Assembly: GCF_900110535.1 (NCBI RefSeq)
Contig: NZ_FOJA01000001.1
Location: 1,833,393-1,897,392, forward strand
Length of the DNA stretch: 64,000 bases
Reading direction: 5' to 3'
Source: Halobacterium jilantaiense
GTDB lineage: Archaea > Halobacteriota > Halobacteria > Halobacteriales > Halobacteriaceae
Part shown: one piece after another, positions 1-64,000 of the stretch
Numbering within the stretch: position 1 is the first letter of the stretch
Layout: every line of letters starts with the position of its first letter
Translations under genes and position numbers: made by a program
The notes under the pieces: model-generated
The model's database searches: none
What the model saw: the letters and a program-made list of their open reading frames with translations, nothing else
What the model was told of the DNA's origin: nothing

Positions 1-470
1 AGGCCGCGCGCGGTGGCGTACGCGGTGCCGCCGCCGACGAACGGCACGAGGACCCACAGCGTCGCAATCTGCTGGTACTTCGGCCACGCCGCGCCGCCCC
101 CCATCGCCAGCCCGGTGCCGACCACGGCACCCGTGACGGTGAACGCGGTGGCGATCGGGTAGCCGGCGAACACGCCGATAGCGACGAGAATCGCGGCCGT
201 CGACAGCGCCGTGGTCGCCGCCACCGGCGAGAGCGTGACGCCGACGACGAGCTCGCTGCCGACCGCCTCAGAGACGTTCGCGCCCTGGAGGACCGCGCCC
301 GCGAGCCCGAGGATGCCGACGACGAACCCCGCCCGCATCACGGTGATGGCGTTCGCGCCAACTGCGGGCGCGAACGGAGTCGACCCCGACGAGCCGGCAC
401 CGATGGCCCACGCCATGAACAGACTCGCCAGGGCGGCGACGACAAGCGTCGCCAGTCCAGCACCAACCAT
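1..470 (-). CDS. Inorganic phosphate transporter, PiT family (partial)
   Basis: The gene starts with ATG at 470 and runs off the left edge, so only about 156 N-terminal residues are visible. The start of the protein is hydrophobic and contains AWAIGAGSSGSTPFAPAVG followed by GANAITVMRAG, the conserved first repeat of PiT permeases (Na+- or H+-coupled phosphate symporters; membrane). Four to five membrane segments can be seen. The GANA signature and the later GAVLQGANVSEAVG stretch make the family assignment firm. Specificity for phosphate rather than sulfate is inferred from the family. Confidence 0.85.
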   Translation of the reverse strand, partial: MVGAGLATLVVAALASLFMAWAIGAGSSGSTPFAPAVGANAITVMRAGFVVGILGLAGAVLQGANVSEAVGSELVVGVTLSPVAATTALSTAAILVAIGVFAGYPIATAFTVTGAVVGTGLAMGGGAAWPKYQQIATLWVLVPFVGGGTAYATARG

Positions 471-575
471 CGTTTCTTGTCCGTGTTCCGTGGGGACGAG
501 CAAAGAGCCTACCGACACGCCGCCGTCCCGCCGGGACTCCGCGGCGGCCGCGACCGTCGGCTATCTTGACCGCGG

Positions 576-1262
576 TCAGTTCGTCGTGGACTTCGCGTCC
601 TCGCGCTGCTCCGGGGGTTCGACGCCCTCGGCGGCTTCGGCGGCCTCCGTCTCGCGCTCGGTGTCGACGTGCCAGCGGTCGATGTCCTCCTCGAAGGAGT
701 CGAGGTACGCGCGGACGGCGTCCTTGAGGTCGTCGTCGTTGACGTTCACCTCCAAGACGAACTCCTGCTGGCTGCGGACGCGCTGGACGTTCGCGGAGAC
801 GAGGTCGTTGTCGAAGTAGTACGGCGCGACCTGCGTCATCACGTTCCGGTAGACGACGTCCTCGACCTTGCGGAGGGCCTTCCGGCCGGCGGTGTCCGCC
901 GCGCGTTTCACGTGCCCGAGGGAGTCCTGCCACTTCTCGACGGCGTCGCCGTTCTCGCCGTCCTCCAGGGCCTCGTAGGACTCCGAGAGTTCCTCACCGG
1001 CCGCCTGCAGGTCCTCGTCGGCCGACTTCCCGGCCTTCTCGCCCTCGCCTTCGGCGACGCTCGCCTGGTCGGCGGTCTTCTCGTTGACCTCCTCCTCGAT
1101 GCGCTCGTGGGACTTCGGCCGCCACTCGTCCCACGCCTCGAAGGCGTCCGGGTACGCCTCGTCGGCGTCCGCCTCCCGGAGCGCAGTCGTGATGCGTTCC
1201 CCGTGTTCGACCACGTCACCCCACGTGCCGCGGCGTTTGAACCCGGCGACGCTCTCCTCCAT
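576..1262 (-). CDS. DUF5828-like acidic haloarchaeal protein
   Basis: This encodes 228 residues, soluble and very acidic, with no signal peptide or membrane segment. It begins MEESVAGFKRRGTWGDVVEH. The central part (about 60-130) looks helical or coiled-coil with many E/K/A. A more structured C-terminal part (about 125-200) includes VMTQVAPYYFDNDLVSANV, and the tail is rich in E/A/D. It resembles the haloarchaea-specific DUF5828 family, whose function is unknown. The gene is divergent from upp, with a 128-base spacer. I can propose no function. Confidence 0.7.
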   Translation of the reverse strand: MEESVAGFKRRGTWGDVVEHGERITTALREADADEAYPDAFEAWDEWRPKSHERIEEEVNEKTADQASVAEGEGEKAGKSADEDLQAAGEELSESYEALEDGENGDAVEKWQDSLGHVKRAADTAGRKALRKVEDVVYRNVMTQVAPYYFDNDLVSANVQRVRSQQEFVLEVNVNDDDLKDAVRAYLDSFEEDIDRWHVDTERETEAAEAAEGVEPPEQREDAKSTTN

Positions 1263-1390
1263 GATTGGTCCGTCTAGGCGCGCGCCGCTTAAACCTCTTG
1301 CCGGCGGTGTGCTGGCTCGTAGCGCGACACTGCCGCCCGCGTTCGACCGGATAGCAGGTTTGAAGCCGCCCGCTCACGCGCTAGACGACA

Positions 1391-2074
1391 ATGACCATCG
1401 AGGACCGCGGCGACGCGAACGTCATCACGCACTCGCTGGCGAAAGACACGCTCTCGCGGCTGCGAGACGTCGAGACGGAGCAGGTCGGCTTCCGGAAGGG
1501 GCTGGTGAAACTCGGCCGCATCTCGGGGTACGAGATCATCGACGGCGCGATGGAGACGGAGTTCACGTCCCTGGAGACGCCGCTCACCGAGACCACTGGA
1601 GAGCGCGTGAAAGGCCTCGACGACGTCGTCATCATCAACGTCCTGCGCGCGGCGACGCCGTTCGTGGAGGGGCTGCTGAAGGCGTTCCCGAGAGCGAAGC
1701 AGGGCGTCATCAGCGCCGGCCGCGACGAGGACGCCGGCATGAACGACGACGGCGAGTTCCCCATCACCATCGACTACGTGAAACTCCCCGAAATCTCGGA
1801 GACGGACACCGTCATCGTCGCCGACCCGATGCTCGCGACGGGGTCGACGATGTGCACCGTCCTCGACCACGTCACGGACGAGATGCCCGACGCGGGCGTC
1901 GAGGACCTCTTCGTGCTGTCGGCCGTGAGCGCGCCCGACGGCCTGCTCCGGGTGGGCGACCAGTTCCCGGAGGCCGACCTGCTGACGGTCGCCATCGACG
2001 ACCGCCTCAACGACGAGGGGTTCATCGTCCCCGGTCTCGGCGACGCCGGCGACCGCGCGTTCCGCACGACGTAA
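1391..2074 (+). CDS. upp: Uracil phosphoribosyltransferase
   Basis: This 227-residue enzyme makes UMP from uracil and PRPP (pyrimidine salvage, cytosol). The PRPP-binding loop DPMLATGST is at residues 145-153, and [17 protein letters not shown] (about 84-100) is the conserved core of the family. Length is normal for archaeal Upp. The ATG at 1391 is preceded by a GC-rich leader and is the first reasonable start in the frame. A small zinc-ribbon gene follows 45 bases downstream on the same strand. The assignment rests on clear whole-length family resemblance. Confidence 0.95.
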
Positions 2075-2119
2075 CCGCCGACCCCCACGTTGAAGGCGCT
2101 CGACCGCGAGTCGCCGCGT

Positions 2120-2362
2120 ATGAGCGACGACGCCGACATCGAGCCGTGTAACTGGTGCGGGGAGCCGGTCGCCGACCCGCTCTCGCGGACGGTCCGCGTG
2201 ACGGTCGACCGTTCCGAGATAGACAGCCAGCGGCTCTGCCCCGAGTGTTTCGCGGACTGGATCGACCGCTACGAGACCGAGATGCGGTCCGACGACGCCG
2301 ACGAGTCCGCCGACCCCGGGCCGACGCCGGTCGACGACGACACCGACATCATCGTCGACTGA
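2120..2362 (+). CDS. Small zinc-ribbon protein
   Basis: This encodes 80 residues starting at ATG 2120; an in-frame TTG at 2090 is a weaker alternative. Two CxxC pairs, CNWC near residues 10-13 and CPEC near 36-39, would bind one zinc. The C-terminal half is a disordered, Asp-rich tail. The gene lies just behind upp and may be cotranscribed with it. Such treble-clef or zinc-ribbon miniproteins are common in haloarchaea and mostly uncharacterised. I cannot assign a specific function. Confidence 0.75.
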   Translation: MSDDADIEPCNWCGEPVADPLSRTVRVTVDRSEIDSQRLCPECFADWIDRYETEMRSDDADESADPGPTPVDDDTDIIVD

Positions 2363-2470
2363 ACCCCCTTCTTTCACCTCCACGGGTCGCCGCGGTCGTG
2401 CGGTTCTCCCCGTCCGTGTGGGAGTCGGAAACGGTCCCCCCGACGGCTCCGGAGAGCTCCCGAGACGCCG

Positions 2471-4495
2471 TTACTCGTCGTCCGCGTCCTCGCCGGCGGT
2501 GAGGCCGTCGCCGCGCTCGCGGTCGAGCGCGCGGTCGGCGTCGTGGTGGTCGCTGTAGCCGTCGAACCAGCGCGCGATACGCTCGATGCGGTCCACGACG
2601 TGGGCGGGCTCGCCGGACCGCGAGAGTTCGTGGCCCTCACGGGGGTACCGCACCATTCGGGTGTCGACGCCCTGCTTCTTCAGGGAGATGTAGAACAGCT
2701 CCGCGGTGTTGGCGGGCGTCCGGTAGTCGTTCTCGGAGTGGACGACGAGCGTCGGCGTGTCCACGTGCTCGACGTGGGCCGTCGGGGAGTGCTCCCAGAG
2801 GAACTCGGCGTCTTCCCACGGGACGGCGTCGAAGTCGCCCTCGATTAGCTGGTAGGCGTCCGTCGACCCGTAGAACCCCGTGAGGTCGAAGACGCCGCGC
2901 TGGGCGACGGCGGCGTCGAAGAAGTCGGTGTGGCTGACCGCCCACGCCGTCATGTAGCCGCCGAAGCTGCCGCCCGTGACGAAGGCGTTCTCGTCGTCCA
3001 CGTAGTCGCGGTCGGCGACCGCTCGGGCACCGGCCAGCACGTCTTCGAGCGTGACATCGCCCCAGTCGCGCTCGATAGCGCGCATCCACTCCTCCCCGTA
3101 GCCAGTCGACCCGCGGGGGTTACACCAGAAGACGACGTAGCCGCGGGCCGCGAGCGTCTGGAACTCGTGCCACATCGACCCCGAGGTCGACCACATCCGG
3201 TGGGGCCCGCCGTGAATCTCGACGGCCAGCGGGTACTCCTCGTCCGGGTCGAAGTCCGGCGGCGTGAGCACCCAGCCCTGGACTTCGCCGCCGGGAGCGT
3301 CGAACCACACTTCCTCGGGCTGGGCGACCTGGCGGTCGTCGAGGAACTCGCGGTTGGCGCGCGTGAGGACGTGTTCTTCGCCGCCTGCTGGCGTCGACGC
3401 TAGGACCTCGCCGGGGTGGTCCCACTCGGACTGCACGACGCCGACGGTGTCCGCGGAGACGGAGAAGCCGTCGACGTGCCGGTCACCGCCGAGCACGACG
3501 TGGTCGTCGCCCGAGTCGGCGTCCAGCCGACGGACGACGTAGCTGCCCTCGTCGGGGGTGCAGACGTAGAGGTATTCGCCGTCCGGCCCCCACTCGGGCG
3601 CGTGGCTCGCGCTCCACAGTTCGAGTGTGCGGTCGAGGCCGGCGGTTAGCCGCTCGATATCGCCCGTTTCACGGTCGAGAACGTCGATTTCGGTCTGGGC
3701 GAGCGTCGAGTCGTCTTTCGGCGTCGTCGTGTACGCCACCTGCGCACCGTCGACCGCCAGCGTCGGCCCCCAGCCCTCCACGGTCGTGACGACCTCGCTG
3801 TCCCCTGTGTCGGGGTTGTAGGCCTCGACCTCCCACTCCAGTCGGTCGTCGCCCTCCAGCCCGCGTCGAATCGGGTAGTAGAGTTCGTCGTCGCCCCAGG
3901 CGGGCCCGAGACACTCGGCGACGCCCTCGGTGACCCGGTCGACGCCCCTCGATTCGAGGTCGAGGACGTAGACGTGGCTGCGCGCGCCGTCCCGGTAGTT
4001 CTCGTGAGCGCGGTAGACGTGCCGGTCGATGACGCGGGGGTCGGGGGCCTCCCGCTCGTACTCCTCGTCGCGTTCGAGGTCCATGTCCTCGTCGCGCTCC
4101 TCGTCGCGCACGGACTGCAGGAACGCGATGCGGTCGCCGTTAGGCCCCCACGCGATACTGGAGACGCCGCCGACCACGTCGGTGACCTGTTCGGCCTCGC
4201 CGCCGCCGACCGGCAGCACCCACAGCTGGGGGCGGTCGTCGTCCGCCCCTCTGGTGGAGACGAACGCCAGGCGGTCGCCCGAGGGGCTCCACGCCGGCTC
4301 CGAGTCCACGCCCTCTGCGACGGTGAACCGCCGGCTGCCCTCGCCGCCGACGCTCGCCACGTGGACGGTCGCCTCGTACTCGTCGTCGCCGTCCGGCGTC
4401 GTCCGGACGAACGCGACGCGGTCGCCGCCCGGCGCTACTGCCGGGTGGCCGAGCCTGTCGAACTCGCGGTAGTCGCTGGCCTCGACTGGCTGCAT
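2471..4495 (-). CDS. S9-family serine peptidase (acylaminoacyl-peptidase/prolyl oligopeptidase type)
   Basis: This 674-residue two-domain peptidase has an N-terminal half (about 1-400) of WD/TolB-like propeller repeats, such as EPAWSPSGDRLAFVST, and a C-terminal alpha/beta hydrolase. The nucleophile motif GGSFGGYM places the catalytic Ser at about 510; Asp590 (SENDYRTP) and His622 (EGHELSRSG) complete the triad. It probably trims oligopeptides or N-acylated peptides in the cytosol, as no signal peptide is present. The ATG at 4495 is followed by a typical N-terminus. It stands as its own unit, 60 bases upstream of the stop of the next gene on the same strand. Confidence 0.92.
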   Translation of the reverse strand: MQPVEASDYREFDRLGHPAVAPGGDRVAFVRTTPDGDDEYEATVHVASVGGEGSRRFTVAEGVDSEPAWSPSGDRLAFVSTRGADDDRPQLWVLPVGGGEAEQVTDVVGGVSSIAWGPNGDRIAFLQSVRDEERDEDMDLERDEEYEREAPDPRVIDRHVYRAHENYRDGARSHVYVLDLESRGVDRVTEGVAECLGPAWGDDELYYPIRRGLEGDDRLEWEVEAYNPDTGDSEVVTTVEGWGPTLAVDGAQVAYTTTPKDDSTLAQTEIDVLDRETGDIERLTAGLDRTLELWSASHAPEWGPDGEYLYVCTPDEGSYVVRRLDADSGDDHVVLGGDRHVDGFSVSADTVGVVQSEWDHPGEVLASTPAGGEEHVLTRANREFLDDRQVAQPEEVWFDAPGGEVQGWVLTPPDFDPDEEYPLAVEIHGGPHRMWSTSGSMWHEFQTLAARGYVVFWCNPRGSTGYGEEWMRAIERDWGDVTLEDVLAGARAVADRDYVDDENAFVTGGSFGGYMTAWAVSHTDFFDAAVAQRGVFDLTGFYGSTDAYQLIEGDFDAVPWEDAEFLWEHSPTAHVEHVDTPTLVVHSENDYRTPANTAELFYISLKKQGVDTRMVRYPREGHELSRSGEPAHVVDRIERIARWFDGYSDHHDADRALDRERGDGLTAGEDADDE

Positions 4496-4555
4496 ACCGG
4501 TGGGTCGCCCGGGGCTCGCAAAACGATTTGGTTCGGGGAACCGTCACATGCCCCG

Positions 4556-5440
4556 TCAGTTCTGCGCGTCGAGGTAGGACTCGATGTACTCGTCGTCGAC
4601 GTGGTCGAGCAGCCGGTGGTAGCCCGCTTCGGTCCGGCGCTCGATTTCCTCGTCGGTCAGCAGCGTGTCGAACGCGCGGTCGATGTCGGACTCCCGGAGC
4701 TCCGCGAAGGTCTCGTCGTCGAGTCCGTGGTCGTCGCCGGCCTCGCGTTCGAACCACTCCCGCCAGCGGTCGCGGTCGCCCCACTCGCCCGCGAACTCGG
4801 AGTCCGGGCGCTTCCAGTCGTAGTGGGCGGCGACCCCGTCCGGGAACCCCCGCGCTCGCCGGTGGTCCGCCAGCAGACAGCGAGCGACGTGCGCGCCGTT
4901 GCCCGCCGCAATCACGGCTTGCGCACTGCGGTCGCCGCCGGGCGACGCGACGTACAGGCCGTCGACGGGCGTGCGGCCGTCGTCGTCGGCGTACTCGTGG
5001 TCGAAGCGTTCGCTGGTCTCGCCGTGGTGGTCGTGGACCTCGAAGCCCGCCTCGCCGACGACCGGCCGGAGGTACGAGCCGTCGTACCACGCCGCAGCGA
5101 GCACGTAGCTCGCTCGGACGCGCCGGCCGTCCTGGGTCTCGACGACGAATCCGTCGCCGTCGTTCGGCCGGTCGACGCGCTCGACGGTGTCCTCGACGCG
5201 GTCGCAGCCCGCTTCCCGGGCGTGGTCGCGGAACAGTCCGAGGAGCGTCGGCACGTCGACGCCGCCCGGGAACCCGGGGTAGTTCTCGACGAACGCGCAG
5301 CGCTGGAGCGCCGCGTTCCCGCGGTCGAAGACGAGGGTGTCGAGGCCGTACCGGGCGGTGAACACGCCCGCCGAGCAGCCGGCCGGACCGCCACCCACGA
5401 CCACCACGTCGCGGTCCTCGTCGACGTCGGAGTCGGTCAC
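4556..5440 (-). CDS. FAD-dependent NAD(P)-type oxidoreductase (thioredoxin-reductase fold)
   Basis: This 294-residue flavoprotein starts with GTG at 5440. The Rossmann dinucleotide motif GGGPAG is at residues 16-21, and GLYVASPGGDRSAQAVIAAG resembles the second FAD-contact region. The redox-active CxxC of true thioredoxin reductases is absent, so the enzyme is not a thioredoxin reductase. The start lies one base beyond the stop of the siderophore-binding protein gene, so the two are translationally close and share the iron-box promoter. This suggests reduction or release of iron from a siderophore, or another iron-responsive redox role. The C-terminal 100 residues are unusual and acidic. Confidence 0.8.
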   Translation of the reverse strand: MTDSDVDEDRDVVVVGGGPAGCSAGVFTARYGLDTLVFDRGNAALQRCAFVENYPGFPGGVDVPTLLGLFRDHAREAGCDRVEDTVERVDRPNDGDGFVVETQDGRRVRASYVLAAAWYDGSYLRPVVGEAGFEVHDHHGETSERFDHEYADDDGRTPVDGLYVASPGGDRSAQAVIAAGNGAHVARCLLADHRRARGFPDGVAAHYDWKRPDSEFAGEWGDRDRWREWFEREAGDDHGLDDETFAELRESDIDRAFDTLLTDEEIERRTEAGYHRLLDHVDDEYIESYLDAQN

Positions 5441-5441
5441 G

Positions 5442-6554
5442 TCAGAACTCCCCCGCGACGATGTCGGCGACGCGCTCGCGGTCGAACAGCTCGCCGTCGA
5501 AGCCGTAGAGGTCGCCGGCCAGCCGCTCGGTCAGCACGAGGTTCGTGATGGGGCCCTGGTAGAGGCCGCCGGCGCGGTACACCGCGCCGTCCGCAACGGC
5601 GGTGATGCGGCCGGCCGTCTCGTGGTTCTGGAGGAACGACACGACGGCGTCCTGGAACTCGGCCTCGCTCAGGTTCTCGTAGCCGCGCAGCAGCAACACC
5701 TCGGGGTCGACGTCGAGCAGCGTCTCCACGTCGATGGCGGCCCGGGTGCCGTGGAAGTCCTTTACGCCGGACGCGGCGAACGCGTCGTGGACGTTCAGGT
5801 CGCGGAGGTTCTTGAAGCCGGTGCCGCCGCCGATGACGTACGGGTAGAACTTCGTGGGCTCCTTCCCGACGCCCCACGCCACGGCGGCGGAGGGGCGCTC
5901 GCTCTCGCCGGGGACGACCGGCGCGAGGTTCGACTGGAAGTCGTCGTGGACGCCTTCGAAGGCCTCGTAGCGCTCCTCGCGCTGGAAGACCGTCGCGAGC
6001 TTCTCGAAGCCCTCCATGAGCGTGTAGTAGCGGTAGTCGTCGTGCCAGGGGTAGTGCTGTGCGTAGATGCAGTTCCCGAAGAAGGGAGCGACCCGGGATT
6101 CGATGTCCTTGATGTCCGCGCCGGAGACGTTCTCGGTGCGGTTCTCGAGGAAGTTCGGGTCGATGACGTGGACGTCGGCGTCGAGGTCGTAGAACCGTTC
6201 GACGTTGACGCCGTCCTGGTACAGCGACGTCATCTCGCTGGTGTCGACGCTGACGCCGTCGATGCTGTCGTAGTAGTGGGTGTGGTAGCGGTCGGTCAGC
6301 GTGACTGCTTCCGGCGGTTCGAGACCGAGGGCGATGCCCATGTCGGCCCAGCTGCCGTTGCTCGTGACCCACGTCTCGGGGACGGACTCGAACTCGACGT
6401 CGCCGACCGGTGCCATCGAGACGGTGTACGAGTCGCCGCCGTCGCTGCCCTCTGGGGTGCTCGTGGTGCAGCCGGCGGCCGCGCCTGCGGCTGCGAGGCT
6501 GGCGCTCCCGGCGAGGAACTGCCGTCGCGTCGGTGTGCTGTCGTCGCTGCGCAT
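5442..6554 (-). CDS. Iron-siderophore ABC transporter substrate-binding protein
   Basis: This encodes 370 residues. The start is ATG 6554, giving MRSDDSTPTRRQFLAGS: a Tat signal followed by the lipobox-like AAAGC near residue 30, so the mature protein is a membrane-anchored lipoprotein facing outwards. The rest fits the FhuD/TroA-type siderophore or haem binding fold, with a middle long helix and a C-terminal lobe including DPEVLLLRGYENLSEAEF. No permease or ATPase gene is adjacent, so the partner transporter must be elsewhere. Two DtxR/IdeR-like palindromes in the 55 bases upstream indicate iron-dependent repression. An ATG 21 bases further upstream lies inside the operator and is unlikely. 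Confidence 0.85.
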   Translation of the reverse strand: MRSDDSTPTRRQFLAGSASLAAAGAAAGCTTSTPEGSDGGDSYTVSMAPVGDVEFESVPETWVTSNGSWADMGIALGLEPPEAVTLTDRYHTHYYDSIDGVSVDTSEMTSLYQDGVNVERFYDLDADVHVIDPNFLENRTENVSGADIKDIESRVAPFFGNCIYAQHYPWHDDYRYYTLMEGFEKLATVFQREERYEAFEGVHDDFQSNLAPVVPGESERPSAAVAWGVGKEPTKFYPYVIGGGTGFKNLRDLNVHDAFAASGVKDFHGTRAAIDVETLLDVDPEVLLLRGYENLSEAEFQDAVVSFLQNHETAGRITAVADGAVYRAGGLYQGPITNLVLTERLAGDLYGFDGELFDRERVADIVAGEF

Positions 6555-6557
6555 GAT

Positions 6558-6609
6558 TTTAGGCTCGCCTAACAATACTTACGCGCTTCGATTTTTAGGC
6601 GCGCCAAAA
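6558..6609 (-). promoter_or_regulatory. Tandem DtxR/IdeR-like iron operators and promoter
   Basis: Two palindromes sit between the ATG at 6554 and the upstream gene. Site 1, 6558-6571, is TTAGGC-TC-GCCTAA, a perfect 6+6 inverted repeat. Site 2, 6593-6608, is TTTAGGCGCGCCAAAA, a near-perfect palindrome around GGCGCGCC. On the coding strand the A/T-rich CCTAAAAATCG of site 2 lies about 43 bases from the ATG and could be the TATA box, which would put site 1 at the transcription start. This arrangement fits repression by a haloarchaeal SirR/Idr-type DtxR homologue. Confidence 0.7.
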
Positions 6610-7230
6610 CTACGCCACGTCCGCCCGGCCGCTGGTCGCGTCCGCGATTCGCTCCCGGAGGCCGTCGGCGTCCGCCACGGCCACCGTCACGTCGAACCCC
6701 ACGTCCTCGCCGTAGTCGGCGTCGAACTCGCAGTCCGCGCTCTCCAGAATCCCCCGGACGGTGCCCGAATCGTCGTACGCCACTGTCACCGTGAACCGCT
6801 CCTGCGGGCGCTGCTCGACCACGCCGGCGTCGTCGACGGCGTCCTTCACGGCCTTCGAGTACGCCCGCGCCAGCCCGCCGACGCCGAGATTCGTCCCGCC
6901 GTAGTACCGCGTCACCACCACCACGGCGTTCTCCACGTCCCGCTGCTGGAGGACGTTCAGCGCGGGCTTCCCCGACGAGCCAGTCGGCTCGCCGTCGTCG
7001 CTCTGGTACTCCCGCAGCATGTGCCCGGAACCGGGGCCCCCGGACTCCACCCGAACCCGGTAGCACGGAACGTTGTGCGTCGCGTCCGCGTGGCGCTCCC
7101 GCACCTCGTCGACGAACGCCTCCGCCGCCTCGACGGTGGCCGCCGGGCTCGCGTACCCGACGAACTCCGACCCCTGCACCTCGAAGCTGGCGTCCCCCCG
7201 GCCGGCGACCGTGCGGTACGCGTCAGTCAC
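6610..7230 (-). CDS. YigZ/IMPACT family protein
   Basis: This encodes about 206 residues from the GTG at 7230 (MTDAYRTVAGRGDASFEVQG). An ATG at 7305 is possible but would overlap the promoter of the divergent gene at 7316. The family hallmark DDGEPTGSSGKPALNVL, followed by VVVVTRYYGGTNLGVGGLARAY, is present. The N-terminal domain is the UPF0029/Impact fold and the C-terminal one is the DUF1949 ferredoxin-like domain. Bacterial and eukaryotic relatives touch on translation control, but the archaeal role is not known. Confidence 0.88.
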   Translation of the reverse strand: MTDAYRTVAGRGDASFEVQGSEFVGYASPAATVEAAEAFVDEVRERHADATHNVPCYRVRVESGGPGSGHMLREYQSDDGEPTGSSGKPALNVLQQRDVENAVVVVTRYYGGTNLGVGGLARAYSKAVKDAVDDAGVVEQRPQERFTVTVAYDDSGTVRGILESADCEFDADYGEDVGFDVTVAVADADGLRERIADATSGRADVA

Positions 7231-7315
7231 ACTCCGGATTCGGGCCGCGAGCGAGTTCCCGCTTGCGGTTCGTCGCCCCAAAAGGTTATGCGTGCGTCTA
7301 CGCAAGCACCGTCAG

Positions 7316-7609
7316 ATGGCCGCGTTGACGACGCTCGAACTGTTGTACGTCGCCGCCAGCGTCGCGCTCTCTCTGTCGGGGCTCACGATGGTCGCGTTCG
7401 CTGCCAACGCCTACCTCCAGACCGAGCACCGCGAGATGCTGTTCCTCTCGCTCGGCTTCAGCATCGTCGTCGCGGCGGCAATCGCCACCACCGTCTCGGC
7501 GTTCGCCCAGAACTTCGAGAACGCCATTCTCCTGCTCACCGTCAACTACGCGATTACGACGGTCGGCTACCTGTTCATCCTCGGGAGCGTCGTCTACCGG
7601 GCCGACTAG
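7316..7609 (+). CDS. Small membrane protein, DUF7521-like
   Basis: This encodes 97 residues with three predicted membrane helices (about 5-30, 40-62, 72-94) and an extracellular or loop segment YLQTEHREML. It resembles the haloarchaeal DUF7521 proteins, which often neighbour winged-helix regulators. The upstream 7290-7312 region holds a short palindrome, TGCGT-CT-ACGCA. The stop codon overlaps the stop of the convergent ACT-domain gene through a shared CTAG at 7606-7609. Function unknown. Confidence 0.7.
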   Translation: MAALTTLELLYVAASVALSLSGLTMVAFAANAYLQTEHREMLFLSLGFSIVVAAAIATTVSAFAQNFENAILLLTVNYAITTVGYLFILGSVVYRAD

Positions 7610-8109
7610 GAGAGTTCGACCGACCGCACGAACGGCATCGACGCCAGCTCCGTGAACACCTCGCCCGGCAACTCCTCGTCCGTCACCAGGTAGAGCCGCG
7701 GCTCGTCCGTGAACTCGGGGTCCTCGCTGATCGTCTGCCGGATGGAGATGCCCCGGTCCGCCAGCAGCCCGGTCACGTCCGCGACGATGCCGGGCTCGTC
7801 GGCGTCCTGGACCGCCACCGTGACGACGTGCAGGTCCAGCACGGGCGCGAGGTCCATCAGGCTCGGAATCTGGCTGATGTTCTGGAAGATGCGCGTGAGT
7901 TCGTCGTCAGCGAGGATGGCTTCCGTCGTCGAGTCGACGACCCGCCGGTCGACGCCCGCCTCCTGGGCGACCTGCGTGTAGGGAATCTCGATGTCCCCGG
8001 AGACCACCCGCCCGTCGTCGTTCACGGAGAAGCCGCGTTCGAGCAGGAGCCGAATCACGGCCTGCTGGCCCGGGCTCCCCTCGAACTTCTGCATGATGTC
8101 CTCGAACAT
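7606..8109 (-). CDS. ACT-domain amino-acid-responsive regulator
   Basis: This 167-residue protein has a winged-helix-like N-terminal half (IPYTQVAQEAGVDRRVVDST) and a C-terminal ACT domain (about 85-165), recognised by VVTVAVQDADEPGIVADVTG and the RGISIRQTIS strand. ACT domains bind amino acids allosterically, so this is probably a small transcription regulator or sensor of amino-acid metabolism. The start at ATG 8109 gives MFEDIMQKFEGSPGQQAV, the usual N-terminus of the haloarchaeal family. It lies 47 bases downstream of nosY but is a separate family. Confidence 0.8.
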   Translation of the reverse strand: MFEDIMQKFEGSPGQQAVIRLLLERGFSVNDDGRVVSGDIEIPYTQVAQEAGVDRRVVDSTTEAILADDELTRIFQNISQIPSLMDLAPVLDLHVVTVAVQDADEPGIVADVTGLLADRGISIRQTISEDPEFTDEPRLYLVTDEELPGEVFTELASMPFVRSVELS

Positions 8110-8156
8110 ACCCCGGAGGTGGTGGCGTGCGGTGAAAACCGTGGGGGTCTCCTCGC

Positions 8157-9023
8157 CTACCCCGTGTCGGGCCACGCGGCGAGCGCCGCCCCGCCGAGCC
8201 CGACGGCGAGCCACGCGAGCAGGCCGGCGAGACTCGCCGCCGGGGAGGCAGTGGCGACGGGCGGCGTCGCGAGCGCCGGCGCGAGCGCGAGTTCGAACAC
8301 CAGCCCGCGGAACGCGCTCGCGGGACTGAACCCCGCGAAGACGGCTATCGACCCGGCGTCCACGAGCCCGCCGGAGACGGCGGCGACGAGCGCGAGGTCG
8401 AGGCCGACGGCGAGCGCGACGAGCGCGGCGACGCTCCCGCCGAGCGCGCCCCGGGTGGTGCCGACGGCGGCCGACACCGCGACCGCGAGCGCCGTCGCGA
8501 CCAGCGCGTACCCCGCGGTGAACAGCGCGAACCGAGCGAACACGACCGGCGTGTCGCCGGCGCTGTGCGACGCGAAGAACGACACCGGCTGCTCGGCACC
8601 GGTGGTGGCGACGACGCCGGCGACCGCCAGCGACGCCAGCACGACCACGAGCACGCCGCTCGCGCGCCCGACGAACACGCCGAGGACGTACTCCAGACGC
8701 GTCAGCGGGTACGTCCGGAAGACCGCCAGTTCGCCGCGCTCGCCGTCGCCCTGCACGGTCCGGTACGCGAACGCGAACGCGACCGCCGGCACCAGCACCT
8801 CGACGGGCAACAGCAGGTCGAACGTCAGGGAGACGTAGCCGCCCGGCGAGCCCGCGGCGGCACCCGCGAGCCCGACGACCACGGCGACGAACGCCGCGGC
8901 GACGGCGAGCAGCGCGCGGTTCCGCGCGAGCGTCCGGAGCTCGCGCTCCGCGACGACGAACACGCGGTCGACGGCCGCCCGAAGCCCCGCAGCGTCAGCC
9001 CCCGTCTCGGCGGCGTCGCTCAC
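8157..9023 (-). CDS. nosY: ABC transporter permease NosY-like
   Basis: This 288-residue membrane protein has six predicted helices. The N-terminal cytoplasmic stretch RVFVVAERELRTLARNRALL leads into helix 1, as in NosY/ABC-2 permeases. It contains the family pattern GDGERGELAVFRTYPLTR between helices 2 and 3. It pairs with the ATPase NosF (start overlaps the nosF stop by four bases, ATGA) and with NosD and NosL upstream. In denitrifiers NosDFY supplies the copper/sulfur centre of nitrous oxide reductase. Here nosZ is not adjacent, so the substrate is inferred only from synteny. Confidence 0.85.
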   Translation of the reverse strand: MSDAAETGADAAGLRAAVDRVFVVAERELRTLARNRALLAVAAAFVAVVVGLAGAAAGSPGGYVSLTFDLLLPVEVLVPAVAFAFAYRTVQGDGERGELAVFRTYPLTRLEYVLGVFVGRASGVLVVVLASLAVAGVVATTGAEQPVSFFASHSAGDTPVVFARFALFTAGYALVATALAVAVSAAVGTTRGALGGSVAALVALAVGLDLALVAAVSGGLVDAGSIAVFAGFSPASAFRGLVFELALAPALATPPVATASPAASLAGLLAWLAVGLGGAALAAWPDTG

Positions 9024-9757
9024 TGCGCGTCACCCCCGGATGGAGCCGCAGCGGTGGCGTCGAGTTCCCGGCCCGCGACGGCCCGCGAGAACGCCGCTCG
9101 GAGCGTGCCCGCACCGGTCTCCGCGAGCAGGTCTTCGGGCGGCCCGTCGAAGGCGATCGCGCCGTCAGCGACCAGCACGACGCGGTCGGCGCGCGCCTCG
9201 ACGGCGGCGAGGTCGTGGCTCGACACCACAACCGCGCGGTCGTCTGTCGCGAGCGCGGCCGTCGCGTCGAAGACGCTGTCCGAGACGTCCGGGTCGAGGC
9301 CGCTGGTCGGCTCGTCCAGCACGACGACCGGCGGGTCGCCGACGAGCGCCTGCGCGAGCCCGAGCAGCCGCGTCATCCCGCCAGAGAGCGCTTCGACGCG
9401 GCGGTCGGCGGCGTCACCGAGCCCGACCCGGTCGAGGACGGCGTCCGCGTCGACGCCGCCGCCGACGAGGCCGGCGTAGAACGACAGCGTCTCCCGGACG
9501 GTGAACCCGCTCCGGAACCCCGGCGACTGCGGGAGGTACGCCGTCGACCGCGCGGCGTTCGCCGGCCGCCTGACCGTCCCCGAGTCGGGGTCGCGGAGGC
9601 CGGCCAGCAGCTCCAGCACCGTCGTCTTCCCGGAGCCGTTCGGGCCGACCAGCGCCACGAGTTCGCCGCGCTCGACGGCCACGGATTCCTCGTCGAGGAT
9701 GGTGAGGTCACCGAACGCGAAGCTCGCGTCCTCCAGGGCGAGTACGGGGGCGGTCAC
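9020..9757 (-). CDS. nosF: ABC transporter ATP-binding protein NosF-like
   Basis: This 245-residue ATPase has Walker A GPNGSGKT at 38-45, a Q-loop near 77, the signature LSGGM at 124-128 and Walker B VVVLDEP at about 144-150, with the H-loop SSHDLAAVEARADRV downstream. The start is GTG at 9757, overlapping the nosD stop (GTGA), and its stop overlaps the nosY start. The tight NosD-NosF-NosY coupling indicates one complex at the membrane. Function is inferred from the Nos system. Confidence 0.88.
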   Translation of the reverse strand: MTAPVLALEDASFAFGDLTILDEESVAVERGELVALVGPNGSGKTTVLELLAGLRDPDSGTVRRPANAARSTAYLPQSPGFRSGFTVRETLSFYAGLVGGGVDADAVLDRVGLGDAADRRVEALSGGMTRLLGLAQALVGDPPVVVLDEPTSGLDPDVSDSVFDATAALATDDRAVVVSSHDLAAVEARADRVVLVADGAIAFDGPPEDLLAETGAGTLRAAFSRAVAGRELDATAAAPSGGDAQ

Positions 9758-11670
9758 GACGCGCGCACCTCCGAGGTGTTCCGAGCGGCCGCGAGCACGC
9801 CGGGGCGTGCCGGCTCGGTCAGTGGCGCAGTGTCAACGATGCCGGTCGACCGCAGCCCCGGCACGGAGCCCTGGACGGCCCGCAGCAGGCTCGTCGCCGG
9901 CGAGCGAGCGAGCGTGTACGCTCCGGGAGCGTCGTGGATGTGGCCGTCGACGCCGCCGGTCGCGCGGAACGGCCGGTCGTAGGTGGCGGCGTCGGCGCTG
10001 CCGGGCAGCGCCCCCCAGTAGTTCCCGGTATCGCCGACGGTCCAGACGCGCAGCGACCCGAGCCGGCTCGACACCGGGCGGCCGTTGTCCACCACGTCGT
10101 TGCGCGTCACGAGGTTCGTCGGCAGCGACGCCTCGCCGCGCAGCCCGACGTCGTTGCCGACGACGGTGTTCTCCGCGAGCAGCGACCGCAGGCCGAGGAC
10201 GGCGACCCCGTAGCCGTTGTCGACGACGACGTTCCGCGCGAAGTACGAGTCGCTGCCCGCTGTCGAGACGCCGGTCTCCGAGCGCCGGACGTCGTTGCCG
10301 ACGACGAGGTTGCCGGTCGGCCGCGTCATCACGATGACGCCCGCGTTCGCGTCGCGGACCGTGTTGTTCCGGACGAGCGCGCCGTCCGTGTACATCTCGT
10401 GGACGCCGAACCGGCCCTCGCGCATGCGGTTGTCCCGCACGACGACGCCGTCGGCGCGGTGAGTGTAGACGCCGTCGCGGCCGCCGACGAACGCGCTGTC
10501 CTCGACGACCACCGGCTCGTACATCGCAACGACTCCCATGAAGCCGTCCTCGGGCGTGTCGGTGCCGTTCAGGTCGAGGTCGCGGACGACGGTTGCGCGG
10601 CTGTCGACGGCGATGACGCCGCTGGACGGCGTCTCGACGCGGACGCCGGCGACCAGCGACTCGTTCGCGCCGAACAGCCGCACGGCGGCGTCGCCGCGGC
10701 CGTACGCCAGTTCGACGTTCTCCGACCACGAGACGTCCAGCTCCGACTCGTTCAGCTGGCTGCGGCGGCTGCCGACGTCTCCGACGCCCTCGACTCGGAG
10801 GTCGACGAGACCGACCCGGTCGGCGTCGACGTCGACCACGGAGCCGTTGCCGTCGCCGCGGACGGTGGTGGCGTCGTCGCCAGCGCCCGCGACCGTGACG
10901 GGCTTCGAGACGGTGACGCCGTCAGTGTCGTAGGTGCCGGGCGGCAGTTCGACGGTGGTGTTCGGCGGCGCGGCGTCGAGCGCGGCCGCGAGCGTCGGCG
11001 CGTCCTCGCCGACGACTATCGAGGTCGGGCGGTCACGGAGCGCGCGGGCGTCCGCCACGGTGTCGTTCGCCCACGCCGACCGCGCGTCGACCCGCCGCTC
11101 GAAGCGGTCCTGTGAGAGCCGGTCGCTGTCCGCGAGCCGGTCGGTGGCGTCGCGCCACGACACCACCTCGCCGCCGTACTCGTCGGCGAACGCGGCGGCA
11201 GCGGCCCGCCCCGAGAACGGCACGGCGACCGCGCCACCGTGGGGGACGCGGGCCTCGCTCCCGACGACGACGTGGGTGTCGTCGGCCGGCGCGAAGGCGA
11301 CGTGGCGGGTCGCCCGCAGGTAGCCGTCGTCGGTCAGGGAGACGTTCGCGCCGGCGAAGTCCGTGACGTAGACGGCGACGGTGCGCCCGAACTGGCGGTC
11401 GTGGCCGGTGCGGGCGTGCTCGGACGCGAACGCCGTCAGCCCCCAGTAGCCGACGACGTACTCGTAGCCCGAGTAGAACGCCTGAACCCGGGGCACCGAG
11501 AGCCCGCGCTCGCGGACCGCCTGAACGGTCGTCCCGGTCAATCCGAGGTCGAAGGTGTCCTCGAAGGCGACGGGCTCGCGGTCCGCGCCGCCGCTGGCCG
11601 GCACCGCCAGCGAGACGCTCAGCAGCGCCAGCACGAGGACGAGCGCGCCCGCCAGGGCTCTGGCCGCCAT
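9754..11670 (-). CDS. nosD: NosD-like periplasmic copper-handling protein (parallel beta-helix)
   Basis: This encodes 638 residues. The N-terminus MAARALAGALVLVLALLSVS is a Sec signal peptide. Residues about 60-170 hold a NosL-like segment (VAVYVTDFAGANVSLTDDG and a VVGSEARVPHGG stretch), and 200-600 form right-handed beta-helix (PbH1/NosD) repeats rich in the N-x-V-R/G-N-D pattern. It begins two bases after nosL, and its stop overlaps nosF. Bacterial NosD hands copper or sulfur to NosZ. The N-terminal NosL-like duplication, rather than a plain beta-helix, is worth noting. Confidence 0.83.
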   Translation of the reverse strand: MAARALAGALVLVLALLSVSLAVPASGGADREPVAFEDTFDLGLTGTTVQAVRERGLSVPRVQAFYSGYEYVVGYWGLTAFASEHARTGHDRQFGRTVAVYVTDFAGANVSLTDDGYLRATRHVAFAPADDTHVVVGSEARVPHGGAVAVPFSGRAAAAAFADEYGGEVVSWRDATDRLADSDRLSQDRFERRVDARSAWANDTVADARALRDRPTSIVVGEDAPTLAAALDAAPPNTTVELPPGTYDTDGVTVSKPVTVAGAGDDATTVRGDGNGSVVDVDADRVGLVDLRVEGVGDVGSRRSQLNESELDVSWSENVELAYGRGDAAVRLFGANESLVAGVRVETPSSGVIAVDSRATVVRDLDLNGTDTPEDGFMGVVAMYEPVVVEDSAFVGGRDGVYTHRADGVVVRDNRMREGRFGVHEMYTDGALVRNNTVRDANAGVIVMTRPTGNLVVGNDVRRSETGVSTAGSDSYFARNVVVDNGYGVAVLGLRSLLAENTVVGNDVGLRGEASLPTNLVTRNDVVDNGRPVSSRLGSLRVWTVGDTGNYWGALPGSADAATYDRPFRATGGVDGHIHDAPGAYTLARSPATSLLRAVQGSVPGLRSTGIVDTAPLTEPARPGVLAAARNTSEVRAS

Positions 11671-11672
11671 CG

Positions 11673-12308
11673 CTACATCCCGAGGGAGGCGACGGTGGAC
11701 TCGTCGATGTCGCCGAACTCCGCGAGGTCGCCGCCGTACTCGGACTGGAACGCTTCGGCGTCGCTCTCGCCGCCGAATCCGAGGAGGTCCCGTCCCATCG
11801 CGCCGACGACCTCCGAGCCGACGACGAACGTCACGGACTCGGCCTCTGCGAACGCGTCGGCCTCCGGGTGCGTGGAGACGAGCGTGTCGCCGCCGTCCTC
11901 GAAGACCTCGTAGTCGACGGCCGAGTAGTCGGTGACGTAGAACGCCTCCCTGCTCCAGCCATCGTCCTGACGCGCGAAGTCGAACTGGAAGGCCTCCCAC
12001 GTCGAGTCGAAGCGCGCGGGGTTGGCGTGCCCCGCGGGCTCCTCGTCGGCGTAGAAGATTTCGCTGGTCGGCCCGGGGTGGTTTGGGACGACCATCCCGC
12101 AGACATCGCAGCTGTCGGACTCGTCGAGGGTCACCGGCTCGGGTGCCTCGCCGCTCCCGTCGCCCCCGGAGAGGCAGCCGGCGAGGCCACCGGTGGCGGC
12201 GACGGCCGTGGCGGTCGCACCGAGGATGCGCCGCCGCGAGACGCCGCGAGAATCGCTGGCCTCGCGGTGGCTGTGCCCGCACTCGTCGTGGTGATTGTGG
12301 TCGGTCAT
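11673..12308 (-). CDS. nosL: NosL-type copper lipoprotein with His-rich N-terminus
   Basis: This encodes 211 residues from ATG 12308. A His-rich prefix (HNHHDECGHSH, residues 4-14) precedes a Tat signal (SRRRILGATATAVA) and a lipobox, LAGC. The mature part starts with CDVCGMVV, the Cys-x-x-Cys-Gly-Met copper motif of NosL, and has two NosL repeats (FDSTWEAFQFDF, VTFVVGSEVVGAMGRDL). NosL binds Cu(I) for the N2O reductase maturation pathway. It is the first gene of the nosLDFY run; upstream DNA (12309-12564) is divergent promoter sequence. Confidence 0.85.
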   Translation of the reverse strand: MTDHNHHDECGHSHREASDSRGVSRRRILGATATAVAATGGLAGCLSGGDGSGEAPEPVTLDESDSCDVCGMVVPNHPGPTSEIFYADEEPAGHANPARFDSTWEAFQFDFARQDDGWSREAFYVTDYSAVDYEVFEDGGDTLVSTHPEADAFAEAESVTFVVGSEVVGAMGRDLLGFGGESDAEAFQSEYGGDLAEFGDIDESTVASLGM

Positions 12309-12564
12309 GGTGTGGGTGCGGTCGTGCTCGTTGTGGCGTTCGCGACTCACGTCTAAGTCGACTCCGCACAATTCCCGAACAGTGAAAACGCACGAAGGCA
12401 GCGGATACTCTCTCACCACGCCCTCAGGGTTGCACAACGTAGGCAATTCTAGCGGCTCCGTGCCGCTCGCGCCGCGGTGAGCGACACCGCCTCGAACGAG
12501 CCGCGTGGCCCGCCGCCGCGAGTCGGCGAGCAGGCTTTTGGTCCCGCACCCCGACCGCTGGCGT
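12309..12564. promoter_or_regulatory. Divergent intergenic region nosL / zinc-ribbon gene
   Basis: These 256 bases between two divergent starts must hold both promoters. It contains a short palindrome GTTG-CA-CAAC near 12427-12438 and an A/T-richer stretch around 12375-12400 that may carry the nosL promoter. I did not find the CGAA-N4-TTCG box recalled for the NarO denitrification regulator. Confidence 0.4.
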
Positions 12565-13128
12565 ATGCGTCAGGTAGACACCTGTGACTTCTGTGGCGAC
12601 GCCCCGGACGGCGTCTTTGAGGTGGTGCCCGCGGCCGTCTCCGACGGCCCCGTCCGGCTCGCGCTCTGCGCTGACTGCCGGACCACGCTGGAGACCGTTG
12701 TCGACCCGCTGCTCGCCGCCGACGCGAGCGACACGGAGCCGGCCAGCGACGGGACCGCCACCGCCGACAGCGACGACAGCAACGATAGCAACGACAGCGA
12801 CGACGCCGCCGACGCGGCACCGAACACGCCCACGGCGATGCGGGACTCGCCCGACGCGGACGAGGCCGACAGCACCGACGCCGATTCCTCGGACGACGAC
12901 GGCGTCACCATCGAGTCGGGTGGGAGTACGCCCGCCGAGCGGCCGGACGGCTACGCGCAAGTCCTCCGCCTGCTGGAGAACCGAGACGGCGGGATGCCCC
13001 GCGGGGACCTCCGCGCGCTCGCGACGAACGCCTACGACCTCGACGAGCGGACGTTCGAGACGGCCGTCGACGCCGCCGTCGAGAACGGCGACGTCGAGGA
13101 CACGAGCGGCGGCCTCCGCCGGACGTAG
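12565..13128 (+). CDS. Zinc-ribbon protein with disordered Asp/Ser linker and winged-helix-like tail
   Basis: This encodes 187 residues. The N-terminus CDFCGDAPDGVFEVVPAAV and CADC form a four-Cys zinc ribbon (about 6-45). Residues 55-125 are a low-complexity D/S/A/T linker encoded by a GACAGC-like repeat (12770-12812). The C-terminal 60 residues (ERPDGYAQVLRLLENRDG and on) look like a small winged helix. This architecture occurs in haloarchaeal proteins of unknown function; nucleic-acid binding is an inference from the two domains. It is divergent from nosL. Confidence 0.75.
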   Translation: MRQVDTCDFCGDAPDGVFEVVPAAVSDGPVRLALCADCRTTLETVVDPLLAADASDTEPASDGTATADSDDSNDSNDSDDAADAAPNTPTAMRDSPDADEADSTDADSSDDDGVTIESGGSTPAERPDGYAQVLRLLENRDGGMPRGDLRALATNAYDLDERTFETAVDAAVENGDVEDTSGGLRRT

Positions 13129-13214
13129 CGGGCAGCGCCTGTCGGACCGGCCCCGGGTTCGCAGCGACTGTCGACCGGACGAACACTCTTGTCGGTTCCC
13201 GTTCGACGTGACGT

Positions 13215-13424
13215 ATGCGCGACGCGAAGGGACTGTACCGCCGGCTGGACGACTGGGCGCGGGCGCTCTCCCGCGGGCAGTACGCGCTGGTCGCCGGGCT
13301 CGTCGCCGGCGTCTGCGTGTTCGTGGTTGGCCTGTTCAGCGACGCGTCGGCGTTCTCGGCGGTCACGATGGCGGTCGCGATGACCGTCGTCTACTACCTC
13401 ATGGACCCGAACGACGCGGACTGA
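13215..13424 (+). CDS. Small two-helix membrane protein
   Basis: This encodes 69 residues with a charged N-terminus (MRDAKGLYRRLDDWARALS), two membrane helices (about 22-40 and 46-63) and an acidic tail. A TATA-less GC-rich leader separates it from the upstream zinc-ribbon gene by 86 bases, so it may be a separate unit. The stop is 30 bases from the hisB stop, convergent. Related haloarchaeal miniproteins exist, but I know of no function. Confidence 0.65.
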   Translation: MRDAKGLYRRLDDWARALSRGQYALVAGLVAGVCVFVVGLFSDASAFSAVTMAVAMTVVYYLMDPNDAD

Positions 13425-13454
13425 CCGAGCCAGCGAGCCGTCGGCACGCCGTGC

Positions 13455-14045
13455 TCAGAGCTCGCCCTTCGTCGACGGCGTCTCGCCCGCCCGGCGCTCG
13501 TCCACGCGGGTCGCGTCGTCGAGCGTCCGCGCGACGCCCTTGAACAGCGCCTCTATCTCGTGGTGGGCGTTCTCGCCCGTGACCTCGCAGTGCAGCGTGA
13601 CGCCCGCGTTCGTCGCGAAACTCCGCCAGAAGTGCGTGGCCATGTGGCTCGTCAGCCCGCCGACTTCGCTCTGGCTGAACTCGCCGTCGAACCGGTAGAG
13701 CGGCCGGCCGGAGATGTCCACGACGACCGACGCCACCGCCTCGTCCAGCGGCACGCGGCGGTCCGCGAACCGCTCGATGCCGCGCTTGTCGCCCACGGCC
13801 TCGTCGAAGGCGTCCCCCAGCGCGATGCCCACGTCCTCGACGGTGTGGTGGTCGTCGACCTCCAGGTCGCCGTCGCAGCGCGCCGTCAGGTCGAACAGTC
13901 CGTGTTTCGCGAACGACGCCAGCATGTGGTCGAAGAACCCGACGCCCGTGTCGACCGTGCTCTCGCCGTCCCCGTCGAGGTCGAGCGTGACCTCCACCTC
14001 GGTCTCGGCCGTCTCCCGCGTCACCGCGGCCGCGCGGTCTGTCAT
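13455..14045 (-). CDS. hisB: Imidazoleglycerol-phosphate dehydratase
   Basis: This 196-residue monofunctional HisB catalyses the dehydration step of histidine synthesis. The manganese-binding repeats are present: the first GVGFFDHML (residues about 37-45) with [10 protein letters not shown] (about 67-76), and the second [18 protein letters not shown] with [14 protein letters not shown]. The start is ATG 14045; an upstream ATG at 14072 adds nine non-conserved residues. It lies 63 bases downstream of hisA on the same strand, so the two are probably cotranscribed. Confidence 0.94.
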
Positions 14046-14108
14046 GGCTGTCTGTCTCGGCCCCGGCCTCATGGTCGTTGCGCTCGTCGGAGTCTGCCCG
14101 AAAACCAG

Positions 14109-14834
14109 TTACTCCACTGCTCGCTGCGCTTCTTCGAGCGTGAACGACCCCTCGTAGAGCGCGGTGCCGACGACGACGCCGGCGGCCCCCGCGTCCCTGA
14201 GGGAGCGCACGTCGTCGACGGTGGCGACGCCGCCGCTCGCTATCACGGGGATGTCGACGCGCTCGGCGAGTTCGCGGACGGGCTCGGTGCGGACGCCCTC
14301 TTGGCGGCCTTCCACGTCCACGTCCGTGAACAGGATGGCGGCCGCGCCGAGGTCGACGTAGCGCTCGGCGGCCTCGATGGGATCCACGCCGGTGCCCTCG
14401 GTCCACCCCTCGACGACGACCTCGCCGCCCTTCGCGTCGAGGCTCACCATCACGCCGTCGCCGTACTCGGCGGCTACCTCGCCGACGATGTCGGGGTTCT
14501 GGACGGCGGCGGTCCCGAGGATGACGCGGTCGACGCCCCGGTCCAGCAGGTCGACGGCGTCCTCGGCGGTCCGGATGCCGCCCCCGACCTGCACGGAGAC
14601 GTCGGTCGCGTCGAGGATGCTGTCGACGGCGTCGGCGTTCGCGCGAGCGCCCTCGAACGCGCCGTCGAGGTCCACGAGGTGGAGCGTGTCCGCGCCCTCG
14701 TCGACCCACCGAGTTGCGGCCTCCACGGGGTCGCCGTACGTCCGTTCCGTCCCGCGCTCCCCCTGAACGAGCTGGACGACTTCCCCGTCCTGCATGTCGA
14801 CGGCGGGCACGACCGCGAACGACTCGAAGGTCAT
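14109..14834 (-). CDS. hisA: ProFAR isomerase (HisA)
   Basis: This 241-residue TIM-barrel enzyme opens the ribose ring of the fifth intermediate in histidine synthesis. It starts MTFESFAVVPAVDMQDGEVV and carries the paired phosphate-binding strands VQVGGGIRTAEDAVDLLDRG and VIASGGVATVDDVRSL. The catalytic Asp residues are those in AVDMQDG and FTDVDVEG. It precedes hisB in the same operon; hisI lies 2 kb away on the opposite strand. Confidence 0.94.
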   Translation of the reverse strand: MTFESFAVVPAVDMQDGEVVQLVQGERGTERTYGDPVEAATRWVDEGADTLHLVDLDGAFEGARANADAVDSILDATDVSVQVGGGIRTAEDAVDLLDRGVDRVILGTAAVQNPDIVGEVAAEYGDGVMVSLDAKGGEVVVEGWTEGTGVDPIEAAERYVDLGAAAILFTDVDVEGRQEGVRTEPVRELAERVDIPVIASGGVATVDDVRSLRDAGAAGVVVGTALYEGSFTLEEAQRAVE

Positions 14835-14978
14835 ACTGTCACCACGAGCCGCCGCGTATAAAACCCCACGCTGGCGGCGGTCTCCGGCCGGTCACATCCC
14901 GGACGGGCGGCGGGAGAGCCGCCCCGACCGGGAGCGAACAACAACTACTATGACTCGGGGAATCCAACTGCTGAGGTG

Positions 14979-15368
14979 ATGCCGACCGTAGAATACCTCA
15001 ACTACGAGACTCTGGACGACCAGGGCTGGGACATGGACGACGACGACCTCTTCGAGAAGGCTGCCGACGCCGGCCTCGACGATGAGGACTACGGCTCCCT
15101 GGAAGTCGCACAGGGCGAGTACATCCTCGAAGCGGCCGAGGCGCAGGGCTACGACTGGCCGTTCTCGTGCCGCGCCGGTGCCTGTGCGAACTGCGCGTCC
15201 ATCGTCAAGGAGGGCGACATCGACATGGACATGCAGCAGATCCTCAGCGACGAGGAGGTCGAGGAGAAGAACGTTCGCCTGACCTGCATCGGCTCGCCGG
15301 CCGCCGACGAGGTCAAGATCGTCTACAACGCGAAGCACCTCGACTACCTGCAGAACCGCGTCATCTAA
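14979..15368 (+). CDS. fdx: Halophilic [2Fe-2S] ferredoxin
   Basis: This 129-residue electron carrier is accepted by 2-oxoacid:ferredoxin oxidoreductases. The halophilic acidic insertion [20 protein letters not shown] (about 18-37) is followed by the plant-type fold. Cluster ligands are Cys64, Cys69 and Cys72 in [10 protein letters not shown], and Cys103 in LTCIGSP. The ATG at 14979 overlaps a GTG three bases upstream; the ATG gives the known mature N-terminus [10 protein letters not shown]. From memory the sequence is nearly that of Halobacterium salinarum ferredoxin, which supports the genus. A T6 run at 15394-15399 may terminate transcription. Confidence 0.97.
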
Positions 15369-15393
15369 CGCGGCGACGCGACGACCCACACCG

Positions 15394-15399
15394 TTTTTT
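15394..15399 (+). terminator. T-run terminator after ferredoxin
   Basis: Six consecutive T's occur about 26 bases after the ferredoxin stop, in a GC-rich context. Archaeal transcription commonly ends at such U-tracts. No strong hairpin precedes it. Confidence 0.4.
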
Positions 15400-15449
15400 C
15401 GCCGGACGCGTGCAAAAGGGCTAAGCAACCACGGGTCCGTCACCCGGTA

Positions 15450-16388
15450 GTGGTGGACGCTTCGATACCGGACCTCCTGCGGCTCGTTGCCGTGCCGGCG
15501 CTCGGCTGGGCCGCGATACGCGACGTGAGCACGCGCCGCGTGCCGAACGACCTCTGGGGCCCGCTCGCGTTCCTCGGCCTGCTCCTGTTGCTGTGGGACG
15601 GCTTCGTCGCGCTCGGCCAGCCGGGCGCGTTCACGCCGTTCGTCGTGCGGGCGGCGTTCAGCCTCCTGTTCGTGATTCCGCTCGCGTACGGCTTCTGGTA
15701 CGTCGGCGGGTTCGGCGGTGCCGACGCTCGCGCGTTCATGGTGCTCGCGGTGCTGTTCCCGACGTACCCCTACTATCAGGTGGCGGGCTCGGCGTTCCCC
15801 GAGGTCCAGACCACGCTGGGCGTCTTCTCCCTGACGATTCTGACGAATACCGTCCTCATCGGGCTGGCGTACCCGCTCGTGCTCGGCCTGCGGAACGCGT
15901 TCGCCGGTGAGTTCTCGGTCGTGATGTTCGTCGGGCGTCGGGTCGCGGTCGACGACCTCCCCGAGGTCCACGGCAGCCTCCTCGAGGACGGCAGCGGCTT
16001 CACGCGGAACGGGCTCGACCTCGACGCGCTCCGCATGTACCTCCGGTGGCGCGGCCTGACGCTGTCGGACCTCCGCGTGGACCCCGAACTCAGGGACCCC
16101 GACACGCTCCCCGACGAGCCGAACGAGCCGACCGACGGCGCTGTCGTCACGGACGGGAGCGGCGACCCCTGGGGCGCGGCCGCGTTCCTCGACGACATCG
16201 ACCACTCCGCCTACGGCACGACGCCCGCCCAGCTCCGGGAGGGACTCGACCTGGTCGCCGACCGCGAGGACGTCTGGGTGACGCCCGGCGTCCCGTTCCT
16301 GGTGCCGCTGTTCGTCGGTCTCGTCGTCGCGCTCACGTTCGGCGACGTGCTGTTCTACGTCCTGGACGCGTTCGGCGTCGCGGCCTGA
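15450..16388 (+). CDS. pibD: Archaeal prepilin/pre-archaellin peptidase (A24 family, PibD-like)
   Basis: This 312-residue membrane aspartic peptidase cleaves class III signal peptides of archaellins and pilins. The first catalytic Asp is in [13 protein letters not shown] (about residue 25). The second is in the GxGD-type motif [11 protein letters not shown] (about 87-97). Six membrane helices flank a large cytoplasmic insertion (about 150-290) typical of haloarchaeal PibD. The start is GTG 15450, with another GTG directly after it. hisI follows at a 44-base gap on the same strand. Confidence 0.88.
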
Positions 16389-16432
16389 CGCCGGGACACA
16401 ACCACTAACCCCGCTGCCCGCCACGCTCCGGT

Positions 16433-16819
16433 ATGGAGTTCGACGTCGACCTCGACTTCGGGGGTGCCGGCAGCACGGACGGCGGCGACGGCCTCGTCAC
16501 CGTGGTCGCGCAGGACGCCGACAGCGGCGACGTGCTGATGCTCGCGTACGCCACCCGCGAGGCCGTCGCGAAGACCGCTGAGACGGGGCGGGCGCACTAC
16601 TACTCGCGGTCCCGGGACGAACTCTGGGAGAAGGGCGCGACCAGCGGCAACACCCAAGCCGTCGAGGAGATTCGCGTGGACTGCGACGGTGACGCACTGC
16701 TGTATCTAGTCGACCAGTCCGGCGGTGCCTGTCACACCGGCTACGAGTCCTGTTTCCACCGCACGCTCGACGGCGATGTCGTCGGTGAGAAAGTGTTCGA
16801 CCCCGAGGAGACGTACTAG
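16433..16819 (+). CDS. hisI: Phosphoribosyl-AMP cyclohydrolase
   Basis: This 128-residue enzyme opens the adenine ring of PR-AMP in histidine synthesis. Zinc ligands Cys84, Cys100 and Cys107 and the Mg-binding DCDGD (83-87) are all present, as is [11 protein letters not shown] (65-75). It is a stand-alone HisI with no fused HisE domain, as is usual in archaea. Its stop abuts the convergent alaS stop with no bases between. It is split from hisB-hisA by ferredoxin and pibD. Confidence 0.95.
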
Positions 16820-19606
16820 TTACTCGGCGCTCGCGACGTCGGCGAGCACGTCCGGCGCTCGCTCCAGCGCGTCGTCCAGCGCGTCGCTGTCGGGGCCGCC
16901 GCCCTGCGCGAAGTCGGCGGGGCCGCCACCGCCGCCGCCGACCATCCCCGCGAGTTCGCCGACGACCTCGCCCGCGTTCACGGGGACGCCGTCGGGCACG
17001 GCGACGACGAACTGCGCGCCGTCAGCGCCGGACCCGACGACGGCGACCTTCCCGCCGTCGACCAGTGCGTTCGCGGTCGCGCGAAGTTCGTCCATGTCGC
17101 CGTCCACGCGCTGCACGACGGCGGTCGTCCCGGCGACATCGACTTCCTCGCCGGTGCTGCCGCCGGACGCACGGGCCTCGGCGAGCTGTTCTTTGAGGTC
17201 CTCGATGGTCTTCCCGCGTTCCTTCCACTCGGTGAAGAACCGCTCGGCGGTCTCGGGGACCTCCGACGGCGTCACGTCGAGGATGTCGGCGGCCGCGAGC
17301 AGGTCGTCCTCCATCGACTGCACGCGCTCGACGGCGGCCGCGCCCGCGGCGAACGTGATGCGCTCGACGCCGTCCTGGACGCGCTCCGTGTTCAGAATCT
17401 TGATGGAGCCGATTTCGCCCGTGCGGTCGACGTGCGTCCCGCCGCACGCCTGCACGTCCTCGGCGACGTGGACGAGCCGGATGTTCTCCCCGGTCGGGAT
17501 ACCGCCCTGATAGAGGTCGAAGCCGTACTTCTCCTCGGCCTCGTTTCGGTTCGGCCACTCGCGCTGTACGCTCGTGTTCGACGTGACGATGTCGTTGGCG
17601 ACGCGCTCGATCTCCTTCGTGGTCTCACGGTCGAGGCGCTCGTAGTGCGAGATGTCGATGCGCGAGGAGTCCGTGCCCTTCTGCGCGCCGGCCTGCCGGA
17701 CGTGCTCGCCGAGCACCTCGCGGGCGGCGTGGACGACGACGTGTGTGGCGGTGTGGTGGGCCATCAGCCGGCGGCGGCGCTCGACGTCGATCTGGCCGCG
17801 CACGAACTCGCCCTTCCCGGGGCTCTCGTCGGTCCGGTGGAGGACCACGTCGCCGCGCTTCTGGACGTCGACCACGTCGACGGTGCGGTCGTCGGTCGAC
17901 AGCGTCCCGGTGTCGGCGGGCTGACCGCCGCCCTCCGGGTAGAACATCGTCTGGTCGAGCACCACGTCGTAGGCGGCCTCGCCGTCCTCGTTCTCGCGTT
18001 CGAAAACGTCGAGGACGACGGCCTCGAACTCGGAGCGGTAGGCGTCGTCGTAGTACAGCGTCTCCGTGTTCGGGAGGTCACCGAGCCGCTCGTCCTCGTC
18101 GCCGGCGGTCGCCGTCCCGCCGTCGCCCTCGTCGTGGCGGGCCGCCACCAGCGAGTAGAAGTCGTCGGGGGCGTCGACCTCGGCACCGACCTCGGCCGCG
18201 ATGTCGGCGACCATGTCCGGCTGGATGCCGTGGGAGTCGTAGAGCTCGATGAGCTCGTCGGTCGGGACGGGTTCGCCGCGCTCGGCGTAGTCCTCGGCGA
18301 GCTGCTCGACCCGGCGGCCGCCGCGTTCGAGGGTCTCGGCGTACTTCTCGACCTCCGAGCGCACGATGCTCCGGATGGAGTCGCGGTTCTCGTAGCCGAG
18401 GCGTTCGGCCTGCATGTCGACGAGTTCGTCGAGCGGCACGTCCGCGCCCACATCGTCGACGAGGCGCTTGGTGCGGCGCAGCACCATGCGCGCGAGGTAG
18501 CCGGTGCCGACGTTCGACGGCACGATGCCGTCCCCGAACATGTACGCGAGGACGCGGGAGTGGTCGGCGATAGCGTAGATGTCTTCGAGCGGTTCGACGA
18601 GTTCGGTGAGGTAGTCGGCGTCGACGCCGAGTTCGTCGGCGACCGCGGCGCGCGCCGTGTCCATGTCGTCGATCTCGTCGATGTCGAGGTTCCCGGAGAG
18701 CTTCGACGCGCGGTGGACGAGGTCGGCCTCTTCGTCGGTGTGCTCGATGCCCGCCTGCTCCTTGAGGAAGTCGATGGTCTCGGGGTAGACGGCCTCGTAG
18801 ACGGTCGGCGTGCCCTGGCTCATCCACGTCCAGCGCTCGACGCCGTAGCCGGTGTCGACGACGCGGCGGTCCATCTCCGCGTACGTGTTCCCGTCTTTCA
18901 TCTCGTACTCGCCGTCCGGGTCCAGTTCGAGGCTCATGAAGACGAGCGTCGCCAGTTCGAGGCCCCGGTAGATGACCTCGAAGGCGGGGCCGGCGTTGCC
19001 GCCGCCGACCCACGGGTCCTCGATGAACGTGACCTCGTCGAGCGGGACGCCGACTTCTTCGAGGAGCCCCTCGCAGTACTCGACGGTCTGGTCCTTCCAG
19101 TACACCTCGCCGTCGTAGGCGTAGTCGGTGCCCTCGTCGGCGTTGAACGCGTGGTGGCCGAGCATCTCGAAGGCCATCGTGTGCCGGCCGGTCTTCCCGA
19201 CGTTGTCGATGTCCTGCATCCGGATGCAGGGCTGGCTCACGACCAGCGGGTTCGCGGGCGGCGGGGATTCGCCGGACGTGACGTGTGGCTGGAAGTCGTA
19301 GATGGACGCCTGCGTGAGCAGCACGTCGTCCCGCCAGCGGTTCGCCGCGACGGGGTAGGGGTCGATGCGGTCGTGGCCCTCGCGCTCGAAGTACGACAGC
19401 ATCTCCTCGCGCATCTCCGTCAGCGAGTACTCCTCGCCGAAGCCGGGGTCGTCGATGAACTGGTAGTCCTCACAGGGCGGTTCGCCGCAGGTCTCTCGGG
19501 TGTCGTCCCGGGTCCAGAAGTGAGCGCCGCACTCCACGCACTCCTTCCGGGCGAACCCCTCCTCCTCGAAGTAGTCGAGGCGGTAGGCGGATTCGAGGTC
19601 GCTCAT
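16820..19606 (-). CDS. alaS: Alanyl-tRNA synthetase
   Basis: This 928-residue class II synthetase is of archaeal type, with the N-terminal zinc-like segment [18 protein letters not shown] (about 23-40). It has the catalytic core to about 400, the editing domain with HTATH and [13 protein letters not shown], and a C-terminal C-Ala oligomerisation domain with [14 protein letters not shown]. The start is ATG 19606 ([18 protein letters not shown]); upstream extension would run into the repeated intergenic region. All the zinc ligands of the editing site are visible. Essential, cytosolic, single gene unit. Confidence 0.96.
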
Positions 19607-19639
19607 TGGGAGTAGGGTGCCGACGAGTGAGTAAAACAG

Positions 19640-19815
19640 TTCCGGGAGCGCGAGACGGCGCGTGAGCATCGCGAACGCGCCGTCTCGGTACACGCGAACG
19701 CGGAGCGAAGCGATGCGTGAGCCGCGAGACGCCGAGCGCCGCGAGGCGTCTCCGAACGGGCGAATGGCGCGGTAGCGCCGTGAGTTGCGAGACGCCGTCA
19801 GGGTCTCGAATAGTG
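19640..19815. repeat. Array of imperfect palindromes (CGAGAC family)
   Basis: The 282-base divergent spacer between alaS and the next gene contains nested inverted repeats. There is a perfect 12-bp stem CGAGACGGCGCG (19651-19662) with CGCGCCGTCTCG (19676-19687), and GAGACGCC (19726-19733) with GGCGTCTC (19745-19752). GGCGC-ggta-GCGCC (about 19764) and CGAGAC...GTCTCG (about 19796-19816) follow. The same CGAGAC/GTCTCG theme recurs at 24133-24167. Confidence 0.75.
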
Positions 19816-19888
19816 CGAACGGCGACCCCGAATCGGTGCCTGTCAACGTCCGACACGCTTACGACGCCAGTGTGCCAACCGTGGGGCA

Positions 19889-21178
19889 ATGGGTTCCCGA
19901 CGATGCTCCCGACGCGCCCTCCTCACCAGCGTCGGCGCGGCCGCCGCGACGGCCGCAGCGGGCTGTACCGCGCCGACGAAGACCACGCAGTCGACGACGC
20001 GCTCCCGGTCGAGCGAGAGCGACAGCGACGCGCCAGACCCGGACCTGTCGCTGTCCGGCGACGACCGGTGGGCGACCTACGGCTACGACGGCGGACACAC
20101 GGGCTACAACCCCGACGCGTCGTCGGTCGGCGACACCGCCGTCTCCGTCTGGGAGTCGGGCGTCGACGGCATCTACACGCTCCGCGAGCCGGCGGTCGCG
20201 GACGGCCGGCTGTTCGTCGGGAGCAAGCAGACGATGTGGGCGTTCGACGCGGCCACCGGCGAGGACGAGTGGAAGACCTACCTCGGCGGGATGGCACACC
20301 ACTTCGCGCCCACCCACCGAGACGGGACGCTGTACACCGTCTCGAAGCAGGGGGCTGGCGTCGACACCGGCGCGTCGGGGGCCGTGCAGGCGCTCAGCGC
20401 CAGCTCCGGTGGGAAGCTGTGGTCGACGTCGGTGCCGGCGACGTCGACGGTCGCCCACGACGGCAGCCGGCTGTACGTCGCCGCCAAGGAGAACGGCGCG
20501 GGGTACGTCCGCGCGCTCGACCCGGAGTCCGGGGACCGCGGCTGGCGGTTCGACGTCCCTGACGCCGACCGGAGTTCCGTCACCGGCACCCCGGCGCACG
20601 CCGACGGTGTCGTCTACGTGACCGCGACCCTGACCGGTGGCGACGGGTCGACGAGCGGCCGACTGTACGCGCTCGACGCCAGCGACGGGAGCGTGGCGTG
20701 GTCGGTCGGCACGCCCGGTGCGCTCGACGTGGCACCGGTCGTGACCGGCGACCGCGTGTTCGCCGCAGCCCGCGACGGCACTGTCCACGCGTTCACGCTC
20801 GCCGGCGACACCGCGTGGACCGCCGACACTGGTGCGTCGATATACTCGCGGCCGACGCACGCCGACGACCGGCTGTTCGTCGTGACGGTGGGCGACGTGG
20901 TCGCGCTGGACGCGGGCGGCGAGGAGGCGTGGCGCGCCGGCAGCGAGCGCACCCAGATGACGGGCGCGACCGTCGCCGACGACACGCTCTACGTCGGCGG
21001 CGAACCGCTGTTCGCGCTCGACACGGCGACCGGCGACGTGCGCTTCGACCTCCCGGTCGACGAGTACCACGGGGCGTACGGCGCGCCCGTCGCGGCCGGC
21101 GACGCCCTGTTCGTCGGCGTCTGCATCAAGGACCAGATGGGTGCCCGATACGACAACTACGTCCGTGCCTACACGTAG
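19889..21178 (+). CDS. PQQ-type beta-propeller lipoprotein
   Basis: This encodes 429 residues. The N-terminus MGSRRCSRRALLTSVGAAAA ending in AAAGC is a Tat signal with lipobox, so the protein is exported and anchored. A Ser/Asp-rich linker (residues 30-55) precedes seven or so propeller blades with repeated AxDGRLFVGS / ALDAxxGxxxW motifs, e.g. WAFDAATGEDEW and YALDASDGSVAWSV. The blades look like the BamB/PQQ-dehydrogenase-like repeat family, but no catalytic residues for a dehydrogenase are seen, so a scaffold role is likelier. Confidence 0.82.
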   Translation: MGSRRCSRRALLTSVGAAAATAAAGCTAPTKTTQSTTRSRSSESDSDAPDPDLSLSGDDRWATYGYDGGHTGYNPDASSVGDTAVSVWESGVDGIYTLREPAVADGRLFVGSKQTMWAFDAATGEDEWKTYLGGMAHHFAPTHRDGTLYTVSKQGAGVDTGASGAVQALSASSGGKLWSTSVPATSTVAHDGSRLYVAAKENGAGYVRALDPESGDRGWRFDVPDADRSSVTGTPAHADGVVYVTATLTGGDGSTSGRLYALDASDGSVAWSVGTPGALDVAPVVTGDRVFAAARDGTVHAFTLAGDTAWTADTGASIYSRPTHADDRLFVVTVGDVVALDAGGEEAWRAGSERTQMTGATVADDTLYVGGEPLFALDTATGDVRFDLPVDEYHGAYGAPVAAGDALFVGVCIKDQMGARYDNYVRAYT

Positions 21179-21270
21179 CCCGGCGGCGACTCGCCCGCCC
21201 GTCGCGGAGCGAAGTGGCGAGGCCGGCTGTCGCCCGCGGTACTTTACCCTCGGCTCGTGTAGCCGGGGGT

Positions 21271-22254
21271 ATGGGCAGAATGGTCGACGGCGAGTGGCAC
21301 ACGGACGAGGAGATGATAGACCACGGCGAGGACGGCGAGTTCGAGCGCGAGGAGACGAGCTTCCGTGACTGGGTCGGCGAGGACGTGCCGGCCGAGTCCG
21401 GACGCTACCACCTCTACGTTTCGTACGCGTGCCCGTGGGCACACCGCACCCTCCTCGTGCGGGCGCTGAAGGGGCTGGAGGACGCCGTCTCGGTGAGCGT
21501 CGTCGACCCCGTCCGGTACGACCAGGGCTGGGAGTTCGACGCGGAGAAACCCGGGTCGACGCCGGACCACCTGTTCGGTCACGACTACCTTCGGGACGTG
21601 TACACCGAGGCTGACTCCGAGTACTCGGGCCGCGTGACGGTGCCGGTGCTGTTCGACACCGAGACGGACACCATCGTGAACAACGAGAGCGAGGAGATCA
21701 TGCGGATGTTCGACGGCGCGTTCGACGACCTCGCGGCCCGCGACGTGGACCTCTACCCGGAGGGCTACCGGGACGAAATCGACCACCGCATCGAGGACAT
21801 CTACGACCCCATCAACAACGGTGTCTACCGCGCCGGGTTCGCGGACACCCAGCGCGCCTACGAGAACGCCGTCGACGACCTGTTCTCGGCGCTCGCGCGC
21901 TACGACGACCTGCTCGCCGACCAGCGGTACCTCGCTGGCGACCGCCTCACGCTCGCGGACGTCGCGATGTTCACCACGCTCTACCGCTTCGACGAGGTCT
22001 ACCACACGCACTTTAAGTGCAACCGCCGCCAGATTGCGGAGTACGACAGCCTCTGGCCGTACCTCCGGGAGCTCTGCCAGCTCCCCGGCGTCGCGGACAC
22101 CCTCGACATGGACCACGTGAAGAACCACTACTACCGGAGCCACGGCCAGCTCAACCCGAAGCGGCTCGTCGCCACGGGCCCGAACCCGGACTTCTCCGCG
22201 CCCCACGACCGCGACGAACTGCCCGGCGGCCCGCCCGAGGCGCTGCTGGACTGA
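21271..22254 (+). CDS. Glutathionyl-hydroquinone reductase-like GST (Xi class)
   Basis: This 327-residue soluble enzyme has the catalytic motif CPWAHR with Cys54, then a thioredoxin-like N-domain and a helical C-domain typical of Xi-class glutathione transferases (YqjG/ECM4). LVDGEWHTD-like residues begin the protein (MGRMVDGEWHTDEEM), which supports ATG 21271 over the ATG nine bases later. These enzymes reduce glutathionyl or thiol-quinone conjugates. Haloarchaea generally use gamma-glutamylcysteine, so the in vivo thiol here is open. tspO follows 33 bases downstream. Confidence 0.9.
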   Translation: MGRMVDGEWHTDEEMIDHGEDGEFEREETSFRDWVGEDVPAESGRYHLYVSYACPWAHRTLLVRALKGLEDAVSVSVVDPVRYDQGWEFDAEKPGSTPDHLFGHDYLRDVYTEADSEYSGRVTVPVLFDTETDTIVNNESEEIMRMFDGAFDDLAARDVDLYPEGYRDEIDHRIEDIYDPINNGVYRAGFADTQRAYENAVDDLFSALARYDDLLADQRYLAGDRLTLADVAMFTTLYRFDEVYHTHFKCNRRQIAEYDSLWPYLRELCQLPGVADTLDMDHVKNHYYRSHGQLNPKRLVATGPNPDFSAPHDRDELPGGPPEALLD

Positions 22255-22287
22255 ACAGTTTTCCGCGCGCCAGCCGTCTCCGGTCGC

Positions 22288-22767
22288 ATGGACCTCTCCC
22301 GCGACGACCTCCCGGGTCTCGCGCTCGCCGTCCTCGTCTGCGAGGCCGTCGGCGCGTCCCCCGCGCTCGTCACCGCCACCGGCTCCGGAACGTGGTACGA
22401 CTCGCTCGCCCAGCCGGCGTTCGCGCCGCCGAACTGGGTGTTCGGCCCCGTGTGGACCGCGCTGTTCGCCGCGCTCGGCGTCGCCGCCTACCTCGTTCTC
22501 CGGGACGGCGAGGGCCGACAGCGAACCGTCGCGTTCGGGCTGTTCGTCGCACAGTACGTCCTGAACGTCGCGTGGACGCTCGTCTTCTTCGGCGACCAGA
22601 ACATCACGGGCGGGCTCGCCGTCATCACCGGGCTCTGGCTGCTCATCGTCGCGACGCTCGCGGCGTTCGTCCGCGTGCGCCGCGCGGCGGGCTACCTGCT
22701 CGTCCCGTACCTCGCGTGGGTGAGCTTCGCCGCCGTCCTCAACTACGGCTTCTGGACGCTGAACTAG
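22288..22767 (+). CDS. tspO: TspO/MBR family tryptophan-rich membrane protein
   Basis: This 159-residue protein has five membrane helices. The family pattern WYDSLAQPAFAPPNWVFGP (about 36-54) and VWTALFAALGVAAYL match TspO, as does QYVLNVAWTLVFFG further on. TspO proteins bind porphyrins and are linked to oxidative stress and tetrapyrrole handling. It follows the glutathione-transferase gene at 33 bases, so both may answer oxidative stress. Its stop overlaps the convergent gene by four bases (CTAG). Confidence 0.9.
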   Translation: MDLSRDDLPGLALAVLVCEAVGASPALVTATGSGTWYDSLAQPAFAPPNWVFGPVWTALFAALGVAAYLVLRDGEGRQRTVAFGLFVAQYVLNVAWTLVFFGDQNITGGLAVITGLWLLIVATLAAFVRVRRAAGYLLVPYLAWVSFAAVLNYGFWTLN

Positions 22768-23057
22768 CGCTGCTCGTGACCGACCTGGATGCCGCCTTCC
22801 TCGCTCCAGAGTTCGAGGCGCTCGTCGACGGCCTCGAACACCTCGCCGACGTCGAGGTCGTTCTCGTTCGCGAGGTGGAGGACGTACGCCGCGAGTAGGT
22901 CGAACTGGGGGTTCGGGCCCTGCGTGGCGAACTTCCCGTCGTTGAGCAGCATGTTCGCGCCGCCCTCGTCGCCCATCTGGATGACTGCCGTCGGGGACTC
23001 CTCGTCCGCGCTGATCATCTCGACGGCGTCCTCTTGGAAGTCAGTGAGGTCTACCAT
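22764..23057 (-). CDS. Small acidic haloarchaeal protein, function unknown
   Basis: This encodes 97 residues, soluble, with no cysteines or membrane segments. It contains AVIQMGDEGGANMLLNDG and a helical C-terminal half ending EEGGIQVGHEQR. The start is ATG 23057 (MVDLTDFQEDAV). I recognise it only as a conserved-looking haloarchaeal miniprotein and cannot name a family with confidence. It lies 62 bases downstream of the RFC small-subunit start region but is transcribed on the same strand as rfcS, separated from it by the rfcS promoter. Confidence 0.6.
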   Translation of the reverse strand: MVDLTDFQEDAVEMISADEESPTAVIQMGDEGGANMLLNDGKFATQGPNPQFDLLAAYVLHLANENDLDVGEVFEAVDERLELWSEEGGIQVGHEQR

Positions 23058-23119
23058 GCGCGAGCGTTCGTCCGCGCGCTGAAGAAGGTGCTGTTACTCG
23101 CCGGCGGCCGGGTCCGCGG

Positions 23120-24097
23120 TTATGCCGACGCCTCGGCGTTCAGCGCGACCGAAGCGAGCAGGGCTTCGAGCTGGACGCGCTCGTTCGCGCCCTCGGCGAT
23201 ACGGTAGTCGGCCTCGCCGAGCCGGTCGAGCAGCCGGACGGCGGCGGCCTCCTCCACGTCGAAGCTCCAGACGGAGCGGTGAATCTGGTCGATGATGTCG
23301 CCGCCCGCGAGCCCGCGATTCGTGAGCAGGTCGTCGAGGGTGGCGCGCGCGGCCGTGAAGTCGCCGCCGAGCGCCTCCGTGACCATGTCCTCTATCTCTT
23401 CGGGGCGGGCGGTCGCCGTGATGGCGTAGACGGTTTCCTCGTCGACGATTTCGCCGGTCGCGGAGGCCGCCTGCAGGGCGTTGATGGCGCGCCGCATGTC
23501 GCCGTCGGCGGCGTACACGAGCGCGTCGATGCCGTCCGACGTGTAGTCGAGTCCCTCTTCTTCCGCGATGGTGCGGAGGTGGTCGGCGACCGCGTCGTCG
23601 CCGAGTTGCGCGAACCGGAACACCGCACACCGGGACTGGATGGGGTCGATGATCTTCGAGGAGTAGTTACAGGAGAGGATGAACCGCGTGTTGTTCGAGA
23701 ACTGCTCCATCGTCCGGCGGAGCGCGGACTGGGCGTCGTCGGTGAGCGCGTCCGCCTCGTCGAGGAAGATGACGCGGTAGTCGTGGCCGCCGAACGACGA
23801 CCGCGCGAAGTCCTTGATGCGGTCCCGGACGACGTCGATGCCGCGCTGGTCGCTGGCGTTCAGTTCGAGGAAGTTGTCCTGCCAGTCGCCGCCGTAGATC
23901 TCCTTCGCGATGGAGACCGCCGACGCCGTCTTCCCGGTGCCCGCCGGGCCCGCGAACAGGAGGTGCGGGAGGTCGTCGCGGTCGACGTAGCTCTGCAGGC
24001 GCTCCGTGATGTCGGGGTGCCCGACGACGTCTTCGAGGCGCTCCGGTCGATACTTCTCGACCCAGATTTCCTGCCGTCCGCCGGCGGCGTCTGCCAT
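23120..24097 (-). CDS. rfcS: Replication factor C small subunit (clamp loader)
   Basis: This 325-residue AAA+ ATPase loads PCNA onto primed DNA together with the large subunit. Walker A GPAGTGKT is at 50-57 and the Walker [16 protein letters not shown] is near 114-128. The SRC arginine-finger motif QSRCAVF is about residue 165, and sensor 2 MRRAINALQ near 210. The start ATG 24097 gives [20 protein letters not shown], the canonical family start. The divergent spacer to 24329 holds palindromic repeats. Confidence 0.95.
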
Positions 24098-24129
24098 GCC
24101 CGGAGACAGGAGCGTGTTCGACTTAAACA

Positions 24130-24265
24130 GTGCGAGACCCGAGCGAGCGCAGCGAACGAGGGTCTCGGGATTGCGAGCGGTGAACGGAGTGAGCCGCGAG
24201 ACGTGGGTGAGAGCCTCGGAGTGGACGAGCGGGGGAGCGGAGCGACCCGCGAGGCGCGACCGAGC
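24130..24265. repeat. Palindromic intergenic repeat, CGAGAC family (second copy)
   Basis: This lies inside the divergent rfcS/24329 spacer. CGAGACCC (24133-24140) and GGGTCTCG (24160-24167) form an 8-bp perfect stem around gagcgagcgcagcgaacga. Further GAGCGGTGAACGGAGTGAG and GAGCGGAGCGACCC-type units follow to about 24260. Theme and location match the alaS-side repeat array. Confidence 0.7.
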
Positions 24266-24328
24266 GTCCGACGACCGATAAATCAACTCACGTACACGTT
24301 TAAGGCGGGCGGCGTTGACACTCCGACC

Positions 24329-25390
24329 ATGGACAGAACGCAGCTCCGCGCCGTCGCGCTCGCGCTCGTACTGGTCGCCGCGCTGCCCGTGCTGTCGGGC
24401 GTGGCGGCGGCCGAGGAACGAACCGGCGGCACCATGGTCGTCGAGGCGGGTGAGACGGTCGACGAGGACCTTCAGGCCGTCGGCGGCACCGTCCTCGTCC
24501 GCGGGACCGTCGACGGCGACCTCCAGGCGTTCGCGGGGACGGTCGTCGTCGAAGAGTCGGGGACCGTCACCGGCGACGTACAGGGCGCGGCCGGCAGCAT
24601 CACCATCGCCGGGACAGTCGGCGAAGACGTCGAAATCGCCGGTGGGAGCATCGACATCGCGGAGTCGGCCACCATCGGCGGCGACGTCGACACCGGCGCG
24701 GGGTCGTTCAGCCTCGACGGCCGCGTCGACGGCACGGTCCGGGTCGGGGCCGGCTCCATCCTGCTCGGGTCGACGGCGTCGGTCGGCGGCGACTTCGTCT
24801 ACGACGGCGACCTCGAACGAGCCGACGGCGCGACTGTCGACGGCGAGGTCCGCGAGGACCCCAGCCTCTCCGGAGCCGAATTTCAGGGGCTGACGGGGGT
24901 CGCGGAATGGCTGTTCACCGCGTACAGCCTCGCGCTGACGTTCGTCTTCGGTGCCATCCTCTTGCTGCTCGCGCCCGGCGTCGCCGCCGCGGCCGGCTTC
25001 GACAGCCGCGAACAGCCCGCCAGAACGGCGGGCGCGGGTCTGGTCGCGCTCATCGCGGGCCCCGCGCTATTCATCGCGCTCCTGCTGACCGTCGTCGGCA
25101 TCCCGCTCGCGCTGCTGTGGCTGTTCGTCTACGTGTTGCTGTTGCTCGTCGGGTTCGTGCTCGGCGAGTACGCGGTCGGCGCGTGGCTGCTGTCGCTGGC
25201 GGACTTCGAGAACCGGTGGGTGGCGCTGCTCGTCGGCGTGCTCGCCGTGTTCGCGGTCGGCCGGGTCCCGTTCGTCGGCGGCATCGTGGAGTTCGTCGTG
25301 CTCCTGCTCGGGCTCGGCGCGCTCGCGACCGCCGGCTGGCGGCACGTTCGGCGTCGCCGCAGCGACGACACCGACACCGCGGCGGCCTGA
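24329..25390 (+). CDS. Bactofilin/polymer-forming-like membrane protein
   Basis: This encodes 353 residues. Residues 1-28 are a signal peptide. About 30-190 is a beta-solenoid of short repeats with the pattern G-x-V-x-G-D-V/L-x-A-x-G-x-V (e.g. [20 protein letters not shown]), as in bactofilins. The C-terminal half carries four membrane helices (about 200-345) and a basic tail, [15 protein letters not shown]. The solenoid therefore faces outside and is anchored by the C-terminal domain. Such proteins in haloarchaea are uncharacterised; a scaffold role at the surface is an inference. Confidence 0.8.
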
Positions 25391-25427
25391 CCGCGGGGCT
25401 GAAGGGCGTCGGCGGGCAACTGCCGGT

Positions 25428-25625
25428 ATGCGCGTGACCGTGGAGGTGGTCGGCGGGGAGACCCGGGAGTTCGACGTGACCGACGAGACGTACGCCGACC
25501 TCCTCGCGGACCTCGACCTGAGTCCCCACGAGGTGTCCGTGATGGTCGACGGGACGCCGGTCCCGGAGGACCAGCCGGTCGACGCCGACCACGTCCGGGT
25601 GCTGCGACTCATTCAGGGCGGGTAG
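25428..25625 (+). CDS. samp2: Ubiquitin-like small archaeal modifier protein SAMP2
   Basis: This 65-residue beta-grasp protein ends in the diglycine RLIQGG, needed for activation by UbaA (E1-like) and for transfer to protein lysines or as tRNA thiolation sulfur carrier. The core SPHEVSVMVDGTPVPEDQPV matches the SAMP2 family. It has no lysine at all; the positions equivalent to Lys58 and the C-terminal Lys of Haloferax SAMP2 (as recalled) are Arg and Gln here. A GNAT gene starts one base after its stop. Confidence 0.9.
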   Translation: MRVTVEVVGGETREFDVTDETYADLLADLDLSPHEVSVMVDGTPVPEDQPVDADHVRVLRLIQGG

Positions 25626-25626
25626 C

Positions 25627-26019
25627 GTGGCGGCCGCGAGCGACCTCGCAGTCCGGCCCGCCGGCTCCCGGGACCACCTCGGCGTGATGCGGGTGCTCGA
25701 CGGTGCCAACCTCGCAGTCGACGCGAGCGTCGTCGAGGACCGCATCGACGCCGGCACCGTGCTCGTCGCCGACGACGCCAACCGCATCGTCGGCGCGCTC
25801 CTCGGCGTCCCACGGGACGGGACGGGGATGCACGTGGAAGCCATCGCGGTCCGGCGTCGCCGCCGCGGGCAGGGCATCGGCTCGCGGCTCGTCGGTGCCG
25901 CGGTGGCCCGCTGGCGTCCCGTCACGGCCGACTTCGACCCCGGCGTGAAACCGTTCTACGACGCGCTGGGCTTCGACTGCGAGCGCCGCGGCGAACGCTA
26001 CCGGGGCACGCTGGGATAA
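25627..26019 (+). CDS. GNAT family N-acetyltransferase
   Basis: This 130-residue GNAT starts with GTG at 25627, one base after the samp2 stop, so the two are cotranscribed. The acetyl-CoA pyrophosphate loop is VRRRRRGQGIGSRLVGAAV (about 75-93), the Q/RxxGxG/A motif. The protein is a short, single-domain GNAT. Acetylation substrate unknown; the tight link to a ubiquitin-like modifier gene makes a related function possible but unproven. Confidence 0.85.
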   Translation: MAAASDLAVRPAGSRDHLGVMRVLDGANLAVDASVVEDRIDAGTVLVADDANRIVGALLGVPRDGTGMHVEAIAVRRRRRGQGIGSRLVGAAVARWRPVTADFDPGVKPFYDALGFDCERRGERYRGTLG

Positions 26020-26034
26020 CTGGAAAGGGCGGTC

Positions 26035-27405
26035 TCAGACGAGTGGTTCGACCAGGTCGCGGCCGGCGTCGAGGAGCGCGCCGACGCGGTCGCTGCTGCC
26101 GGCTTCGGCGTACACCCGCATCTTCGGCTCCGTGCCCGAGGGGCGCACGAGCAGCCACGAGCCGTCCGCGAGCAGAATCTTGAAGCCGTCCGTGTCGTTG
26201 ACCTCCTCGACGCTCACGCCCGCGACCGAGTCGGGGAGTGCCTCGGCGAGGTCGGCGAGGACGGCCTGCTTGCGGTCGTCCGGGCAGTCGACGCTCACCT
26301 TGTCCTGGTGAATCTCGCCGTGGGCGGCCTCGATGGCGTCGATGCGTTCGTCGAGGCCGGTCTCGCTCGCGGCGGCAGCGGCGAGCAGCGCCATCAACAC
26401 GCCGTCCTTCTGGCGGACGTGGCCGCGCATCGTGTACCCGCCGGACTCCTCGCCGCCGAACAGGGCGTCGTGTTCGCCGACGGCTTCGGCCACCCACTTG
26501 AAGCCGACCGGGACCTCCACGACCTCGCAGTCCCGGGACTCGGCGAGCTTGTCCACGTGGAACGTCGTGGAGACGGTCCGAACTGCCGGACCAGCGTCTG
26601 ATTCGAGGAGGTAGTCGTATGCCAAGACGTAGAACCAGTTCCCGTCGAGGACGCCGCGCTCGGGCGTGACGGCCGCGACTCGGTCGGCGTCGCCGTCGTT
26701 CGCGATGCCGAGGTCGGCGTCGTGCTCGCGGACGGCGTCGGCCAGCTCCGCGAGGTGTTCGGGCGTCGGCTCCGGGGGCGTGCCGCCGAACTCGGCGTCC
26801 TGCGTGCAGCGCCGCCGAACGACGTCCGCGCCAGCCGCTTCGAGGGCGTCGTCGGTGACGCCGCGCCCGCTCCCGTGCATCGCGTCGTAGACGACAGTGA
26901 GGCCGGAGAGGTCGGCGTCCACGAGGTCCCGGCACTGCGCGACGTGCGGGCCGGCGAAGTCGACCGCCCGAATCTCGCCGGTCTGCTCGCCCTCGACTGG
27001 CTCTGCGAGGTGCGCCACGATGCCCTCCGTGACTTCGGGCAGGGCGCTCGCGCCGTCCCCCGGGATGAACTTCACGCCGTTGTACTCCGGGGGGTTGTGG
27101 GAGGCCGTGATGACGAGTGCACCGGCGAGGTCGCGCTCCACGATGGCGTGGGAGACCGCCGGAGTCGGGCAGTCCCGCTCCGGGAGGACCACGTCGAAGC
27201 CGTTGGTCGCAAGCACGTCTGCGACGTCCTCGGCGAACCCGCGGGAGGTCGCGCGGGCGTCGTACCCGACGGCGACCGTCTCGCCCGCGTGGCCGGCGTC
27301 CGCGAGGTAGTCGGCGGTCCCCTGGGCGACGATGCGCACGCGCTCGCTCGTGAACTCGTCGAGCGTCGCCCGCCAGCCGTCCGTCCCGAAGCTGATGGCG
27401 TCCAT
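26035..27405 (-). CDS. Phosphohexomutase (phosphomannomutase/phosphoglucomutase family)
   Basis: This 456-residue alpha-D-phosphohexomutase has its active-site phosphoserine loop in TASHNPPEYNGVKF (about 110-123). The metal loop DGDADRVAA and the sugar-binding loop FGGEESGG (about 340) follow, with the phosphate-binding loop RPSGTEPKMRVY near the end. Archaeal members can be PMM, PGM or GlmM; sequence alone does not decide. The start is ATG 27405 (MDAISFGTDGWRA). An upstream ATG (27432) adds nine residues and is less likely. Confidence 0.92.
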   Translation of the reverse strand: MDAISFGTDGWRATLDEFTSERVRIVAQGTADYLADAGHAGETVAVGYDARATSRGFAEDVADVLATNGFDVVLPERDCPTPAVSHAIVERDLAGALVITASHNPPEYNGVKFIPGDGASALPEVTEGIVAHLAEPVEGEQTGEIRAVDFAGPHVAQCRDLVDADLSGLTVVYDAMHGSGRGVTDDALEAAGADVVRRRCTQDAEFGGTPPEPTPEHLAELADAVREHDADLGIANDGDADRVAAVTPERGVLDGNWFYVLAYDYLLESDAGPAVRTVSTTFHVDKLAESRDCEVVEVPVGFKWVAEAVGEHDALFGGEESGGYTMRGHVRQKDGVLMALLAAAAASETGLDERIDAIEAAHGEIHQDKVSVDCPDDRKQAVLADLAEALPDSVAGVSVEEVNDTDGFKILLADGSWLLVRPSGTEPKMRVYAEAGSSDRVGALLDAGRDLVEPLV

Positions 27406-27562
27406 ACCCGAATCGTCGCTGTGATTCCCCAAAGGCGCTGTGGTCGGGCGGACGAACCGGGTTGTGTTGCCGCTACATAGCGGTGACTGGACTGAAACGA
27501 ACCGCCGGAACTCCGGTCGAAGACCGCGCTGAACTTACGACAGGAGGCCCAACACTAGGGCG

Positions 27563-28141
27563 ATGACCGCCACCCCGCTCGTCGTCGGCGTCTCCGGCAG
27601 CCGCCGCGACGGCAGCTACACCCTGAAAGGCGTCCGCCGCGCGCTCTCGGCCGCCGAAGCGGCCGGTGCCGAGACGGACCTCGTCGACCTCGGGGCCGTC
27701 GACCTCCCGCTGTACAACCCCGACCGCAGCACCGCAGACTCCGGCGACGCCGCTGCCCTCATGGAGCGCGTTCGCCGGGCCGACGCCGTCATCGTCGGCT
27801 CTCCGGTCTATCACGGGAGCTACTCATCGACGTTCCGGAACTTCCACGATTACTGCAGCTTCGACGAGTACGAGGACACCGTCGTCGGCATCCTCGTCGT
27901 CGCCGGCGGTGGCACCATCGCGTCCACGATGGACCACATGCGAATCACGCTCCGGGGCGTCCACGCCGACGTGATTCCCGGGCAGGTCGGCATCCGGAAC
28001 GCCAGCGACAACTTCGACGACGACGGGACCGTCGCGGACCCGGACATCGCCGACCGCATCGACGATGTCGCCGAGGACGTGGTCGCCGCCGCTCGTCGCC
28101 GGATGGCTGTGTCGGGGTCGGCGGCTGCCGGCGACGACTGA
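27563..28141 (+). CDS. NAD(P)H-dependent FMN reductase-like flavoprotein
   Basis: This 192-residue flavodoxin-like protein has its FMN phosphate loop in SGSRRDGSYT (about 10-19) and its second FMN contact in GSPVYHGSYSSTFRNFHDY (about 78-96). It may supply reduced flavin or reduce quinones. It ends two bases before the convergent GIY-YIG gene stop. Family well supported; substrate open. Confidence 0.85.
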   Translation: MTATPLVVGVSGSRRDGSYTLKGVRRALSAAEAAGAETDLVDLGAVDLPLYNPDRSTADSGDAAALMERVRRADAVIVGSPVYHGSYSSTFRNFHDYCSFDEYEDTVVGILVVAGGGTIASTMDHMRITLRGVHADVIPGQVGIRNASDNFDDDGTVADPDIADRIDDVAEDVVAAARRRMAVSGSAAAGDD

Positions 28142-28144
28142 CCG

Positions 28145-28378
28145 TCAGAACAGCGCTTCCTTCTCCGTCCGCGAGAGCTGCTTGATCTCGTACTCCCGGG
28201 ACATCGCGGCCGACTTCGACTCGAAGGACTCGGTGTGGACGAGTTCGACCGGGGTGCGGCCGCGGGTGTACTTCGCGCCCTCGCCGGCGTCGTGTTCGGC
28301 GACCCGTCGCTCGACGTCCGTGGTGTAGCCCGTGTAGTAGGTGCCGTCGCTACACTCGACGACGTACACGTGGTGCAC
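28145..28378 (-). CDS. GIY-YIG nuclease domain miniprotein
   Basis: This encodes 77 residues from GTG 28378 ([19 protein letters not shown]). The GIY-YIG motif appears as VYVV...YTGYT, with Arg of VERRVAEH and Glu of [14 protein letters not shown] completing the URI-type catalytic set. It is a single-domain protein of the YhbQ/UPF0213 type. Longer starts upstream (to 28483) read through poorly conserved sequence and overlap the neighbouring zinc-finger gene. Its role, probably in DNA repair, is not established. Confidence 0.82.
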
Positions 28379-28416
28379 AGAAGAGACGAGTGTTCGGGCC
28401 GGTACTGTTCTTTCGG

Positions 28417-28566
28417 TCAGGCCTTCCGTCCCCGGTCGCGGGACACCTCGGCGATGCCCGCGTTTGCCGCGCAGTTCGGACACGCACGCACCTGTCCGTC
28501 TTCGGCCGCGAAGACGCGGACGAAGTCATCGGAGACGTGGCCATCGCAGTGGGTGCAACGGGGCAT
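28417..28566 (-). CDS. Zinc-finger miniprotein, DUF7563-like
   Basis: This encodes 49 residues from ATG 28566: [18 protein letters not shown], then [18 protein letters not shown] and a basic tail. Two CxxC pairs (CTHC, CPNC) form a compact zinc finger of the haloarchaeal DUF7563 type. An A/T-rich stretch at 28608-28630 upstream (coding strand TTTATTTCC) is a likely promoter. Small haloarchaeal zinc fingers are often regulatory, but no target is known here. Confidence 0.8.
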
Positions 28567-28691
28567 AGGGGGTGCCGACTGGACGCCGGCACTATGAGTA
28601 TACATCGCATGGAAATAAAGCAGTTTTCCCAAATTGGAACATAGTTTCACCCAGACCGAATCTGAGTTCGGAGCGGTCGCGGGCTGCTTCA

Positions 28692-28715
28692 CCCCCTTCG
28701 TTTCACCTGCAACGG
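28692..28715 (-). other. ORB-like sequence (possible Orc1/Cdc6 box)
   Basis: On the minus strand this reads CCGTTGCAGG then TGAAACGAAGGGGG, which resembles the archaeal origin recognition box (TTCCA-n-GGAAACGAAGGGG) including its G-string. Only one clear copy is visible in the gap, whereas active origins usually have inverted pairs around a DUE. An orc1/cdc6 gene is 1.7 kb away. Confidence 0.4.
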
Positions 28716-28784
28716 GTATTGGTAACGCAGAGTTCGGCATGCACAAGCCGTGACCGGGCCGTTACGCGCCCGATTATGGGAAGC

Positions 28785-28792
28785 CTTATAAG
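28785..28792 (+). promoter_or_regulatory. TATA box of the histone-fold gene
   Basis: CTTATAAG, centred about 28 bases before the ATG at 28817, places the transcript start at or next to the start codon, so the mRNA is probably leaderless. It is one of the clearest TATA boxes in the window. Confidence 0.65.
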
Positions 28793-28816
28793 CAGGGCAG
28801 CGAAAAGCCGGGGTGT

Positions 28817-28984
28817 ATGGCAGACCTCATCGTCAAGGCCGCAGTGAAGGAAGCACTCGACGACAAGAACGTTGCCTCCGACTTCTACGAGGCGCTCGAC
28901 GACGAAGTCGACGAGCTCCTCGCCGACGCCGCCGAGCGTGCAGAGTCCAACGGTCGCAAGACCGTTCAGCCGCGCGACCTGTAA
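28817..28984 (+). CDS. DUF1931 histone-fold miniprotein
   Basis: This encodes 55 residues, acidic-basic mixed: MADLIVKAAVKEALDDKN, then VASDFYEALDDEVDELL and a C-terminal RKTVQPRDL. The helix-strand-helix pattern, with the RKTVQPRDL end typical of histone-fold partners, matches the small haloarchaeal DUF1931 proteins. It lacks the length of a full histone. A strong TATA box and leaderless start suggest high expression. DNA binding or dimerisation is a family inference. Confidence 0.85.
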   Translation: MADLIVKAAVKEALDDKNVASDFYEALDDEVDELLADAAERAESNGRKTVQPRDL

Positions 28985-29108
28985 CGACGGCGACCCTTCT
29001 CAGTATTTTCCAGCCGGCCAGCGACGCGACTCCCGGTCGGCAGGATTCGCACTCGGTCAGTCCCATCGCTGACCACCCACTCGGTCCGGCCTCCCTCGCT
29101 ACCACCGG

Positions 29109-29783
29109 CTACAGTTCGGTCACGCGGACGCCGTCGGCCGTTCCGACGTAGACGGCGTCGGCGAGGTCCACGAACAGTCCGTGCTCGACGACGCCCGGAA
29201 TCCCGCAGAGAGCGGTCGCCAGTTCGCCGGGGTTCTCGATACGCCCGAACTCGCAGTCCAGCACGAGAGCACCGTCGTCTGTCACCACCGGCCCGTCCTT
29301 GCGCTCGGCGGCCCGCAGCGTCGGCTCCCCGCCCAGCCCTCCGACGCGCTCGGCGACGACCGGCCGGGCGTCCGGCAGCACTGCCACCGGAATCGCGGCG
29401 TCGAGCGCGTCGGCCTCCTTCGACGGGTCGGCCACGACGACGAACCGGTCGGCGCTCGCGTCCACGTACTTCTCTCGGGCGTGGGCCGCCCCGCCGCCCT
29501 TCACGAGCGCGTCGCCGGCCACCTGGTCGGCACCATCGATGGCGAGGTCCACGCTCGACTCGTCGAGGCTCGTCAGCGGGATGCCAGCGTCGACGGCGCG
29601 CTGCCTGGACTCGAACGACGTCGGCACGCCCTCGACCTCGACGCCGCGCTCACCGAGCGCGCGGATAGCGTGCGCTGCCGTGCTCCCCGTCCCGAGGCCG
29701 ACGACCATCCCGTCCTCGACCTCGTCTGCGGCGGCCTCGCCCGCCCGCCGCTTCTGCTCCTCGCTGCCGCCGGACTGTTTCAT
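29109..29783 (-). CDS. rpiA: Ribose-5-phosphate isomerase A
   Basis: This 224-residue enzyme interconverts ribose 5-phosphate and ribulose 5-phosphate. The active-site segments VVGLGTGSTAAHAIRAL (about 27-43), DLAIDGADQVAGDALVKGGG (about 80-99) and the CEFGRIENP loop are all present. The start is ATG 29783 (MKQSGGSEEQKRR). Its upstream gap (29784-29934) is a divergent promoter region, with no gene seen. Confidence 0.94.
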   Translation of the reverse strand: MKQSGGSEEQKRRAGEAAADEVEDGMVVGLGTGSTAAHAIRALGERGVEVEGVPTSFESRQRAVDAGIPLTSLDESSVDLAIDGADQVAGDALVKGGGAAHAREKYVDASADRFVVVADPSKEADALDAAIPVAVLPDARPVVAERVGGLGGEPTLRAAERKDGPVVTDDGALVLDCEFGRIENPGELATALCGIPGVVEHGLFVDLADAVYVGTADGVRVTEL

Positions 29784-29934
29784 GCAGCCCACTCGGTCGC
29801 CGGCCGGCAAAAAGCCCCATCCGTCAGGGGCACTCTGACCGCGTTCACGCCGCACTATCCGGGTGATTGTGGTGCGCGTCCGAGGGTTAACGCCCAATTA
29901 CCGAAGGTGGTGGGGTGTCTGTCGACCGAATACA

Positions 29935-30402
29935 ATGACCTCCACGCGGGAGCCGCTGGTGATGCGGGGTGCCCGCGACGCGCTCGCAGACGCCGGCTCC
30001 TGCGGACGCCGGCTCGCGCGAGCCGACGACGCGCTCGTCGTCACGCTCGACGACACCCCCCGCGAGTGGCTCGCCGACTGCGACGCCACCGTCCGCCCCT
30101 CGTTCGTCGCCACCTACCCCCACCCCGACTGCGTGCGCACGATTGCCGACCCCGGCAGTCTCACGACGATTGCCGCCGCAGTCGAGGAGTTCCTCCGCAC
30201 CACTCCGGACGCGGCGACCCCCGCCGTCTGCGTCGACACGCTCGACCCCGTCCGCGAGTACGCCAGCGACCGCGCGACAGAGCGCTGGCTCGCCGTCGTC
30301 GCCGGTCGCGTCGCCGCCGCCGGCGGGACGCTGCACTGCCACGACTGCGAGGACGTCCTCTCCCACGGCGAGGTGTTCTTCGAGTCGACGACGCCGCACT
30401 GA
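29935..30402 (+). CDS. Haloarchaeal protein, possibly DUF7504-like
   Basis: This encodes 155 residues from ATG 29935, preceded by TACAATG. It is soluble, with CGRRLARADDALVVTLDDTP, a central FVATYPHPDCVRTIADPG and a C-terminal HCHDCEDVLSHGEVF. The three-layer alpha/beta pattern (strand VVTLDD, strand VCVDTLDP) resembles haloarchaeal DUF7504 proteins, a RecA-like fold family without known function. The stop is 16 bases from the convergent orc gene. Low confidence on the family. Confidence 0.6.
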   Translation: MTSTREPLVMRGARDALADAGSCGRRLARADDALVVTLDDTPREWLADCDATVRPSFVATYPHPDCVRTIADPGSLTTIAAAVEEFLRTTPDAATPAVCVDTLDPVREYASDRATERWLAVVAGRVAAAGGTLHCHDCEDVLSHGEVFFESTTPH

Positions 30403-30418
30403 AGAAGAGGAGTCGGGC

Positions 30419-31543
30419 TCAGAGCCGCTCCTTGACCGCCTCGGGGTCGTGCGTCAGCCGCAGGGTCCGGGACCGGCCGCGGCCCTCCAGTTGCTCGTAC
30501 TCGGCGTCGATGAGCCCGAGCTTGTCGAGCTTGTTCACGATCTCCGTGTACCGCGTGTACCCCAGGTCCGTGCGGTCGTTGAACGCGTCGTAGACGTCGC
30601 CCGCCTGGTCGCCGTCGCGGTCCGCGACCGTCTCCACGAGCGCGCGCTCGTTGTCCGATAGCGCCCGCAGATTCCGGGAGAGGTGGACGTGCTTGGCCTC
30701 CTCGTAGACCGCTTCGACGTCCTCGACTTCGACGGTCTTGCTCGCGCGGGACTCGGCGTGCAGGCCGGCCCGCCGCAGCAGGTCGATGCCGACCCGGAGG
30801 TCGCCCGCCTCGTCGGTGAGTTCGCTCACCTCGTCGAGCACCGGCGTCGGTACGGCGTCCTCCCGGAACCCCACCTCGATGCGGTCCCGGAGGATGTCCG
30901 TAATCTCCGACCGGTCGTACGCCGAGAAGTACGCCTCCTCCGGCCGGAACACGGACTGCACGCGGCCGTCGAGGTCCTCGATGACGTCGAGGTCGAGGTC
31001 CGACGATATCACGATGACGCCGACCTTCGCGCCGGCGTGGGTCTCGTGCGCCCGCAGCAGCGAGTACAGCGTGTCGCTGGCCTCGTCCTCGTAGAACAGG
31101 TAGTTCACGTCGTCCAAGGCCACCACGAGCACCTCGTCGTCGTCCGCGATGCGCTCGGCCACCTGCCCGAACAGCTTCTTGAACGAGATGCCCGACGACG
31201 GCGGCTCGTACTCGAATATCTCCTGGAACACCCGCGAGAAGACGGCGTACCGCGTGGAGTCGACCTGACAGTTTACGCGCACCGTCCGCACCCCGGGCTG
31301 GCCGCCCAGCTCGCCGAACAGCTTCTGGACGGCGGTCGTCTTCCCGGTGCCCGGCGGCCCCCGGACCATCACGTTCAGCGGGCGGGACCCCCGGACTGCG
31401 GGGCGGAGCGCGTACTGCAGGGTCTGGAGCTGGGACTCGCGGTGCCGGAACACCTCCGGGACGTAGTCGATCTCGAAGACGTGCTCGTCCCGGAACACGG
31501 TCTCGTCCCAGCCCAGCATCCCCTCCTCGGGGTCCTCGTCCAT
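30419..31543 (-). CDS. Orc1/Cdc6 family replication initiator ATPase
   Basis: This encodes 374 residues. The AAA+ core has Walker A RGPPGTGKT (about 60-68), Walker B VVALDDVN (about 130) and sensor residues in VIVISSDLD; the C-terminal winged helix (about 280-370) ends SRTLRLTHDPEAVKERL. It starts at ATG 31543 in a 94-base gap to the upstream gene. No origin-recognition boxes are seen directly beside it, which distinguishes it from origin-linked orc genes; it may be one of the several non-origin Orc paralogues of haloarchaea. Confidence 0.88.
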   Translation of the reverse strand: MDEDPEEGMLGWDETVFRDEHVFEIDYVPEVFRHRESQLQTLQYALRPAVRGSRPLNVMVRGPPGTGKTTAVQKLFGELGGQPGVRTVRVNCQVDSTRYAVFSRVFQEIFEYEPPSSGISFKKLFGQVAERIADDDEVLVVALDDVNYLFYEDEASDTLYSLLRAHETHAGAKVGVIVISSDLDLDVIEDLDGRVQSVFRPEEAYFSAYDRSEITDILRDRIEVGFREDAVPTPVLDEVSELTDEAGDLRVGIDLLRRAGLHAESRASKTVEVEDVEAVYEEAKHVHLSRNLRALSDNERALVETVADRDGDQAGDVYDAFNDRTDLGYTRYTEIVNKLDKLGLIDAEYEQLEGRGRSRTLRLTHDPEAVKERL

Positions 31544-31637
31544 CACTTTCACCACGCCCGGGCAGCCACTTAACCGTTCCCACGGGCGTGTTCGCGGCCG
31601 CCAGCAGGTCGGGCGCTCCCGAGGCGCACTCGGCCGA

Positions 31638-33656
31638 CTAGAACTTCTCCAGCAGCCGGCCGTAGAACCCCGAGCCCGACGCCCCGTCGCTCCGGCCGTC
31701 GGCCGCCGCGCCCGCGCTCCCGCTGGACTCGTCGGCGAGCTTCTCGACGATGAGTTCCGGTGTCGACCGTGCAAGGTGGTCTTTCACGGGCGAGCGCTCC
31801 ACGACGAGTTCGCCGCCCTCCAGGCCCTCCGCGCGGATGCCGTCGACGGTCACGGCGAACCCGCACTGGTCCCGAATCTCGCCGGCGAGGTGGGAGACGA
31901 ACACGCCCGACGCCCCCGCCTCGTGGAGTTCTTCGAGGATGCCGGCGATGATCTTCGCGGACGCGCCGGGCTCGGTGATTGACTCCAGTTCGTCGACGAG
32001 CACCAGCCGGCTGCTCGCTCCCTCGGTGAGTCCCGCGAAGTCACGGAGCGTCGCCTCGAACGCCCCCGCGTCGAGCGTCCCCTGGGTCTTCGCGTAGTAG
32101 TGTAGCTCCTCGATTTCGGGGACTCGGGCGGACTCAGCCGGGACCGGGAGGCCCATGTGTGCGAGCACGACGACGACCGCCACCAGGTCGAGGGTGCTCG
32201 TCTTCCCGCCGGAGTTCACGCCCGAGAGCAGCGCCACGCCGTCGACGCCGTAGTCCACGGGGTCGACGTCCTCGAACGCGACGTCCAGTAGCGGGCTGCG
32301 GCCGCCCTCGATGGCGAAGCCGCGGCCGCCGCGCTCCGCGAGCACGCAGTCGAAGTCCTCGGCGAACCGCGCGACGGCGAGTTCGACGTCCAGGTCGAGC
32401 GCGTCGTTCACGAGCCCTCTGGTCGGCTCTCGGAGGTCCGCGAGCGTCGCGGCGAGGTCGCGCTTGCGCTCGGCCGCCCGGCGGTCCCGGGCCGCCGTCA
32501 GCTCCTCGCGGAGCCGGGAGACGGCCTCCTCGTCGCGGTCGACTGGGAACGTCGGCTCGTCGGGGAACGCGCGCTGCGCGATGTCCACTTCACTGCCGTC
32601 GAGGTCGAGGCTGTCCACGAGATGGTCGCGGGCGGCCGCCACCGCGTCGGCGTACTCGTCGGCGAGCTCCCGGCTCAGGAGGCTGTCGACGCCCGCGCCG
32701 CGCTCCACGAGGCTCAGGAGGTCCGCGCCCTCGATGGTGACGTCCTGCTCCTGGATGGCTTCCCGCAGCCGGTCGTTGGCGACCGACTCGGCCGTGCCGA
32801 CCGCGGCGTCCAAATCGTTCACGGCGACCGTCAGCCGGTCGAGCTCGTCGTCGCCGGCGACAGAGCCGTCACCCTCCAGTTGCGCGAGCGCGTCGTCCAG
32901 CTCTCCGAGGTCGACGTCCGTCTCCAGGCCCGCGGCCTCGTGGACCTCGACGGCCGCCCGGATGCGGTCGCGGTTCGTCGCGAAGAACGATAGCACGCGC
33001 TCGGGCACGACCTCCTCTGGTCGGTCGAGGGCGTCCGGCTCCACCCTGACGTCGCCGTCGACTTCCACGCCGACAAACGCCTCGTCGAGCGCCACGACCG
33101 TCGAGTACCCGCGGGCGAGGTCCGCCAGTCCCCGGGCGTCCTCGACGACTTCCACGGAGAGTTCCGGGAACACGTCCTGGGCCTCGCTGTACGTCTCTGC
33201 GTCCGTCGTCGCCAGACACCGGTCGCGGACGGAGAGCCCGGCCGGCCGCGACAGCGGCTCGACGCCGTCCAGCGCCTCGACGACGGCGGGGTCGGGGTCG
33301 CGCTCGACCGCGCGCTCCGCGAACTCGTTGACCTCCCGGATGCGGGAGTCGGCCGCGCTCGGGTAGAACGTGCGCAGTCGCTGGCGGGCGTACCCGGTGA
33401 CGGCACGGTCCTGCAGCAGCGAGAGCACGCGCTCGTGAATCTCCGTTGCGCGGTCGGTCGCCAGGAACCCCCCGGGGTCGTCGTGGCGCGCCCGAATCGC
33501 GTTCCGCACGATGCGAGCAGCCCGCCCCTCGGTCACGCCGGGCGCGCCCGCGACGGCCGCCACGTCGCCGCGTTCCAGCGCGCTCTCGGGGTCGTCTAGG
33601 CTCCGGAGCGCGTCGGCGGTCTTCGCCCCGACGCCCGGAATCGCCTCTAACTCCAT
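31638..33656 (-). CDS. MutS-family ATPase with N-terminal HhH
   Basis: This encodes 672 residues. An N-terminal helix-hairpin-helix stretch (about 1-60: MELEAIPGVGAKTADALRSL) is followed by a long clamp/coiled-coil middle. The C-terminal MutS ATPase has Walker A SGVNSGGKTST (about 485) and Walker B LVLVDELES. There is no MutS mismatch-recognition domain I and no Smr nuclease domain. It belongs to the archaeal MutS-like group that also includes the MutS2/MSH-type ATPases; repair or recombination role inferred. Confidence 0.85.
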   Translation of the reverse strand: MELEAIPGVGAKTADALRSLDDPESALERGDVAAVAGAPGVTEGRAARIVRNAIRARHDDPGGFLATDRATEIHERVLSLLQDRAVTGYARQRLRTFYPSAADSRIREVNEFAERAVERDPDPAVVEALDGVEPLSRPAGLSVRDRCLATTDAETYSEAQDVFPELSVEVVEDARGLADLARGYSTVVALDEAFVGVEVDGDVRVEPDALDRPEEVVPERVLSFFATNRDRIRAAVEVHEAAGLETDVDLGELDDALAQLEGDGSVAGDDELDRLTVAVNDLDAAVGTAESVANDRLREAIQEQDVTIEGADLLSLVERGAGVDSLLSRELADEYADAVAAARDHLVDSLDLDGSEVDIAQRAFPDEPTFPVDRDEEAVSRLREELTAARDRRAAERKRDLAATLADLREPTRGLVNDALDLDVELAVARFAEDFDCVLAERGGRGFAIEGGRSPLLDVAFEDVDPVDYGVDGVALLSGVNSGGKTSTLDLVAVVVVLAHMGLPVPAESARVPEIEELHYYAKTQGTLDAGAFEATLRDFAGLTEGASSRLVLVDELESITEPGASAKIIAGILEELHEAGASGVFVSHLAGEIRDQCGFAVTVDGIRAEGLEGGELVVERSPVKDHLARSTPELIVEKLADESSGSAGAAADGRSDGASGSGFYGRLLEKF

Positions 33657-33724
33657 CGGGCGAGGTGTACGCGCCCTGGGTGAAAGGGTTTTCGTGGACC
33701 GGCGGGAGTGAGGAGTGCTTTCCC

Positions 33725-33779
33725 GCACGTTTTTGCCGAGGAGGTGCGCCGGAGGCGACCCCCGCAGCGCAAAACGTGC
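33725..33779 (-). terminator. Inverted repeat between tatC and the MutS-like gene
   Basis: GCACGTTTTTGC (33725-33736) pairs with GCAAAACGTGC (33769-33779), an 11-bp stem with one unpaired T and a 32-base loop. Read on the minus strand, it follows the tatC stop and ends in a T4 run, so it is likely the tatC terminator, while also lying upstream of the MutS-like gene's neighbourhood. Confidence 0.45.
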
Positions 33780-33782
33780 CGT

Positions 33783-34967
33783 TCAGTTCCCGGTCCACCG
33801 CAGCAGCGCGAGCGTCCCTTCGAACAGCACAATCATCGTGACGGCGACGATGACCGGGAGGACACCGGTCGGGTCGATGGCACCGGTCGCGGCCGAGATG
33901 CCGGCGAACGCCGCCCAGAACAGCAGCCGGCGGTCCTCCAGCCAGCGTCGCGTGACGACGCCGAGCATGATGGCGAGCATGATGAACAGCGGAATCTGGA
34001 AGACGACCGCGAGATACCCCATCACCATCAGAATGAGATTGAAGGTGGTGCCGAGCGCGAACGCCACGTCGGCGGTCGGGTTGGTGTACCCGACGAAGTA
34101 GTCCATCGTGTACGGGAGCACGACGAAGAACGCGAACACGACACCGAGCACGGCGAGCACCAGACTCGTCGGAACCGAGGCGAGGTAGTAGCGCCGCTCG
34201 TTCGGGTAGAGCCCGGGCCGCATGAACGCGTAGGACTCGTAGACGAACGCGGGCAGCGCGACGATGAGGCCGGCGAGGCTCGCGACCTTCAACTGGGTGA
34301 TGAGGAGTTCGAGGGGCTGGTAGATGCGGGGGTCGACGGCCTCTCCGCTCGGCAACACGCCGTTCCAGATGGTCGAGATGAGTGACTCGGTGAGCGGAAA
34401 GACGATGACGCTCGCCAGGCCGGCGATGGTGATGACGATGGCGAGCCGCTTGATCATCTCCTCGACGTGCTCCGCGAGCGGCGCTTCCTCGTCAGTCTCC
34501 GGGGCGCTCATCCCCATGCCGCCGGTGCCCGCAGGCTCCGGTGCGGAGTCGGCCGTGATGACGCTGTCGTCCTCGCCCGGGGCGGCCGGCCGGTCTCCCT
34601 CGTGGGCGGCCGGCCCGTCCGACTGGTGGTCGTCGTCGGCGAGCAGCTCCGGGTCGGTCGCCGGGGACTCGCCCTCGGCGAGGTCCGGTGGCACCCCGTC
34701 GTCGGTGCCCCACTCCCAGCCGTCGCCGCTGTCGCCGTCGTCGGCGCGCTCGACGGCCGTGTCGAGGTCGTCCCAGTCGACCCGGTTCGGGGTGTCGTCG
34801 ACCCGCTGTGCTGCTGGCGTCGGACCGGCCGACTCCTCGGCTGACGCGGCTGGCGCGTCGTCGCTCGACTCGTCGACGCGGCGGACGGCGGACTGGAGGC
34901 TCTCCCAGTCGGGGCGAGACGGGCGCTCGCCGGCGAGGTCGCGTCCGCCGTCCGATTCCTCGGCCAT
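33783..34967 (-). CDS. tatC: Twin-arginine translocase TatC (single-domain) with long acidic N-terminal extension
   Basis: This encodes 394 residues from ATG 34967. Residues 1-157 are a disordered, acidic, Pro-rich extension; residues about 158-390 are TatC with six membrane helices, starting AEHVEEMIKRLAIVI. Inside the extension a 16-residue motif occurs twice: RPDWESLQSAVRRVDE (18-33) and RVDWDDLDTAVERADD (62-77). An internal ATG at 34511 (MSAPETDEEAP) would give an ordinary 242-residue TatC. The duplicated motif argues that the longer form is translated. It is divergent from tatCt. Confidence 0.88.
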   Translation of the reverse strand: MAEESDGGRDLAGERPSRPDWESLQSAVRRVDESSDDAPAASAEESAGPTPAAQRVDDTPNRVDWDDLDTAVERADDGDSGDGWEWGTDDGVPPDLAEGESPATDPELLADDDHQSDGPAAHEGDRPAAPGEDDSVITADSAPEPAGTGGMGMSAPETDEEAPLAEHVEEMIKRLAIVITIAGLASVIVFPLTESLISTIWNGVLPSGEAVDPRIYQPLELLITQLKVASLAGLIVALPAFVYESYAFMRPGLYPNERRYYLASVPTSLVLAVLGVVFAFFVVLPYTMDYFVGYTNPTADVAFALGTTFNLILMVMGYLAVVFQIPLFIMLAIMLGVVTRRWLEDRRLLFWAAFAGISAATGAIDPTGVLPVIVAVTMIVLFEGTLALLRWTGN

Positions 34968-35057
34968 TCGTGTGGCTCTTGTCGACCGGTCCGTTATAGG
35001 CTTTCTTTTGCCAGTCGACGGGAAGATTGATAACTGCGAGGGAGGTACGCCGTCACA

Positions 35058-37241
35058 ATGAGTAGCTCCGGCTCGGACGGCATCGTCGGCCCGGAGACGG
35101 CGCGCGCCATCGGCACTGGCCGGGAGTCGATCGGCGTCGTGCTCCGCGCTGCCCAGGAGCGCCTCCAGCACGTCTTCATCGCGTTCGTCGTCGGCTTGCT
35201 CGGCGGTATCTTCCTGATGCGGCTGTACATCTGGCCGCAACTCGAGGCAGATCTGCTGGCGGCCGAAGCGCAGGTCATCGCACAGACGCCGTTCGACGTC
35301 ATCCTGATGCAGGTGAAAATCGGGCTGTTCGGCGGCGTCGCCGCGGCGGTTCCAGTTCTGCTCTACCACGCCCGGGAGCCGCTCCGGGACCGAGACATCA
35401 TCCCCGACGTGACGGTCAAACGCTGGCACGCCGCCGTCGTCGGCCTGCTGTGCATCGGGCTCGCGACGCTCGGTATCCTGTACGCGTACTTCCTGTTCTT
35501 CCCGCTGATGTTCGACTTCCTCGCCGGGAACGCGGTCGGCGCGGGACTCGCGCCGAAGTACTCCATCGTGAAGTGGACGGAGTTCATCTTCTTCCTCGCG
35601 CTGTCGTTCGCGCTGGCCGCCCAGCTCCCCCTCCTGATGGGGGCGCTGTCGTACTCCGGGGTCGTCCCCTACGAGGTGTTCCGCGACAAGTGGAAGTACG
35701 CCGTCATGGGCATCTTCGCGTTCGGCGCGTTCTTCTCCCCGCCGGACCCGTTCACCCAGATTCTGTGGGCGACGCCGCTCATCCTCCTCTACGGCCTGAG
35801 CCTCTACATCTCGAAGATACTGGTGACGATGAAGCGCGGCCGCGAACACGTCGACGTCTCCGGGGTGTTCCGGGAGCGCTGGAACCGCATCCTCGGCGTC
35901 GGCGTGCTCGGGTTCGCGGGCGGCTACGCGGCCGGGATGTACGGTGCCGTCGGGGCGTTCAACGACGGACTGGCGTTCATCGGCTCCCAGGTACGGGTAC
36001 CGACAGTCGCGGAGGCGCTGGGCGTGCCACCGGAGACCGGCTACCTGCTTCTCGGTGGCCTCGTCGCCGTCCTCGCACTGGTAGCTGCGGCGCTGTACTA
36101 CGCGTACGTCGCCGTCGACCGCGCCGCCCGCGTGGTCGCCGAACGGAACCGCCGGCCCGACCCGGCGGCCATCGACCTCGACGAACTCGACGCCGCGGGC
36201 GTCCGCGGCGCGCCGCCGGAGGCGTTCGCGGCGCTGAGCGAGGACGAGGCGCTCGCGACGGCCCAGCGCGCGCTCGACGACGGCGACGACGAGAAAGCTC
36301 AGCTCGTCCTCGACCGCTTCGACGAAATCCAGGCGGCCGCCGAGGAGGCGGCCGAGGCCGAGGACGCGGACGAGGCAGCGGGCGACGACTCGAACCCCGT
36401 CCAGAGCACGGCGGCGGGCATGATGGACGCGTTCACCGACGAAGAGACCACGGAAGACGACATCGGCGGCTACTACTACGACATCCGGTTCGTGCTCTCC
36501 AGCCTGCGCTCGCGGGCGTTCCACATCGTCGGGACGTTCATGGTCGTCATGGTGGCGCTGTTCGGCTGGCTGTACTACGGCGGCTTCGGCGACCTCCGGG
36601 ACGACTTCATCGCCCGCATCCCCGCCGAAGTCCAGCCGGAGGCCGCGGCCTGGCCGATCACCCTCCACCCGGTCGAGGCGCTGGTCTTCCAGGTGAAACT
36701 CTCCGTCGTCATCGCGGCTATCGCCGTCCTCCCGATGATCGTCTACTACCTCTGGCCGGCGCTCTCGGACCGCGGGGTCGTGACCGGCGACCGCCGCACC
36801 ATCCTCGTCTGGGGCGGTAGCATCGTCGTCGCGCTCGCCGCCGGCAGCTACCTCGGGTACAGCTTCATCGCGCCCGAAGTCATCTCCTACCTCGTGTACG
36901 ACGCGCTCCGGGAGGGGATGGTCATCAGTTACACCGTCAGCACGTTCGCGTGGCTCATCTTCCTACTGACGGTCGGTATCGGGCTGCTCGCTGACATCCC
37001 CGTGACGATGGTGCTGTTCCACGTCGGCGGCATCGTCTCCTTCGACACGATGCGGGCACGCTGGCGGGTGCCCGTCCTCGCCATCTTCGCCGCGTCCGCG
37101 CTGCTGACCCCGGACAGCCTCTACACGATGTTCGTCATCGCGCTCCCGATGGTCGCGATGTACCTCGTGGGGCTCGGGCTGCTGTACCTCGTCACGCTCG
37201 GCGGCCGGCGAGGCGGGTCGGGCCGGGCCGTCGGGGAGTGA
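35058..37241 (+). CDS. tatCt: Double-length TatC (TatCt)
   Basis: This 727-residue protein carries two TatC domains (about 25-260 and 470-720) separated by a charged linker, giving about 14 membrane helices. This double TatC is characteristic of haloarchaea, which export most secreted proteins folded through Tat. The second domain's AWPITLHPVEALVFQVKLSV mirrors the first domain's AQTPFDVILMQVKIGLFGGV. The start is ATG 35058 in a 90-base divergent spacer with tatC. Partner TatA proteins lie outside the window. Confidence 0.92.
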   Translation: MSSSGSDGIVGPETARAIGTGRESIGVVLRAAQERLQHVFIAFVVGLLGGIFLMRLYIWPQLEADLLAAEAQVIAQTPFDVILMQVKIGLFGGVAAAVPVLLYHAREPLRDRDIIPDVTVKRWHAAVVGLLCIGLATLGILYAYFLFFPLMFDFLAGNAVGAGLAPKYSIVKWTEFIFFLALSFALAAQLPLLMGALSYSGVVPYEVFRDKWKYAVMGIFAFGAFFSPPDPFTQILWATPLILLYGLSLYISKILVTMKRGREHVDVSGVFRERWNRILGVGVLGFAGGYAAGMYGAVGAFNDGLAFIGSQVRVPTVAEALGVPPETGYLLLGGLVAVLALVAAALYYAYVAVDRAARVVAERNRRPDPAAIDLDELDAAGVRGAPPEAFAALSEDEALATAQRALDDGDDEKAQLVLDRFDEIQAAAEEAAEAEDADEAAGDDSNPVQSTAAGMMDAFTDEETTEDDIGGYYYDIRFVLSSLRSRAFHIVGTFMVVMVALFGWLYYGGFGDLRDDFIARIPAEVQPEAAAWPITLHPVEALVFQVKLSVVIAAIAVLPMIVYYLWPALSDRGVVTGDRRTILVWGGSIVVALAAGSYLGYSFIAPEVISYLVYDALREGMVISYTVSTFAWLIFLLTVGIGLLADIPVTMVLFHVGGIVSFDTMRARWRVPVLAIFAASALLTPDSLYTMFVIALPMVAMYLVGLGLLYLVTLGGRRGGSGRAVGE

Positions 37242-37367
37242 CTGCCGGACTGCCGTCGATTCGCTCGACCCACTCTCTCTCCAGAATAGTCGCGTCGTGT
37301 GGGTTCCTGTCGTCTCTGAGGGGTCCTCGTCTCGCCTCCGGTGCAGCAGATGTGAACTCGGCCGCTG

Positions 37368-38114
37368 TCAGTCGTCGCCCGGGCCCTGCTTGCCGTCGAC
37401 GCTGTGTTCGTCGGGCGCGTCCTCGAACTTCGAATTGAAGTACGTCCTGTTGGTCGCCTCGACGTAGACGGCGACGAACTTCGTGTCCTTCCCACTAATC
37501 GCGTGCTTGAGGGTCTCCGAGTGACCGACTTCGACGGTGTCGCGGTCGAAACCGCCCTTCGACTTGACCCAGTACGTGACGTTCAACGCTTCCTGATTCC
37601 AGCCGTCGAAGTGGACGTTCCCCCAGCCGTCGAACCGGACGTCGCTGTCGCGGGATTCCATGTCCTCGCACGTCACGTCGAAGGTCCGCGTCGCCGTGTC
37701 GCCGGAAATCTCCGCCGTGACGCCTTCGGCCTCGACGGTCACGGAGACGGTGAGCGTCGCCGACCCGCCCGGCTGGCAGTCGACGTCCGCGCGGACCTTA
37801 CTCGTCTGGCCTGTGCCGACGAACGGCTCTGAAACATTGTTCACCTCGACCGCGTCATCATTGGTCCCCACGGTGACGTCCGTGACATTCGCGTCGCTCG
37901 CCAGCTGGTTCTCTACGGCCACGAGGGTGAATCGGCCGTCTTCAACCTTCTCGAGGTCCTCCGTATGGTAGCCGACGAGGGCGTTGTCGTCGTCGGCGAC
38001 TGCGACGCTGACACCGCGGTCGGCGGCCACCGAACTGAACCCCATCGAGCCGAACACGAGGCCGGCGCTCGCGACGACCAGCAGCGCGACGCTCGCGGCT
38101 CTGAGTTTACGCAT
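37368..38114 (-). CDS. Secreted protein of the DUF1102/TasA-like signature group
   Basis: This encodes 248 residues from ATG 38114. It starts MRKLRAASVALLVVASAGLV, followed by GSMGFSSVAADRGVSVAVAD, the exported-protein signature (G-[ST]-x-x-F-[ST]...A-x-R...V-A-x-D) shared with the two DUF1102 proteins downstream. The C-terminal part carries GWNQEALNVTYWVKSKGGFD and is acidic. A cysteine pair near 135/178 (VDCQPGG, VTCEDM) may form a disulfide. Its start overlaps the stop of the regulator gene by eight bases, so both are one operon. Structural subunit role is an inference. Confidence 0.75.
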   Translation of the reverse strand: MRKLRAASVALLVVASAGLVFGSMGFSSVAADRGVSVAVADDDNALVGYHTEDLEKVEDGRFTLVAVENQLASDANVTDVTVGTNDDAVEVNNVSEPFVGTGQTSKVRADVDCQPGGSATLTVSVTVEAEGVTAEISGDTATRTFDVTCEDMESRDSDVRFDGWGNVHFDGWNQEALNVTYWVKSKGGFDRDTVEVGHSETLKHAISGKDTKFVAVYVEATNRTYFNSKFEDAPDEHSVDGKQGPGDD

Positions 38115-38694
38115 TGTCGAGCTCCGCGGGCGCGGGGCCGCGTCCAAGCGCCGTCTGCCGGGCGTAGTACCGGTGGACGACGGCCGAGACGGCGAACGCT
38201 GCGACGGCGGCCACCCCCCACGCGAGGTCCGGAAGCATCGCGAACGGCCACGCGTCCAGCGCGACCGCGCCGAGCAGCGTCGCCGCGACGGCGGAGAGTC
38301 CGAGGTAGTACTCGCTCCACGGAATCTCTCGCCCCTTCACGACGTCCATGTAGACGCGGACGTCGTCGATGGCTGGCGTCGGCTCTACGACCCCCCTGTT
38401 CTTGTCGAACGATACGACTCCCGCGTCGTCCATCTTCGGCAGGTGGGACTGCTGGAGTGCGGTGTAGACGCGCTTGCGCTCGTCGTAGGAGACGTCGGCC
38501 ACGTCCTCGCCGTACTCCCACGCGGCGACCTGCTCGGCGACGTCGCCGAGTTCGACGGCTTCGTCTCTCCCCTTGAGCATGTGGAGCGCGTACCGGCGGC
38601 GTCGGCTGGACAGCACGTCGAAGACCTCGTCTTCCGTCGGCTCCGACGGCTCCGGCGACTCCGCCACGTCCCCCCGCTGACGTGTGGATGACAC
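38107..38694 (-). CDS. Membrane-anchored winged-helix regulator, DUF7344-like
   Basis: This encodes 195 residues. An N-terminal winged helix (about 20-100: DEVFDVLSSRRRRYALHMLK, ...YDERKRVYTALQQSHLPKM) is followed by two or three membrane helices (about 128-175). This is the haloarchaeal DUF7344 arrangement. The start is ATG 38694, and its stop overlaps the next gene by eight bases. The DNA-binding head with membrane tail suggests it senses envelope or export state and controls this locus. Function inferred. Confidence 0.78.
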   Translation of the reverse strand: MSSTRQRGDVAESPEPSEPTEDEVFDVLSSRRRRYALHMLKGRDEAVELGDVAEQVAAWEYGEDVADVSYDERKRVYTALQQSHLPKMDDAGVVSFDKNRGVVEPTPAIDDVRVYMDVVKGREIPWSEYYLGLSAVAATLLGAVALDAWPFAMLPDLAWGVAAVAAFAVSAVVHRYYARQTALGRGPAPAELDNA

Positions 38695-39122
38695 AACAAT
38701 CCGACAACCAGTTGCACGGCTAATAAATGTTGGCTACCTTTTATTTCTCGCTGACTGGTTACGCATCTGCTGTAATCGGCGCGATACGATGCGGCTGCCG
38801 AACGAGATGACGCGAGACAGCGTCTCAAGCTGGTGGTTTTTCCACCCGCCATCGGTGACGGTTCGGCGCACCTCCGCCTAGATTAAGCGGTCGTTCAGGC
38901 GTGTCGTTCGCTCGGAACCGTGTCCGACCCCTGCGGTCAGAGCGCTCCATCCGGTTTCGCTCCGACCGATAACCGCGCCTTTCGCCGCGCCGCCGATTCT
39001 CAGTCCGTGCGTGAATCTGTCTCTGGTGTGTCAATACTACCTACCAAGGGGATGATGGGTCGAGTGAGCGCTTCCGGGGCGTGCGGTGCCCGCGGGAGTG
39101 CAGCAACGAGGTATCCACAACA
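38695..39122. promoter_or_regulatory. Intergenic region with divergent promoters
   Basis: This 428-base gap lies between the divergent regulator operon (left) and the DUF1102 pair (right). A/T-rich stretches at 38724-38750 (TAATAAATGTTGG, CTTTTATTTC) fit the regulator promoter. AACCAGT (about 38707) and ACTGGTT (about 38753) flank it as an inverted repeat. The motif CAATACTACC at 39032-39041 recurs before the 40660 gene. No gene or RNA recognised. Confidence 0.45.
39032..39041 (+). promoter_or_regulatory. CAATACTACC motif, copy 1
   Basis: CAATACTACC lies 81 bases before the ATG of the first DUF1102 gene. An identical 10-mer occurs before the 40660 gene, 14 of 20 bases matching when the flank is included. 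It may be a shared promoter or operator of the secreted-protein genes. Confidence 0.4.
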
Positions 39123-39662
39123 ATGCAACGTCGCAAGTTCATCGCAGGACTCGGATCGCTCGCTGCCGCCGGGGCAGCAGGAATTGGTACGGGCGCGTTC
39201 ACGCAAGTGACTGCAACGCGGAACGTGGATGTCGAAGTCGCGGGAGACAATTCGGCGTACCTTCAGCTCAAAGGTCTTGCATCGAGCTCCTCTTACGTGA
39301 CCGACGACGGCAGCGGTAGCACGCTCTCTATCGACCTGGACTCCGGTAACAGCACGGCGAACGGTGGTGACGGAGTCAACCCCGATGCAGTCACGAAAAT
39401 CAACCAGGTCTTCAAGATCAAGAACCAGGGGACTCAGGAGGTCGAACTCTCCATCAGTAAAGCGGGAGACAACGACGGCCTAGTCAAGTTCTATCCCAGC
39501 ACCAGCTACGCCGACTCGATCAGTAGTAACCCACTCACGTTGGCGGCTGGTGGTTCGGAGACCATCAGCATCAAGATCGACACTGAAGGAGAGGGTGTCA
39601 GCGACGGCGACGAGCTGCTCGACTCGGTCACCTTCACCGCCGCGGCGACGTCTAGCCCGTAA
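39123..39662 (+). CDS. DUF1102 secreted protein (TasA/camelysin-like), first copy
   Basis: This encodes 179 residues. The N-terminus MQRRKFIAGLGSLAAAGAAG has Tat-like RR and a hydrophobic core, leading into GTGAFTQVTATRNVDVEVAG, then a beta-rich domain. NPDAVTKINQVFKIKNQGTQ is shared with the next gene. The G-T-G-A-F start and F-x-I-x-N-x-G motif mirror TasA/camelysin-type fibre proteins processed by a SipW-type peptidase. G+C is lower than in flanking genes. The second copy begins 15 bases later. Confidence 0.75.
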   Translation: MQRRKFIAGLGSLAAAGAAGIGTGAFTQVTATRNVDVEVAGDNSAYLQLKGLASSSSYVTDDGSGSTLSIDLDSGNSTANGGDGVNPDAVTKINQVFKIKNQGTQEVELSISKAGDNDGLVKFYPSTSYADSISSNPLTLAAGGSETISIKIDTEGEGVSDGDELLDSVTFTAAATSSP

Positions 39663-39677
39663 TACGAGGATTGACAC

Positions 39678-40313
39678 ATGAACCGGAGACAATTCATAGC
39701 TAGCCTGGGGGTGATTGGAAGCGGGGGCGCAGCTGCCATCGGAACGGGTGCATTCAGTAGTACTGAAGCAGAACGGAACATCGACGTAACCGTCGCCAGT
39801 GACTCGAATGCGCTTCTAGGAATTCAGCCGACTGATGGCCCCAACGGGAACTACGTCGACACAACCTCGAACGACGCGCTGGCGATTAATCTCACGGGGA
39901 GCAACAACAATATTGGTGACGGCCTCCATGGCGGCCAGGGGCTGAACGCCAACGCGATTACCAGCATCGCGAACGTGTTCGAGATCAAGAACCAGCAGGC
40001 GCAGACTGTCGAAGTGACGGTCACCCCGCTCGCGTATGGTGACATCGAGGGTTCGGTGTTCCCGCCGGGAGTTGATGGCGCACTCGCAGTTCTGCTCGTT
40101 CCAGAGAACCCAGACGACAACGTCGAGGTCGACATTGAATGGGACTATTCGGGATGGTTCCCTGTTCCCGAAGATATCTCATTTATTGGGATTAAGAACC
40201 TGGATCCGGGACAAAAACTGACGTTCAATCTCATCGGACTGGTGGTGTCAGCCGAGGCGATAGGCAACGCCAGCATCAGCGACCAAGTCGAGATCCACGC
40301 TCGGGAGATGTAA
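39678..40313 (+). CDS. DUF1102 secreted protein (TasA/camelysin-like), second copy
   Basis: This encodes 211 residues. It starts MNRRQFIASLGVIGSGGAAA with GTGAFSSTEAERNIDVTVAS, matching the first copy and the 37368 protein. NAITSIANVFEIKNQQAQTV is the shared core. A longer C-terminal half (EDISFIGIKNLDPGQKLTFN) is specific to this copy. Codon use is A/T-richer than the region average (GAAGATATCTCATTTATTGG). Three bases separate its stop from the microprotein ATG. Confidence 0.75.
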   Translation: MNRRQFIASLGVIGSGGAAAIGTGAFSSTEAERNIDVTVASDSNALLGIQPTDGPNGNYVDTTSNDALAINLTGSNNNIGDGLHGGQGLNANAITSIANVFEIKNQQAQTVEVTVTPLAYGDIEGSVFPPGVDGALAVLLVPENPDDNVEVDIEWDYSGWFPVPEDISFIGIKNLDPGQKLTFNLIGLVVSAEAIGNASISDQVEIHAREM

Positions 40314-40316
40314 ACC

Positions 40317-40448
40317 ATGGCAGATGACCCAACACTGAGCACGTACGGAGAGATGATCAACACCGAGTTCGACCTCTCCGACCAGGACATAAGCCGGGAG
40401 GCAATCAACGAAGAGATAGCGGACCTCTTCACAGATAGTACCGAATAG
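40317..40448 (+). CDS. 43-residue acidic microprotein
   Basis: This encodes MADDPTLSTYGEMINTEFDL, then SDQDISREAINEEIADLF and the tail TDSTE. It has no signal peptide, cysteines or membrane segment, is acidic and largely helical, with EINEEIADLF-like amphipathic C-terminus. The ATG at 40317 lies three bases after the second DUF1102 stop, and the hairpin at 40471-40495 lies 22 bases downstream, so it belongs to that operon. I recognise no family. A chaperone or regulatory role is speculation. Confidence 0.6.
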   Translation: MADDPTLSTYGEMINTEFDLSDQDISREAINEEIADLFTDSTE

Positions 40449-40470
40449 TCTCGTTAACCGAAGACCGCCG

Positions 40471-40495
40471 GGACAAACCCTGACGGGTCTTGTCC
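40471..40495 (+). terminator. Hairpin terminator of the DUF1102 operon
   Basis: GGACAAACCC (40471-40480), loop TGAC, then GGGT-C-TTGTCC (40485-40495) form a 10-bp stem with one bulged C, followed by ATTTA. The hairpin lies 22 bases after the microprotein stop and closes the 39123-40448 transcription unit. Confidence 0.6.
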
Positions 40496-40594
40496 ATTTA
40501 ATTCGACCGCGTACCGCTGCTGGAAGATATCACGTCGAGATTCTGGGGTGAAGCCCCTGCCGGATAATGCCATTTTGACTCCGTTCAGGCTCCC

Positions 40595-40604
40595 CAATAC
40601 TACC
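40595..40604 (+). promoter_or_regulatory. CAATACTACC motif, copy 2
   Basis: The same 10-mer as at 39032-39041, here 55 bases before the ATG at 40660. Its right flank CCCGCTAGTGGG is an interrupted palindrome around CTAG. Confidence 0.4.
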
Positions 40605-40659
40605 CGCTAGTGGGTCGTTGTCCCGGGTGACTGGACGGGGGTCGTCCGGCACGAGGCAC

Positions 40660-42105
40660 ATGGGTCGACGCACACTCGCACTCGCTGCGGCGTTCGCGCT
40701 CGCGGGGACACTCGTCCTCCCGTCGGCAGCCGCGCCGCTGCTGGGCGGTCCCAGCGACGCCGTGGACGCGCGCGGCGAGGTGGAGCTGCTGCCGGCGACC
40801 GACAGCGAGTACGCGTCTGTCGGGGCGGACGGCGAGCTGGCGCTGGACCTCGCGCCGGGCGACGCGGGTCTGAACCCGGGTGCGGTGACGGCGTTCGAGG
40901 AGGTGTTCTACGTTCGGTACACGGGCGACCGGTACGCGGAGGTCTGGGTGACGGCGGACTCGGCGGCGGTCGCCTTCGAGGTCGACGGCCAGCGGGCGGG
41001 CTCGGCGGCGGAGCGCGTGCGCGTCGGTCCCAGCGAGGTCGTGCCGGTGAGCGTCCGAGTGAACACGAGTGCGGGCGACGTGCGCCCCGGCGAACTGACG
41101 GTCCACTCGCGCGTGGCCGACGGCGGCGAGCGCGAGACGACGGACGAGCCGGCCACCGACGACACCGAGGTGTCGATTCCGGCGGTCCAGCGCCGGGCGG
41201 CGGGCTCGGATTCGGTGTCGTTCACGATGCTGTCACCGACGGCCGGCGATTCGCTCACCCTCGACACGCGACTGGTCGTCGCGGGCGAGGGCGACCGGGC
41301 GGCGGTCCTGGAGTCCCTGACAGTGACGCCCGCGTCGAGTGACGCGATGACGGTGGACGTCGAGCGGACCGGGACGGAGCCGGTGCCGAGCGCCGCGGCC
41401 GACGAACTGGGCGCGGTCCGGGTCGACGCCAGCGCCGCCGTCGACGCGGCGACGTTCCGGCTGACGGTCGACGACGCGTTCCTCGACGACGTCGCGGTGG
41501 CGGACGTCGGCGACCTCTCGTTGTACCGCCAGAGCGACGGCGAGTGGAGCGAGGTCCCGCTGTCGGTCGTCGGCGAGCGCGAGGGCGGCGTGGTCGTCGA
41601 GGGGACGGCGGACGACTTCTCGACGTTCGTGCTGGCGGCGGAACGCCCCGACATCGCCGTCAGAGAGGCGTCCGTGTCGCCGTCGTCGATCGGGGCCGAC
41701 GACTCGGCGACAGTGACGGCGACCGTCGTCAACGACGGCGGCGCGGCGGGCGAGCGGACGGTGCCGGTGACCGTCGACGGTGCGGTGGTCGCGGAGCGCA
41801 GCGTGCGTCTCGACGCGGGCGAGACGGCGACCGTGACGGCCCCAGTCGCGCCCGAATCGGGCGAGCACGCGATTGCGGTGGATGGCGTCGACGCCGGCAC
41901 GCTCGTCGTCGAGGCCGGGGACAGCAGTTCCTCGGACGACGGAACGGACGGCGACGTCTCGGCGGCCGAACCCGCCGACGCCGCGGACGACCCGCTGGCC
42001 GAGCCCGCGGGCTTCGACGTCGAGACGCTCGCGGCGGCGGGATTCGCGGTCGTGCTGGTCGTCGTCGGCATCGCCGCGTGGCGTCGGCGGGGCGACGAGG
42101 AGTGA
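40660..42105 (+). CDS. Membrane-anchored multidomain protein: DUF1102-like, PGF-pre-PGF-like and CARDB domains
   Basis: This encodes 481 residues. A signal peptide (1-28) is followed by a DUF1102-like domain with NPGAVTAFEEVFYVRYTGDR (about 77-96). The middle carries DLSLYRQSDGEWSEVPLSVV and DDFSTFVLA, like the PGF-pre-PGF domain. A CARDB-like Ig domain (about 335-420) precedes a C-terminal TM helix and WRRRGDEE tail. The tail reads EPAGFDVETL rather than the PGF of archaeosortase substrates. The signal peptidase gene starts 64 bases downstream. It may anchor or cap a fibre; this is an inference. Confidence 0.75.
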   Translation: MGRRTLALAAAFALAGTLVLPSAAAPLLGGPSDAVDARGEVELLPATDSEYASVGADGELALDLAPGDAGLNPGAVTAFEEVFYVRYTGDRYAEVWVTADSAAVAFEVDGQRAGSAAERVRVGPSEVVPVSVRVNTSAGDVRPGELTVHSRVADGGERETTDEPATDDTEVSIPAVQRRAAGSDSVSFTMLSPTAGDSLTLDTRLVVAGEGDRAAVLESLTVTPASSDAMTVDVERTGTEPVPSAAADELGAVRVDASAAVDAATFRLTVDDAFLDDVAVADVGDLSLYRQSDGEWSEVPLSVVGEREGGVVVEGTADDFSTFVLAAERPDIAVREASVSPSSIGADDSATVTATVVNDGGAAGERTVPVTVDGAVVAERSVRLDAGETATVTAPVAPESGEHAIAVDGVDAGTLVVEAGDSSSSDDGTDGDVSAAEPADAADDPLAEPAGFDVETLAAAGFAVVLVVVGIAAWRRRGDEE

Positions 42106-42169
42106 GTGGCCGGGGCGGCCGCGCGGCGCAAGCTACTTGAGCGGCTGACACGTCGGTGCGAGCGACCGG

Positions 42170-43330
42170 ATGACGCCACGCCGAGCGCTCACGCTGACCG
42201 GAGAGGCGGCGGTGGTGCTGGTGGTCGTGGCGCTGGCCGCCGGCCAGGTGCTCGGCTACCCGGTGTTGCTCGGGTACGTCGAGACCGGGAGCATGTCGCC
42301 GACGATGGAGCCGGGCGACGGCTTCGTCTCCGTGCCAGCGCCGCTCGCGGGCGACGCCGAGGAGGGCGACGTGGTCGTCTTCCGCGCGCAGGAACTCCAC
42401 GGCGGCGGCCTCACCACGCACCGCGTGGTCGGCGAGACCGACCGCGGATTCGTCACCAGGGGTGACGCCAACCCCTTCACCGACCAGGACGGCGACGAGC
42501 CGCCGGTGAAACGCGGCCAGATCGTCGCCCACGCGCTCCAGGTGAACGGCGAGGCCGTCGTAATTCCGAGCCTCGGCACGGGCGTGACGGCGATACAGGA
42601 CGCGTTCTCGAACGCGCAGCGCCGCCTCGCGGCGGCGACCGGGTCGCGGTCGCTGCTCGGCACGCAGGGCCTGACGTACATCCTGTTCGGGCTGTCGGTG
42701 CTGCTGTACGTCGTCGACCTGCTGCTGGACGACGGGCCGGGCCGGGACCGCAGCCGGAGCCGCGACCGCGAGAGCGGCGTCTCGCCGGGACTCGTCGTCG
42801 CCGCGCTCGCGGCAGTACTCGTCGTGTCGGCGACGGCCGCGATGGTGGTGCCCGCGAGTACGGAACAGTTCGGCGTCGTGAGCGCCGAGTTCAGCTCGGA
42901 GAACCCCACCGTCATCAGGCAGGGTGCGTCCTCGACGTTCGACTACGGAGTGGCCAACGGCGGTTTTGTGCCGGTGGTGTCGTACCTCGAACCCGCCAGC
43001 GAGGGGGTCGCGGTCGAACCGAACCGCCTCCGGGTGGGGTCGCGCGGCGAGGCGACCGCCCGGCTGACACTGTCAGCCCCCGACGACACGGGCTACTACC
43101 GGCGCTACGTGACCGAACACCGCTACCTCCTGTTGCTGCCCGCTCCGCTTCTCGACGCACTCTACGAGCTCCACCCGTGGCTGCCCATCGTCGCCGTCGA
43201 CAGCGTGCTGGCGTCCGTCGTCGCCGTCCTCGGGCTGGTGTTCCTGCGCGGCCGGCGCGTGCGGGTGCGCCGCCGGGAGAGCCGCCACGGTCGGTCTCTC
43301 GCCGGCCGGCTGCGACGACTCCTCCGGTGA
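42170..43330 (+). CDS. Signal peptidase I, SipW/ER type (S26B)
   Basis: This encodes 386 residues. Catalytic Ser41 is in YVETGSMSPTMEPGD; the general base is His84 (TTHRVV) rather than Lys, the mark of archaeal/eukaryotic and SipW-type S26B peptidases, with Asp99 in RGDANPFTDQ. After the peptidase (1-170) come further membrane helices and an extracytoplasmic beta domain (about 235-320) that resembles the TasA-like core (FDYGVANGGFVPVVS). It is thus larger than a plain signal peptidase. In Bacillus the homologous SipW processes TasA and TapA, and its position here fits that role. Confidence 0.88.
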   Translation: MTPRRALTLTGEAAVVLVVVALAAGQVLGYPVLLGYVETGSMSPTMEPGDGFVSVPAPLAGDAEEGDVVVFRAQELHGGGLTTHRVVGETDRGFVTRGDANPFTDQDGDEPPVKRGQIVAHALQVNGEAVVIPSLGTGVTAIQDAFSNAQRRLAAATGSRSLLGTQGLTYILFGLSVLLYVVDLLLDDGPGRDRSRSRDRESGVSPGLVVAALAAVLVVSATAAMVVPASTEQFGVVSAEFSSENPTVIRQGASSTFDYGVANGGFVPVVSYLEPASEGVAVEPNRLRVGSRGEATARLTLSAPDDTGYYRRYVTEHRYLLLLPAPLLDALYELHPWLPIVAVDSVLASVVAVLGLVFLRGRRVRVRRRESRHGRSLAGRLRRLLR

Positions 43331-43409
43331 GCGTCGGCGGTCGTTTCGCCCGCCACCACCGTTCAACCAATCGACAATTCTTTGTCGGCGGACCAGAGTG
43401 TGAGCGCAC

Positions 43410-44639
43410 ATGACAGGGGAGACGCGGTGGCTGCGGCTCCGTGCGTTCGCCGGCGAGTGGTTCGTCGTACTCGTCGTCGCGTTCGCGGTGCTGGCGGCCG
43501 CAGGGGGGTACGCAGCGGGGACTGCGCACGCCGCACCGGGGACCACGACGGAACGCCAGACCGTCGAACACTGGGCCGTCGGCGGCGAGTTCGGGCACTC
43601 CGCGACAGTGACCCGAGAGAATCCGGTGTTCGAGGTGGGGGAGACGCTGGAGGGGCGGTCGACGTACTTCGTCGGCGCGTCGCCGATCCTCGACGGCACC
43701 TACAGGGTCTCGTACGCCGACCCGACCGGGGACGCCGAACCGGTCGACGTGACGGCGACGGCGACGCTCGTGCTGTCGTCGACTGGCGAGAGCGCGACGT
43801 ACTGGACGGACCGCGAGCGCCTGGCGACCACGGACGCGACGCTCGCGCCGGGCGAGACCACGTCGGTCGCCTTCGACGTGAACGCCAGCCGGGTCGACGA
43901 ACGCGCCACAGACATCCAGCAGGGGCTCGGCGACACCGCCGGCGAGGTGACCGCGACCATCTCGGTCGCAGTCAACGCCACCGGCGCGGTCGCCGGCAGC
44001 GAGTACCCGGTCTCGTACACGCAGTCCGTCCCGCTCACTATCGCCGGGTCGACGTACGGCGTCGACGCGCCCGGCCCGACCAGCGAAGCGGCCACCACCC
44101 AGCGCACGGTTCAGGTCGCGAAGTCCTACGGGCCCCTGTGGACCGTCGGCGGCCCGCTCCTGCTCCTCGCGGGGCTGGCCGGGCTCGGAGCGCTCGGCGC
44201 GGCGTACCGCCGCGACGAGCCGGGGCTGACCGACGCCGAACGCGACTACCTCGCGTTCCGCGACGAGCGCGCCGAGTTCGACGAGTGGGTGGTGCGGGCG
44301 CGGCTGCCGGCAACCATCCGCGACCGCGAGTGCGCCGACGCCGAGTCGCTGGCCGACCTCGTGGACTACGCCATCGACGCCGACGTCGGCGTCGTCGAGG
44401 ACGCCGCCAGCGGCTCGTTCTACGCCGTCACTCGCGACCTCCTCGTCGTCTACGAGCCGCCGGCGGAACCGGACGTGGTGTCGCCGCTCGCGGGCGATTT
44501 CGACGCGCTCGGCGTGACGACCGACCGCGACCCCGACGAGGACCTCGTCGAGGGCGTGACCGCCGACTCGGGTCCGGAAGCCGACGACGACGGCAAAGCA
44601 CCGCCACCGGACTCGCCGACCGTCGAGGCCGAGGACTGA
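43410..44639 (+). CDS. DUF5305 membrane protein
   Basis: This encodes 409 residues. An N-terminal TM helix (about 15-38) is followed by an extracellular beta domain (about 45-235) with GGEFGHSATVTRENPVFEVG. A second TM helix (about 243-262) leads into a cytoplasmic acidic tail rich in D/E. The arrangement is that of DUF5305 proteins, which repeatedly neighbour S26B signal peptidases in haloarchaea. Its role is unknown; assistance in export or assembly of the secreted proteins is inferred. The ATG at 43410 is 79 bases after the signal peptidase. Confidence 0.8.
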   Translation: MTGETRWLRLRAFAGEWFVVLVVAFAVLAAAGGYAAGTAHAAPGTTTERQTVEHWAVGGEFGHSATVTRENPVFEVGETLEGRSTYFVGASPILDGTYRVSYADPTGDAEPVDVTATATLVLSSTGESATYWTDRERLATTDATLAPGETTSVAFDVNASRVDERATDIQQGLGDTAGEVTATISVAVNATGAVAGSEYPVSYTQSVPLTIAGSTYGVDAPGPTSEAATTQRTVQVAKSYGPLWTVGGPLLLLAGLAGLGALGAAYRRDEPGLTDAERDYLAFRDERAEFDEWVVRARLPATIRDRECADAESLADLVDYAIDADVGVVEDAASGSFYAVTRDLLVVYEPPAEPDVVSPLAGDFDALGVTTDRDPDEDLVEGVTADSGPEADDDGKAPPPDSPTVEAED

Positions 44640-44694
44640 CAGCACTCGCCGGCCCGCCCGGTCGGCCCCGGACTCGCCGGCGAACGACCCGCTT

Positions 44695-44727
44695 ATATTC
44701 TCACGATATTCTCTAGGGCATATGCCC
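44695..44727 (+). promoter_or_regulatory. Operator/promoter of the RHH gene
   Basis: Two 8-bp direct repeats ATATTCTC at 44695-44702 and 44706-44713 lie exactly 11 bp apart, as for RHH dimers on one DNA face. CTTATATT (44692-44699) is a TATA box about 27 bases before the ATG, so the mRNA is probably leaderless. GGGCATATGCCC (44716-44727) is a perfect 12-bp palindrome covering the start codon. Confidence 0.65.
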
Positions 44728-44907
44728 AAGATAAGCGTCGAAGTGCCGGCCGAACTCCTCGACGACCTGGACGACCACGTCGGGGAGAACGGCAAGTTCG
44801 TGAACCGCAGCGAGGCCATCCGGGCGTCGGTTCGGAAGACGCTGGACATCCTCGACGACATCGACGACCGACAGGGCCGACTCGGGGAGGGCGAGGATGG
44901 CGAGTAG
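44722..44907 (+). CDS. Ribbon-helix-helix (CopG-like) regulator
   Basis: This 61-residue RHH protein has its beta-strand in PKISVEVPAELLDDLDDH (2-19), and its helices follow (NRSEAIRASVRKTL). The dimer would bind DNA with the strands. Direct repeats and a palindrome overlap its own start (44695-44727), so it is probably self-regulated. Its last 11 bases overlap the next gene, a queuosine-precursor transporter, which is therefore the likely co-regulated target. Confidence 0.85.
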   Translation: MPKISVEVPAELLDDLDDHVGENGKFVNRSEAIRASVRKTLDILDDIDDRQGRLGEGEDGE

Positions 44908-45622
44908 CGCCAGCGACCGCCTCGCGGGCGGCCAGGTCGCACTCGTCGCGCTGTTCGTCACCGCGCTCGTCACCGCCCAGCTCACCGCCTCGAAGCTCCT
45001 GCTGTTCGACATCCCGGTCTCCTTGCCCCACACCGGGAGTTCGCTCGTGCTGCCGGGCGCTGCGCTCGCGTACGCCGTGACGTTCTTCGCCTCCGACTGC
45101 TACTCGGAGCTGTACGGCCGGCGGCCCGCGCAGGTGATGGTGAACGTCGGCTTCGCGATGAACTTCGTGTTGCTCGCGCTCGTCTACAGCACCGTCCAGG
45201 CCCCCATCGCGCCGTTCTCCGGCGTCGGCCAGAGCGAGTTCTCGTCGGTCCTGCTGTCCTCCGCGAACATCGTCGCCGGCTCGCTGCTGGCGTACGTCGT
45301 CAGCCAGAACTGGGACGTGGTGGTGTTCCACGCCATCCGCGACCGCACCGGCGGCGACCACCTCTGGCTGCGCAACGTCGGCTCCACGGCCACGAGTCAG
45401 GCCATCGACACCGTCATCTTCGTCACCGTCGCGTTCTGGGCAGCGCCGACGCTGTTCGGCGTCGGACAGGTCTACGAAGTGAGCCAGATTCTCGCGCTCA
45501 TCGTCGGCCAGTACGTCCTCAAGCTCGGCATCGCCGTCGGCGACACGCCGTTCGTCTACGCCGTCGTCCGGGCCGTCCGCGGCGCTGAACCCGACGCGAC
45601 GCCCGACCCCGCCGCCGACTGA
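44897..45622 (+). CDS. Queuosine/archaeosine precursor transporter (VUT/YhhQ family)
   Basis: This 241-residue membrane protein has six helices. The family signature is in FFASDCYSELYGRRPAQVMV (about 58-77) and later GSTATSQAIDTVIFVTVAFW. YhhQ relatives import preQ0/preQ1; in archaea preQ0 feeds archaeosine in tRNA. The gene overlaps the upstream RHH gene by 11 bases, so translation is coupled. The start ATG 44897 lies inside the RHH gene. Confidence 0.88.
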   Translation: MASSASDRLAGGQVALVALFVTALVTAQLTASKLLLFDIPVSLPHTGSSLVLPGAALAYAVTFFASDCYSELYGRRPAQVMVNVGFAMNFVLLALVYSTVQAPIAPFSGVGQSEFSSVLLSSANIVAGSLLAYVVSQNWDVVVFHAIRDRTGGDHLWLRNVGSTATSQAIDTVIFVTVAFWAAPTLFGVGQVYEVSQILALIVGQYVLKLGIAVGDTPFVYAVVRAVRGAEPDATPDPAAD

Positions 45623-45635
45623 CCCGATACGCGCG

Positions 45636-46418
45636 CTACTCGTCTCCGTCGCGCAGTTCCGCGAAGCCGTAGTTCGGCTTCAGGTCCGTCACCGTCACGT
45701 CGACGGTCTCGCCCTCCGTCGCGCCGTCCACGAACAGCGTATACCCGTCGACGCGCGCGATGCCGTCGCCCTCGTCCCCCTCGTCGGCGATGTCGACGGT
45801 GAGCTCGTCGCCCTCCGCGACCGGCGCGACGATGCGGTTCTTCCCGACGACGTACAGCTCCGAGGACGCGTCTCGGGAGGCGTCCGGGCTGTTCGTCGCG
45901 ACGAACGCGAACTCGTCTTCGACGTCCGCCAGGAAGCCCTGGAAGTCCCGGCCGTCGAACACCTTCACGACGAAGTGACCGCCGGCGTCCAGCAGCTCGC
46001 GGGCCGTATCGAGGGCCTGCCGCGCGAGGTGGACCGACCGCGCGTGGTCGAGGTCGTACTCGCCGGTCATGTTCGGTGCCATGTCCGAGATGACGACGTC
46101 CGCGCTGCCGTTCGCCGCCGTCCGGACGTGCTCTCTGGTTTCCTCGGTGGTCATGTCGCCGCGCACCGTCTCCAGACCCGCGTCCGTCTCGAAGTGCGAG
46201 ATGCTCTGGAAGTCCACGCCCACGACCTTCCCGCGAGCGCCGACGCGCTCGGCCGCCACCTGCAGCCAGCCGCCCGGTGCCGCCCCGAGGTCGACGACGG
46301 ACGCGCCGCCGAACAGGATGTCGAACCGGTCGTCGAGCTGCTGGAGCTTGTACGCGGACCGCGACCGGTACCCCTCCTGCTTCGACTTGTTGTAGTAGTG
46401 GTCCTTCCCGTTACCCAT
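45636..46418 (-). CDS. rlmE: 23S rRNA (uridine-2'-O)-methyltransferase RlmE with TRAM domain
   Basis: This encodes 260 residues. The Rossmann SAM site is VVDLGAAPGGWLQVAAERVG (about 41-60); catalytic K-D-K-E elements are seen in KSKQEGYRSRSAYKL, ISDMAPNMTG, and VVKVFDGRDFQGF. Residues about 200-255 form a TRAM domain (ELTVDIADEGDEGDGIARVD), as in archaeal members. The start is ATG 46418 (MGNGKDHYYNKSKQEG). Its target is U2552 of 23S rRNA in E. coli; the archaeal site is inferred. Confidence 0.93.
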   Translation of the reverse strand: MGNGKDHYYNKSKQEGYRSRSAYKLQQLDDRFDILFGGASVVDLGAAPGGWLQVAAERVGARGKVVGVDFQSISHFETDAGLETVRGDMTTEETREHVRTAANGSADVVISDMAPNMTGEYDLDHARSVHLARQALDTARELLDAGGHFVVKVFDGRDFQGFLADVEDEFAFVATNSPDASRDASSELYVVGKNRIVAPVAEGDELTVDIADEGDEGDGIARVDGYTLFVDGATEGETVDVTVTDLKPNYGFAELRDGDE

Positions 46419-46540
46419 GATGCCCGTAGCGAGGGTGCCGGAACGGAAAGTTTCGTCGTTCGGCGGGGCGAGCCGGGCGTCTGCCCGCTCACTCGCCGGC
46501 GACGGGAACGCTTGAGGCGCTGGCCGCCCTCCGGTCGCGT

Positions 46541-47326
46541 ATGCGCACCGAGGACGGCGGCTTCTACGACGAGGCGGTCGACGCGCTGGCGGCCCGCGAG
46601 TACGGACGCGCCGGCGACGCGTACGCTCGCGCCGGCTGGCGGGTGCTGTCGGCACCCCGCGGCGAACAGGACGTGTCGCCGTTCGACGCCGACGAGCAGG
46701 GCTGGGTGGGCGAGGGGCTGGCGCACCTCGCGGCGAGCGCGGCCGCCTACCGGGTGGCCGGCGCGCCGGCTCGCGCGACCGACCGCGCCGTCGAGGGCGT
46801 CGCGGTCGCGCGGGACCTCCGGCGGTCGTACGCCGACCGGCACCCCGCGCGGGCAGCGTGTTTCGACGAGTTCGTCGCCGACTTCCGGGCGGTCGGCGGG
46901 CTCGACGGCGTCGAGGCGGCCTACGAGGCGGCGGCCGACGCCTACCGCGACGCCGCCGACGCAGTCGACTCGCCGCAGGCGCTGGCGACCACGCCGCTGT
47001 TCGAGGCCGCTGCCGACCTCGTCCAGCAGTTCGCGCGCGGGCAGGCGGACGGCGAAATCGCGGTGTCGTGGTCGGACCTCCACGGCCCCGACCCCGGCGA
47101 CCCGGGCGCGTTCCTCGCACACCGCGCGACGTACAAACGCCAGCGGCTCCCGAGTCTGGTCGCGGCGGCCGTCGAGGACGGCTACCTCGCCGCGCCCCGG
47201 GGGACGACGGAGTACGCCACCGACCACCACGAGTGTCCGTCGTGTGGCTCCCGGCACGTCAACTGGGTCGGGGACGACACGCTCTGTCTGGTCTGCTCGC
47301 GGCCGACCGAGCCGACCGACGGCTAG
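46541..47326 (+). CDS. Helical repeat protein with C-terminal zinc ribbon
   Basis: This encodes 261 residues. Residues 1-200 are alpha-helical, Ala/Arg-rich and TPR-like (DEAVDALAAREYGRAGDAYA). The last 45 residues form a zinc ribbon: CPSCGSRHVNWVGDDTLCLV with CSRP following. It is divergent from rlmE and convergent with ppcA. I know of no family name; it looks like a haloarchaeal conserved hypothetical. Confidence 0.7.
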   Translation: MRTEDGGFYDEAVDALAAREYGRAGDAYARAGWRVLSAPRGEQDVSPFDADEQGWVGEGLAHLAASAAAYRVAGAPARATDRAVEGVAVARDLRRSYADRHPARAACFDEFVADFRAVGGLDGVEAAYEAAADAYRDAADAVDSPQALATTPLFEAAADLVQQFARGQADGEIAVSWSDLHGPDPGDPGAFLAHRATYKRQRLPSLVAAAVEDGYLAAPRGTTEYATDHHECPSCGSRHVNWVGDDTLCLVCSRPTEPTDG

Positions 47327-47335
47327 CCGAGGCGG

Positions 47336-48814
47336 TCAGCCGAGGAACTGGCGTTCGCGCGCCCCCCGCCCTATCGCCGACCGGAGCGCGTCGTCGCGGC
47401 CGGCCTGAAACGCGTCGATGGCGTCGCCGGTGGCCGCCCGGTGCTCCTCGTTTGGTTCGACGTCCACGTGGTCGACAGCAGCGGCGAGGTCGTCGCTGTC
47501 GAGGTCCAGCACGTCCGTACACCGCGGGTCGAAGTAGCGGGCGGCGTCCCGGAGGTGGTCGAAGTACGTCGGGAACGCCTCCCGGACGAACGCGGCGTCC
47601 TCGTCGGTGAGCGCGTGCGCGCCGAGCAGCGTCGGCGGACAGCCGACGGCGTACAGCGACGCCGTGTAGCCGATTGCCCGCGGCAGCGCGTTCTCCCCGA
47701 CCTCCCGCGAGTAACCGAACAGCCCGACGTGGAGTTTGCGGGCGCGGCGGTCCGGCACGAACGACGACAGCCGATTCACCGTCGGCGCGATGGCGTCGAC
47801 CTGGTCGGCGTACGCGTCGGCGGTGCGGTCGACGACGGCCAGCGCGCGCTCCTCGTCGATGCGGTCGGGCGGCGCACCGAGGTCCGCCTCCCGGAGTGCA
47901 GCGACCCCGTCTCGGACGGTCTCCACCGGGTAGTCGTACTTGAACGCCGACTGCACGGTGAACGTCTCCACCTCGCTGTAGGCGTCGGCGGTCTCGGCCG
48001 CGCGTTCGGGCGTGAGGTTCCCGCGGAACGGCGCTGACCCCGCGCCGAGAATCGGGTGGACGTCGACGCCGGTCTCCGCGCTCATCTCGTAGAGCCGCTG
48101 GAGCGCCACCTTGTTGATAAGGTCGGCGGCCAGACAGCCGTAGTTCAGCGCCGGGTCCGAGCGCGCGAGGAACACCCGGACGCCCTCCCGGTCTTGGGCC
48201 GCGGCGTACTCGCGGACCACGTCGTCGGCGGCCAGCATCGCCTCGCGCTCCTCGATGAGCGGGATGACCGCGACGGACTCCGGCTCGAAGCCGCCGACCC
48301 AGTCCCCGACGGTGCGGCCGTCCCACACCTCGGCGTCGGCCTTCCCGGTCACGAACCGCTCGTAGTACTCGTGGACGGCGTTCAGCTGGTCGGCGCTCGT
48401 CACCATCGGCACGATGACCTCGTGAATCGGCGGAATCACGTCGATGTCGTGCTCGCCGGCGAACCGGCTCGCGGCGTCGAACGACCGCGGCACGCTCTCC
48501 AGAATTTCGAGGAGAATCTTCGCCTCCGACGCCTCGAGGTCGGGGTTCGGCCCGCGGACGGTGAGCCTGGTGCCGTTCCCGAGTCGGTTGGCCGCGAAGA
48601 AGTCCGGGTACCGCGACAGCAGCTTCTTCACCGCGTACTCGTCGCCCTCCTTCCCCTCGAAGTCCCACATCTGCTCGTCGCAGCCCAGGTGAGAGTACAC
48701 GTAGTACGCCTCCTGAATCTCGTCCTCGCCCTCGATGACGTCGTCGGCCGCGAAGAACGGGAGCGTCGCGTTGTCCGGGTGCTGCGTGCTCATCACGCGT
48801 GGTACGTCCGCCAT
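47336..48814 (-). CDS. ppcA: Archaeal-type phosphoenolpyruvate carboxylase
   Basis: This 492-residue enzyme is half the size of the bacterial PEPC and belongs to the archaeal PEPCase family. It starts MADVPRVMSTQHPDNATLPF, the family's characteristic N-terminus, and includes VRGPNPDLEASEAKILLEIL. It carboxylates PEP to oxaloacetate, an anaplerotic step. The start is ATG 48814. It is flanked by a zinc-ribbon protein and a DUF4382 lipoprotein and forms its own unit. Confidence 0.93.
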   Translation of the reverse strand: MADVPRVMSTQHPDNATLPFFAADDVIEGEDEIQEAYYVYSHLGCDEQMWDFEGKEGDEYAVKKLLSRYPDFFAANRLGNGTRLTVRGPNPDLEASEAKILLEILESVPRSFDAASRFAGEHDIDVIPPIHEVIVPMVTSADQLNAVHEYYERFVTGKADAEVWDGRTVGDWVGGFEPESVAVIPLIEEREAMLAADDVVREYAAAQDREGVRVFLARSDPALNYGCLAADLINKVALQRLYEMSAETGVDVHPILGAGSAPFRGNLTPERAAETADAYSEVETFTVQSAFKYDYPVETVRDGVAALREADLGAPPDRIDEERALAVVDRTADAYADQVDAIAPTVNRLSSFVPDRRARKLHVGLFGYSREVGENALPRAIGYTASLYAVGCPPTLLGAHALTDEDAAFVREAFPTYFDHLRDAARYFDPRCTDVLDLDSDDLAAAVDHVDVEPNEEHRAATGDAIDAFQAGRDDALRSAIGRGARERQFLG

Positions 48815-48894
48815 ACACCGTCCATGGCACGAACTCACAAAAAGAAACAGACGGCCGCAAAAACTGGCAGCTCGGGCCGGCTCGCCCCCGCTCG

Positions 48895-50433
48895 TCAGTT
48901 CGCCGCGGCGACCGTCGACGCGTCGACGGTGACGGACTCGCCGTCCGCCGTCACCGTCAGCTCCGAGGCCATCGACACGTCACTCGGGAGGTCGACGGCC
49001 AGCTCGCCCTTCTCGTCGGTCTCGCCGACGACCTCACCGTCGAGCTCGACGGTCGCGTCCTCCACGGCCTCGCCGTCGCCGTCGGTGACGGACAGGGTCA
49101 CCGTCTCGTTCGCCGCGAACGTGCCGTCGTAGGCGACTGCGAGGTCGGCCTCGGCGCTCGCCGACGCGTCGCCGTCGTCGCCGTCACCGGCCTCGGTCTC
49201 CTCCGATTCGTTGTCCTCGCTCTCGGACTCGCCGAGCTCCAGTTCGAGCTCGCCCTCGGCCTCCGTCTCGCCGCTCTCGTAGCCGGCTTCGAGTTCGAGT
49301 TCGCCGTCTGCGGGCACGGCGACGGTCGCGGTGCCGTTCGCGTCCGTCCGCACCGTCGCGTCGTCGCCGTACTCGACGGTCGCGTTCTCGACCGGCTCAC
49401 CGCCGCGCGTCACCCGCACGGTCGCGTTCTCGCCGGCGGTCGCGTTCCCGACGACCGAGACGTCGAGTTCGGCCTCACCGCCACGCTCCTCGTCGACGTC
49501 CTCGATGGGCACGTCGGTGCCGGACTCGCTGGCGACGGGCTTCAGGATGTACTTCCCGGAGTTCCCGGCCTCGAACACCGTGATGTCGAACACGAAGTCG
49601 ACGCGCTCGCCGTTCCCCACGGTGAAGTTCTCGTTCAACTGGAGCTTCTGGGACGGCAGCTTCACGTTCACTTCCTCGCCGGTCTTCAGCGTGCCGTTCA
49701 CCTCGCCGACGTGCACGAAGACCTTCTCGTAGTCGCCCTCGGGCACCGAGATGTTCCCGAGCGCGGTCGCGTTCGCGCCCTGCAGTTCGGTCAGGTCGAC
49801 GCTGCGCTCGTCCACGTCGCGCTCGACCCAGCCGCCCTCTGACTCGTCCTCGTCGCTGTAGTCGTCTGCCTCGGCGGCCACGGACAGCGAGGCCGACGCC
49901 TCGCCGTACGTGCTGTTCTCGGCGGTCTCGACCTCGACCTCGAAGTCACCGAGTGCCTCGGGGATGGGGACGGTCACGGTGCCGTTCGCGTCAGTCTCTA
50001 CGGTCAGTTCGCGGCCCCCAGCTTCGACGACCGCCGAGACGTTCGCGGCCGACTCACCCTCGTGGGTCACCTGCACCGTCGCGTTCTCGCCGGGCGTCAC
50101 GTCGCCGACCAACGCGACCGACAGCCCGCCCTCGCTCTCGTTCTCGACCGCGAGTTCGGTCTCGTTCCCGGAGCCAGCGTCGGCCGTGGTCTCGTTCGCG
50201 TCCGCGGCACCGGCCGTCGCGAAGCCGACGCTCGTCACGGTCACGTTCAGGTGCTCGAACTGGTCGATGGCGTTGCGCTCGTCGCTCAGGTAGAACTGCA
50301 CCGTCCCGCTGTCTGTCGCGCTGTCCGTCGAACTGTCGCCCGTGCCGCCGGCGTTCGGGCCCGCGATGCCGCCGGCACACCCGGCGAGCACCACGAGCGC
50401 GGCCACCAGCAGCGTCGGTACGATTCGGCTCAT
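48895..50433 (-). CDS. DUF4382 lipoprotein with Ig-like domains
   Basis: This encodes 512 residues. MSRIVPTLLVAALVVLAGCA is a Sec lipoprotein signal (lipobox LAGC). The DUF4382 domain (about 45-295) contains GTVQFYLSDERNAIDQFEHL and later VFVHVGEVNG. Two carboxypeptidase-regulatory or CARDB-like domains (about 310-400 and 440-510) follow, separated by an E/S/D-rich linker. It is an exposed cell-envelope protein of unknown function. Repetitive acidic codon use makes several stretches low-complexity. Confidence 0.82.
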   Translation of the reverse strand: MSRIVPTLLVAALVVLAGCAGGIAGPNAGGTGDSSTDSATDSGTVQFYLSDERNAIDQFEHLNVTVTSVGFATAGAADANETTADAGSGNETELAVENESEGGLSVALVGDVTPGENATVQVTHEGESAANVSAVVEAGGRELTVETDANGTVTVPIPEALGDFEVEVETAENSTYGEASASLSVAAEADDYSDEDESEGGWVERDVDERSVDLTELQGANATALGNISVPEGDYEKVFVHVGEVNGTLKTGEEVNVKLPSQKLQLNENFTVGNGERVDFVFDITVFEAGNSGKYILKPVASESGTDVPIEDVDEERGGEAELDVSVVGNATAGENATVRVTRGGEPVENATVEYGDDATVRTDANGTATVAVPADGELELEAGYESGETEAEGELELELGESESEDNESEETEAGDGDDGDASASAEADLAVAYDGTFAANETVTLSVTDGDGEAVEDATVELDGEVVGETDEKGELAVDLPSDVSMASELTVTADGESVTVDASTVAAAN

Positions 50434-50577
50434 CCTGGTCGGGTCCAGACGCCACACGCCCATAAACCGAGAACTCCGTCCAGTCGTCTTGGCTGCTCTC
50501 TGTCCGAATTAAGCCGAGTTAAGCGGCTCCGACGGGGACCGAAACCAGTTTGGGCCGGCGCGCCGTCGCAACTCGGC

Positions 50578-51591
50578 GTGCTCGACGTACTCGGCGCGCT
50601 CGCGGTCGCGGCCCTCGCCACTGGCGTCGTCTGGGTCGGCGGCGGCCGCCTCGAAGCCGCCGCGGACGGCCTCGCCACCCACTACCGGCTGCCGCCAGTC
50701 GTTCAGGGTGCCGTCGTCGCCGCCGTCGGCTCCAGCTTCCCCGAACTGTCCAGTGTCGTGCTCTCCACGCTGCTGCACGGCGACTTCGACCTCGGCGTCG
50801 GCGCAATCGTCGGCTCCGCCATCTTCAACATCCTCGTCGTCCCCGCGGCGTCCACGTTCGCCACCAGCGAGCCCCTGGACTCGAATCGCGACCTCGTCTA
50901 CAAGGAGGCGCAGTTCTACATGCTGTCGGTCGCCGTCCTCCTGCTCACGTTCGCGTTCGCCGTCATCTACGAACCTCTCGGCGGGCTCTCGGGGACGCTC
51001 ACGCGCCCGCTCGCCGGCATCCCGCTCGCGCTGTACGGCCTCTACCTCTTCGTCCAGCACCAGGACACCGCCGACCACCGCGCTCAGGCCGTCCCCGCCA
51101 CGGATGACCTCAACCCGACCCGGCTCTGGCTCCTGCTCGCCGGCAGCCTCGCGCTCATCCTCGTCGGCGTCGAAGCCCTCGTCCGCGCCGCGCTCACGCT
51201 CGGGGACGCGCTCGGCACGCCCGCCTTCCTCTGGGGGCTCACGGTCGTCGCCGCCGGCACCAGCCTCCCCGACGCCGTCGTCTCCGTGCGCGCGGCCCGC
51301 GACGACAACGCCGAGACCAGCCTCGCGAACGTCCTCGGCAGCAACGTCTTCGACCTCCTCGTCGCCGTGCCAGCCGGCGTCCTCCTCGGCGGCGCGACCG
51401 CCATCGACTTCGCGTTCGCCGCGCCGATGATGGGCGTCCTCGTCGCCGCCACCATCGTCCTCTTCACGGTCATCCGGACCGGTCTCGAACTCACCGACCG
51501 CGAAGCCCTCGCGCTCCTCGCGCTGTACGCCGCGTTCGTCGCGTGGCTCGCGCTCGAAACCGTCGGCCTCACGGACCTGATTCCCACGTAG
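50578..51591 (+). CDS. Ca2+/cation antiporter (CaCA family)
   Basis: This 337-residue membrane protein has about ten helices arranged as two repeats. The alpha-1 repeat is VAAVGSSFPELSSVVLSTLL (about 51-70) and the alpha-2 repeat is VVAAGTSLPDAVVSVRAARD (about 222-241), each with the ion-binding Glu/Asp. The start is GTG 50578. It probably exports Ca2+ or Na+ in exchange. It precedes pcn by 62 bases, but the gap holds a separate promoter. Confidence 0.9.
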   Translation: MLDVLGALAVAALATGVVWVGGGRLEAAADGLATHYRLPPVVQGAVVAAVGSSFPELSSVVLSTLLHGDFDLGVGAIVGSAIFNILVVPAASTFATSEPLDSNRDLVYKEAQFYMLSVAVLLLTFAFAVIYEPLGGLSGTLTRPLAGIPLALYGLYLFVQHQDTADHRAQAVPATDDLNPTRLWLLLAGSLALILVGVEALVRAALTLGDALGTPAFLWGLTVVAAGTSLPDAVVSVRAARDDNAETSLANVLGSNVFDLLVAVPAGVLLGGATAIDFAFAAPMMGVLVAATIVLFTVIRTGLELTDREALALLALYAAFVAWLALETVGLTDLIPT

Positions 51592-51653
51592 GCCTTGCGC
51601 GCGCGCCCGTAACGGGGGCTTTTTACGGGCGGCTCGCGTAGCCGCTTCCAATA

Positions 51654-52397
51654 ATGTTCAAGGCGATCGTGAGCGCCGACACGCTCAAGGAGACGCTGGA
51701 CTCCGTGAGCGTGCTGGTGGACGAGTGCAAGATCCACCTCGACGAAGACGGCCTCTCCATCCGCGCAGTCGACCCCGCGAACGTCGGCATGGTCGATCTC
51801 GACCTGGCCGCCGCCGCGTTCGAATCCTACGAAGCCGACGGCGGCCTCATCGGTGTCAACCTCTCCCGGCTCGAAGACATCGCCGGCATGGCCGACGCCG
51901 GCCAGCTCGTCCAGCTCGAACTCGACGAGGAGACCCGCAAACTCCACATCCAGATCGACGGCCTCGAGTACACGCTCGCGCTCATCGACCCGGACTCCAT
52001 CCGCCAGGAGCCCGACATCCCGGACCTCGACCTCCCCGCCCACGTCGTCATCGAGGGCCGCGACATCGACCGCGCCGTCACCGCCGCCGACATGGTCTCC
52101 GACCACATCGCGCTCGGCGTCGACGCCGCCGACGAACTGTTCTACGTCGACGCGGAAGGCGACACGGACGACGTCCACCTCGAACTCACCCGCGACCAGC
52201 TCATCGACCTCGAATCCGGTGCGGCCCACAGCCTGTTCAGCCTCGACTACCTCAAGGACATGAACAAGGCCATCCCGAAAGACGCGGAGGTCGAACTCGA
52301 ACTCGGCGACGAGTACCCCGTCAAGATGCACTTCGACATCGCCGAAGCCCAGGGTCAGGTCACCTACATGCTCGCGCCGCGGATTCAGTCTGACTAG
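51654..52397 (+). CDS. pcn: DNA sliding clamp PCNA
   Basis: This 247-residue clamp has two repeated domains joined by an interdomain-connecting loop around residues 115-130. It starts [20 protein letters not shown], and the C-terminal [16 protein letters not shown] is the end that contacts partner PIP peptides. Length and sequence match haloarchaeal PCNA. It is preceded by TTTTTACGGG (51620-51629), a T-rich promoter element. In many haloarchaea priL lies close by; here it is 1.9 kb downstream, after two minus-strand genes. Confidence 0.96.
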
Positions 52398-52779
52398 GTA
52401 CCTTTTGCTGCACTCACTCGGGCGCTGACGCGCCCTCGCTCGCTGGCAAAAGCTACGCTAAAAGCACTCCTCCCTCCCGTCGCTCGCTTCGCTCGCGTTA
52501 GTCGGTCGTCGGCCGCTGCTCGCGGCTCCGCCGCTCGCAGCGTGAACCGCTTTCGCTCGGGTTCTTCGAACCGCTCGCTCGCGGATGCTGGCGGCTACCG
52601 GCTGTTTCATCTGTCGACTCTCGTCTGCTGCGTAGGTTCAAGTGGTAGGCCGAGACCACCCCGCGACGTGACGTAGAACTAGGGCAGGACCGGTCGAGGC
52701 GGGAGTGTGGCACACCGGCCTGTCGAGGAACGCGCCGCCTGCTCGACTCTTCTGGACACGCTGCCGCGGGACTACTGAG
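52398..52779. repeat. Non-coding region with nested hairpins after pcn
   Basis: In this 382-base gap, CTTTTGC (52402-52408) pairs with GCAAAAG (52446-52452), enclosing a perfect GGGCGC-TGAC-GCGCCC hairpin (52420-52435). This is the likely pcn terminator. Further palindromes follow, e.g. GCTGC...GCAGC near 52515-52540 and GGTTC-TTC-GAACC near 52559. The rest shows no gene or recognisable RNA. The theme resembles the repeats at 19640 and 24130. Confidence 0.6.
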
Positions 52780-53451
52780 CTACGCCTCTCCCGCCCACTC
52801 GGCCTCGAAGCGCTCCGTGAACTCTTCGAGGAAAGCGTGGCGCTCGGCGGCTATCTCGCGGCCCGTCTCCGTGTTCATGTGCTCGTGGAGCCGCAGCAGC
52901 TTCGCGTGGATGTGGTGGTACGTGCTGGCCTGCTCGTCCTCGTGGTCGTCCTTCTCGTAGGCGTCGTCGGCACCGGGTAGCGGCCGCTCCGGGTCCCACA
53001 TGAGATTGCCGTGAGCGCCGCCGAACTGGAACGTGCGAGCGACGCCGACGGCACCGATGGCGTCGAGGTTGTCGGCGTCCTGCAGGACTTCAGCTTCGAC
53101 CGTCTCGGCCGTCAGGGGGTCGTCCTCGAAGCTGTACTCCTCGTGAACCGCGACGCAGTGACAGACTGGGTCACGGAGCGTCTCCGGGACGCCGGCGTCG
53201 GCGAGAATCTCGCGAATCTCCGGAAGCGTCTCCTCGGGGTGCGTGAAGCCGTCGCCGCGAACCCGGTGGAGGTCGTGGACGAGCGCCGCGACGCCGACCA
53301 CGTCGGTGTCGGCACCTTCCGCCTCGGCGATGCGAGTCCCCAGCCGCTGCACGCGCCAGAGGTGGTGCATGTCGTGGCCCGAGTCGTCCCCGTCGAGGTG
53401 CACGGCCATCTCGTCGGCTACGCGGTCGAAGAGCGCGTCGCTGTCGGTCAC
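52780..53451 (-). CDS. HD-domain phosphohydrolase
   Basis: This encodes 223 residues starting with GTG 53451. The HD-domain metal ligands are His of DSGHDMHHLWRV (about 25-33), the His-Asp pair of AALVHDLHR (about 57-58) and the Asp of LQDADNLDAIG. Such HD proteins hydrolyse nucleotides or phosphoesters. It follows the archaetidylserine decarboxylase on the same strand (29-base gap) but is functionally unrelated as far as I can see. Confidence 0.87.
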   Translation of the reverse strand: MTDSDALFDRVADEMAVHLDGDDSGHDMHHLWRVQRLGTRIAEAEGADTDVVGVAALVHDLHRVRGDGFTHPEETLPEIREILADAGVPETLRDPVCHCVAVHEEYSFEDDPLTAETVEAEVLQDADNLDAIGAVGVARTFQFGGAHGNLMWDPERPLPGADDAYEKDDHEDEQASTYHHIHAKLLRLHEHMNTETGREIAAERHAFLEEFTERFEAEWAGEA

Positions 53452-53480
53452 GCCTCACGTTCCCCGCCACTTCGGAAAAG

Positions 53481-54140
53481 TCACTCGTCGTCGGCGAGCA
53501 CCGTCTCGCCGACTTCGCCGCCACCGAACTCGCTCTCGTCGTACCCGGCCCGGCGAGCCAGCACGGTCTCGCCCGCCTGAACCTTCTCGCCGGACTCCAC
53601 GGCCACGTCGTCGAGGCCGTACTCCGGCGGTAACACGACGTCCGCCCGGCTGCCGAAGGAGATGTGGCCGAGGCGGTCGCCGCGCGCGAGGTCGTCGCCC
53701 GCCTCGACGTAGGGGTGGATACGGCGGGCGAACGCGCCCGCGATGAGCACGAGCGTCCACTCGTCGGTCTCGACGCGGACGCGCTCGTTGTGCTCGGACT
53801 CCTTGTCGAAGGCGGGCCGGTGGCCGCCCGGCTCGTGGGTCACGTCCTCGACCGTGCCGTCGAGGGGCGCGCGGTTCACGTGCACGTCGTGGACGTTCAT
53901 GAACACGCCCACGCGCACTCGGCCGTCGTCCGCCTCCCGAATCACGGACACCTTGCCGTCCGCCGGCGTGACGACGCCGGGGCCGTCCGGGGTGCGGTCG
54001 GGGTCGCGGTGGAACCAGGCGACGAATCCGGCGAGCGCGAGCGCGGGGACGCCCCACAGCGAGGAGAGCCCGAGCAGGGCGAGCCCCACGACTGCCGGGG
54101 GGAGTGCGTACTGCCACTTCCAGGGGCCGCGCGCGAACAC
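53481..54140 (-). CDS. Archaetidylserine decarboxylase (PssD-like)
   Basis: This 219-residue proenzyme starts at GTG 54140 (MFARGPWKWQYALPPAVVGL). The ATG at 54254 would add 38 poorly conserved residues reaching the priL promoter, so the GTG is preferred. Two hydrophobic segments (about 10-45) anchor the protein. The pyruvoyl-forming cleavage site is FGSR (HISFGSRADVVLPPEYGLDD). It makes archaetidylethanolamine and is part of the archaeosortase (ArtA) protein-sorting pathway. The partner PssA and ArtA lie outside the window. Confidence 0.88.
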   Translation of the reverse strand: MFARGPWKWQYALPPAVVGLALLGLSSLWGVPALALAGFVAWFHRDPDRTPDGPGVVTPADGKVSVIREADDGRVRVGVFMNVHDVHVNRAPLDGTVEDVTHEPGGHRPAFDKESEHNERVRVETDEWTLVLIAGAFARRIHPYVEAGDDLARGDRLGHISFGSRADVVLPPEYGLDDVAVESGEKVQAGETVLARRAGYDESEFGGGEVGETVLADDE

Positions 54141-54265
54141 ACTCCCACCGTCGGCTGCCAGCGTGGTGAGCGTGTCGGTCCCGCCACTCGGCCAGCTGTC
54201 CGGCTGCCGTACCGCCGGCAGCGAGCCGGGGTGTTTATCGGCGTCGGCTCGCAAACAGGGAGCGA

Positions 54266-55351
54266 ATGAACGCCCGCCACGCTCGCTACCCGTTCCTGGG
54301 GGACGCCCGAGACGCCGTCGAGGAGGCGGGTGTGGACCTCGCCGACGTGGTCGCTAACGACGACGCCGTCGTGGAGCGCGCACGGGAGCGCGTCACTGGC
54401 GCGCTCGCCGACGGGACGGTCGGCGACCGCGCGCGCTCGGACCGCATCGAACTGCTCTCGTACCCCGTCGCGCGCGTCCTCGTGTCGGTCGTCGACGAGA
54501 ACGTGCTCGTCCGGAAGTACGCGCAGGCCGAGGCTGACGCCGCCTACGACCGGTTCACGGCCGACGAGTCCGACGACAGCGAGCTGAAGAGCGTCGGCGG
54601 CGACGACCGGCTGTCGCGGGACGAACTGCTCGCGGAGTTCGACCTCGCTGACCACGTCCACGCCCGCCGGGACGGCTACGACGTCGACGTGCCGACGTAC
54701 CTCCTGCTGTCGTCGTCGCTCCGGGGCGACGACTGGCGGCTCGTGAACCGGGCGCTCGACGACGGCCGCGTGCCGGTCTCGGAGCCCGAACTCGACACGC
54801 TGCTCCGAGAGGCCATTCGGGGCCGCATCGAGGACGGCCTCCCGCTGTCCGTCCCCGACCCCATCGCGGACGCGATGGAGGCACCCGCCGTCGCCGTCCG
54901 GGACGTGCTCGCAGACATGGACCTCACGCGCGAAATCGACACCGTCGTCCCGGAGTTGTTCCCGCCGTGCATGCAACACCTCCTCGACCAGGTGCAGCGC
55001 GGCGAACACCTCCCGCACCACTCGCGGTTCGCCATCACGTCGTTCCTCGCGAACATCGGGCTCACGACCGACGAAATCGTCGACATCTACAAGGTGAATC
55101 CGGGGTTCGGCGAGGAGATGACGCGCTACCAGACGGACCACATTCAGGGCGACTCCAGCCCCACCGAGTACACGGCACCGTCGTGTGCGACGATGAAGGC
55201 CTACGGGGACTGCACGAATCCAGACGACCTCTGTGACGCCATCAACCACCCGCTGTCGTACTACGAGGTCAAACTGGACGACGAAGACGACGAGGACCTA
55301 GAAGACTGGCGGGAGCGCGACGACGAGACTGCTGCGGACGCGGACGACTGA
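54266..55351 (+). CDS. priL: DNA primase large subunit PriL
   Basis: This 361-residue partner of PriS holds the primer-length-controlling iron-sulfur cluster. Visible conserved cysteines are in FPPCMQHLLDQVQRG, APSCATMKAYGDCTNPDDLC, matching the four-Cys cluster domain. It starts at ATG 54266 (MNARHARYPFLGDARDAVEE). It ends flush with the convergent small membrane gene stop. pcn and priL are in the same direction but separated by two opposite genes. Confidence 0.93.
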   Translation: MNARHARYPFLGDARDAVEEAGVDLADVVANDDAVVERARERVTGALADGTVGDRARSDRIELLSYPVARVLVSVVDENVLVRKYAQAEADAAYDRFTADESDDSELKSVGGDDRLSRDELLAEFDLADHVHARRDGYDVDVPTYLLLSSSLRGDDWRLVNRALDDGRVPVSEPELDTLLREAIRGRIEDGLPLSVPDPIADAMEAPAVAVRDVLADMDLTREIDTVVPELFPPCMQHLLDQVQRGEHLPHHSRFAITSFLANIGLTTDEIVDIYKVNPGFGEEMTRYQTDHIQGDSSPTEYTAPSCATMKAYGDCTNPDDLCDAINHPLSYYEVKLDDEDDEDLEDWRERDDETAADADD

Positions 55352-55555
55352 TTACTCCTGTTTGCCGGAGAGCCAGTAGCCGACGCCGGCCATCAGGAGG
55401 ATGAAGACGACGATGGCCGCGACGACCGCGTACGCGCTGGTCGCGCCGAAGCCGCTGGCTCCCATCGACGCGGCGGCGACGAGGATGCCGATGAACACCA
55501 GCACAGCGAGGATTGCGATGCCCGCCTCCACGCGGGCGTCGAGCGCGTCTGACAT
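55352..55555 (-). CDS. Small two-helix membrane protein
   Basis: This encodes 67 residues with two membrane helices (about 10-30 and 41-60) and a short C-terminal SGKQE. The start is ATG 55555 (MSDALDARVEAGIAIL). Its stop (TAA) touches the priL stop without overlap. Similar 60-70-residue membrane proteins (DUF7472-like) occur next to replication genes in haloarchaea. Function unknown. Confidence 0.7.
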   Translation of the reverse strand: MSDALDARVEAGIAILAVLVFIGILVAAASMGASGFGATSAYAVVAAIVVFILLMAGVGYWLSGKQE

Positions 55556-55698
55556 GGCTGCGGCTTTCTCGGGCCGCCGCAAAAGCGCTTCGAAGCCGTC
55601 GGACGCGCTCCCGAGACCCACGCAAATAGGTGTCTGCGCTGCAAGAATCCCTCGGTTTGGCGGGGTTTAGGCGTCTGCGGCGGCTACATCGGTCTGTG

Positions 55699-56313
55699 AT
55701 GGCCGCGGAATCCGACGCCGACCGGGCGCGCGCGAGGCGCGCTCGCGACGAACGCATGCGCGTCGAGGCGACCGGGAGCGGCCGCTACGAGGTGACCGGC
55801 GAGTCCGGCGCGACCTACGAGGTCGCCCTCGAAGCGGGGCGGTGTGCGTGCCCCGACCACCAGTTCCGGGGCGTGCGCTGCAAGCACCTGCGGCGGGCGG
55901 CGATGGAGGTCACGGCCGGTACCGTCCCCGCGCCCGGCGAGCGGGCCACCTCGTGCGCGAACTGCGGCGAGCGACTCCACGTCGACGAGGACGCCGCGGA
56001 CCCCGTCTACTGCGGGGACTGCACGCTCGACGCCGGCGAGTTCGTCGTCGACCGGGAGACCGACACGCTCGTTGTGGTCGTGGAGACGACGGGCGAGCGC
56101 GCTGACGAGGTCGAGATTCCCTCCCGCGGCTGGACGGTCGCCGAGCACTACTCGAACAGGCACTACGACCCCGGGGACGTGGTCGTCGACGTGCTCTATC
56201 CGCTGGACCGGGACGCCAGCGCAGCGCAGGTCGCCGCCCGCCCGCCACAGCGCTACGCGTTCCCGAGGGGGCGGCTGCGGCGACCCGGCGAGGGCGAGGC
56301 CGACGAGCCCTGA
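55699..56313 (+). CDS. SWIM zinc-finger protein with additional zinc ribbon
   Basis: This encodes 204 residues from ATG 55699. A longer start at GTG 55630 would add 23 residues. CACPDHQFRGVRCKHLRR (about 49-66) is the SWIM zinc finger (CxCxnCxH). A second four-Cys ribbon (CANC...CGDC, about 91-115) follows. SWIM domains bind DNA or partner proteins, and haloarchaeal members are common and uncharacterised. The gene is convergent with hjc. Confidence 0.85.
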   Translation: MAAESDADRARARRARDERMRVEATGSGRYEVTGESGATYEVALEAGRCACPDHQFRGVRCKHLRRAAMEVTAGTVPAPGERATSCANCGERLHVDEDAADPVYCGDCTLDAGEFVVDRETDTLVVVVETTGERADEVEIPSRGWTVAEHYSNRHYDPGDVVVDVLYPLDRDASAAQVAARPPQRYAFPRGRLRRPGEGEADEP

Positions 56314-56319
56314 GCTCTC

Positions 56320-56811
56320 CTACTCCAGCATCGAGGCGGCTTCGTCCAGCGACAGCACGCCCTGGTCGAGCGCCTGCAGGACGTCGTGGACGCTGTGGTC
56401 GCCGTCCGCGTCCCCGCTCTCGCCGAGGTCGTCGATGTGTTCGCCGTCCTCGATGGCGGTCTCTTTCTTCACGCGGTAGTTCCCGCCGTCCGTCCTGTAG
56501 ACGTCCGCGGGGTGGAAGAAGTACCAGTCCTCGCGGTCGAAGCGCACGCCGATTTTGGGGCTCGCGCCGAAGCTCTGTGCGAAGTAGACGAGGGCTTCGA
56601 CCTCCTCGCCCGTGAGGTAGATCGGGTCGCCGGCGGAGGACTTCGCCTCGACGGCGAAGAACGCGTCGCCGTCGCCCGCCAGCACGTCCGGGAGTTCGCG
56701 CTCGGTCGCGGACCCGGACGCCGGCGCGCGCATCACCGCGAACCCGCGCTCGTCCAGTTCGTTCACGAGTTCGCGCTCGCGCCTGTTGCCCTTCGCGTTC
56801 GAGTTAGCCAT
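56320..56811 (-). CDS. hjc: Holliday-junction resolvase Hjc
   Basis: This 163-residue nuclease resolves four-way junctions. The PD-(D/E)xK catalytic set is visible: Glu of [10 protein letters not shown], Asp of [12 protein letters not shown], and Glu-Lys of [13 protein letters not shown]-terminal acidic helical tail (about 125-163) is longer than in the classical enzyme. The start is ATG 56811; an ATG 24 bases upstream is less conserved. Convergent with the SWIM gene, six bases apart. Confidence 0.93.
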
Positions 56812-56917
56812 GCTGGCCTCCCTCCGGGGCGTCACCGCGCGTGTCCGTCATGTCCCGCCGTAGGCCGTCGGGCGGTTAGTGCGTTGCGTCCCGGTGCGTT
56901 CGCGCCGCCGTCTGGCG

Positions 56918-59596
56918 TCACTCGCGGACCGCTGGCGGCCGCTCCATCGAGAACAGCTCCTCGAACAGCCGGCGCTGTGCGACCCGGAGGTGGCGGTTCA
57001 CGGTCGGCTGTGAGACGCCGAGCAGTTCGGCGACGCCCTCACCGGTCGTCTCCCGCGGCCACTCGAAGAACCCGGCGAGGTACGCCGTCCGCAACACCTC
57101 TAGCTGGCGTTCGGTGAGCGCGTCGAAGAGGTCCTGCACCAGTTCTTCCCGGGTCCGGGCGCTCCGTTCGACGTCCCGCCGGCCGTCGAGCTCGACCGAG
57201 TCGTACCGGCTGCGGAGACTGTCGACGTAGGCGCGGACGTCGCTGTCCGCCGGGACGTCGACGACGACGCTGAGGTCGTCGCTCTCGTCGGCGACAATCG
57301 ACTGCGGGTTGCCGCCGCTCCGCGCGAGCACCCGGGGTAGGCTGTCGTCCGCGGTCGTCACCTCGAACGCGTGGCGGTCGCCGGCGCTGGCGACGTGCTG
57401 GTAGTCGGTGACCCGGGTGCGGTCGGCGAGCGCGTCGGCGACCTCGTCCCGGCTCGCGCCCGCGACCGAGACGAACATGTCGTTGCCGTCGCCGCGGTTG
57501 GCCGCCCCCTCGTAGACGACGCGGCCGCCGGTGTCCGCCTGAAGCTGGGCGAGAACGGTGTCGTCGGCCGCGACGGACAGACGCAACTCGGCGTGCGTGT
57601 CGGCCTGCAGCGCCTCGCGGGCGGCGACCGCGGCCATCGCGTCGGCGATGGTCTCGCCGAGTTCGCCGAACACGTCGGCTTCCAGGTCGCCGAACGCGCC
57701 GGCTTCGTCGGCGTACACGGCGAGTACGCCGTGGCTGTGGCCGTCGACCGACAGCGGCACCGCGAGCGCAGACGCGAACCCGCACGCGGTGGCGTGCTCG
57801 CGCCACGCTTCGACGGTCACGCCCTCGGCGACGGTGCCGACGACCGCGGGGACGCCGTCGCGTGCGGCGACGACGGCGGGCTCTCGGCGGTCCGCGCGCA
57901 GGGACACGGCGTCGAGGTAGGTCCCGCCGTCGCCGGCCCACGTCCGCGGGCTGAGCCGGCCCTCGTCGGCGTCCCAGCCCCCGACCCACGCGAACTTGAT
58001 TCCGGTGGCGTCCGCCAGCCCCTGGCAGACGGCGGCCTCGATGGACGCCCGGCTCTCGGCTGCGATCAGCGACCGGTTGACGGTGCGCATGATTTCGGTC
58101 ACCTGCACGCGGCGCTGCAGGCGGTCGTTGCGCTCCGCGAGTTCGCGCTCGTGGGCGCGCAGGTCGGATTCACTCGCCAGCCGGTCGAACGCCGCTTCGG
58201 CGCTCGTCGCGGCGGTCTCCACGAGGTGACGGCGGTCACCGTCGGGCGGGCCGGTCGTCGTCGCCACGACGAACAGGCCGTGGTCGCCGGCGGGAACCAG
58301 AACTCCGCCGCTCGCGCCGTTCTCCGGCGTCCAGTCGGCGGCGACGGCTGCGGGGTCGCCGAACGTCCAGATTTCGCCGTCGACGAGGCACTCCCAGGCC
58401 GGTGACGCTGCCCCGACACTCAGAGCGGGCGGGTCGCCGGTGGCGAACCCCGGGGTCGTGGCGACCGGGGCGAACTCGCCCGTCGTCGGCCGGAACTGGT
58501 AGAACGCCACCACCGCGTCGTCGAGCACATCCTCGACCGTCTCGACGACCGTCTCCGCTGCGGCGTCCACCGACTCGACGCCGAGCAGTTCGACGGTGGC
58601 GTCGTGGACCGCCGCCAGCGAGCGCTCGCGGCGAGAGCGCTCCAGTTCGTAACTCACCCACCGCGTCATGAGGTCGACGAGGGCGCGGTCGAGCGCGGTG
58701 AAGGGCGCGCTCGCCGGCTGTTCGTCGTAGAAGCAGAGCGTTCCGTAGAGCCTGCCGTCGACCACGACGCGCCCGCCGATGTAGCAGGTGACGCCGCCGT
58801 CGGCGTACCCGGGGTCGGCGGCTTCGCCCTCGGCGGGCGCGTCGTGGATCGCGAGGATGTCGTCGCTGTCGACGGTGCGCCGGCAGTACGTCGCGGACAG
58901 CGGGAAGCGGTCGCCCGCGCTCACTGGGTCCGGGCCGACGCCCCGCTCGACGCGGTAGTCGTCGGTCGCCTCGTCGATGCGGCTGAGGAGGCCGTTCCCG
59001 GTGCCGAACCACTCACAGCCCATCGACAGCAAGCGCTCGACCTTCTCGTCGAGGGACAGCGCCGGGTCGGCGGTGACTTCGTACAGCTGCTGTCGGCGGT
59101 CGACCGGCTCGTCCTGAACCGCCGTGGGGTTGTCGAACACGACGTACCCCTCGTCGCCGGTGACCGGGACGAACCGGACGTCGGTGTCGGCGGGGCCGCT
59201 CGCCGTGGCGGCACGCAGCGTCGCCTCGACCGGCTCTCCAGCCGCCACTCGGGCGACGACGTCACCGCAGTCCTCGGCGAAGCAGTCCGCGAGCGGCGAA
59301 CCCGGCGACGCGACGCCCTCGAACGCGGTGTCGAACTCGTCGTTCCCGTCGGCGACCCGTGGCGGGGACGCCCCGGTCACGCGCGCGATGGGGTCGGTGA
59401 CGTGGTCGAACAGCGCGGCCGCTCGGTCGCGTTCGGCGTCCCGCTCGCGCTGGAGGGAGTCGAGCCGGTCGGCCACGCCGCGGAGGGCTTCCCCGAGGTC
59501 GGCTCGGTCGTCGCCGTCGAACGGGTCGACGTCCGTGTCGCCGGCCGCCAGCGCTTCGAGCGAGCGCTGCAGCCGGTCCAGGGAGTCACCACTCAT
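56918..59596 (-). CDS. Bat-type transcription regulator with GAF-like domains and HTH_10
   Basis: This encodes 892 residues. The N-terminal helical and PAS-like part (about 1-160) is followed by GAF-type sensor domains (about 175-320, 330-480 and 500-670). A BAT linker domain (AELRLSVAADDTVLAQLQAD) comes next, then a C-terminal HTH_10 (LTERQLEVLRTAYLAGFFEW ... LLGVSQPTVNRHLRVAQRRL). It senses small molecules, light or redox signals by inference from the GAF domains. It is divergent from the HalOD1 gene pair, sharing a 140-base spacer. Confidence 0.9.
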   Translation of the reverse strand: MSGDSLDRLQRSLEALAAGDTDVDPFDGDDRADLGEALRGVADRLDSLQRERDAERDRAAALFDHVTDPIARVTGASPPRVADGNDEFDTAFEGVASPGSPLADCFAEDCGDVVARVAAGEPVEATLRAATASGPADTDVRFVPVTGDEGYVVFDNPTAVQDEPVDRRQQLYEVTADPALSLDEKVERLLSMGCEWFGTGNGLLSRIDEATDDYRVERGVGPDPVSAGDRFPLSATYCRRTVDSDDILAIHDAPAEGEAADPGYADGGVTCYIGGRVVVDGRLYGTLCFYDEQPASAPFTALDRALVDLMTRWVSYELERSRRERSLAAVHDATVELLGVESVDAAAETVVETVEDVLDDAVVAFYQFRPTTGEFAPVATTPGFATGDPPALSVGAASPAWECLVDGEIWTFGDPAAVAADWTPENGASGGVLVPAGDHGLFVVATTTGPPDGDRRHLVETAATSAEAAFDRLASESDLRAHERELAERNDRLQRRVQVTEIMRTVNRSLIAAESRASIEAAVCQGLADATGIKFAWVGGWDADEGRLSPRTWAGDGGTYLDAVSLRADRREPAVVAARDGVPAVVGTVAEGVTVEAWREHATACGFASALAVPLSVDGHSHGVLAVYADEAGAFGDLEADVFGELGETIADAMAAVAAREALQADTHAELRLSVAADDTVLAQLQADTGGRVVYEGAANRGDGNDMFVSVAGASRDEVADALADRTRVTDYQHVASAGDRHAFEVTTADDSLPRVLARSGGNPQSIVADESDDLSVVVDVPADSDVRAYVDSLRSRYDSVELDGRRDVERSARTREELVQDLFDALTERQLEVLRTAYLAGFFEWPRETTGEGVAELLGVSQPTVNRHLRVAQRRLFEELFSMERPPAVRE

Positions 59597-59686
59597 TCCC
59601 GACTACTTGGTAGCACGACACAATAACGGTCACGGCCCCGAGCTAGCGCGACGCTATACGTATTGGGTCCGTCGGCGGGTGCCCTT

Positions 59687-59700
59687 ACCAGTATACCAGT
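59687..59700. repeat. ACCAGT direct repeat in the Bat/HalOD1 divergent spacer
   Basis: ACCAGT (59687-59692) and ACCAGT (59695-59700) are separated by two bases (TTACCAGTATACCAGTCAGG). It lies about 37 bases from the HalOD1 ATG and about 90 from the Bat start, so it could be an operator for either gene. Confidence 0.4.
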
Positions 59701-59736
59701 CAGGGGGATACTCGGGGAGCCCCTTCGGTACACACG

Positions 59737-60003
59737 ATGTCAGAGGCCTCCACCGAACACCACGTACCCAGTCTCCGCGTCATCCACGCGCTGGCGGACG
59801 CGACCGACACCGAACCGCACGAGGTCGACCCGCCGCTCTACGAGTCGGTCGACGGCGACGCCCTCGACGCGCTCGTCGCCAGCGCGACCGACCTCGAAAT
59901 CAGCTTCGACCACGGCGACCACACTGTCGTCGTTCGGGGCGACGGCACCGTCTCCGTCGACGGCGCGAGTGACGCGCGTGTCCCCGAGGTGACGGACACG
60001 TGA
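59737..60003 (+). CDS. HalOD1 output-domain protein
   Basis: This 88-residue protein consists only of the HalOD1 domain (PSLRVIHALADATDTEPHEV ... DPPLYESVDGDALDAL, then strands DLEISFDHGDHTVVVRGDG). HalOD1 domains are thought to be output modules of haloarchaeal signalling proteins. It overlaps the next gene by four bases (GTGA), so the two are translationally coupled. Divergent from the Bat-type regulator. Confidence 0.9.
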   Translation: MSEASTEHHVPSLRVIHALADATDTEPHEVDPPLYESVDGDALDALVASATDLEISFDHGDHTVVVRGDGTVSVDGASDARVPEVTDT

Positions 60004-60161
60004 CTGAGTCACGCCGCCCGGAGCCACCGGTAGACGACGCAGCAATCAGAGACACCTACGAAGAGTACGACCTCGAGGACGCGCGCGTCGCGATGATTGC
60101 GGACCCGCACAACGAGCACGCCTGGATTCAGTCCGACGTCACTGTCCCCGTCACGCAGTGA
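60000..60161 (+). CDS. DUF7331-like miniprotein coupled to HalOD1
   Basis: This encodes 53 residues starting with GTG at 60000, overlapping the HalOD1 stop. It contains DTYEEYDLEDARVAMIADPH and NEHAWIQSDVTVPVTQ, matching the small haloarchaeal DUF7331 proteins whose C-terminus reads ...AWIQSD. It is acidic and soluble. It is too short to have been predicted by length cut-offs. Function unknown; partner of HalOD1 by inference. Confidence 0.75.
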   Translation: MTESRRPEPPVDDAAIRDTYEEYDLEDARVAMIADPHNEHAWIQSDVTVPVTQ

Positions 60162-60233
60162 CGGCGCGCCCGGCCGGGCACCGGGCACGCCGACGACGCT
60201 GCGGGACGCCGGGTGACCTGCGGGCAGCCGCGT

Positions 60234-61517
60234 CTACGTGCCGTGCTGCCAGGAGTCCATGTACTCGGTCTGTTCGTCCGTGGGCTCGTCGAGTTCGACG
60301 CCCTCGGCGTCGAGCTTGATCGCGGCGAGCTGGCGGTCGAGTTCGTCGGGGACGTCGTGGACGCCGGCGTCGTAGTCGTCGCCGTTCTCGACGAGTTCCT
60401 TGACACAGACGGCCTGCACGCCGAAGGACTGGTCCATGACTTCGGCGGGGTGACCGAGGCTGACGGGCGCGGCGAGGTTGACGAGGCGGCCCTCGGCGAG
60501 GACGTTGATGCGGGTGCCGTCGTCGAGGCGGTACTCGCGGACGCCGTCACGGACCTCGCGCTCGCTGTCGGCCCGCTCGGAGAGCGCGTCGAGGTCGATT
60601 TCGATGTCGAAGTGACCGGCGTTCGCGAGGACAGCGCCGTCCTGCATCTGCTCGAAGTGCCGGTCGACGATGACGTCGCGGTTGCCGGTGGTGGTGATGA
60701 AGACGTCGCCGATTTCGGCGGCGTCGTCCATCGACATCACGTCGTAGCCCTCCATGTGGGCTTCGAGCGCGCGGCGCTCGTCGATTTCGGTGACGATGAC
60801 GTTCGCGTTCTGGCCGCTGGCCTTCCGCGCGACGCCCTTCCCGCAGTAGCCGAAGCCGGCGACGACGACGTCCTTGCCGGCCCACGAGAGGTTCGTGGTC
60901 ATGGCGATGGACGCCAGCGAGGACTCGCCGGTGCCGTGGACGTTGTCGAACAGGCGCTTCATCGGCGTGTCGTTGACGGCGAAGACGGGGTAGTCGAGAG
61001 CCTCGTCGTCGTCCATCGAGCGCAGCCGGTGGACGCCGGTGGTGGTCTCCTCGGTGCCGCCGACGATGGTGTCGATGAGTTCCGGGTGTTCCTCGTGGAC
61101 GCGGAAGACGAGGTCGCCGCCGTCGTCCACGGTCACGGTCGGCTCGTGGGCGAGGACGGCGTCGATGGCCTCGTAGTACTCCTCGTCGTCGACGCCGTGT
61201 TCGGCGTACGAGGTGATGTTGTCGTGGGCGTCCAGCGCCGCGCTCACGTCGTCGTGGGTCGACAGCGGGTTGCAGCCCGTGATGGCGACCTCCGCCCCGG
61301 CGGCGGCCATCGCCTCGACGAGCGCCGCGGTCTTCGCCTCGACGTGCAGCGCCATGCCGACGGTTTCGCCCGCCAGCGGCTGCTCGGCCTCGAAGTCCTC
61401 GCGGAGCGAGGAGAGGATGGGCATGTGTTCGAACGCCCAGTCGATCTTCTTCCGCCCCTCGGCGCGCGCCGACTCGACGTTGTCGAGCCGACCGCTGATG
61501 GGTGACGCAGTGGTCAT
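60234..61517 (-). CDS. ahcY: Adenosylhomocysteinase
   Basis: This 427-residue enzyme splits S-adenosylhomocysteine into adenosine and homocysteine, using NAD. The NAD Rossmann loop is VVVAGFGYCGKGVARKASGQ (about 207-226). VTGCNPLST-like GCNPLSTHDDVSAALDAHDN and VFITTTGNRDVIVDRHFEQM are also typical. The start is ATG 61517 (MTTASPISGRLDNVESARAE). The SAH/MTA deaminase gene lies 1.2 kb away on the same strand, giving two fates for SAH. Confidence 0.95.
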   Translation of the reverse strand: MTTASPISGRLDNVESARAEGRKKIDWAFEHMPILSSLREDFEAEQPLAGETVGMALHVEAKTAALVEAMAAAGAEVAITGCNPLSTHDDVSAALDAHDNITSYAEHGVDDEEYYEAIDAVLAHEPTVTVDDGGDLVFRVHEEHPELIDTIVGGTEETTTGVHRLRSMDDDEALDYPVFAVNDTPMKRLFDNVHGTGESSLASIAMTTNLSWAGKDVVVAGFGYCGKGVARKASGQNANVIVTEIDERRALEAHMEGYDVMSMDDAAEIGDVFITTTGNRDVIVDRHFEQMQDGAVLANAGHFDIEIDLDALSERADSEREVRDGVREYRLDDGTRINVLAEGRLVNLAAPVSLGHPAEVMDQSFGVQAVCVKELVENGDDYDAGVHDVPDELDRQLAAIKLDAEGVELDEPTDEQTEYMDSWQHGT

Positions 61518-61617
61518 GCAGCAAGCGAGGGGCACCGAACTCAAAACGGTACCGAAGCCGTCGGCGTCGGCCGCGACCGGCGACCTCGGCCGCGGCGAAA
61601 ATCAGACTCGGCCGACG

Positions 61618-62601
61618 TTACGGCGGGCCGTTCCCGTTGCCATTGCCGTTCCCGCCGCCGTTGCCGTTGCCGTTGTTGCCCGTGTCGCTGTTGCCCTTCT
61701 CGTCGTCACTGTCGTTCCCGTTGCCGTTGTCGTCGTTGCTCTCGCCGTCTGCGTCGGACTCGTCGTCCTCGGGTTCGTCGTCGGCGTCAGCGTCGTCCTC
61801 GCTCTCGTCGTTGCCCGCGTCCTCGGGCGGCCCCTGATTCGCGGTGTCCGAGCGGTTGTCGGCCCCGGGGTTGTTCGCGGTGACGAACTCCGCGACGGCC
61901 TGTCCGCTCATGTTGCCGTCCAACTGGAGCGCGCGGACGAACGCGGACACCCGTGCTCCGAAGGCGTCCTCGTCGGTCGCGTTCTCGCTGACAGTCAGCG
62001 TCGCGGTCGTCGTCGCCGTCTGGTTGTCCGCGTCGGCGGTCACGTCGACGGTGACGTTCTGCTCGGGGGCCGGGAGGCCGACGGTGCCGTTCTCGTCGGC
62101 CGCGTAGTTGCCCTCGCCGGCGTAGCTGACGTTGTCCTGTGCGGCGACCGCGACCGAGGCGTTCGGAACGCCCGTCCCGTTCGTCGTCACGGAGACGGCC
62201 GCCGACCCGTCGTCGGCCTGCGTGACGCCGACTGCCAGCTCGTCGCTGGTGTCGTCAGTCGATGCCACGAGGTCGAGCGTGGTCGTCGCCGTCGTGTTGT
62301 TCGCCTCGGCGGTCACGTCGACGGTGACGTTCTGCTCGGGGGCTGCGAGGTCGACGGTGCCGTTCTCCCCCGTCTCGTAGCTCCCAGCGCCGGCGTACGT
62401 GGAGTTGTTCAGTGCCTCGACGGTGACGGACGCGTTCGCCACCGCAGTGCTGTTCTCGGTCACGGTCACGGTGACCGTGCCGTCGTCTGCCTGCTCGCCG
62501 GTCACGGCGAGCCCGTCGGCCGCCACCGCCCCGCCCGGGACGACGGCGACCGCCGCGACGAACAGCGCCGCGACCAGTACTGCGTGCCCTGTCTTGCCCA
62601 T
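61618..62601 (-). CDS. Secreted protein with tandem Ig-like repeats and Gly/Asn-rich tail
   Basis: This encodes 327 residues. A Sec signal (MGKTGHAVLVAALFVAAVAV) precedes two tandem about 91-residue repeats; APEQNVTVDVTA occurs in both. At DNA level 38 bases are identical (62033-62070 and 62306-62343), a period of 273 bases. The C-terminus is a D/E-rich stretch and a Gly-Asn tail, GNGNGGGNGNGNGNGPP. There is no membrane anchor, so it may be released. Function unknown. Confidence 0.8.
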   Translation of the reverse strand: MGKTGHAVLVAALFVAAVAVVPGGAVAADGLAVTGEQADDGTVTVTVTENSTAVANASVTVEALNNSTYAGAGSYETGENGTVDLAAPEQNVTVDVTAEANNTTATTTLDLVASTDDTSDELAVGVTQADDGSAAVSVTTNGTGVPNASVAVAAQDNVSYAGEGNYAADENGTVGLPAPEQNVTVDVTADADNQTATTTATLTVSENATDEDAFGARVSAFVRALQLDGNMSGQAVAEFVTANNPGADNRSDTANQGPPEDAGNDESEDDADADDEPEDDESDADGESNDDNGNGNDSDDEKGNSDTGNNGNGNGGGNGNGNGNGPP

Positions 62602-62694
62602 GGTCGTCACTTCGTTACCGCGTTCGTACAATAAGGCTGCTGGCCGTTCTACAGCTCGTATTTCAGGGTTTTGGCCGTCGTGTTGACGGGTCCG

Positions 62695-63987
62695 TCAGTC
62701 GCCGGCGCGCTCGGTGAGCGCCGCGGCGCGCTGCTCGGCACGCTCCCGGACCGCGGTCTCGTCGAACGGCAGCACCTCGCGGTCGCGCATCAGCACCTCG
62801 CCGTCACAGACCGTGTGCCGGACGTCCTGCCCGGTCGCGGCGTACGCGAGGTGCGAGACGTGGTCGTGGACGGGCGTTAGGTGCGGGGCCGAGAAGTCGA
62901 CGACCGCGAGGTCGGCGTTCGCGCCCGCCTCGATTCGGCCGGCGTCGAAGCCGAGGGCGTCCGCGCCGCCCGCGGTCGCCATCTCGACCGCAGCCTCGGC
63001 GGGCACGGCGTCGGCCGCGCCGGTCTGGAGTTTCCCGAGCATCGCGGCGTCCCGGAGCTCGTCGAAGACGTCGAGGTCGTTGTTCGACGCCGCGCCGTCC
63101 GTGCCGAGCGCGACGGTCACGCCGGCCTCGCGCATCGCCTGCACGGGGGCCATCCCCGAAGCGAGTTTCATGTTCGACGCCGGGCAGTGGACGACGCTCG
63201 CGCCCGACTCCGCGAGCAACTCGATTTCGGTCTCGTCGCTGTGGACGCCGTGCGCGAGGAAGTCCCCGTCTTCGAGGAGGCCCACGTCCTCGGCGTACTC
63301 CAGCGGGCGGACGCCGCGCTTGTCGACGATTGGCTCGACCTCGTCGGCCGTCTCGTTGGCGTGGAAGTGGACGGGGACGCCGGCCTCGCGGGCCTGAAAG
63401 ACGAACTCACGGAGGTACTCCTCGCCGACGGTCGTGAGGCTGTGGGGCATGTACGCCGTCCTGATTCGGCCGTCGGCGGTGCCGTCGAACTCGCGGGCGA
63501 CCTCCAGGCTCTCCTCGTTGTCCGCGATGGCCTGCTCGTCGTCTTTCCCGACCGTGACGACGCCGTGACCGAGCCGGGCCCGCAGGCCCGCCGTCTCGAC
63601 GGCGTCGACGACCTCGGGGACTTGGAAGTACATGTCCGCGAACGCCGTGGTCCCCGAGCGAATCAGCTCCACGAGCGCGAGTTCGGTGCCGGCGCGGACG
63701 TCCCCGGTGTCGAGTTCGGCCTCGGCCGGCCAGATGTCCTCCTGTAGCCACGCGTCCAGCGGCTTGTCGTCGGCGTATCCCCGCAGCAGGGTCATCGCCG
63801 CGTGGCAGTGCGCGTTCACCAGCCCGGGCATCACCAGACAGCCCTCGGCGTCCAGCCGCTCGTCGCCGCCCTCGACGTCGCCGACCGCGAGAATCTCGCC
63901 CGACTCCCGGTCGACCAGCACGTCGCCCTCGGTCACGGAGAAGTCCGATCGGAGAACCGACCCGCCCGCGATTCGCAGCGTACTCAT
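62695..63987 (-). CDS. mtaD: S-adenosylhomocysteine/5'-methylthioadenosine deaminase (amidohydrolase)
   Basis: This 430-residue metal-dependent amidohydrolase starts MSTLRIAGGSVLRSDFSVTE. The zinc motif HCH is in GLVNAHCHAAMTLLRG (about 53-68); further ligands are His of HFHANETADE, His of LAHGVHSDETEI and Asp of LGTDGAASNND. It deaminates SAH, MTA or adenosine. Its proximity to ahcY on the same strand supports a role in methionine/SAM recycling. The start ATG 63987 is near the right edge, and the gene is complete. Confidence 0.9.
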   Translation of the reverse strand: MSTLRIAGGSVLRSDFSVTEGDVLVDRESGEILAVGDVEGGDERLDAEGCLVMPGLVNAHCHAAMTLLRGYADDKPLDAWLQEDIWPAEAELDTGDVRAGTELALVELIRSGTTAFADMYFQVPEVVDAVETAGLRARLGHGVVTVGKDDEQAIADNEESLEVAREFDGTADGRIRTAYMPHSLTTVGEEYLREFVFQAREAGVPVHFHANETADEVEPIVDKRGVRPLEYAEDVGLLEDGDFLAHGVHSDETEIELLAESGASVVHCPASNMKLASGMAPVQAMREAGVTVALGTDGAASNNDLDVFDELRDAAMLGKLQTGAADAVPAEAAVEMATAGGADALGFDAGRIEAGANADLAVVDFSAPHLTPVHDHVSHLAYAATGQDVRHTVCDGEVLMRDREVLPFDETAVRERAEQRAAALTERAGD

Positions 63988-64000
63988 GGCCCGGACTTCG

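Follow-up and report, generated by a model that had tools for sequence, protein, structure and literature searches.

Tafi pili, or Tat-fimbriae, and their proteins TafA, TafC, TafE and TafF have reportedly been described by Galeva et al. (2025, iScience 28:111793). A literature search for work on Tafi pili or on the solved structure 9P0A returned only a citing paper on A. baumannii, which presents Tat-fimbriae as thin Tat-exported appendages of haloarchaea with TafA as the core component (PMC12687288). The entry 9P0A carries the title 'Structure of Natrinema sp. J7-2 Tafi pilus' in the fold search, and its pilin is 100% identical over 215 aa to a gene product of the Natrinema locus L169. At this locus, the genes for a TafC-like protein and a DUF7344 regulator are located on one strand and those for the pilin, an anchor protein, a signal peptidase and a DUF5305 protein on the other. 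Donor-strand filaments of archaea further include the Sulfolobus thread (7PNB) and the Pyrobaculum bundling pilus AbpA (7UEG) (PMC9715654; PMC9674648), and the latter is structurally related to TasA (PMC9674648). In the TasA-TapA-SipW system of Bacillus subtilis, the fibre subunits possess an N-terminal donor strand and are processed by an S26B peptidase encoded in the same operon (PMC9674648).

Here we analysed a window of 64,000 nucleotides from the genome of Halobacterium jilantaiense. The seven-gene locus at 37368-44639 of this window is, with high probability, the Tafi (Tat-fimbria) pilus locus of a Halobacterium species, and the same degree of confidence applies to the proposed scheme as a whole. 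The locus encodes a TafC-like protein, a DUF7344 regulator, two pilins, a membrane-anchored protein, an S26B peptidase and a DUF5305 protein, each of which has a counterpart in Tafi loci. Read in this way, it comprises all the genes with which a salt-loving archaeon forms a thin hair on its surface. The identity of the locus, the Tat signals, the linkage to the peptidase and the expected cleavage are supported by sequence and structure comparison. The preliminary description had proposed that an extracellular fibre is built here, which is very probably correct, with the Tafi pilus of 9P0A as the nearest known system. A new element of the scheme is the distribution of modules: the shaft pilins combine a Tat signal with an N-terminal strand of fixed length, the anchor has a pilin domain without this strand, and the TafC-like protein carries the strand on Ig-like domains. 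This distribution suggests roles at the base, in the shaft and at the tip, so that the companion genes gain a testable division of labour that includes a dedicated peptidase.

The gene order of the window is that of the Natrinema locus (TafC-like, DUF7344, pilin, anchor, peptidase, DUF5305), except that one pilin gene is found next to the anchor gene there and two in the window. Both systems have homologous Tat pilins, with the strand module GTGAFSSVEADR in Natrinema sp. J7-2, whereas the C-termini of the TafC-like proteins are unrelated and the main split of the peptidase tree separates the two enzymes. The Haloarcula-type locus L027 contains matching gene types (TafC, DUF7344, TafA, TafE, TafF, peptidase and DUF5305) in a different gene order. 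Its TafA, TafC, TafE and TafF all score above the NCBIfam cut-offs, whereas the Taf models all stay below them in the window, where the protein at 37368 matches TafC (49.8, cut-off 410) and those at 39123 and 39678 match TafE (61.4 and 59.8, cut-off 155) and TafA. These cut-offs are of the equivalog type and were drawn around Haloarcula proteins. They are missed as well by the pilin that forms the solved pilus, with scores of 53.5 against 190 and, for TafE, 76.5 against 155; therefore, the Taf cut-offs do not define the Tafi system. A link to the solved pilus came from a profile of 68 pilins, for which 9p0a_C ('Pilin', E 4.9e-31) was the one convincing chain in the PDB; the second pilin alone also matched this chain in a phmmer search (E 7.9e-11). 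The window contains Tat-signal pilins homologous to the solved Tafi pilin within a linked set of homologous TafC-like, TafF-type, peptidase, DUF5305 and regulator genes.

The two pilin genes, at 39123..39662 (+, 179 aa) and 39678..40313 (+, 211 aa), encode clear paralogues with 42% identity over 131 residues, which match TafE with E values of 9e-17 and 2.7e-16 and are the proposed shaft subunits. An N-terminal signature had been noticed in these two proteins and in the product of 37368, and the motif G[ST]xxF[ST]-AxR-VAxD was indeed found exactly three times in six frames of the 64 kb window, at these places, with 0 matches in 200 shuffles. The VFxIKNQ core pointed out for 39123 and 39678 is present in both. 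The preliminary description had missed the Tat (RR) signal of both pilins, which should accordingly cross the membrane in a folded state. The alignment of 68 pilins shows no variation at R3, R4, A25, F26 and R33, and A25 and L47 delimit a stretch that always comprises 22 residues without any indel, mostly with V or I at positions 35, 37 and 39. The cleavage site GTGA^F together with the proposed donor strand corresponds to GTGAFTQVTATRNVDVEVAGD in pilin 1 (39186-39248, +) and to GTGAFSSTEAERNIDVTVASD in pilin 2 (39741-39803, +). Cleavage at A^F is suggested by the structure, since the modelled 9p0a_C chain has 188 residues, which is what remains of 215 once the 27 ending with GTGA are removed.

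Pfam provided no informative family name for the pilins besides DUF1102, which stayed just below its cut-off (20.7 vs 22.2 bits). Structures were predicted for pilin 1 and the TafC-like protein. The model of pilin 1 is a pilin-like beta sandwich, in which the strand region has low confidence, and it matches donor-strand pilins in general, including FimA, the thread, the Tafi pilus and bundling pili. It resembles 9P0A modestly (TM 0.48, E 0.011), and E values of 4e-3 and 0.019 were obtained for 7PNB and 7UEG, respectively, neither of which was matched by the pilin sequence profile in the PDB search.

The locus had initially been regarded as a possible TasA/SipW-like system. A comparison of folds with TasA and bundling pili had been suggested in this connection; for pilin 1, the bundling pilus 7UEG was among the matches but TasA was not among the 50 listed. 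TasA was also not detected in the PDB by the pilin profile at E values up to 10, the pilins had no Pfam match to the TasA (camelysin) family, and the SipW model (NF046067) gave 24.9 bits for the peptidase against a cut-off of 190 bits. A strict TasA/SipW-type matrix fibre operon, with the protein at 40660 in the part of TapA, would share its plan with the window: an S26B peptidase is encoded next to secreted fibre subunits whose first residue, following a G-rich site, is aromatic. Donor-strand assembly is known for TasA, too (PMC9674648). The match to the TasA-related 7UEG (E 0.019) points in the same direction. Yet the window pilins are routed by Tat and not by Sec signals, they show no detectable sequence kinship to TasA, the partners include DUF5305, DUF7344 and TafC-like proteins, and the Tafi relatives are far closer. 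We therefore consider a TasA/SipW-type operon highly improbable. On the level of predicted folds, the link to TasA would be only indirect, through the Pyrobaculum bundling pilus, although by analogy the Tafi system may work like TasA.

The anchor gene at 40660..42105 (+) encodes 481 aa with a Sec-like signal, a pilin domain without the strand, a CARDB domain (E 2e-7) and a C-terminal transmembrane helix. An echo of the pilin core (AVTAFEEVF) had been seen in this protein, and it reflects real homology: in the hhalign comparison its profile aligned with that of the pilins across the whole pilin domain (probability 99.4, E 9e-22). The proposal that it serves as an anchor also agrees with its being a membrane-anchored relative of the pilins. 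Its family profile matches TafF of L027 (E 2e-12), making it the proposed TafF counterpart at the pilus base. Among 31 anchors, most have fewer residues in the strand stretch, from which the F, the R and the valines are missing; next comes the pilin domain, and the chain closes with the transmembrane helix. The signals of the anchors are more hydrophobic than those of the pilins, with mean hydropathies of 2.64 (2.07-3.48) and 1.58 (1.24-2.07), respectively.

The TafC-like protein (248 aa) is encoded at 37368..38114 (-). Its start is most likely at 38114, which corrects the earlier annotation and results in an overlap of 8 bp with the regulator gene. The TafC match reached 49.8 bits with an E value of 2.6e-13. 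The signal is Sec-like (hydropathy 2.70, no RR), whereas Haloarcula TafC has a Tat-like RR signal and the Halorubrum relatives are Tat-like as well. Together with the RR pattern, the signal hydropathies suggest that in this species the shaft leaves by Tat and the end proteins by Sec. The N-terminal module shared with the pilins was recovered both with a single sequence (E 1.6e-7) and in a profile-profile comparison (E 3.5e-22). In the TafC-like proteins, the strand module, GSMGFSSVAADRGVSVAVADD at 37989-38051 (-) in the window according to alignment and motif scan, occupies the same positions as in the pilins and is followed by Ig-like domains, two of which are predicted in the window model (pLDDT 82). 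Since the TafC-like and pilin profiles align beyond the strand too, a remnant groove may be present.

The protein could donate a strand and shows no pilin groove, from which we infer a position at the tip or cap. Alternatively, it could belong to the same pilus as an assembly chaperone, a role suggested by the pairing of its gene with the regulator gene and by the Ig-like domains of the model, which had the pilus chaperones Caf1M, CsuC and FaeE among the top folds with E values of about 1e-4. These matches reach a TM of only about 0.3 with an rmsd near 14 and are generic for tandem Ig domains. Moreover, the C-terminus varies among species, and by eye the end of Haloarcula TafC looks like a lectin of the laminin-G type, which an adhesin would be expected to have. 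A chaperone function thus appears rather unlikely, though it deserves consideration next to a function at the tip.

The peptidase gene at 42170..43330 (+) encodes 386 aa with the residues S41, H84, D99 and D105. The Ser41/His84 pair had been identified correctly, and 41 homologues share both residues, as well as D99 and D105, without exception. These residues and the homology to archaeal and SEC11 enzymes place the protein in S26B, with TIGR02228 scoring 48.6 bits, just under its cut-off of 51.85. The nearest named relative, from Halobacterium sp. TGN-42-S1, is 86% identical. The C-terminus is extended by a transmembrane helix, an extracytoplasmic domain and another transmembrane helix. A second S26 peptidase of the genome is shorter (253 aa) and lacks this C-terminal module, which characterizes the enzyme of the locus as a dedicated paralogue. 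The unnamed module between the transmembrane helices (42770-43225, +), absent from the second peptidase, occurs in all 41 aligned homologues with conserved G252, Y319, P324 and P336. Its window copy had no Pfam family match, and hhalign detected no kinship to the pilin domain (probability 2.3). The DUF5305 membrane protein, a proposed assembly partner, follows at 43410..44639 (+, 409 aa), and the DUF7344 winged-helix regulator with two transmembrane helices is encoded at 38107..38694 (-). Both had been recognized in the preliminary description, and the respective Pfam models matched with 154.3 bits (PF17231, cut-off 29) and 111.3 bits (PF24035, cut-off 27.8).

In the proposed mechanism, the peptidase would cleave the pilins at GTGA^F and thereby free an N-terminal segment of fixed length, which would act as the donor strand and fill the groove of a neighbouring pilin, yielding a thin and stable fibre. 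The protein at 40660, with a groove but without a strand and fixed in the membrane, would take up the first strand and form the base, and the 37368 protein, with its strand and Ig-like domains, would donate a strand at the tip or cap. Assembly at the membrane may be helped by DUF5305 and by the additional module of the peptidase, DUF7344 would regulate the divergent units, and adhesion and biofilm formation are likely roles of the pilus. Extending this scheme, we tentatively envisage Tafi pili as a modular display scaffold with a groove only at the base, groove and strand in the shaft and a strand only at the tip, the ends being exported via Sec and the shaft via Tat, into which enzyme-bearing subunits of the pilin-SNase-lamin-tail type could be built, placing an extracellular nuclease on the fibre.

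A very different reading would have the secreted proteins stay unpolymerised, as separate Tat-exported surface proteins that carry enzymes or adhesins, with the peptidase as just their maturase. The variation of pilin-domain proteins among loci, in number from none to five and in size up to about 860 aa, would fit such a reading, as would the nuclease-fused pilin module that stands alone elsewhere in the genome. It has little probability, however, given that the solved pilus 9P0A is built from a homologue of these pilins whose gene has the same neighbours, and that the proteins of the locus complement one another in their strand and groove modules.

Linked conservation of the peptidase with the secreted proteins, for which a survey of co-occurrence had been suggested, was evident from 146 haloarchaeal genomes. 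The pilin was found in 111 of these, DUF5305 in 118 and the peptidase, counted at E 1e-19 or better, in 112. Pilin and peptidase occurred together in 110 genomes, the pilin only in 1, the peptidase only in 2 and neither in 33 (Fisher p 3e-29, with genomes taken as independent of kinship). The Tafi gene set is thus present in about three quarters of the sampled haloarchaeal genomes. In 60 loci picked by the peptidase, including the window, DUF5305 was present in 54, a pilin and a TafC-like gene in 52 each and the regulator in 51, and the median gap between the DUF5305 gene and the peptidase reading frame was 46 bp. When 80 named loci, some of them on short contigs, and the window were considered, DUF5305 was present in 75 of 81.

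In the peptidase tree, seven Haloarcula-type Tafi loci are located on one side of a branch with support 100/98, while the window groups with its genus and many haloarchaea across the midpoint split with modest support (94/89), on a side holding 42 of the 59 rows. The Natrinema 9P0A locus belongs to the Haloarcula-type side and a second Natrinema locus (L170) to that of the window. Two genomes, G006 and G055, carry both types, with a single locus for each (L026 and L025; L028 and L029). The analysis brings out the window-side clade as the largest Tafi branch, and we know of no experimental study of any of its members.

A 945-aa orphan protein with a Tat signal, an N-terminal Tafi pilin module, DUF4350, an SNase nuclease and a lamin-tail domain is encoded outside the window in the same genome (L167:2812-5646(-), equivalent to G000:C1:2384811-2387645) and holds its one further full pilin module. 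The pilin-nuclease fusion recurs in other genera, with matches that start at residue 1 or 2 and reach at least residue 846 in at least 7 genomes including this one; many other genomes have this nuclease without the pilin part, the match starting only behind it. Within Tafi loci, pilin modules are fused to laminin-G or beta-helix domains (L076:5582-6829(+), L043:12120-14615(+) and L117:7802-9358(+)). The pilus would carry surface functions through such fusions, whose partners are nuclease, lectin-like and beta-helix domains.

The only tatC genes of the genome, a TatCo (33870-34472, -) and a double TatCt (35058-37241, +), adjoin the locus. Adjacency of TatCt was also seen in L012/L076 and L013 but is missing from the other loci, so the neighbourhood may be due to chance. 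A functional coupling was set aside, as only two near relatives share the arrangement with the window in the set of 60 loci. A scan for promoters and terminators of the bacterial type was empty, which is uninformative as the models are bacterial and the host is archaeal. The sequence AATACTACC occurs only twice in the window, at 39033 and 40596 (+), where it precedes the gene of pilin 1 by 90 bp and the anchor gene by 64 bp, and is possibly a shared promoter element; conservation of the second copy (40596) was seen in L012/L076 and L013. The gap between pilin 2 and the anchor gene contains, immediately behind pilin 2, a short open frame of acidic character with about 43 codons, beginning MADDPTLSTYGEMINTEFDLS, which extends over 40317-40448 (+).
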